Counted from the stretch's first letter, positions 1-35,376 are shown. The stretch is DNA of 35,376 nt from an uncultured Azonexus sp. (GCA_937983545.1 CALJZP010000263.1:1-35376); one strand, 5' to 3'. The notes: generated by a model from the letters alone, not told the origin. Made by a program: numbers and translations.

Positions 1-236
1 CGCAATTTGCCGTCGCTCTCCTCCACCATCTTCAATGCGTAGGCTTCACGCAGCGTGTTCCTGAACATCACAGCCGGGTTATCAATATCCCAATCGTTAC
101 CGCCATGGCGTAGCGCAGGCGGCGACATCAGGTTCTCGATTCGTTCGAGTGGTTCGGACTGGGTTTTGCCACAAAAATAATCGAAGATCAGACGCAGTCT
201 GTTCGGCACAGCTTCCACGGTTGTCACAACACTCAT
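1..236 (-). CDS. N-terminal fragment of the third gene of the helicase operon (DpdG-like by position), runs off the left edge
   Basis: Reverse strand from ATG at 236 reads MSVVTTVEAVPNRLRLIFDYFCGKTQSEPLERIENLMSPPALRHGGNDWDIDNPAVMFRNTLREAYALKMVEESDGKL with no stop; overlaps the upstream gene stop as ATGA. DpdG is inferred mainly from order after SNF2 and RecQ genes. Confidence 0.55.
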   Translation of the reverse strand, partial: MSVVTTVEAVPNRLRLIFDYFCGKTQSEPLERIENLMSPPALRHGGNDWDIDNPAVMFRNTLREAYALKMVEESDGKL

Positions 237-2737
237 CTCATTAGCCTTTGGTGGAATTCGTCGAAATGGAACATCCGCCCATCGAAACACTGGGACAACT
301 TGATGCCGGGACGATCGGGTGACTCGGTATCCATGGGCAGAATAAAGATTCGCGCCTTGTTGATACTGCGCGGGCTGATATTTGTTCTAGTCAGTGGCGG
401 CCGTTCGGCCGACAGAATAACCTCCGGCCCCGGAGGAAGCCGTCCCGGCAGCAGGCGAGCGACTTTGGCGACGAACCACGGATGACCGGACAATCGCCTG
501 GTGACCTCGTTATCAAACTCATCCTGATTCGCCAACAGGGTCAGATTATTCACGCCGCTCTGCCCAAGCACTTCGAAAACTTCGCCCAAGCGCCGGTACC
601 AGCGCGAATCGCGCCCGGCCGAGTCGTAAAAGACGATTAGGCGGTAGCGGCCGTCCATCAAGCCCAACACGGGGTCCACGGGTGGAAGCGGTTGCTGCCA
701 TGGGAAAGTCTGCGCAGTAGCGACAGGCGAGATACGCGATGCCGGCTTCGCACGACACTGTGAACACGAGGTGCAAGCTGCGCCGACCCGGTCATCGCCA
801 TAAAGTTGGATCAACAAGCGGGTAATGCATTCTTGTTGCAGGACGTATCGCTGCATTAGGCTGAGGTTGTTGCTGTTAGCTTTAGCGATGGTCTGCCGCA
901 AAGGCCCAACTCGCCTCTGCCACGTATCATGGTGCAGGTGGTTGTGGTCAAGAATTTCGATCTTTTGCCATGGCTCATAATTGTCCGTACGGCGTTCCAT
1001 GCCGCATTGTCGGATAAGTCCCGCACGCTCCATGAGGGTTAGGGTTCGTGCATTCCAATCCGCACTGAGTTCGCCAACCATGTCGATATCGTCATCGCCC
1101 TGACCGGGACTGGTGTTCAATCGCACATAAAAAACCGAACTGTTTGGGAGATGCTCCCCATTCTCGAACATCGCCTGCCAGCGCTGCAAACCACGCTCGA
1201 TGCCGATGACGGTGACATCGCTGACATGCTTGGCTGCCGACCAATCCTCATGCGCCGGGATCAACAGGGACATACAGGCTCGTCCATCGCGGCCGCCCCG
1301 GCCGACCTCCTGGTAGAAACGGTCCAGAGATTCCGGAATGCATGCATGGACGACGCTCCTGACATGCGGATAATCGATTCCTAGTCCGAATGCCGAGGTA
1401 GCGATAACCAAATCGATATTGCCAGCACGCCATTCGGCGAGCACGACATCGCGCTCGGCGAGGTTGGTTTTCCCGGTAACCAGGCGGATGCGCCGAAAAC
1501 CCAGCCCAGAAATATACTGAAACCAGTTTTCCGCATCGCTCACCCGGGTGACGTAAAGAATTGCCGGCCGGGGAATGTGGTGCAAAGCCTCGATAACGCG
1601 ATCGCTACGCTCAGCTTCGTTCGTCGGCGAGGCGAGCCAATATTCGGGCTCCGGGCGAAGGGTTGCGCCGGCAAATTCAGCGAACTCGCCGGGGGCACCG
1701 AATAATGTTCGTAAGGTTTCGAGTGCGGTTTCGGTGAGCGTTGCCGAAAGGAGAAGCGTGCGTGGCTGCCGGCATTCGGATGAAAGTTGAATCAATTCCC
1801 GGCGCAAGCCACTCAGCAGTTGGAATTCTGTCCGGAAACCAGTGCCCCAGGCATCGACCAGATGCGCTTCGTCAATGACTATGGCTTTGATATGCCCGGC
1901 GCGGGCGGCCGCCTTCAACGGTTCCCGCAATGCCCCGCATACCGCCTCCGGCGACGCGTAGCACAATGACTGGCTACCCGCCTCGATTCTTTCAATGATT
2001 TGTCGGTTATTCTCCTGGTCCCCGCTACGGTAGGCCAGTGGCAACGCGAATCCCACACCCGATGCAGCGGCCTCCTGATCGAGGGCAAGAGCAATGGTAG
2101 GAACGACAACTAGGGTCACTCCGCCATCACTGGGCTGGCCAGGATAATTGCCATAGCCAGCGACAGCCACTGCATGTGGAATCAGGCTCTTTCCCTCACC
2201 CGTCGCCAACGTGATGATCAGTGTGCTGCCGGCGGGCGCCCGCAGTGCGGCTCGCACAGCGTTACGCTGGGCGGCACTTCGATAAGCCTTGCGATTCAGC
2301 TTGGACAGAAAAGGATCAGCCTGCACCGACGCCGCTTCGAAATGCCGGCATACGTTTTCGGCAGAGGCCCAGGCTTCGAGGGAAGGAGTCCCATCGACCG
2401 TGATCCAGTCAGGTTGCCAAGGCAGCGGGGAGACACGCCATCCCCCAGGAATGGCGACAGCCCTCAAGCCAAACGACGACCAGTCTTGCAACTCCATCCA
2501 CCGGGCACCCAACACATCGCATTCGGCCGGAGACGCCCAATTCCTGCGCATTGATTCAAATACCAAGGCCTGCCGCAGGAGTACAGCCAAGTCCGTGATG
2601 GACACTTGGCTAGGTGGGGCGAGGAGTGCTCGGCGAAGTCGGTCGAAGGCGGGAATGTCAGCGGCAGACCAGGTAGCCCCGTCGTCTTGTCCTGCCAGCA
2701 GACGAAAAAGTTTGTGGAATACGGCGGCTTCGTTCAT
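233..2737 (-). CDS. RecQ-like DEAD/DEAH helicase, DpdF-like
   Basis: Walker A-like TLATGEGKSLIPHA, motif II VIDEAHLVDAWG, motif V/VI ATSAFGLGIDYPHVRSVVH...YQEVGRGGRDGR, Cys cluster ACTSCSQC; ATGA overlaps on both sides. Confidence 0.8.
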   Translation of the reverse strand: MNEAAVFHKLFRLLAGQDDGATWSAADIPAFDRLRRALLAPPSQVSITDLAVLLRQALVFESMRRNWASPAECDVLGARWMELQDWSSFGLRAVAIPGGWRVSPLPWQPDWITVDGTPSLEAWASAENVCRHFEAASVQADPFLSKLNRKAYRSAAQRNAVRAALRAPAGSTLIITLATGEGKSLIPHAVAVAGYGNYPGQPSDGGVTLVVVPTIALALDQEAAASGVGFALPLAYRSGDQENNRQIIERIEAGSQSLCYASPEAVCGALREPLKAAARAGHIKAIVIDEAHLVDAWGTGFRTEFQLLSGLRRELIQLSSECRQPRTLLLSATLTETALETLRTLFGAPGEFAEFAGATLRPEPEYWLASPTNEAERSDRVIEALHHIPRPAILYVTRVSDAENWFQYISGLGFRRIRLVTGKTNLAERDVVLAEWRAGNIDLVIATSAFGLGIDYPHVRSVVHACIPESLDRFYQEVGRGGRDGRACMSLLIPAHEDWSAAKHVSDVTVIGIERGLQRWQAMFENGEHLPNSSVFYVRLNTSPGQGDDDIDMVGELSADWNARTLTLMERAGLIRQCGMERRTDNYEPWQKIEILDHNHLHHDTWQRRVGPLRQTIAKANSNNLSLMQRYVLQQECITRLLIQLYGDDRVGAACTSCSQCRAKPASRISPVATAQTFPWQQPLPPVDPVLGLMDGRYRLIVFYDSAGRDSRWYRRLGEVFEVLGQSGVNNLTLLANQDEFDNEVTRRLSGHPWFVAKVARLLPGRLPPGPEVILSAERPPLTRTNISPRSINKARIFILPMDTESPDRPGIKLSQCFDGRMFHFDEFHQRLMR

Positions 2738-5700
2738 AGGGTTTCACTTGCCAATCCAATTTCTCCACAAACGACAAACAGCCCGATGGCATCGAGGCGA
2801 ATCTGCGGTTGTGCCACAGCTAGCGCGATTTGTTGATTGACGTCCAATTCATCTCGGATATCAAGGCCATCGAAATGTGCGCGCCTTAATAGGCTACGCC
2901 TGCGCCGCTCGGCATCCGCGTGCGCCCTGTGAGCAGCCTGTTCGAGCATGGTGAGGACTTCACGCCGTTGAAGGATTTCACACGTTCCTTGCTCGCATAC
3001 CTGCGCACTGAGGGAAGGCAGCAAGGCTGGGTCAATGAATTCGGCCAGTAACTCCGGGCGACTGCCAAGATTCAGGTCGCCCGCGCACCCGTCACGCGTT
3101 TTCCAGTACGGCCGTTCCAGCATCGCCAGATGGTCCGCGTCTGTGACCGGCGTCCCTTTAACATCGAGATAAATCACGTGCATTGACGGCGGCAGGAACT
3201 GCTGCGCTCGACGCAAACCTGCCATGTCATCGGCTCGGGAAAATATCTCTGAGGTTTCCGGCAGGTCTGGTTCAATGACAAAGCATAGTTTGAACACCAA
3301 CCAAGGCGGACTTTCCTTCGGCCAAGTGGGATCGATGCGCAAAGTCAGGAAGGTGGCACCACGATCGTCCCAACGCATAAATCGCTGACAGGAGTCCAAC
3401 AATGGGCTACCTGGCCGTTCCAGTACTACACCCGGATTAGTGATTGCAATGCGCCGCCGCCAAGTCATCATGCGCGAGTTATCCAGGCCGAACTGGGTTT
3501 CCCAGGGCTGGCGCGGTACCAGGGTACGGTCCCCCCAAGCCATGCAGAATATGTCGGGGACTTGCGGCGATGGCCGATAACGCGTCAACTGGAGCGCGCC
3601 CACCAACCAGGACTCCAGAGCCTCACCAAATTTACTCTCCACCTCCTCGAATTCGTCCATCGTTTCGATAAATGCAGTGACGCTCTCATCCGCCAGTGCA
3701 AGTCGATCGAGAGCATATTGCTCATCTTGGGTTTTTCGTTCGGCAGCCACCTTTTCGCGCAAGTTTTCAGCAAACGCCTCCAACCCTATTACGTCACCAT
3801 CGAAAATGACTAGCGCAAATTCCCGGTCGATTTCGTCGAGGAGGAACTGAATATCGCTGATGGGTTCATGAAACACCCGGAAACCTTCGGCAAGCACATT
3901 TTTCCACGCCGACCAAACGCTGCCGTCATCGGTATAGGGAAGTAGGATGCGTTGGCGGATGATGGCTTTGCGCCGACCGAAGCGGTCCACGCGGCCGATG
4001 CGTTGTTCGATGCGTGTCGCCGACAACGGTAGATCGATGTGAACAATCGCATCCGCGAAACTCAGGTTCAGGCCTTCTTCGCCGCTACGATCCGCGATCA
4101 GTAACCAGGTATTCGGCGAATCGATGAACTGCTTGAGGATGCTTTCGACCTGCTCCGGCGAAAGGTCCCGAGTAATCACGCAGGCCGCGGCCCGATCAAA
4201 CCGTGTAATTTTCTTGTGAAGTGCTTGCGCCAAGGAGGATGCCGAGCAAAATGCAACAATCTTGACATTAGCGTGCGGCGACAACTGCCCTTTGAGCAAA
4301 CGAAGGCTGTCTTCCGCAACTTCCAATTTGCGGCGCGGCCCGGGATCGGATTCCAGGATCGACCGGATACCTTCCCTAATCTCCTCCTCGCCCGGGAACA
4401 GAATCGTGCCGGACACCATGGCATCCGCAAAAGCGTCAACGCCGATACCGAGAAACTCGACGAGGTCACGATAACGTAGCGCGGCCTGCAAGCGAATCTC
4501 GTCCGAAGCCCCCTCGACAGCACTACGCGCTGCACAACGCCAATCTTCCAAGGCATTGACGATATCATGGATGCGCCGATCTTCGTCATCGTCGACTTGC
4601 ACGTGCGAAAAACCCGGTTTCTCTCCCTCCTGGACCTTCGGCCCTCGCAGTTGGAATTCCCATCCCGCCGCATCAGATCGCCGGGAGCGAATCACTCGCT
4701 GATTGATGCGGTAAGTGTCGGCTATATGCTGACTGAGTGCAGACGTGAGCATTGCAATATCCTCGACGCCGTCCCTAGTCGCATTCTCCAGGCGATTGGC
4801 AAGTTCTTCGACATCAGTGTCACCAGGGAACAGACGTTTCGCATCGGTTGCCCGACGTCGCAGGATAAGACCCGGCGAATCAGGAATCAGTCCAAGGAGC
4901 AGTCGACCAAACTCCTGCCGCTGGTCCAGTTTCCTTTTGAAAGCCTCCAACTCATCCATGCGATAAGCGTTCGGATCGAGCAGGTTAAGCAATGACAGGA
5001 ATTTCTCCGAATTAGCCAGTGCGGGGGTTGCCGAAAGCAGCAACAAGCGCGGTGCCTTATGGGCAATTTCAGCAAGCTGCGCCCTGATCGCGGGTTCCAG
5101 TTCGTCACCAACGATGTGATGTGCCTCATCGATCACCAGCAAATCCGGAATTCGCTCAAGTTCGTCGCATTCATCGTGGGCAAAAACTTCTGCCGTACCG
5201 AGGAAGTCATCGACGTAGAATTTCTCTCTTAACTCATTTCGCCATTGTGAAACGAGGGAGCCTGGCACCAACACACCAACGTATCTCTCAGGACCGTCGA
5301 TAAGAATCTGCCTGATGATGACGCCGGCCTCGATGGTCTTGCCAAGTCCGACTTCGTCGGCAAGCAAGTAACGCAAGAGCGGATCGCTCAATATGCGACG
5401 AATTGCGGAGACCTGATGTGGAACAAACTCGATACCGCTGGAAATAAGTCCCGTGAGGCCCTGCGCACTAGCGCGGGCTTCAACCAACTTCCTTGTCGCC
5501 GCCAATCGCCGATCATGCAGAAATTGGGCTTCGCCAATACCGGCAGCCAAGATATCAGCAGGATTCCCTCTAGCGCGCCAGCAGCGCACGCGCAAATCGA
5601 TTTCCGGAAAATATTCGATACGCCGATTTGGAAACTGCACCTCGTAATCGACATAACCATTTTCAGAAATATCGTAATTGATGACACGACCGATTTTTGG

Positions 5701-5916
5701 GATGCCATCTTCGGAAATTAAATAAACCCGCGTTCCGGGGCAGAGGAAGGCACGCACCAAACGAGTTGCGGGGAGCCGAACTTCTTCCAGCTCGATAAAG
5801 GAGTGAAACAGTGTAACGATGGCTTCCTGATCCGAAACGCTATCAAGGCGGCCGATACCGGAACCGTCAGGGAGCAAAACGAAGCCCCCGATTTTTAAGC
5901 GAGTTATGCACCCCAT
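2734..5916 (-). CDS. SNF2-family helicase, DpdE-like
   Basis: 1060 aa; YLLADEVGLGKTIEAGVIIRQ, LLVIDEAHHIVGDE, LLLSATPAL, RIEQRIGRVDRFGRR. Upstream of and overlapping the RecQ-like gene. Confidence 0.8.
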   Translation of the reverse strand: MGCITRLKIGGFVLLPDGSGIGRLDSVSDQEAIVTLFHSFIELEEVRLPATRLVRAFLCPGTRVYLISEDGIPKIGRVINYDISENGYVDYEVQFPNRRIEYFPEIDLRVRCWRARGNPADILAAGIGEAQFLHDRRLAATRKLVEARASAQGLTGLISSGIEFVPHQVSAIRRILSDPLLRYLLADEVGLGKTIEAGVIIRQILIDGPERYVGVLVPGSLVSQWRNELREKFYVDDFLGTAEVFAHDECDELERIPDLLVIDEAHHIVGDELEPAIRAQLAEIAHKAPRLLLLSATPALANSEKFLSLLNLLDPNAYRMDELEAFKRKLDQRQEFGRLLLGLIPDSPGLILRRRATDAKRLFPGDTDVEELANRLENATRDGVEDIAMLTSALSQHIADTYRINQRVIRSRRSDAAGWEFQLRGPKVQEGEKPGFSHVQVDDDEDRRIHDIVNALEDWRCAARSAVEGASDEIRLQAALRYRDLVEFLGIGVDAFADAMVSGTILFPGEEEIREGIRSILESDPGPRRKLEVAEDSLRLLKGQLSPHANVKIVAFCSASSLAQALHKKITRFDRAAACVITRDLSPEQVESILKQFIDSPNTWLLIADRSGEEGLNLSFADAIVHIDLPLSATRIEQRIGRVDRFGRRKAIIRQRILLPYTDDGSVWSAWKNVLAEGFRVFHEPISDIQFLLDEIDREFALVIFDGDVIGLEAFAENLREKVAAERKTQDEQYALDRLALADESVTAFIETMDEFEEVESKFGEALESWLVGALQLTRYRPSPQVPDIFCMAWGDRTLVPRQPWETQFGLDNSRMMTWRRRIAITNPGVVLERPGSPLLDSCQRFMRWDDRGATFLTLRIDPTWPKESPPWLVFKLCFVIEPDLPETSEIFSRADDMAGLRRAQQFLPPSMHVIYLDVKGTPVTDADHLAMLERPYWKTRDGCAGDLNLGSRPELLAEFIDPALLPSLSAQVCEQGTCEILQRREVLTMLEQAAHRAHADAERRRRSLLRRAHFDGLDIRDELDVNQQIALAVAQPQIRLDAIGLFVVCGEIGLASETL

Positions 5917-6346
5917 TAATTTCTTCTTATAAGCCTTACGAAATACCAGAACACCTTGACCGCAAGAAGTCAGTAAGCATCTTGTCGTCCCACCAATCGC
6001 ATGATGCCGAGCGCGAGAGCGTTACCCTAAAGGTTAAAGCGTAACCCCACTCTAACTTTATGCCTATCCGACGAACGTCATAACCGACGCCTGAATATTG
6101 TTGGCCTCATCTTCGCCGATAATTTCGGTGGAGTCTCATTAGCTTTATTGCGCAAATGAATGGCCCGCTTATCCGTCGGTGATCAATGTCCGCCCTCGTC
6201 GCCGGCATCGAACGGGCCTGACCAACTGCAGTTATTCAGTTTGCCGTTTGCATATGCTTGCCATTTGACCTTCAGCAGGACCCCAGAATTTGTGATGGAC
6301 GTTTCAAAGAGCAACTGTCTGAAGTGACCTCTGGGCGGCAAAAAAA

Positions 6347-7681
6347 TTAATCAACCAGGTGCAACGAAGACTGGCCATGCTTACAAACACCAGCCCAGAC
6401 CAGAATGTTTGCAATCGGCGTGATGCGACGGAATACGAAATCGCCCTCCTCCTTCCCGTAGATCACCTGCGCTATGTATCCCTCAACGGAATCCAAAGGC
6501 AGTTTGTCATCGCCTAGCTTGCCATTAACCGCATTGCCCCGTTGTGCCTGGCCATTCTTTTCTTTCAGGAATCGCTCAACCTCGTCAAAAACACGCCACT
6601 CAAGCAGCCTCGATGCTCCCAAATTGCTGACCTCGACTCCTTGTTCCGTCAGGATTGCCCCGAAGTTGCCATTCTTTTGCATAGGAATCACAGCTTCGGT
6701 TTCGTTCCCGAACTGCCTGATGATCGCTTCCCTAAACGTTCGCGCCTGATCGTTCCTGGTGTCCAGTTCGGTCTTTTCTGCATCCGCCTCGGGATCGTCA
6801 CTCCGGCCTTTCCGGTCCTTCACCGAATAACCGATCATGAAAAGCGCCGCCTCCAAGGCACGAAGTGGGTGAGCCACGCCGTCGAATCGGCTCTCTTTTT
6901 CCAAAACATACTCGAGAAGCCAGTTCAGATACAGGTTGTGCTTGAAACGGTCTATAGCGGGGCCGAACATCGGAAAAGTCCGATCACCACGCCGGTTGGG
7001 ATTGCGGCGATCCTCATAGCCCCAAGCAAACCGTAAGGCCTGCGGCACGGCTTCGATCTTCTCGGCTTCGACCCACCGCCTCACCAGGAGGCCAAGCGCG
7101 GCACCGACTCGGCCATCGTAGATGGCCCAGTCGTCATTGAGCAGGGAATAGATTTTGGTGGTGCCGGAATCGACTTCCAAACCGTATTCAGCCCCATCAA
7201 TAAGCACAACGAAGGGTGTGCTCCCGTCGCAGCCATTCAAATACGCGCGGACAGCAGCGAGATAGGCAGGCAGGTTTTCTTCTAGGGAGCGGATAAGCCC
7301 GGCGACTTTCCACTGTGCCACCCCTCCCCAGCGCAGGATATTTTCGCAGGCGGTCAAGGCCGCCTCAGCGTCATGGTCATCAATTGCTTGGTTGAGCGTT
7401 TGTCCCAATGCCCGTAAGCACTGCTCAGACTCAGCAAAAGTGTAGATGACTTGATCATCCTCCTTGGTCGGATCAACCGATTTCCAATAGTACTTTTGAT
7501 ACGCATCGAACAGGGAAGAACAGGACCAGATATCACCTGCCCGCTTGGCAGCGCGACTACTGGAGGCCACCCACTGGTGAAGCGTTTGCGTCGCCTTGCT
7601 CTCAGCCTGCAGGGGATCGTCCAGATATCCGGAAAGCCACTTCACGAACCCTTGGGCATCGACCCGGAATTGCTCTTTCAT
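6347..7681 (-). CDS. Hypothetical protein, no family recognised
   Basis: Long ORF; start chosen at MKEQFRVDAQGF preceded by a strong GGGGGG Shine-Dalgarno on the minus strand (track ORF runs to 7702). Confidence 0.75.
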   Translation of the reverse strand: MKEQFRVDAQGFVKWLSGYLDDPLQAESKATQTLHQWVASSSRAAKRAGDIWSCSSLFDAYQKYYWKSVDPTKEDDQVIYTFAESEQCLRALGQTLNQAIDDHDAEAALTACENILRWGGVAQWKVAGLIRSLEENLPAYLAAVRAYLNGCDGSTPFVVLIDGAEYGLEVDSGTTKIYSLLNDDWAIYDGRVGAALGLLVRRWVEAEKIEAVPQALRFAWGYEDRRNPNRRGDRTFPMFGPAIDRFKHNLYLNWLLEYVLEKESRFDGVAHPLRALEAALFMIGYSVKDRKGRSDDPEADAEKTELDTRNDQARTFREAIIRQFGNETEAVIPMQKNGNFGAILTEQGVEVSNLGASRLLEWRVFDEVERFLKEKNGQAQRGNAVNGKLGDDKLPLDSVEGYIAQVIYGKEEGDFVFRRITPIANILVWAGVCKHGQSSLHLVD

Positions 7682-7848
7682 ATCAGTTCCCCCCTTTATC
7701 AATTCTCAAGAATCCATTTATCTTGAACGGGATATCGCCAGTTCGAAATGCCCGCCATTCTACCCATGCAGCATGAGTTCAGCGCCATCGATTGGCTGCC
7801 GAGCCCTATTGTCCATGATCGCCTTGCAGGCCTGGCTATTACGCTGGT

Positions 7849-8532
7849 TTATTGCAAGCGAGGACCATCAGAATGTTCCTGCCAATGGGATTGCATAGCA
7901 ATTTCAGTCATCAGGTCAATTCGCCGCTGCCCAACCCCGAAGAATGAAAATTCATGGAGGATCGAGTAAATGACTTGCCCCAGAACCGGCAAGCCGAAAT
8001 CCAGTTTGTCGCGAGCCCTTTGGCTGTAGTCTTCCCACACCTTAGTGCCACATTCGAAACGCAACGGACAGTTCATCCATTCACTGGGCGCAGCGTTCGC
8101 CATACTCCAGCGCTGGCGATGTCCGGTCGCAAACGCATACGGATCACGGATGAGCGGCTCTTTGAGACTGAATCCCACGGCAGTGAGGTCAAGCAAATGC
8201 ATGGGCTGAAATGTCCTGGCATCACGATCGAACCGGCAGTTGCGCCTCAGTTCGAGATACTCCACACCGTCAGGATCATATTCACTCGAATGCGGCATGG
8301 CCTCTCCTGAAAACGCATCCTCCAGCAATTCGCGGCCAGACACGTTCTTGTAAATGTTTAGAAGCCCGGGATTATTGCGGAGCACTTGGAACACATCCCC
8401 CAACCTGATGCCCTCTTCCATTTCAAGCATCTCGAAAAGATAGCCGACAGCATCACTGGAAACGCTAGCCCGATCGCCGGTGCAACGAATGAACTCCAGA
8501 TTCCCACCGGCCTTCAGCATGACGCGCCTCAT
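7849..8532 (-). CDS. Hypothetical protein, no family recognised
   Basis: 227 aa ORF, co-directional with 6347-7681, protein-like composition (MHLLDLTAVGFSLKEPLIRDPYAFATGHRQRWSMANAAPSEWMNCPLRF). Confidence 0.7.
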   Translation of the reverse strand: MRRVMLKAGGNLEFIRCTGDRASVSSDAVGYLFEMLEMEEGIRLGDVFQVLRNNPGLLNIYKNVSGRELLEDAFSGEAMPHSSEYDPDGVEYLELRRNCRFDRDARTFQPMHLLDLTAVGFSLKEPLIRDPYAFATGHRQRWSMANAAPSEWMNCPLRFECGTKVWEDYSQRARDKLDFGLPVLGQVIYSILHEFSFFGVGQRRIDLMTEIAMQSHWQEHSDGPRLQ

Positions 8533-8589
8533 GGCATTGCCTCCACAATTGCCTGTTTGCAGGCGACAACGAGGATCATTACCCGAAAT

Positions 8590-8608
8590 GACGACAGTTG
8601 ATGTCGTC
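8590..8608. promoter_or_regulatory. Palindrome GACGACA-GTTGA-TGTCGTC, candidate operator
   Basis: 7-bp perfect arms, 5-nt spacer, in the divergent intergenic region; overlaps a possible -35/spacer upstream of TATGAA at 8612. Confidence 0.5.
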
Positions 8609-8693
8609 GTTTATGAAACACCCCCTTCTAATTACGACACCATCTGTCGCCACCGGACCTCACCATGCCTCCATCACGCTTACGGAGGCTTCC

Positions 8694-9323
8694 ATGAAAC
8701 CATTCGCTTTCCTTCTGTTGGCCGCAGGCCTGAGCGCCTGCTCGTCAAACGTCCAACGCCCTACACTACCCCAGTCTGCTCCCGCATCCGCCCCATCCCT
8801 GCCGACTACGGCCAGCCTTGAAGAGGCAATCGGTGGCATCCAACTCACCTTCGATACCGAAGGTAATTGGATCAGGATGACGACGTCAGGAAGCGCCGAA
8901 CTGGCGGACGATTCCGCCGCCGGCAAGGAAAGCGCCTTCATGATCGCGTCCATGCGCGCCAAGCGGACGCTGGCGGAGTTCCTGAACAACAACATCAGGT
9001 CGAAGCAGTCGCTCGAGCGCATCGCCCGGACCTACCGTCGCTCAATCCAGGACAGTGAGAGCCTGGAAACCGATGGCTCTGCAGACGAGGCCGAAGGAGG
9101 GAGCGACAACCTCTCGCGAACCGGACGCGATCGGCAGGCGCATCGTCTGGCCTCCGTCCTGACCGAACGGATCAACGACAGCAGCGCCGCCATTCTGCGG
9201 GGTGTCCATTTGAGCCTGCAGCACGTCCAGGGGGACCGGATGGTGGTCGAGCTGACGGTTTCCCGCACGTCCCTCGGTGCGGCCCGCAACCTGTCCCGGA
9301 CGATGAGCGGGTTGGGGCAATGA
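8694..9323 (+). CDS. Predicted lipoprotein (LPP20-like, tentative)
   Basis: MKPFAFLLLAAGLSACSSN signal peptide with LSAC lipobox; SD ACGGAGG before ATG 8694. Confidence 0.75.
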   Translation: MKPFAFLLLAAGLSACSSNVQRPTLPQSAPASAPSLPTTASLEEAIGGIQLTFDTEGNWIRMTTSGSAELADDSAAGKESAFMIASMRAKRTLAEFLNNNIRSKQSLERIARTYRRSIQDSESLETDGSADEAEGGSDNLSRTGRDRQAHRLASVLTERINDSSAAILRGVHLSLQHVQGDRMVVELTVSRTSLGAARNLSRTMSGLGQ

Positions 9324-10366
9324 AGGCGATCATCGCGGCGTTGCTGTGGATCAGCGCCGGAGTCCAGGCTGTGGAAGTGACAGCCACGGGTTTTGGCCGG
9401 AGCGCCGACGAGTCGCTCGCCCAAGCGAAGATGGCCGCGCTGGAACGAGTCGCCGGCACCTTTGTGGTCGGAGAGTCCGATACCGATGGAAAGCGCTATC
9501 GGGAGCGCATTGTGCAGTACCACGGCGGCTACATCCGGCACCACGAAGTCCTGTCCGTAGTCGAGCGCTCCGGGCTGATCGAGACAAGCATCCGGGCCGA
9601 CATCGACGACGCGAAGGTCAACGCCGTGCTGCAGTCCCAGGGCAGCGATCTGCCCGGCGATCTGGCCGAGCAGATTACCCGGGCACAGAATGAACAAGCG
9701 AGGACGCAGGCCATGCTGGCGGCCCTCGACGATCCCAGCCAGGCCTTTGCCGTTCAGATCCTGAGAATCGGCATCGCGAACCGCGGCGAGGTGAGCGATG
9801 TCACCGTCGAGGCCAGGATCGTCTTCTCGCCCAAATGGGTCGATGATGTCCGTACGTTAGCCCGTGCAATTGGCCGCCCGGTCGACACCGGCAGTGCCTG
9901 GCAGGAGGCCCTGTGGGGCTTGGGCGCCCTGACCGCTGTCGTCAACCCAGCCCTGCCGGGGCATCTCTTCTCGGTCGCGCGTCACACCCAGAAACCGCCC
10001 AAATCAGCCCAGGACTACATGGCCTGTTTCAGCCGCACTAACCAATGGGACGTCGACGAATGCTTCGAGATTCTGCATCCGTTGCTCCGGACGACCGGCG
10101 ACAAGCGGTTGCGACTGCGGGGCACGGTCTGGCTGGGCGACGAAGCTCGCCCACTGGAGCCGTTCGTAATCGACTGCCAGCACCAGCTGTTCATTACGGT
10201 ACAGGACGGACAGAAGCTCTATTTCAGATCGAGCGCCCGTGAGCGCCGGTTTTCCAATCCCGGCGTCCTTCTGTTCGAGCGGGGTATCATGCCGTTCAGT
10301 TACAGCTTCACCGCACCCACGAGTACCGTGAAGCGCATGACCCGGATTGAACTGGCGCCCGCCTAG
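9320..10366 (+). CDS. Predicted secreted protein with FlgT/LPP20-like N-terminal region (tentative)
   Basis: Signal peptide MKAIIAALLWISAGVQA; VEVTATGFGRSADESLAQAKMAALERVAGTFV; start overlaps the lipoprotein stop (ATGA). Confidence 0.75.
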   Translation: MKAIIAALLWISAGVQAVEVTATGFGRSADESLAQAKMAALERVAGTFVVGESDTDGKRYRERIVQYHGGYIRHHEVLSVVERSGLIETSIRADIDDAKVNAVLQSQGSDLPGDLAEQITRAQNEQARTQAMLAALDDPSQAFAVQILRIGIANRGEVSDVTVEARIVFSPKWVDDVRTLARAIGRPVDTGSAWQEALWGLGALTAVVNPALPGHLFSVARHTQKPPKSAQDYMACFSRTNQWDVDECFEILHPLLRTTGDKRLRLRGTVWLGDEARPLEPFVIDCQHQLFITVQDGQKLYFRSSARERRFSNPGVLLFERGIMPFSYSFTAPTSTVKRMTRIELAPA

Positions 10367-10392
10367 CGGCAAGCCATTTTCCGGGAGACCGT

Positions 10393-11433
10393 ATGGAGAC
10401 TCCGAACGCCATGGACAGCGTCAGCACTACTCTGCGTTATCTCGCCACTGTCGAATTGATCCCCAGGGACCCGAAGCGCATCTCGACGACCGAAATCATT
10501 CAGAGCCTGCAGCAACAGGGCTTCACGATCAGTTGCCGCAGCATCGAACGCGACCTGCATCGGCTCTCGACGGTGTTTGGGTTCAAGAGCATCACGGCAG
10601 GCCGGGACAACTACTGGTCCTATGAACCCAAGGCGCTGCCGCGCATGTTTCCGATGATGGATGAACATACGGCCTTGTCTTTCCAGTTCGTCGAGGCCCA
10701 TCTGAAGAATGCCCTGCCGCCGGACACCTACGATGCCATCGACCCCTGGTTCCGGACGGCCGGCCAGCGTCTGAAGGAACGTTCGACGGCCCATGCCCGC
10801 TGGCAGGAAAAGATCCTGCTCCGCCCAACTGGATTGCAGCGCCTGGCCCCCAAGGTGGATCAAGCGGTCCGGCACACCGTCTACGCCGCCTTGCTCCACG
10901 AGCAGGCGCTGACCATTCAATACCGTGCCCGCGGCGCCAAGGACTATAAGGAGCATTTCATCAGCCCGCTGGGTCTCGTCGTGCGGGATCGGGTGCTCTA
11001 CCTGGTTGCCTGGTTGCACAGGCGGGAGGTCATCGGCCAGTTCGTCCTGCATCGCATGCGGAGTGCTATTGCTTCAGCCGATGGCTATCTTCGCCCCGAC
11101 GGTTTCAATCTGGCGCTCTACGCCGAAGAGCATTTCGGTTTCCCAATGGGCCCCTCCAAAACGATCGAACTGAAAGTCCGTCTGCAGGGCCAAGCAGTCG
11201 TCAGTGTCGACAACTGTCCGATCAGCCCGCGACAGACACTCGTGCCCGATGGCGACGGCTATTTGCTCAGCGCGACCGTTCCAAACACCTTGGAACTCCG
11301 CCAGTGGATCCGGTCGCTCGGCAAGGACGCCGAAGTGCTGGCCCCGACCGACCTGCGGGCCGACTTGGCCGAGGAAATCGGCGAGCTCGCCCGGCGCTAT
11401 GCCGGTTCCATCCAGACTGCCGCAATTGCCTGA
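10393..11433 (+). CDS. WYL-domain HTH transcriptional regulator
   Basis: N-terminal HTH (ISTTEIIQSLQQQGFTISCRSIERDLHRLS), WYL-like core (LTIQYRARGAKDYKEHFISPLGLVVRDRVLYLVAWLHRREVIGQFVLHRM), C-terminal WCX-like segment. Confidence 0.9.
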   Translation: METPNAMDSVSTTLRYLATVELIPRDPKRISTTEIIQSLQQQGFTISCRSIERDLHRLSTVFGFKSITAGRDNYWSYEPKALPRMFPMMDEHTALSFQFVEAHLKNALPPDTYDAIDPWFRTAGQRLKERSTAHARWQEKILLRPTGLQRLAPKVDQAVRHTVYAALLHEQALTIQYRARGAKDYKEHFISPLGLVVRDRVLYLVAWLHRREVIGQFVLHRMRSAIASADGYLRPDGFNLALYAEEHFGFPMGPSKTIELKVRLQGQAVVSVDNCPISPRQTLVPDGDGYLLSATVPNTLELRQWIRSLGKDAEVLAPTDLRADLAEEIGELARRYAGSIQTAAIA

Positions 11434-11444
11434 GGAAACGCCCC

Positions 11445-11894
11445 ATGGCCATGACTGCCCTTCCTCCGGAAGAATGCCAAGAGATTCTGGCGCTCTTTCG
11501 CGAAAAGCTACCGAACGTTCCGGACATCCTGCGGCAGGAACTGGCCGCCCAGTATGGCAAAGATTCGCTGGCCGACGTCGATCCGATGGACATCATCGAG
11601 ACCAACGCCGAGGCCAAGCGAATCGAACGGATTGAGTTTCTCGCCACTGAGACTGAGACATTGGCTGATGCCTTCAATCGCCTGGTAGAAAGGTGTCGTG
11701 ATGCGGTTCCTCAGGCGATGGGCGCCTTCCTGGCGGTCAGCTGCCCATCCGCCCGCTTTCGGGAGTATGGCGACCTCCTCAACCATTTTCATCGGGTGTT
11801 CGATGAAGAGGTATCGCGCCTGAGCGCCCTCTACGTCGAGCCGGGAACCCGTCCCGAATCCCGACTCCTGTTGCTGCTGGCGGTGAAGAATTAA
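11445..11894 (+). CDS. Hypothetical protein
   Basis: ORF MAMTALPPEECQEILALFREKLPNVPDIL...; starts 11 bp after the WYL stop. Confidence 0.65.
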   Translation: MAMTALPPEECQEILALFREKLPNVPDILRQELAAQYGKDSLADVDPMDIIETNAEAKRIERIEFLATETETLADAFNRLVERCRDAVPQAMGAFLAVSCPSARFREYGDLLNHFHRVFDEEVSRLSALYVEPGTRPESRLLLLLAVKN

Positions 11895-11906
11895 TCCCAA
11901 CGAACG

Positions 11907-11923
11907 GCGACACTGAATGTCGC
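11907..11923. promoter_or_regulatory. Palindrome GCGACA-CTGAA-TGTCGC, candidate operator
   Basis: 6-bp perfect arms, 5-nt spacer, same CGACA-N5-TGTCG core as 8590-8608; lies in the intergenic gap before 11971. Confidence 0.5.
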
Positions 11924-11970
11924 TGATGGTTTGCATACTCCAGGCATGAACATGTCCTGGAGGACGGGTA

Positions 11971-12246
11971 ATGAGCCATTCCGGAGATCGTCGGGTAACC
12001 ACCCGGCCCCTGCTTTTCAATGATCCCGTGAAGGGAGAAGTTTTCGAGATTCCGGCAGGTGAGCCTTGCGTTGTCTTCGATTCTGTGGAGCAGGCAAAGC
12101 AACGCGGTCTGCTGCCGGACGAACAAAGCCTCTGGGCGGCCCGGACCAATGTTCAGCGAGGCTATCGCCTGGCCTGGCTGCGTGGCCTGCTAAGGGGAGT
12201 GGCCGAGGCAGACCTCAGTGTGCTGGGGGACGGCAATGCGCCCTGA
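11971..12246 (+). CDS. Small hypothetical protein (91 aa)
   Basis: GGAGG SD 7 nt before ATG; overlaps the next gene start. Confidence 0.65.
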   Translation: MSHSGDRRVTTRPLLFNDPVKGEVFEIPAGEPCVVFDSVEQAKQRGLLPDEQSLWAARTNVQRGYRLAWLRGLLRGVAEADLSVLGDGNAP

Positions 12247-12778
12247 AGCAAAAGCGGCGAAGCCGCGCATCGTTTCCGTTGCAGCCTCCCAACGGCTATG
12301 CGCTACCTGCGCTCGCTGGAGCGGGGAGCGGCAAGTATGTAACCCGGGGAACGGCGAGGTCCAGGTGATTTGCCCTGCTCCCGACGAAGGCACTTGCCAG
12401 AACGGCGGATGGCGGGGGTTCCCGACGCTGGCACGGCAGACTTGCGGCGATTACCGCCGCTGGGATTCGTTGGCTGGCCTGCCTGGCGATGTACCGCAGC
12501 CGACGTCCCTGCAGCGCGTCCATGCCGAACTACAGATGCTGGCCGGGGTGACGCCTGAACTGCCGGCATCGCTGCAGGAGCGCCTGGACGGTGTGCTGTC
12601 CGACATCGACACGTGGTTCATGGCCTGCCAAATGTCGAGGGACGGATTCACGCCGGCCGAACTGCAGGCCTTCTGGGCACGTGTCATCGATCCGCTCCTG
12701 GAGTGTTTCTTCTGGCTGGGATGGAGCCGACGCAAGCCGCTGAAATCCATCGCCCTCGAGGACATCTGGCCGCTCTAG
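12236..12778 (+). CDS. Hypothetical Cys-rich protein
   Basis: Start ATG 12236 overlaps the previous stop; N-terminal half contains CATC plus four further Cys (QVC, VIC, GTC, QTC), suggesting metal binding. Confidence 0.65.
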   Translation: MRPEAKAAKPRIVSVAASQRLCATCARWSGERQVCNPGNGEVQVICPAPDEGTCQNGGWRGFPTLARQTCGDYRRWDSLAGLPGDVPQPTSLQRVHAELQMLAGVTPELPASLQERLDGVLSDIDTWFMACQMSRDGFTPAELQAFWARVIDPLLECFFWLGWSRRKPLKSIALEDIWPL

Positions 12779-12886
12779 TGGCCAGATGCGGGCATGCTCG
12801 TTAGCCGACCTGCCCAAGCTTCACGTCATATCGAGGCCGGGGATGACTTATGATTGTTGAATTGTTTCCGATCGCCGGATAAGCGC

Positions 12887-14386
12887 GTGACCAACCTTTC
12901 CAAGTCCAAACTGATCGCCTATCGCCAGTGCCCCAAGCGGCTCTGGCTGGAAATCCACCGCAGGGAGCTGCTCCAGAATTCGGCGGCTACCCAGGCGTCC
13001 CAAAACATCGGACATGAAGTGGGCGACGTGGCCCGTCGAATTTATGACCCCGAGAGGAACGGGCACTTTCTGAACCTGAGCGAACTGGGTTTTGGTGAGC
13101 TCCTGTCCCGGAGTGACACGCTGGCCAGGACAGCGGATTCCCCTCTGTTCGAAGCTGGTTTCAGCGCCAACGGGGCGCTCGCTCTGGCGGACGTGATACT
13201 GCCTGTCACGACCGGCAGCCGGCGGACTTGGCGGATGGTGGAGGTCAAGTCGTCCACCAGCATCAAGGATTATCACCGGGACGATGCCGCCATACAGGCC
13301 TATGTCGCCCGGGCAGCTGGCGTGCCGCTGACGGCCATATCGCTGGCACACATCGACAATTCCTGGGTTTATCCGGGCGATCAGGACTATCGTGGGCTGC
13401 TGGTTGAAAAGGATCTGACCGAGGAGGCTTTCGCCCGCACAGCAGAGGTCGAGCGCTGGATCGCTGAGGCGCAATGCGTGGCCGGCCAGGAAAAGGAGCC
13501 CGAAGCGCCCGCAGGCATTCGATGCGACAAACCCTATGCGTGCGGTTTCATCGACTATTGCCATGCTTCGGATGCCTTACCCGAGCATCCGGCCTCCTGG
13601 TTACCCAATGTACAGAGCAAGGCCCTGATCGCCTGCCTGGCCGACGGCGCGGTGGACATGCGCGACGTACCGGATGAACTTCTCAACGCGAAGCAACTCC
13701 GTGTCAAATGTTGCACGCTACGCGATGAAGTTTATTTCGATACGCAGGGCGCTACCCGGGACCTGGCATCGCATCCTTTCCCGGCCTGTTTCCTGGACTT
13801 CGAGACTGCGATGTTCGCCGTTCCCATCTGGAAAGGAACGCGCCCCTACCAGCAGATCCCCTTCCAGTTCAGCCTGCATCGTCTGTCACCGGCCGGCGAC
13901 CTCAATCACCAGGAATTCCTCGACCTCAGTGGCGACGACCCGTCGCGGCGATTTGCTGAAGCGTTGGTCAATGCCTGCGGTGTGGCGGGAACAGTCTATG
14001 TCTACAACGCCCGCTTCGAACGCACCCGCATCAAAGAACTGGCAGGACGCTTCACCGACCTCGCCGCTGCATTGCTGGCCATCAACGATCGGATTTTCGA
14101 TCTTCTCGATGTCGCCCAGGAGCGCTATTACCACCCCAACCAGCAAGGAAGCTGGAGCATCAAGAAGGTGCTGCCGGCGATTGCGCCTGACATCAGCTAC
14201 GACCAGTTGGAAGGCATCCAGGATGGGGGGATGGCGATGGAAGCTTTCAAGGAAGCGATTAATCCGGTTTGCCCGCCCGAGCGCAAAGCCGAGATCGAGA
14301 GGCAATTACGCAGGTACTGTTCGTTGGACACGCTGGCGATGGTCAAGCTCTGGGAATATTTCGGTCAGCAATGTAAGCGCAATTAA
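12887..14386 (+). CDS. DUF2779-type protein: Cas4/RecB-like PD-(D/E)XK domain plus DEDD exonuclease-like C-terminal domain
   Basis: GTG start MTNLSKSKLIAYRQCPKRLWLE; motifs ALADVI, MVEVKSS, DDAAIQAYV; Cys pattern YRQC + RCDKPYACGFIDYC; C-terminal FLDFETAMF, VYNARFERTRIKEL, RRYCSLDTLAMVKLW. Confidence 0.85.
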   Translation: MTNLSKSKLIAYRQCPKRLWLEIHRRELLQNSAATQASQNIGHEVGDVARRIYDPERNGHFLNLSELGFGELLSRSDTLARTADSPLFEAGFSANGALALADVILPVTTGSRRTWRMVEVKSSTSIKDYHRDDAAIQAYVARAAGVPLTAISLAHIDNSWVYPGDQDYRGLLVEKDLTEEAFARTAEVERWIAEAQCVAGQEKEPEAPAGIRCDKPYACGFIDYCHASDALPEHPASWLPNVQSKALIACLADGAVDMRDVPDELLNAKQLRVKCCTLRDEVYFDTQGATRDLASHPFPACFLDFETAMFAVPIWKGTRPYQQIPFQFSLHRLSPAGDLNHQEFLDLSGDDPSRRFAEALVNACGVAGTVYVYNARFERTRIKELAGRFTDLAAALLAINDRIFDLLDVAQERYYHPNQQGSWSIKKVLPAIAPDISYDQLEGIQDGGMAMEAFKEAINPVCPPERKAEIERQLRRYCSLDTLAMVKLWEYFGQQCKRN

Positions 14387-14444
14387 CCTGCCAACCCCGC
14401 GGACTTCCTGCCCCATATAGGAAGGAGGCAGCAAAATCGCCATT

Positions 14445-14678
14445 TTAATCATTCCAGTTTGTCAGCAACCATGCAATGCCCATGCACAACCCAGCCAAAC
14501 CAGCTACAAACAGGAGTACACCTGCTGCAGTGGCCGAGCACCCCACAAGGGAGGCATCCGGATCAAGCCAAGCTTGCGCAATCGCGATTCCACATGCGGG
14601 GTAGGCACTGCCATGCAACAAACGCTTCCCCAAAAGCAAAAAGTAGTGCGACCAATACTCACTGTCCATTGGAGCCAC
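14445..14678 (-). CDS. Small predicted membrane protein
   Basis: GTG start immediately after the stop of 14679-14909; hydrophobic C-terminal GVLLFVAGLAGLCMGIAWLL. Confidence 0.5.
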   Translation of the reverse strand: MAPMDSEYWSHYFLLLGKRLLHGSAYPACGIAIAQAWLDPDASLVGCSATAAGVLLFVAGLAGLCMGIAWLLTNWND

Positions 14679-14909
14679 TCACTCCTCTCGTACGAATCGA
14701 GCAAGGTCAAAGATCGTATCCGCCAAATGTCGCTGATCGAGAACAGAACACAGAGCCAAAGCAGCTAGGGCACGATTATTCGCATCAAGGCTTTCACGAA
14801 ACGGATGCAGCTTGTTGCATGCTTCAACGACGGCAGACATGGCCTGGCCTCCGCCAGTGCCACGCAGTTTGTCCGCCATAGCCTCGATTCGTTTTAGATG
14901 TGGATTCAT
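14679..14909 (-). CDS. Small hypothetical protein (76 aa)
   Basis: Immediately downstream of the resolvase gene on the same strand; MNPHLKRIEAMADKLRGTGGGQAMSAVVEACNKLHPF. Confidence 0.55.
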   Translation of the reverse strand: MNPHLKRIEAMADKLRGTGGGQAMSAVVEACNKLHPFRESLDANNRALAALALCSVLDQRHLADTIFDLARFVREE

Positions 14910-14910
14910 T

Positions 14911-15537
14911 TTATTTCCCCTCTAAGTTTGCAATTTGAGGAATATGATTCTTCGACAACCAGTTTCTCAGGGTTGGACGACTGACACCAAGCAACTTGGC
15001 AATCGCGGTTCCATTGATTCCAAGCTTTTGATAACGCTCTATCTCACCGCGCTTACTATCTAGTTTGTATTGCTTAGCATTGGCGCCAGGCGGCCGACCA
15101 AGCCGCTTGCCAGCTGCCTTTCGTTTGCCGAGCGCCTCTTTCGTTCGCATGGAAATGAAGTCGCGCTCAATTTCTGCGGCAAGCCCCAAAATTGTGGCCG
15201 TAATTTTTGCCTGCATTGAATTGTCAAATTTCAAGCCACTCTTAATGATCAGGATCGAGATTTGCCGTTCGGACGCCAACTTGAGTATCTCAAGGACTTG
15301 CAGGGTCGAGCGCGCCAAGCGACTCACCTCGGAGACAAGGATAGTGTCGCCCTTGCTCGCTGCGGACAGGACCTCTCCAATTTTCCGAATCCGCCAATCC
15401 GTCCTACCAGATGCAGTGTCCTCAAGGACAGCATCCACTTCGATACCTTGCGTTTTGCAGTATTCCAAAATCCCATGCTTCTGGTTTTGAACATCCTGGG
15501 CATCGGTAGAGACCCGCAAATAGATAAAGACCGACAT
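14911..15537 (-). CDS. Serine recombinase (resolvase/invertase family)
   Basis: MSVFIYLRVSTDAQDVQNQ (catalytic Ser in YLRVST), LVSEVSRLARS, C-terminal HTH GINGTAIAKLLGVSRPTLRNWL. Confidence 0.93.
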   Translation of the reverse strand: MSVFIYLRVSTDAQDVQNQKHGILEYCKTQGIEVDAVLEDTASGRTDWRIRKIGEVLSAASKGDTILVSEVSRLARSTLQVLEILKLASERQISILIIKSGLKFDNSMQAKITATILGLAAEIERDFISMRTKEALGKRKAAGKRLGRPPGANAKQYKLDSKRGEIERYQKLGINGTAIAKLLGVSRPTLRNWLSKNHIPQIANLEGK

Positions 15538-15579
15538 TTCACCTGTCCTGGAAAAATAAAACCCTGTCAGCAGATAAAT

Positions 15580-15595
15580 TTACCGATATGGGTAA
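15580..15595. promoter_or_regulatory. Inverted repeat TTACC-GATATG-GGTAA upstream of resolvase
   Basis: Perfect 5-bp arms 43 bp upstream of the resolvase start; possible operator or recombinase site. Confidence 0.3.
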
Positions 15596-15854
15596 TGTTT
15601 TTCTGATTTATTGATTGCCGATAGTCGAGCAGTGAAAACGCTCGTTATTTCTTTCCGCTCCAGCGGTTCCGTGACTGCAACGGACATGCCAGTAACCTAC
15701 TGCGTTGGGATTCAGATCGTCCGCAACGGACAGCCGACTCATCCGCCCTTGGCATCTCCACTGGACAAGGTTGGCAATCGCGAATCGCGCCTTCCCATCG
15801 TTATGAAAGCCCCCTACCCTCTGGAATACACTGCCCAAGCAGGAGGACTAAATA

Positions 15855-16034
15855 ATGATTCCAAGCGAAGCTTTCGAGTTCGGCATCAGCATTATGGTGG
15901 GAGCGGCGACGTCGATGACATTGGCAAATGGCGGTCTGTCTCTCTTCTGCGCAGCCACGCGAACCAAGGTCCTGGCTATATGCACGGTGATGTTGGTCAC
16001 CTGGACAGCCTGCATCACCGTGCTATTCCATTGA
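15855..16034 (+). CDS. Small predicted membrane protein (59 aa), not in the ORF track
   Basis: SD AGGAGG then ATG 15855: MIPSEAFEFGISIMVGAATSMTLANGGLSLFCAATRTKVLAICTVMLVTWTACITVLFH, stop TGA 16032-16034; two hydrophobic segments. Confidence 0.5.
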   Translation: MIPSEAFEFGISIMVGAATSMTLANGGLSLFCAATRTKVLAICTVMLVTWTACITVLFH

Positions 16035-16036
16035 GC

Positions 16037-17113
16037 CTACGACTCACCTCCTGACTCGGATGCCGACCCCGACTCTGGTTGCTGTTGCGGTCCAAGCTGG
16101 AACTTGTAGGTCATCGACACCGGCTTGGTCTCGCGCAATGCGTGTCCATAACTTCCGTAGTAGCTCGCTGTCACATCAACGCGGCCGTGACCAAGCGCGT
16201 TGGATACGGTGGCGCTCGCCATTCGGTGGGTCTCACGGTCGATTTTGCCCAGCGCCCCTCCCTTGATCGGGCTGGGGAAACCGCTTTCCTTCTCGTAACT
16301 ACGTTGGGCGAAGCCATGTCGGAGGCCGTGCGCAGTCACGCCTAGATCCTTGCCGGAAACGCCCAGGCGTCTACGAGCCCAGTCATAAAAGCGGTTGTGC
16401 GCCTGATTCCAGGTCAGCCCAGGCCAACGAAGGCGCTTGGGATTGCCGCGAGCCACCACCTGGCGCGCCCAATTGATGGCTTCGCGCTGCTCGGGGCTTT
16501 CAATTCTCACCCACCGAAGTCGCCCACCCTTGGTTCCTTCCCGGACTTCTAGCAATCGACCGTTTTCGATAACGGCATCCAATGGCCTGATTTCGATGCT
16601 CTCCTTTACTCGCAGCCCAAAGTGGTGCTGCAGCGAAAGCATAACGGCCAGACGCTCGTCGATTTGATAGGCACGTTCGATGATTTCAAGCGGATCGACG
16701 CCGTTGTCATCCCAAGCCTTGGATTCGGTGGCCACGGTTTCACGACGGACAGCCTCGGCCGGAAGATAGTCGGTAATGTCCTTGATGACGTTGGCCTTGC
16801 CCATCCAGCCGCAGAGGTCCCGGATCATTGAAAGCCGGGTATGCAGGGTGTTGGCGACAACCCCATCCTGGTGCCAATAGGTCATTAGAGCTTCCACATG
16901 CTTACTGGAAAGATTTTCGAGCTTACGGATGCGATAGCCCAACTGCCAGAGTTGGGCGACCATCAATTTGTAAAATTGGCGACGTTCACTCTGCATTTTG
17001 GCTGAGCAGAGCCCCTTCCCCCCTGCCCGATATTTCAGGCGAGGATCAATGGTCCGATGGATGCAGTCGATTACGGACTTGGGCAGCAGTTGTTCCGCGA
17101 GAGACTTAGCCAT
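16037..17113 (-). CDS. Tyrosine recombinase/integrase (phage integrase SAM-like N-terminal domain)
   Basis: Catalytic motifs FGLRVKESIEI (R), TAHGLRHGFAQRSY (HxxR), LGHGRVDVTASYYGSY (H...Y). Start chosen at MAKSLAEQL (17113); frame open to 17389. Confidence 0.85.
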   Translation of the reverse strand: MAKSLAEQLLPKSVIDCIHRTIDPRLKYRAGGKGLCSAKMQSERRQFYKLMVAQLWQLGYRIRKLENLSSKHVEALMTYWHQDGVVANTLHTRLSMIRDLCGWMGKANVIKDITDYLPAEAVRRETVATESKAWDDNGVDPLEIIERAYQIDERLAVMLSLQHHFGLRVKESIEIRPLDAVIENGRLLEVREGTKGGRLRWVRIESPEQREAINWARQVVARGNPKRLRWPGLTWNQAHNRFYDWARRRLGVSGKDLGVTAHGLRHGFAQRSYEKESGFPSPIKGGALGKIDRETHRMASATVSNALGHGRVDVTASYYGSYGHALRETKPVSMTYKFQLGPQQQPESGSASESGGES

Positions 17114-17814
17114 GGGCCACCTCCGCGGCACAGTGGTTGATGTGATGCATTGGCATGTTGGTTCTCCAGATAGTTGAAGGAAAACCGACTCGGTCATGTC
17201 GGCGCGCAGGAATGCGCATGCCACGCAGAGCCATGCGTGGTTGTCGGTTGAAATGGCGATGGTGGTAAGAGAGATAAACCAGATGGCGCCTACGCCATCC
17301 ATTTCTGGATCGCATCGGCGGCAGCAGCACATCACATGTGCGGCATGCCCGAATCCGGCAGCTCGACTACTCACAGTAGCCCAGCCCATTGGTGTCGAAT
17401 CACATTCGACGGGAGCACCCCAAAGAGATACCCCCAGGGCGGATTTTTGCCCGCACCGGTTCCGTCCTTTCTGCGACCACGCGTCCGGGAAGGACTCGCT
17501 TCGCAGTCCGATCGTTATGCCTTTTTAGGCAAGTTGGTCAGCCAAATACTCGTCTGACTCGATCGCTTCTATAGAAATCGCACCGGCCCCGAAGGGATTT
17601 TTGTCTCCTGCCACCGGAGACCTCGGCTGCGCAGTCCGGAACGACCCTCCAGGAATTCCCGGCGTCCGTACCGCTGGTCCACAAGGGACACGCGCTGCAA
17701 TTTCGGATGTGAAATGTCGGCAAGAGGGTGATACAGATACAGACAGGGACCGCCCTGCTTCACTGCACCATGCCATGATGCCCAGCCAGGCAATCCTTCC
17801 GGACTGCGCTGACG

Positions 17815-17990
17815 AGAGTTGCACTGCAACTCTGGAACCCCGACTTCAGGGGGAGCGATGTCATGCCCTGACATCGAAATACCGTAACCAAGCTACCGAT
17901 TACGGGCGTCCGGCGCGGCTCGCACCGAAGAAGCAACGGCTTAGCTGATCAACATCACCAGACACCAGGAGGCCGTCGTGATCCTGGGTG
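17815..17990. repeat. Cluster of five inverted repeats
   Basis: AGAGTTGCA-C-TGCAACTCT (17815-17833); CCCC-GACTTCA-GGGG (17838-17852); CGATGTCA-TGCCC-TGACATCG (17856-17876); CCGTAA-N12-TTACGG (17882-17905); CACCAGGA-N11-TCCTGGGTG (17963-17990, one bulge). Confidence 0.6.
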
Positions 17991-18314
17991 GTCGTCACCG
18001 ACTCACAATGTTTAATATCTAATCACCATGCCGATTTGGTGTCAACGCTGCCAGAGACAAACATTTCCGTCCTGGCATTATTCTGGTGGCAAAACGCCGC
18101 TCAAACCCACGCCAAATCTGAAAATCGATTCCCGTCAGGTTGAGGCTGATATTGGAATCGACTCTGAAAACTCCAAAATCACGCGAGAAGGCCAGTTACC
18201 TTCCCTTCTCCGAAGCCACTACGCGGCCGGAAATAATGAACCAGATAGCCACGCCGTCTCAGTGCGCAGGCAACCCAGACCCCGTAACTCAAGACAGATA
18301 GAAAATTCGGTGCT

Positions 18315-18425
18315 GACGCCAAAATGGCGTCAATTTGGCGCCATTTTGGCGCCGATTAGCCTAACACCATAATTCGATATTGCTGCGGTGCCAAATTGGC
18401 GCCAAATTGGCGCCAATTTGGCGCC
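18315..18425. repeat. Two iteron-like arrays of 11-bp GGCGCCAAWTT units
   Basis: Block 1 GACGCCAAAAT GGCGTCAATTT GGCGCCATTTT GGCGCC (18315-18353); block 2 GGTGCCAAATT GGCGCCAAATT GGCGCCAATTT GGCGCC (18387-18425). Confidence 0.75.
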
Positions 18426-18490
18426 GCTCGAGTTATCGTCGCGCCTAGCAAAGCTACTTCCGCATATTCGCCTCAAGGAGATCACCGCCT

Positions 18491-18558
18491 CATTTGACTC
18501 CGCCCCAATGGCCGGAAAAGTCCATTCCTACAGCTAAACGCCACATTTGGGCGGCATT
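18491..18558 (+). repeat. Copy A of a diverged approx. 65-bp repeat
   Basis: CATTTGA...CGGAAAAGTCCATTCCTACAGCTAAACGCCACATTTGGGCGGCATT; matches 19821-19884. Confidence 0.55.
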
Positions 18559-18738
18559 TCATTATTTTCTCTTCAAGCGAGATCGCGAAAAATGGCCATA
18601 TCGATCTCGAGCGATTTTCTTTAACGGAGACTTGCAACAGAGGTTCGTACTCAACAACGAAAAGACTAGACAAACATCTATGAATTTTTCTGAGTCAGCC
18701 TTGGAAAACCCTACAAATCGCAAAATCCCGGCCCACCT

Positions 18739-19761
18739 ATGAGTCTAGCAGCCATGGTTTGGTCAATCGAACAGCGAATTGTTGTCGATCCCACTGCTCG
18801 CCATGTTCTTTTGTGCCTTGCAAATCGGGCGACGGTGGAGGGTAAAGCTGCTTTTCCTTCAGTGGAAACGCTACAACTCGATACGTGCCTGGCAGAGAGA
18901 ACGATCCGATACAAGCTTGGCCATCTGGAATCCCTTGGCGTCATCAAAAAAGGAGACCAAAGAATTTCAGCCAAATTCGTCGGCAGAGCGGATAGAACAC
19001 CTACGTGTTACGACTTATGCATACCTGATTCTTGGCTCGAGGCCTGGAATGAGCGCCGAGGTGCAGCAGTTGCACCCCGTGGCTCAACGAGGTGCAACGG
19101 GGAACAAAAACAGGTGCAAATTAAGGCACTACCGGGTGCACCAATTGCACCCAAACCGTCTCCTGAACCTCTTGAAAAACCTCCTCTGGGCAGCTCTGAA
19201 AATTCTGGAGGAAACGAGATCGAGTTAGATCGTCGTGGTGATGAATTGGATCTAAGCCTACTTCCTGAGGGACTGCACCTCGACGTTCTCCGGTTAGTTT
19301 CAACCACTGAAAAACCTCAAAACTATGCTGACCTGCTTGCTGCGCGAATGATGGACAACAAGTTGGATCCGCTAGAACGTCCTGTGCGCTGGCTTGAAAC
19401 AATTATCGCCAAAGGCAACCCTGACTTTTCACCCGCAGTAAAGATAGCGGGGAAACGCGAGATGCGCGCCCAAGAGGAACAACAAGCCCATCAAGCATTT
19501 ATACGTCGGCAAGAATCGGAAAATAGGCAGACTTTGGAAATTGCAAAAGCTCAAGCTCTTCTCGGCTCGTACTCCGAAGAAGAGCTTCTTCAAGTTGCGA
19601 ACGATGCAATTGAAGAGCTCCCAGGGCCGATAAAAACCAAAACACAGCATGAAGTGCGGTCTGAAGTATTTAGTCGCTCGTTAGGAAAAGCCATGACGCG
19701 CGTCGCGATCCTTAATGTCATTCGGCGCCGTCTGGAAAACGATAAACATCAGTACACATGA
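18739..19761 (+). CDS. Helix-turn-helix (winged-helix) protein, possible island replication protein
   Basis: N-terminal MVWSIEQRIVVDPTARHVLLCLANRATVEGKAAFPSVETLQLDTCLAERTIRYKLGHLESLGVIKKG resembles HTH_36/phage RepO-like winged helices; repeat arrays lie upstream. Confidence 0.7.
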   Translation: MSLAAMVWSIEQRIVVDPTARHVLLCLANRATVEGKAAFPSVETLQLDTCLAERTIRYKLGHLESLGVIKKGDQRISAKFVGRADRTPTCYDLCIPDSWLEAWNERRGAAVAPRGSTRCNGEQKQVQIKALPGAPIAPKPSPEPLEKPPLGSSENSGGNEIELDRRGDELDLSLLPEGLHLDVLRLVSTTEKPQNYADLLAARMMDNKLDPLERPVRWLETIIAKGNPDFSPAVKIAGKREMRAQEEQQAHQAFIRRQESENRQTLEIAKAQALLGSYSEEELLQVANDAIEELPGPIKTKTQHEVRSEVFSRSLGKAMTRVAILNVIRRRLENDKHQYT

Positions 19762-19820
19762 TCTCGACCCCCTCAAATTGCACAACTCGGGCATACCGGA
19801 CGAACAGAACAAACCACGTT

Positions 19821-19884
19821 CATTTGATCTTTTATGGGTCGGATAGTCCATTACTACATCTAAGAGGCCATTTCGGGCTGCATT
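19821..19884 (+). repeat. Copy B of a diverged approx. 65-bp repeat
   Basis: CATTTGA...CGGATAGTCCATTACTACATCTAAGAGGCCATTTCGGGCTGCATT; matches 18491-18558. Confidence 0.55.
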
Positions 19885-20108
19885 CTGGCCTTCCAACGGC
19901 CCCCTCTGTGCGCAAGAATTCTGGCATGCGTTGTGGTCACGGGTTGTTACTGAAAGGCGTTCTCAACTGGAACCATCTTTCTGCTCTCAAGTTTTTCGGC
20001 GGTCGAGTTTTGGCGGCCGATGCCTATTTAAATCAAAGATTCGAATTCTGAGAAATTCAGATTCAAATCGCTCAACATGAATAAATCGTCGCTAGTGGGG
20101 TGAGCAAT

Positions 20109-20291
20109 ATGTCGCGCTTGATAAGACTCGAAACGTGGGCAAAAAATGAATATGGAAATGATGCCCCTGATCCGCGGACTTTGCGGCGGTGGGCCCGAAA
20201 CGGGCAACTATTCCCTCCCGCTGAGCAGCATGGCAAATGTTGGTTCGTTTCCCCTGAAACAAAATACCAACGCCTCAAATTTTTCGTATAG
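20109..20291 (+). CDS. Excisionase-like protein
   Basis: MSRLIRLETWAKNEYGNDAPDPRTLRRWARNGQLFPPAEQHGKCWFVSPETKY, typical of small phage excisionases. Confidence 0.7.
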   Translation: MSRLIRLETWAKNEYGNDAPDPRTLRRWARNGQLFPPAEQHGKCWFVSPETKYQRLKFFV

Positions 20292-20300
20292 AGAAGAAAA

Positions 20301-20531
20301 ATGACCAGCAAGATCCTCATTAACCGCAAAAAGCTACTCTCGATGATTCCGCTGTCGGAGCGCACCATCTTCAATATGGAGCAGCGAGGGGAGTTCCCGC
20401 GACGCATTGCGCTCACTAGCCGGAACGTGGCCTGGGAGTTGAAGGAGGTCGAGGCGTGGATTGAGGCCCGCAAGTCGTCTGGTATTCAGGCGACGCGCCC
20501 CGGTTTCATGCCGATGACCGTGGCCGCCTGA
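20301..20531 (+). CDS. AlpA-family phage regulatory protein
   Basis: ILINRKKLLSMIPLSERTIFNMEQRGEFPRRIALTSRNVAWELKEVEAWIEAR, AlpA/MerR-like HTH; next to integrase. Confidence 0.85.
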   Translation: MTSKILINRKKLLSMIPLSERTIFNMEQRGEFPRRIALTSRNVAWELKEVEAWIEARKSSGIQATRPGFMPMTVAA

Positions 20532-21714
20532 GCGTCCATTCGTCAATCATGTCCGCCCAATCCTGCAGCATAGCCGCGCGTTGCTCCCGATACTCGGCCT
20601 TGTTGTACACCGCCCTGACGCCCTTCTGTTCGTGGGCAAGGCACTTCTCGATCCAGTCGGTGTTGTACCCGGCTTCATGCAATAAGGTGCTGGCCGTTCG
20701 GCGCAGATCGTGCGGCCCGAACTTCGCCAGAGCCTTGCCTTCTTTTTGCGCCAGTTTGTAGGTAAGCGTCAGCACCTGATTCAGGGTTGCGCTGCTCATG
20801 GGCGTGTCCGAGTCGTACCGCGACGGCAGCACATAGTCAGAGCCGCCCGCGAAGGTTTTCAGGGCAATGAAGATGTCCAGCACCTGCCTGGACAAATAGA
20901 CGTTGTGCGGGTTGCGCCGCTTCATCCGTTCCTTGGGAATCGTCCAAACCGCCTCGGTGAAATTAACCTCGCTCCAGGTCGCGTTCGTCAGTTCGCTCTT
21001 ACGTACCATCGTCAGCAGCAGTAATTTGGCCGCCGCCCGGATAGATGGCGCCGTGCCGATTCTCTCGATGTACTGGTACATCAGCGCGATCTCGTCGGGC
21101 GTCAGCGCCCGGTCGCGTGGCTCGAACTTGGCAATGGTGGTTGGCCTGACCATTTCCGCCGGGTTCTCGACCTTCTGGCCACGCTCAATTGCCCACCGGA
21201 ACACCTGCATGACCACCTCGCGCACGTGCACCGCTGTAGCCGGTGCGCCGCGCTCCACGATGGCGTCGGTCAGGATCCGCAAGTCCTCGTGGGTGATCTC
21301 GGCCAGCTTCTGGTTCCCGAACTTGGGCTTCAACTCGCGCTCATAGACCGACCGGCGCATGTCGCGGGTGGAGTCGGCCATCTGGTAGCCACGCAGCCAC
21401 TTTTCCGCCCAGGCACCGAACGTCTCGGCATCCTTCACGCGGGCCTTGTCCCGCGCCTTCTCCTTCGCCGGGGATTTCCCGCCGGCAATCATCTTCTTTG
21501 CCTCGCCCAACTGCTCGCGGGCTTCCGACAGGGTGATGCCACCAACGCCGTAGCGCCCGAAGGTGATGGTCTCCTGCCTGCCGTTGATCGAGTAGTTGTA
21601 GCGGAACGAGATCGACCCAGCAGGCGTGACGGCCGCATAGAGGCCGTCGCGGTCGTTCACTTTGTACAGCTTGTCCTGCGGCTTGAGGTTCCGCAGCTTG
21701 GTATCGGTCAGCAT
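20506..21714 (-). CDS. P4-type tyrosine integrase
   Basis: MLTDTKLRNLKPQDKLYKVNDRDGLYAAVTPAGSISFRYNYSINGRQETITFGRYG arm-binding domain; VRKSELTNATW, GPHDLRRTASTLLHEAGY, CLAHEQKGVRAVYNKAEY. Confidence 0.95.
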   Translation of the reverse strand: MLTDTKLRNLKPQDKLYKVNDRDGLYAAVTPAGSISFRYNYSINGRQETITFGRYGVGGITLSEAREQLGEAKKMIAGGKSPAKEKARDKARVKDAETFGAWAEKWLRGYQMADSTRDMRRSVYERELKPKFGNQKLAEITHEDLRILTDAIVERGAPATAVHVREVVMQVFRWAIERGQKVENPAEMVRPTTIAKFEPRDRALTPDEIALMYQYIERIGTAPSIRAAAKLLLLTMVRKSELTNATWSEVNFTEAVWTIPKERMKRRNPHNVYLSRQVLDIFIALKTFAGGSDYVLPSRYDSDTPMSSATLNQVLTLTYKLAQKEGKALAKFGPHDLRRTASTLLHEAGYNTDWIEKCLAHEQKGVRAVYNKAEYREQRAAMLQDWADMIDEWTLRRPRSSA

Positions 21715-21737
21715 GGTCTCCGTCCTTTTCAGATTCG

Positions 21738-21880
21738 TAATACCATGCTCTGAAATATCGCTCGTTTTGCCTCTAGAGCCTTTGTTTATAAAGGTTTTTC
21801 CAATTTTAATACCATGAACAACCGGAAAGTCGTGGCATGGTATCGAGCGAAGTCATGGCATCAATCAAAATAATACCATT
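21738..21880. promoter_or_regulatory. Candidate integrase/Xis arm-type sites (ATACCAT repeats)
   Basis: TAATACCATG at 21738-21747 and 21807-21816; inverted GGCATGGTAT at 21834-21843; TAATACCATT at 21871-21880. Confidence 0.5.
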
Positions 21881-21951
21881 CGCCATGCCATAAAAAAACA
21901 GTGCTTGTGGGTGCGTCATGTTGCCAACTGATGCCAAATCCAGACGCAAAA

Positions 21952-21973
21952 AAGCCCGCATTTACGCGGGCTT
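21952..21973 (-). terminator. Rho-independent terminator downstream of guaA
   Basis: Minus strand AAGCCCGC-GTAAAT-GCGGGCTT followed by TTTT. Confidence 0.8.
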
Positions 21974-22020
21974 ACGGGGTATTTCGTGCTTTTGGTTGCC
22001 AGTCGTTACCTAACGCCCGA

Positions 22021-23655
22021 TCATTCCCACTCGATGGTTGCCGGCGGCTTGCCAGAAACGTCGTATACCACCCGGTTCAGCCCGCGAACTTCGTTGATGA
22101 TCCGGTTCGAGACCCGGCCGAGCAACTCGTACGGCAGATGCGCCCAATGCGCGGTCATGAAGTCGCTGGTGACCACGGCGCGCAGGGCAACGACATTCTC
22201 GTAGGTACGCCCATCACCCATGACGCCAACACTCTTGACCGGCAGGAAGACGGCAAAAGCCTGGCTGGTCAGGTCGTACCAGCTCTTGCCGACGTCGGCT
22301 GCTGTACAGGCACCGGACGCGACATCGCGCTCGGTGGCGTGCGTGGCACGCAACTCGTCGATGAAGATCGCATCGGCACGCTGCAGCAGGCTGGCCGACT
22401 CACGCTTGACCTCGCCGAGGATACGCACGCCGAGGCCCGGCCCCGGGAACGGATGGCGGTAGACCATTTCGCGCGGCAGGCCCAGCGCGACGCCCAATTC
22501 GCGGACTTCGTCCTTGAACAGCTCGCGCAAGGGTTCCAGCAGCTTGAGATGCATGTCTTCAGGCAGGCCGCCGACGTTATGGTGGCTCTTGATCGTGTGG
22601 GCGCCCTTCTTGCCCTTGCCGGCCGATTCGATCACATCCGGGTAGATCGTGCCCTGAGCTAGCCACTTGGCGGCAGAGAGCTTCTTCGATTCTGCCTGGA
22701 AGACCTCGACGAACTCCTTGCCGATGATCTTGCGCTTCTGCTCGGGATCGCTGACCCCGGCCAGCTTGCCCATAAAGTCGTCGACCGCGTCGACGCGAAT
22801 GACCTTGACCCCGAGGTTGCGGGCGAACATATCCATGACCATGTCGCCTTCGTTGAGGCGCAGCAAACCGTGGTCGACGAAAACGCAAGTCAGCTGGTCG
22901 CCGATCGCCCTGTGGATCAATGCTGCGGCCACGCTCGAATCGACGCCGCCGGACAGGCCAAGGATGACCTCCTCATCACCCACCTGGCGCTGGATCGCAT
23001 CCACTGCCTCGGCGATGTAGTCGCCCATCACCCAATCGGTGCCGCAACCGCAGATACCGTGCACGAAGCGCTCAAGGATCGCCCGCCCCTGCTGGGTATG
23101 GGTCACTTCCGGGTGGAACTGGACTGCATAGAACTTGCGGCTCTCGTCGGCCATCGCGGCAATCGGGCAAGAAGCGGTCGAGGCCATCTTGACGAAACCG
23201 GGCGGCAGTTCCATGACTGAATCGCCGTGGCTCATCCAGACCTTCAGCATGCCGTGGCCTTCAGGGCTGTAGAAGTCGGCAATGTCGTTGAGCAGCGCGG
23301 TATGGCCGTGGGCGCGGACTTCCGAATAGCCGAATTCGCGGGCCTTGCCGGCAGCCTCGGCGGTCATCACCTGGCCGCCCAGCTGCTGGGCCATGGTCTG
23401 CATGCCGTAGCAGATGCCGAGCACCGGAATCCCCAATTCGAACACGACATTCGGCGCACGCGGCGTATCGCCCTCGGTCACCGAACTGGGGCCACCAGAG
23501 AGAATGATGCCCTTGGCACCGTAGTTGCGGATGAATTCGTCGGAAACGTCGTACGGATGAATTTCGCAGAAAACCTTGGCTTCGCGCACGCGACGGGCAA
23601 TCAACTGCGTGACCTGGGAACCGAAATCGAGGATGAGGATTTTTTGATGGGACAT
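22021..23655 (-). CDS. guaA: GMP synthase (glutamine-hydrolysing)
   Basis: [63 protein letters not shown]-terminal [14 protein letters not shown]. Start reassigned to 23655. Confidence 0.98.
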
Positions 23656-23716
23656 TTTCAATGCCTTGAATGAACAAGGGCGGCTCCGCGAGCCGCCCTG
23701 AGGACCATGAGGACGA

Positions 23717-25740
<2,024 letters not shown>

Positions 25741-25752
25741 CCCCAGCCTGAA

Positions 25753-26079
25753 TTAGCCCTCAGAGGCGTCGGCATCGCCGGCGCCTTTTTTCATGACCTT
25801 GCCCTCCGCGGCACGCTGCTTGCGGACTTCCTTGGGGTCGGCGATCAACGGCCGATAGATCTCGATCCGGTCCTTATCCCGCAATACCGCATCGAGTTTG
25901 GACAATTTGTTCCAGATTCCGAACTTGTTCTTCCTGATATCGATTTCCGGGTATTTCGCCAAAAGTCCGGATGCATCAAGCCCATGCTGCACGGTCGCTC
26001 CCTCAGGAACCCGAACACGTACGACCTCCTGCTTGTTGCTCATGGCATAGCAGACTTCAACATTGAGCGTTTCAGCCAT
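25753..26079 (-). CDS. rnfH: RnfH family protein
   Basis: VEVCYAMSNKQEVVRVRVPEGATVQHGL...IDIRKNKFGIWNKLSKLDAVLRDKDRIEIYRPLIADPKEVRKQRA; downstream of ratA. Confidence 0.9.
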   Translation of the reverse strand: MAETLNVEVCYAMSNKQEVVRVRVPEGATVQHGLDASGLLAKYPEIDIRKNKFGIWNKLSKLDAVLRDKDRIEIYRPLIADPKEVRKQRAAEGKVMKKGAGDADASEG

Positions 26080-26515
26080 TGGTGGCTCCATAGACTTGGC
26101 TTGCACGCCTCACGAAGGCGTCGACAAAGGTGTTGGCAATGTGACTGAATACAGGGCCGATGACCTTTTCGAACAGCTTGCTCGAAAATTCGTAGTGCAA
26201 CTTGAACTCGATCTTGCAGGCGTTCTCGGCCAGAGCCTTGAAGTACCACGCCCCTTCCAGTCGCCGAAACGGCCCGTCAATCAAGCGAATGCTCATCTGG
26301 TGAGCGTATTCTTTGTCGTTTTCGGTCGTAAACGACGATTTGACGGCATGATAATTGATATGCAGCGTCGCAACCGTCTTCACCGAATCCCGATACTTGA
26401 CTTCGGTGTGACTGCACCACGGAAGAAACGCGGGGTAATCCTCGCAACGGTCGACCAGTTCGAACATTTGTTCGGCCGATTGCTCGATCAAGACTGTCTT
26501 TTCAACCAGAGCCAT
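26072..26515 (-). CDS. ratA: RatA/COQ10-like SRPBCC protein
   Basis: MALVEKTVLIEQSAEQMFELVDRCEDYPAFLPWC; conserved ratA-rnfH arrangement divergent from smpB. Confidence 0.9.
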   Translation of the reverse strand: MALVEKTVLIEQSAEQMFELVDRCEDYPAFLPWCSHTEVKYRDSVKTVATLHINYHAVKSSFTTENDKEYAHQMSIRLIDGPFRRLEGAWYFKALAENACKIEFKLHYEFSSKLFEKVIGPVFSHIANTFVDAFVRRASQVYGATNG

Positions 26516-26573
26516 GCAGTGGCAGCGTTCCTGTATCCTGTAGAATGGCAATTTTAATGGATCGCCAAGCAGC

Positions 26574-27023
26574 ATGAGCATTACGGTCAATAAAAAAGCC
26601 TTCCACGATTACTTCGTCGAAGACAAGTACGAGGCGGGCATGGTTCTCGAAGGATGGGAAGTCAAGGCCATTCGTGCCGGCCGGATGAACATCAAGGAAT
26701 CCTACGTCATCATCAAGGGCGGAGAACTCTTTCTGATCGGCATGCATATCAGCCCGCTCACGACTGCCTCGACGCACAACAAGCACGATCCGACGCGCAC
26801 GCGCAAACTGCTCCTGCACGGAAACGAAATCAGCAAGCTCATCGGCAAGGTCGAACGTGCCGGTTACGCTCTGGTGCCGCTCGACTTGCACTTTCTGCGC
26901 GGAAGGATCAAGCTCGAAATCGGATTGGCCAAGGGCAAAAAACAACACGACAAACGCGCAAGCGAACTGGAAAAGGACTCCAAACGGGAAGCGCAACGTG
27001 CTATGAAAGAACACCAGAGATAA
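26574..27023 (+). CDS. smpB: SsrA-binding protein
   Basis: [45 protein letters not shown]. Confidence 0.97.
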
Positions 27024-27106
27024 AGCACGGTTTATCGACTTTTATCAAACCCCGGCCGAATCAGTTCAAGCATGATGAGCAATGTCGAACACTCGAAAGC
27101 TCGACC

Positions 27107-27742
27107 ATGAAAGCATCCCGCATTATTCTCGCCGATGACCACCTTTTGATTCGTGCCGGCATCCGCGCTCTTTTCGAAACACTCCCCGATCACGAACTCG
27201 TCGCGGAATGCTCCGATGGCCACGAAGCCGTTGCCGCCATCCGGAAACTTTCACCGGATGCCATCCTGCTCGACATTGCAATGCCGGGCCCATCGGGAAT
27301 AGAGGTCACGCAAACCATCCGCCAGTTCGACACCAACACGCGAATACTGATTCTCTCCAGCATTGACCGCCCGGAAATCATTGAACAGGGAATGGCTGCC
27401 GGGGCCAATGGCTATCTGCTCAAGGATTTCGTCATCACCGAACTCCTCGAAGCCCTGAATACCGTACTGATTGGCAAGACCTACCTGTCGCCGCGCATTC
27501 GCGGCTACGCGGCGACACCCGGCGGCAACGGATCAAGCAATGGCGGAAATCAACTCACTTCCAGGCAAAGGGAAGTACTACGCCTGGTTGCCTCGGGAAA
27601 AACCACCAAGGAAATTGCCCGCGACCTGGGTATCAGCCCCAAAACGGTGGAGTTCCACCGTGGGCGCCTGATGGAGCGGATCGGCGCTCACGATGTCACC
27701 GGGCTGACCCGCTTCGCCGTTCAGTCAGGTGTTCTCAGCTAG
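27107..27742 (+). CDS. LuxR/NarL-family response regulator
   Basis: Receiver domain (IILADDHLLIRAGIRALFE, DAILLDIAMPGPSGIEV) plus LuxR HTH (LTSRQREVLRLVASGKTTKEIARDLGISPKTVEFHRGRLMERIG). Confidence 0.93.
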   Translation: MKASRIILADDHLLIRAGIRALFETLPDHELVAECSDGHEAVAAIRKLSPDAILLDIAMPGPSGIEVTQTIRQFDTNTRILILSSIDRPEIIEQGMAAGANGYLLKDFVITELLEALNTVLIGKTYLSPRIRGYAATPGGNGSSNGGNQLTSRQREVLRLVASGKTTKEIARDLGISPKTVEFHRGRLMERIGAHDVTGLTRFAVQSGVLS

Positions 27743-27754
27743 GCAAGCGAAGGC

Positions 27755-28156
27755 TTAAGCCGACGGCCCTTCGAAATACGCCTTCATCTCGGAAGCCATG
27801 CAGTTCAGGCAGTTGCACAAGGTTTCGGCCATCAACACCCAGTCTTCTCCGGCGAACATCGCATCGGCCTGGGTTGGATGCTTGCGAAGAGAGTCTTCGA
27901 AGCGCCGCGCAATATCCACGCACTGATGGCCGGAAAACAGCACACAACTGCTACGAATATCGTGCAGTGCATTCTTGAGGGCAGGATGATCTCCGGCACT
28001 GAGCGCCAACAGCATCCTCTCAAGGAGATTGGGATAGTTCGTCAGAAACAGACCGGCCAGACGCTTCGCCGTTTCTTCATTACGACCAAGGTTTTGCAAC
28101 AAGTAATCGAGGTTGCAATACCCTCCTTGAAATCTTGGAAAGTCGTTCTCCGACAT
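27755..28156 (-). CDS. Hpt-like phosphotransfer domain protein
   Basis: 133 aa; ALHDIRSSCVLFSGHQCVDIARRFEDSLR resembles an Hpt helix with phosphoacceptor His. Confidence 0.65.
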   Translation of the reverse strand: MSENDFPRFQGGYCNLDYLLQNLGRNEETAKRLAGLFLTNYPNLLERMLLALSAGDHPALKNALHDIRSSCVLFSGHQCVDIARRFEDSLRKHPTQADAMFAGEDWVLMAETLCNCLNCMASEMKAYFEGPSA

Positions 28157-28288
28157 AAAGCAGACCTGGTTTTTTGTATTATTCGGTCATAGCTTAGGTG
28201 CAACGACGAGCCCCGGGGAACTGGGCATTACCCTAGGTCATCAGGAAAAGATGGCATGTCGTCAAACGGACACCCTCAAAAAAACACA

Positions 28289-28316
28289 AAGCCCGAAAGC
28301 GTGGCTTATCGGGCTT
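28289..28316 (-). terminator. Rho-independent terminator of tRNA-Asp
   Basis: Minus strand AAGCCCG...CGGGCTTTGTGTTTTTTT. Confidence 0.65.
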
Positions 28317-28325
28317 CAAGATGAC

Positions 28326-28402
28326 TGGCGGAGTGGACGGGACTCGAACCCGCGACCCACGGCGTGACAGGCCGGTATTCTACCCGACTGAACTCCCACT
28401 CC
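28326..28402 (-). tRNA. tRNA-Asp (GUC)
   Basis: Minus strand GGAGTGGGAGTTCAGTCGGGTAGAATACCGGCCTGTCACGCCGTGGGTCGCGGGTTCGAGTCCCGTCCACTCCGCCA; anticodon GTC; 77 nt including CCA. Confidence 0.95.
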
Positions 28403-28510
28403 GCGTCGGGCCCGTCCGCCGGTCAGCGGCGAGCGGGGCGAATAATAGCATGGTCCTGTGTTTGCGGGCGAATCACAACGACTACAATTGATATTTTTCG
28501 CCATCAGACA

Positions 28511-30130
28511 ATGCCGATGACCGATATCGGATCACTCAACCTCGCATGGTCACAGGCCATGATTGCCGGGTTCGTCTCCGCCGGTATTTCCGACGCAGTC
28601 ATTTCTCCGGGATCGCGCTCGACACCGCTGGCACTCGCGCTACTACGGCAGGCGGGATTGCGCAGCCATGTTGCCGTTGATGAGCGCAGTGCGGCATTTT
28701 TCGGCCTGGGCATCGCCAAGGCACAGCGACGTCCGGTCATTCTGCTGGCCACCTCTGGGACGGCGCCCGCCAACTGGCTCCCGGCCATCATCGAAGCCAG
28801 CCAGGCCGGTGTTCCGCTGATTGCCGTTTCTGCCGACCGCCCCCCGGAATTGCATGGCTGTGGAGCTAACCAGACCGTTCCGCAAACATCAATGTTCGCG
28901 CCTTACGTCAGGGCAACGCACGCGCTTGGTTTACCCAGTGCAGATTTCGATCCGGGATATGCGCATCGGCTGGCAGCCCAGATTGTGGAGCAGGCCACTT
29001 GGCCCTACCCCGGCCCGGTCCATATCAACCAACCCTTCCACGAACCTTTGGTGCCGACAGCGAACCCTCTCGCTGCGGCCAGACTTCCCCCCATTCGGTT
29101 CAGCCATTCCCTAGACGAACCGGACCAGCAAACGTTGAGCGAACTGGCCAACCGCCTCTCAGGCCGCCCCGGCATCGTCGTGTGCGGAGAAATGCCTCTC
29201 GATGAAAAACGTAACAACCCCCTGGTCGGGCTGGCCAGAGCCCTGGGTTGCCCCATCCTGGCCGAACCGCTGTCCGGACTGCGCTTCGGTCCGCATGACC
29301 GATCCCATCTTTGTGTCGGCTATAACCGTTGGCTGGAAAGCCCCGATGCCGACGAAATGCCGCCCCCCGAATGGATCATTCGCTTCGGCGCCTTTCCGGT
29401 CACGCGCAAGCTGCAGAATTACCTCTCGGGCAGCCCAGCCACCCAAATCGTGGTCTCCCCCTGGACACAGTGGGCAGACCCTGTACGCAAACTGACTGAC
29501 TTGCTGCGCAGCGACCCCGAATTGTTCTGCACCGCAATGCTACGCGAGCGCCTGAAACCGGCAAACGAAAATTGGCTTGGGAAATTTCTCGCCCTGGAAC
29601 AACAAGTAGCGGAGCCGGACGCTCCCAATCACATCCAGGCCATCATCAATGCCCTGCCCCCCGGGACTGCCCTGTTCGTCGGCAACTCGCTCGCCATCCG
29701 GGAACTGGACTCGATGTCCGGCCATTCAGACAAAGCACTATCCATCCATGCCAACCGCGGCGCCAGCGGAATCGATGGCAACATCTCCACCGCCGCCGGC
29801 ATCGCCAGTGCGCAAGGCGCTACCGTGGCCCTGATCGGCGACCTGACCTGCCAGCACGACATCGGTGGCCTGGCTCTGACCCGCGGCCTCGACATCGTCA
29901 TCATCGTGGTCAACAACGGCGGAGGCGGCATTTTCGACCACCTCCCCCAGCATTCGCTTCCCGAATTCCTCGACGGCTGGCGAACGCCGCAGCATATCGA
30001 TTTCGAACATGCCGCCAAGACATTTGGCCTGACCTACCACCGCGTCGATACAACAGACAACCTGAGTCGCAGACTCGGCAGCGCACTGGCGGACGGCGGG
30101 CCGCAACTGATCGAACTGAAACTGGCCTAA
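28511..30130 (+). CDS. menD: 2-succinyl-5-enolpyruvyl-6-hydroxy-3-cyclohexene-1-carboxylate synthase
   Basis: ISDAVISPGSRSTPLALAL, VDERSAAFFGLGIAKAQRRPVILLATSGTAPANWLPAIIEA, VVNNGGGGIFDHLPQ (ThDP-binding). Confidence 0.93.
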   Translation: MPMTDIGSLNLAWSQAMIAGFVSAGISDAVISPGSRSTPLALALLRQAGLRSHVAVDERSAAFFGLGIAKAQRRPVILLATSGTAPANWLPAIIEASQAGVPLIAVSADRPPELHGCGANQTVPQTSMFAPYVRATHALGLPSADFDPGYAHRLAAQIVEQATWPYPGPVHINQPFHEPLVPTANPLAAARLPPIRFSHSLDEPDQQTLSELANRLSGRPGIVVCGEMPLDEKRNNPLVGLARALGCPILAEPLSGLRFGPHDRSHLCVGYNRWLESPDADEMPPPEWIIRFGAFPVTRKLQNYLSGSPATQIVVSPWTQWADPVRKLTDLLRSDPELFCTAMLRERLKPANENWLGKFLALEQQVAEPDAPNHIQAIINALPPGTALFVGNSLAIRELDSMSGHSDKALSIHANRGASGIDGNISTAAGIASAQGATVALIGDLTCQHDIGGLALTRGLDIVIIVVNNGGGGIFDHLPQHSLPEFLDGWRTPQHIDFEHAAKTFGLTYHRVDTTDNLSRRLGSALADGGPQLIELKLA

Positions 30131-30163
30131 GCTGAAAACGGCAAACAGGTAAAATCCGCCCCC

Positions 30164-31012
30164 ATGACCGAGACCACTCATCACGACGATCCCAGCCATG
30201 CTTCCCCATTGGGCAAGGCGACGGAATACCAGAACCACTACACGCCGGAACTGCTTTTTCCGATCCCACGCCAGCTCAAGCGCCACGAAATCGGCATCAC
30301 CGACTCAGCCCTACCTTTTGTCGGAGAAGACCTGTGGAACGCCTACGAGCTTTCCTGGCTGAATACCAAGGGGAAACCCGTCGTTGCCGTTGGCACCTTT
30401 CGCGTGCCGGCCGGCAGTCCGAATCTGATCGAGTCGAAGTCGTTCAAGCTGTACCTCAACTCCTTCAATCAGACCACCTTTGAAAGCATTGAGTCTGTCG
30501 CGCAAACGATGACACGCGATCTGTCGGCCGCCGCCGGCCGCCCAGTCGATGTCGACCTGCAAGCCCTGGCGAGTGCGCCGACTGCCAATATCGGCATTCC
30601 CGCCGGCATCCCGCTCGACGACCTGGACATCACCTGCGACCGCTACCAGCCGTCCCCCGACCTGCTGACGACGCTAGCTGGCGAAACGGTCGAGGAAACC
30701 CTGTACTCGCACCTGCTGAAATCCAACTGCCTGGTGACCGGTCAGCCCGATTGGGCCATGGTCGTCATCCGCTATCGCGGCCGACCGATCGACCACGCCG
30801 GCTTGCTGCGCTACATCGTCTCGTTCCGCAATCACAACGAATTCCATGAGCAGTGCGTGGAGCGAATTTTTTCGGATCTGCAGGCCCATTGCCAACCCGA
30901 AGCCCTGGCGGTTCATGCCCGCTACACCCGGCGCGGCGGCCTCGACATCAACCCCTTCCGCAGCACCGGCGACTACCCGACACCCGACAACACGCGAGAA
31001 ATTCGGCAATAG
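30164..31012 (+). CDS. queF: NADPH-dependent 7-cyano-7-deazaguanine (preQ0) reductase
   Basis: [58 protein letters not shown]. Confidence 0.96.
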
Positions 31013-31178
31013 CAAGACCTAATACCCAACGGCCGACGGCGACAACAACATCTCCCCGGGCGCCCCGCGTACGGTTCGATTGACATTGAATACCCGCTTC
31101 TAAGCGCCGCATCCTTTCGCGGTCCCTTGGACCACGAACGGTTCACGTGAAGCATTTCCGTTACGGAAAAATCCGTGA

Positions 31179-31203
31179 CCCCGCCCAAGCGGCGGGGTTT
31201 TGT
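31179..31203 (+). terminator. Rho-independent terminator
   Basis: CCCCGCC-CAAGC-GGCGGGG followed by TTTTGTTT. Confidence 0.8.
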
Positions 31204-31217
31204 TTAATAATCTTGAC

Positions 31218-32096
31218 ATGAGCACTCTCGCCGCCCCCAACGACCCGGACAAGACCGGAAACGAACTCAAGGCCCAGCGCTTCCAGATGCTGGCGGATAT
31301 CGCCAGGGAGCTTTCCGGCGAGGTCGTATTCCCGACTTATTTCGATGCCGTTCTGCGCCTGCGCAAGGTATTGAACGACCCGAACCAGAGTATCGCCAAC
31401 ATCGCGCACGCCATATTGGCCGAACCGCTGATTTCAGCCAAGCTGCTCCATCTTGCCAATTCGGCCGCCTACAACCCGGAAGGCAAAGATATCGTCGACC
31501 TCAAGTCGGCCATCATCCGCCTCGGCATGAACGTCGTCCATACGGCGGCGCTCTCCATCGTCATGACCCAGCTGATGCGCGCCAAAGGCATGGCCGAGTT
31601 CGCCGACACCACCCATGCGCTGTGGGAACATTCGATACAGACCTCCGCTGCCGCCCATGTGCTGGCCAGTGAAAACAGCCGGATCAACAAGGACGAGGCC
31701 ATGCTGGCCGGGCTGATTCACGACCTGGGCGCGTTCTACATGCTTTACCGCGCATCGCAATACGACGAACTGCGCCATCGTCCCGACACGATCAAGTATC
31801 TGATTGTGCAATGGCATGAGAGCATTGGCGTTTCGCTACTCAATGCGCTGGGTTTGCCGGAAGAAATCGTCGAGGCGACGATAGACCACGACCACCTGCG
31901 TAGCCAACCGTCGACCATCCGCACGCTCTCGGACGTCATCTACGTAGCCAACATGCTCAGCGGTGGCCATATCGAATGGATACTGCAGGACCAACCCGGA
32001 ATGACCGACGCCATCTCGCAGCTAGAGCAACAGTACAGCCAGCTCAGACCTGCCATCGACGCCCTGACCGCCGAGTTGCGCGGCAGCCTCAAATAA
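31218..32096 (+). CDS. HDOD-domain protein
   Basis: ANIAHAILAEPLISAKLLHLANSAAYNPEGK, AGLIHDLGAFYMLYRA. Confidence 0.88.
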   Translation: MSTLAAPNDPDKTGNELKAQRFQMLADIARELSGEVVFPTYFDAVLRLRKVLNDPNQSIANIAHAILAEPLISAKLLHLANSAAYNPEGKDIVDLKSAIIRLGMNVVHTAALSIVMTQLMRAKGMAEFADTTHALWEHSIQTSAAAHVLASENSRINKDEAMLAGLIHDLGAFYMLYRASQYDELRHRPDTIKYLIVQWHESIGVSLLNALGLPEEIVEATIDHDHLRSQPSTIRTLSDVIYVANMLSGGHIEWILQDQPGMTDAISQLEQQYSQLRPAIDALTAELRGSLK

Positions 32097-32102
32097 CCGC
32101 GT

Positions 32103-32864
32103 TCAGCCCTTTTTCCCGTGCCCGGTCTTGACCTGGGTCGACGCCAGAATGCCGCGCAGAATGTTGATTTCGTCCCGCTCCAACCGGGCGCGCCCGAACA
32201 AGCGGCGCAGTTTGGGCAACAGCCTGCCCGGTTGCTCCGGGTTATAGAAACCCGTATCGGTCATGACACGCTCAAGATGTGCGTACAGGCCTTCGATCTC
32301 GTCGTTGGTCGCTGCGGGCGAAGCAAACGGCGTCGCGAGCTGCGCGCTCACCGGCGGTTTTTCCCCGAACGCAGCCATACGGCATTCGTAACACAACACT
32401 TGCACTGCCGAACCGAGATTCAATGAACTGAAGGCAGGATTGGTCGGGATGGTCACGGCCGCCTGGCAATGCAGGATTTCATCGTTGGACAGCCCAACGG
32501 TCTCGTTTCCGAAGACCAGGGCCACCTCCCCCTCGGCGGCCTCGGCCATCAGGCGGCCTACGGTCTCCCGAGGTGCCCCGAGAACGGGACCGATATCGCG
32601 CTGGCGCGCAGAAAGTGCGACTGCAAACGAAGCGCCGGCCAATGCTTCGCCCAGCGACGAAACGACGTTCGCCGCCGCGAGCACATCGATTGCACCAGTT
32701 GCCCTCGTATCCGCCTCAGGATCGGGAAACTGCTTCGGCTCAACCAGATAGAGGCGCGACAAGCCCATGGTCTTCATGGCCCTGGCAGCAGCGCCAATAT
32801 TTCCGGGGTGACTGGGACGGCAAAGTACGACTCTGATACGGGAAAGCAGGACTTCCGGGTTCAT
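32103..32864 (-). CDS. trmJ: tRNA (Cm32/Um32) methyltransferase, SpoU family
   Basis: RIRVVLCRPSHPGNIGAAARAMKTMGLSRLYLVEPKQFPDPEA, LVFGNETVGLSNDEI; divergent from suhB. Confidence 0.9.
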   Translation of the reverse strand: MNPEVLLSRIRVVLCRPSHPGNIGAAARAMKTMGLSRLYLVEPKQFPDPEADTRATGAIDVLAAANVVSSLGEALAGASFAVALSARQRDIGPVLGAPRETVGRLMAEAAEGEVALVFGNETVGLSNDEILHCQAAVTIPTNPAFSSLNLGSAVQVLCYECRMAAFGEKPPVSAQLATPFASPAATNDEIEGLYAHLERVMTDTGFYNPEQPGRLLPKLRRLFGRARLERDEINILRGILASTQVKTGHGKKG

Positions 32865-32929
32865 GGTGTAAAATTCGTTCTTTCAAAATATTTCGGGTAG
32901 CTTCGGCTGCCCGTTAGCTCTTTAAGACC

Positions 32930-33733
32930 ATGCATCCAGCCCTGAATATCGCCATCAAGGCGGCGCGCCGCGCCGGCCAGATCATCAACCGTGCCTCGAA
33001 CGACATCGAGCTGCTCAAGGTTTCCTCGAAGCAGCCGAACGACTTCGTGACCGAAGTCGACAAAGCCGCCGAAAAAGCGATCATCGAAACGCTGCAGGAA
33101 GCCTATCCGGGGTACGGCATTCTAGCAGAGGAGTCAGGCCTCTCCGCTGGACAGGACTCCGAGTATCAATGGATCATCGACCCGCTCGACGGAACCACCA
33201 ACTTCATCCACGGCATGCCGCAGTATGCGGTTTCCATCGCCCTTGCCAAATCGGGCATCGTCGAACAGGCTGTCGTTTTCGACCCGAATCGCAACGAATT
33301 GTTTACGGCCAGCAAGGGCGCCGGCGCTTTCCTGAACGAGCGGCGCATCCGCGTTTCCCGCCGCACCCGCCTCGGTGAAGCCCTGATCGGCACCGGCTTC
33401 CCCTATCGTATGTTCGACAAGATCGACCTCTACCTGGCAATCTTCAAGGAATTGGCCGAAAAAACCGCCGGCCAGCGCCGCCCGGGTGCTGCCTCGCTTG
33501 ATCTCGCCTATGTCGCCTGCGGCCGTTACGACGGTTTCTGGGAATTCGGTCTGTCCCCTTGGGACATGGCGGCAGGCGCCCTTCTGATCTCGGAAGCCGG
33601 TGGCCTGGTCAGCGACTTGCGTGGCGATGCCAATTATCTCGAAACCGGCAACCTGATCGCCGGCACACCCAAGGTATTCGCCCCCTTGCTGAAGCTGATC
33701 GACGGTCACCTTCCCGAAACCGTTCGCGGCTGA
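32930..33733 (+). CDS. suhB: Inositol-1-monophosphatase family protein
   Basis: [58 protein letters not shown]. Confidence 0.95.
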
Positions 33734-33755
33734 ACAAAACGTACGCAGAACAAAA

Positions 33756-33779
33756 AAGCGCCTGAAGGCGCTTTTTTTT
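33756..33779. terminator. Bidirectional rho-independent terminator
   Basis: AAAAAAGCGCCTGAAGGCGCTTTTTTTT between suhB and the opposing gene. Confidence 0.85.
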
Positions 33780-33825
33780 CGCCCCCCATCCTCGGTCGTC
33801 CAGGCCGATTCACTCAACGCAGCGG

Positions 33826-34029
33826 CTAACCCTCGTCGCCATCCTCTTCCGACGCCTGCAACCACCACAACAAATCACCGGCCTGCAATGGCATGGGAAC
33901 CATCTGATTCCGTTGCCACTTGAACACGGGACCGTAGGGAACGTATCGGGCCATGACATCACCCTTCGATGTCACCCCAAAAAACGGCCACCCCGACCTG
34001 ATGAACTCCCGAATCTGGCTATCGGTCAT
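33826..34029 (-). CDS. Small hypothetical protein
   Basis: MTDSQIREFIRSGWPFFGVTSKGDVMARYVPYGPVFKWQRNQ...; start uncertain. Confidence 0.55.
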   Translation of the reverse strand: MTDSQIREFIRSGWPFFGVTSKGDVMARYVPYGPVFKWQRNQMVPMPLQAGDLLWWLQASEEDGDEG

Positions 34030-34049
34030 CGCACCTCCCAAGCCCCACT

Positions 34050-34289
34050 TCAATAGCCGTCACGCGCCCTGGCCAACACTTCGGAGGCTTCGTCAAATTG
34101 ATGCGATTGACTGCTGCTATGCCCCCGTACAACCGAGCCGAAGTAGCTCGCAAACTCCTCGTCGGAAAGCGCGGCATCCTCGACATAGGCAAGACGGCGC
34201 TCGACACGCCGACGCCGCTCGCAACACCCACTGGGCGGGCCGATATCCCTCAGCCGACGATCAACACGTGCTCTGCGGTCCATATCCAT
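34050..34289 (-). CDS. Small Arg-rich hypothetical protein
   Basis: MDMDRRARVDRRLRDIGPPSGCCERRRRVERRLAYVEDAALSDEEFASYFG; start uncertain (track ORF to 34379). Confidence 0.45.
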   Translation of the reverse strand: MDMDRRARVDRRLRDIGPPSGCCERRRRVERRLAYVEDAALSDEEFASYFGSVVRGHSSSQSHQFDEASEVLARARDGY

Positions 34290-34405
34290 AAATCCCCATG
34301 TCATGACACAACGCAACCTTAGCGCCAGAACATGACAACTGCAAGGGGCATCCAGACTGACGGACATGGCCAAACGCAAAAGAGAGCGCCGTTATTGCGC
34401 TCCCG

Positions 34406-34636
34406 TCATTGGTTTTGAACTTTCCGCCAGCCACGACGTTCCATGCACCCATGGATGCGACGGACACTGGCATTGGTTACCGTTCCGTCGATCGCCTGGT
34501 CGGTCTGGGACTTGCAGAAACGGATATCGGCCTCGTAATCCGCCTCCGATGCCCCCGGCCTTGACCAATGCCAGGCGGGTTGGAGAAGCGAACATCCTGC
34601 CAAGGCCATTAACGTCATCAAGCCAATGGTTTTCAC
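34406..34636 (-). CDS. Small predicted lipoprotein
   Basis: GTG start VKTIGLMTLMALAGCSLLQ with LAGC lipobox. Confidence 0.6.
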   Translation of the reverse strand: MKTIGLMTLMALAGCSLLQPAWHWSRPGASEADYEADIRFCKSQTDQAIDGTVTNASVRRIHGCMERRGWRKVQNQ

Positions 34637-34680
34637 TAGATATCCTGACAAAGTATTTTCCAGGAACGATACCAATAAAA

Positions 34681-34706
34681 AAGCGCCCCGAAGGGCGCTT
34701 TTTTTT
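34681..34706 (-). terminator. Rho-independent terminator downstream of tRNA-Ser
   Basis: AAGCGCCC-CGAA-GGGCGCTT with flanking A/T runs on both sides. Confidence 0.75.
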
Positions 34707-34712
34707 GAATCC

Positions 34713-34803
<91 letters not shown>

Positions 34804-34839
34804 GGGAAGCCGTGCATTTTAGCAGAATCGCTGCGATGG

Positions 34840-35106
34840 TCAAATAATCTTTCGGAGAAAAGCGAGTCCGATCCAGAGCAGGAGCAGGATTACGAAACAA
34901 ACAACGCCTACGGCCTTCCCCGAGAACCCCGGCAGGATCGCGGCGACGAGTTGCCTCGGGGCGCGGGTAATCAGGTTGAAAAGTTGATAGATCCTGTTGC
35001 TTGCCCTCCCTCGCCCGGCCAGGATATGCAGCACCCCTTGGCCGATCAAGCAAAGGCCCAGCATCTCGACGACGGCACGAGCCGCGCTGATCAGAAACAG
35101 CTCCAT
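34840..35106 (-). CDS. Small predicted membrane protein
   Basis: MELFLISAARAVVEMLGLCLIGQGVLHILAG...AVGVVCFVILLLLWIGLAFLRKII. Confidence 0.7.
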   Translation of the reverse strand: MELFLISAARAVVEMLGLCLIGQGVLHILAGRGRASNRIYQLFNLITRAPRQLVAAILPGFSGKAVGVVCFVILLLLWIGLAFLRKII

Positions 35107-35111
35107 CCGGA

Positions 35112-35363
35112 CTAGTCGTCTTCCAGACCGAATTCGATGTCGATTTTCTTCATCTGCCGGTTGTACCACCAGATGATCACCAGAAAAAGCACCAATCCGC
35201 CCTGTGCCGCCATGTAAAAGCCCAGCGGGAAGCCGAAGATGACGATCTGGTTGATATCCCGCGCAAACCAGGTCGTGCCAAAGGTCACGCAAACCCATAG
35301 AAGAAGCAGGACAAAGGTCAGACGCCTGGTCTTCCGCCAATAGAGATAGCGTTTCCCTTTCAT
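35112..35363 (-). CDS. DUF4212-family protein (sodium/solute symporter small subunit)
   Basis: MKGKRYLYWRKTRRLTFVLLLLWVCVTFGTTWFARDINQIVIFGFPLGFYMAAQGGLVLFLVIIWWYNRQMKKID. Confidence 0.85.
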   Translation of the reverse strand: MKGKRYLYWRKTRRLTFVLLLLWVCVTFGTTWFARDINQIVIFGFPLGFYMAAQGGLVLFLVIIWWYNRQMKKIDIEFGLEDD

Positions 35364-35376
35364 GCGTCCTTGCCGT

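Follow-up and report, generated by a model that had tools for sequence, protein, structure and literature searches.

A seven-gene run on a contig of an uncultured Azonexus sp. probably belongs to a modular, defence-type regulon that a WYL regulator would hold repressed, in the manner of the BrxR and CapW loci, although defence, repression and a role at the envelope are inferred. Exact copies of one short palindrome stand in front of an exported lipoprotein gene and in front of a second group of genes that ends with a DUF2779 nuclease-like gene, and much of the gene set recurs in three congeneric species.

Gene content and genomic setting

The window, i.e. the whole stretch of 35,376 nucleotides that was analysed, is the entire contig C263 of a 3.66-Mb genome that is in 326 contigs and 86% complete. 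A co-directional run on the + strand spans positions 8694-14386 (Table 1), and contains all the gene kinds named in the original prediction, namely the exported pair, the WYL regulator, the 149-aa, 91-aa and Cys-rich proteins and the DUF2779 protein. Of the eight co-directional genes claimed there, the shared direction stands but the gene list gives seven. P0001 overlaps P0002 and P0005 overlaps P0006; there is a 76-bp gap between P0004 and P0005 (11895-11970), and a 108-bp gap separates P0006 from the DUF2779 gene. Since the 76-bp gap bears its own predicted operator, the run looks like at least two transcription units. One conserved eight-gene operon was rejected, given seven genes in probably two units and a shuffled order elsewhere, as was a chance stack of genes, which is contradicted by the recurrence and the operators. 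The operator palindromes, the 451-aa gene P0009 and the dpdE and dpdF genes on the left had been absent from the original prediction.

Table 1. Features of the window, with positions counted from its first nucleotide.
Feature	Position	Strand	Remarks
dpdF and dpdE	236-5916	-	Dpd 7-deazapurine system; PADLOC 5.5e-218, 2.6e-210; cut by contig end
P0009, 451 aa	6347-7702	-	divergent relatives in all three sister loci
P0008, 227 aa	7849-8532	-	divergent from operators 1 and 2
Predicted operator 1, CGACAGTTGATGTCG	8592-8606		divergent promoter region between P0008 (-) and the lipoprotein gene (+); exact match
Predicted operator 2, CGACACCATCTGTCG	8635-8649		44 bp upstream of the lipoprotein ATG; exact match
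P0001, exported lipoprotein, 209 aa	8694-9323	+	lipobox LSAC (by inspection)
P0002, exported protein, 348 aa	9320-10366	+	4-bp overlap with P0001
P0003, WYL+WCX regulator	10393-11433	+	PF13280 2e-13, PF25583 5e-15; PADLOC WYL 7e-27
P0004, 149 aa	11445-11894	+	fourth gene of the first unit, positioned after WYL
Predicted operator 3, CGACACTGAATGTCG	11908-11922		48 bp upstream of the 91-aa gene; exact match
P0005, 91 aa	11971-12246	+	homologue in the G314 locus (E 2e-32)
P0006, Cys-rich, 180 aa	12236-12778	+	overlaps P0005; N-terminal segment with conserved Cys, rarer C-terminal half
P0007, DUF2779 protein	12887-14386	+	PF11074 E 1e-42
Dense inverted and direct repeats	18314-18427		replication-origin-like, just upstream of the HTH_36 protein
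HTH_36 protein	18739-19761
Tyrosine integrase	20506-21714		abuts the next gene
Probable guaA	22021-23778		precedes the IMPDH gene

Among the seven genes, only the WYL and DUF2779 proteins have convincing matches in the family libraries. A PADLOC negative, which had been proposed as a check, holds apart from these same two proteins: no known anti-phage component was matched in the scan of the locus genes besides WYL and, weakly, Cas4 (in the DUF2779 protein). The likeness of the locus to the Dpd system is that of a physical neighbour only. The dpd genes lie on the divergent strand, do not have this operator type in front of them and are absent from the sister loci examined, and membership of the locus in Dpd, a separate system with no common parts, was rejected. 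Beyond the run, origin-like repeats precede an HTH_36 protein gene, and a tyrosine integrase gene abuts what is probably guaA, which makes the insertion of an island there likely.

A predicted operator palindrome before both probable units

The palindrome CGACA-N5-TGTCG has three matches in the window when up to one mismatch is allowed, all of them perfect, two before the lipoprotein gene and one before the 91-aa gene. They lie within 3.3 kb, as against 0.065 exact sites expected in the window (Markov), and the whole 3.66-Mb genome has six. A matrix of the form GCGACA-N5-TGTCGC, made from these sites, gives no further convincing match in the window. As palindromes precede both units, both would therefore be tied to one WYL regulator.

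The motif was derived from the window alone and applied to 28 other loci without re-fitting. Of 58 homologues of P0001, P0002, WYL, AAA+, NADAR or DUF2779 genes, 16 have it at their promoters, versus 22 of 413 neighbours (Fisher 1e-6, operon-internal downstream genes being scored as misses), figures that are indicative, since the loci share ancestry and the families were picked after some sites had been seen, so that the p-values overstate independence. Control palindromes of the same composition reached at most 3 in this test. In G275, one of the sister species introduced below, an exact palindrome lies 44 bp upstream of an AAA+ gene that is located on a different contig, and in G312 and G314 NADAR genes bear the operator; NADAR genes with the same operator were recorded at 7456-8740 in locus L064 and at 5486-6007 in locus L075. 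The island of G314 also encodes Sir2-like and DraG-like proteins (by inspection). Farther away, WYL relatives that are 27-34% identical to P0003 and accompany unrelated cargo have the palindrome nearby on plasmids of Marinobacter, Pseudomonas, Sphaerotilus and Citrobacter; in the plasmid loci L007, L008, L009 and L011 the cargo beside the palindrome and a P0003-like WYL gene includes dynamins and BREX genes. A text search of the literature for the operator sequence returned noise only.

P0003 is presumed to bind these palindromes, and the WYL control that the original prediction had proposed is supported by their placement, their rarity and their marking of promoters. The protein has both a WYL and a WCX domain, while matches to an N-terminal HTH at residues 21-60 are weak and below the cut-off. 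A phmmer search of the PDB at E≤1e-3 returned two chains and no more, the WYL-domain chains 7u02 and 7tzv; neither BrxR nor CapW was among the matches. Both BrxR and CapW are repressors of defence loci that act at inverted repeats, those of BrxR having a spacer of 5 bp (PMC9122601, PMC9122589, PMC9122588), as do the operators predicted here. Further points of likeness are the WYL+WCX regulator itself, the inverted repeats upstream of defence-type genes and the varied cargo that travels with the regulator. By contrast, the regulator gene is first in the BrxR locus but third here, the predicted operators precede two separate units, starting with P0001 and P0005, and the cargo consists of an exported pair and a dual nuclease.

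Recurrence in sister species

Sister loci were found in three congeneric species (G312, G275 and G314) within a comparison set of 61 genomes of the genus. Homologues of P0002 are present in four of these 61, the genome of the window included, and homologues of P0004 in three; among 101 relatives, P0004 homologues occur only in G312 and G275, again just after the WYL gene. The order lipoprotein, exported protein, WYL and 149-aa protein is kept in G312 and G275, and thus in three species with the window, and is followed in both by a P0009-like gene and a Cys-rich gene, the distance between DUF2779 and the exported gene being 1.6-1.8 kb. The G314 locus has the exported pair beside a tandem AAA+ ATPase gene and the 91-aa homologue; DUF2779 and another WYL gene lie ~7 kb from the pair, and a second tandem AAA+ match ends just before DUF2779. 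Identity to the window amounts to 42-46% for P0001 and 43-47% for P0002 in the three species, and in G312 and G275 to 43-45% for the pair, 40-42% for WYL, 33-41% for the two small proteins and 66-68% for DUF2779. The DUF2779 gene of G275 has two in-frame stops, and the nuclease would therefore be dispensable there.

Overall, DUF2779 lies within 8 kb of the exported protein in all four genus genomes that have P0002, while it is present in 10 of the 61 (some matches being partial), which gives a hypergeometric value of 4e-4 for the co-occurrence. Recurrence of the gene set is thereby borne out, with the same four-gene operon, P0006 and DUF2779 in G312 and G275, and the exported pair, P0005 and DUF2779 in G314. 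A single fixed system is not: DUF2779 occurs mostly with WYL, and often with AAA+, but without the exported pair, and a diverged pair exists without WYL or nuclease. The original prediction had treated membership of the pair and the nuclease in unrelated conserved operons as evidence against it. The two do occur separately, which half bears this out, but because the operator is common to both operons, they are nonetheless argued to be co-regulated. Judged by sequence comparison, the locus is modular and not one fixed operon.

Full-length homologues of P0006, in which Cys22, 25, 54 and 70 are invariant, occur only in G312 and G275, while its N-terminal segment alone recurs across the genus. P0009-like genes lie at 9438-10685 in L064, 9358-10620 in L065 and 3273-4358 in L075, and belong to a fast-diverging family, the copies of G312 and G275 barely aligning although neighbouring genes are 57-81% identical. 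This family has no match in Pfam, NCBIfam, PHROGs or the PDB, and in 229 genomes of the class no P0009 was found besides the window's own. P0008 resembles, at 30% identity, the C-terminal part of a protein with a 5'-nucleotidase domain that is encoded close to DUF2779 in Paraburkholderia (L013), and is a possible third unit of the regulon. The P0005 homologue in G314 adjoins the AAA ATPase gene, and a single-sequence structure model of P0004 was uninformative (pLDDT 44.5). Single-sequence searches of plasmids and viral contigs with P0002, P0004 and P0006 found nothing, nor did such a search of genome contigs with P0002, for which a three-sequence alignment recovered only the G275 contig.

The DUF2779 protein and the exported pair

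P0007 combines a Cas4-like PD-(D/E)XK domain with four Cys and a DEDDy-like exonuclease domain of the RNase H fold. In the former, which gives a weak PADLOC Cas4 match (6.5e-7), C15, D102, E119, K121, C213, C219 and C225 are invariant among 14 homologues, as are D304, E306, D405, Y477 and D481 (DxE, D, YxxxD) in the latter. The predicted dual-nuclease architecture is therefore supported by the retained residues of both motif sets, and was already on record for the DUF2779/COG2251 family: the passages of PMC3985635 consulted place DUF2779 in a clade of 3'-5' exonucleases, joined to the PD-(D/E)XK-like DUF83 domain. Those passages do not describe the WYL/AAA+ neighbourhood or the operator, and DUF2779 is not mentioned in a phylogenomic study of Cas4 (PMC5704561). 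As for the Cas4 of CRISPR adaptation, the scanned window proteins include no cas gene, and no array-like direct repeats were found.

Of 29 DUF2779 loci, 17 have a WYL gene ≤5.4 kb away, often directly adjacent, and 10 have a tandem AAA+ ATPase nearby. By sequence, DUF2779-WYL is a widespread unit, often with the ATPase; in PADLOC, the ATPases of these loci obtain general AAA matches only, and the trio is not named. The window has WYL and DUF2779 but not the ATPase, for which no match was found in the window's genome at its 86% completeness.

A diverged exported pair (P0002 21%, P0001 35% identity) is present in five species that belong to another genus of the family. There its surroundings in the chromosome are conserved, with clpB-like and apaH-like genes next to it (by inspection) and no WYL or nuclease near. 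Because it stands alone there, the pair was probably recruited into the WYL-controlled locus. P0002 has no Pfam match; its low-confidence model (pLDDT 60) matches a chain of the Campylobacter flagellar-motor periplasmic scaffold over ~100 residues (E 5.8e-4), and its N-terminal domain may thus have a FlgP/LPP20/FlgT-like fold. In contrast to such proteins, no flagellar genes were found alongside, and a flagellar origin of the pair was discarded, the genes at 22-26 kb including IMPDH and none matched as flagellar.

Proposed mechanism and alternatives

In the proposed mechanism, for which BrxR and CapW serve as models, P0003 (or its WYL counterpart in the sister loci) would sit as a dimer on the GCGACA-N5-TGTCGC palindromes and hold off the P0001-P0004 and P0005-P0006-DUF2779 units, possibly together with the divergent P0008(-P0009). 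A ligand arising from phage infection or DNA damage would occupy the WYL domain and thereby free the operators; the regulator might also be an activator, not a repressor. Once the units are expressed, invading or damaged DNA might be the target of the DUF2779 protein, through both its Cas4-like nuclease and its DEDDy 3'-5' exonuclease. The two exported proteins might meanwhile alter the envelope, so as to block entry or re-infection or to counter envelope stress. A stronger version, in which the exported pair and the cytoplasmic dual nuclease make up an undescribed defence system, their joint deployment by a single WYL regulator at a dedicated operator coupling an envelope change at the entry site to the destruction of DNA, seems rather doubtful.

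The WYL protein could also control independent cargo, with the envelope operon and the nuclease under common control but not acting jointly, as BrxR-type regulators do in mixed defence islands. Such a mosaic, which we regard as a tentative but real contender, accounts nearly as well as the regulon for the shuffling of gene order and content among the four loci, for the occurrence of DUF2779 and of the exported pair each without the other, and for the palindrome beside WYL genes with unrelated cargo, whereas it leaves the fixed P0001-P0004 order in three species and the DUF2779 gene within 8 kb in every genus genome with the pair less well explained. Far less probable is a regulon for DNA damage or envelope stress, not phage defence, in which WYL would respond to the products of damage, broken DNA would be trimmed by the nuclease and the exported pair would serve the envelope under stress. 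The operator-bearing NADAR genes of G312 and G314 would suit it, NADAR products being described in PMC11543638 and PMC11125620 as reversing guanine ADP-ribosylation, as would the WYL activator SiwR, which, according to PMC10693628, responds to genotoxic stress in mycobacteria. However, the patchy spread (4 of 61 genomes in the genus) and an island setting next to dpdE/dpdF and integrases are more in keeping with mobile defence than with a core stress response.

Implications

The WYL-repressed, modular regulon remains the favoured reading, and suggests a little-studied, mix-and-match anti-virus locus. If this is true, one short palindrome would report the genes under a widespread class of WYL regulators, and uncharacterised defence genes would become findable by their promoters, beyond neighbourhood alone. 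Envelope proteins would join the cargo of WYL-controlled defence loci, and the DUF2779 dual nuclease would gain a testable role.
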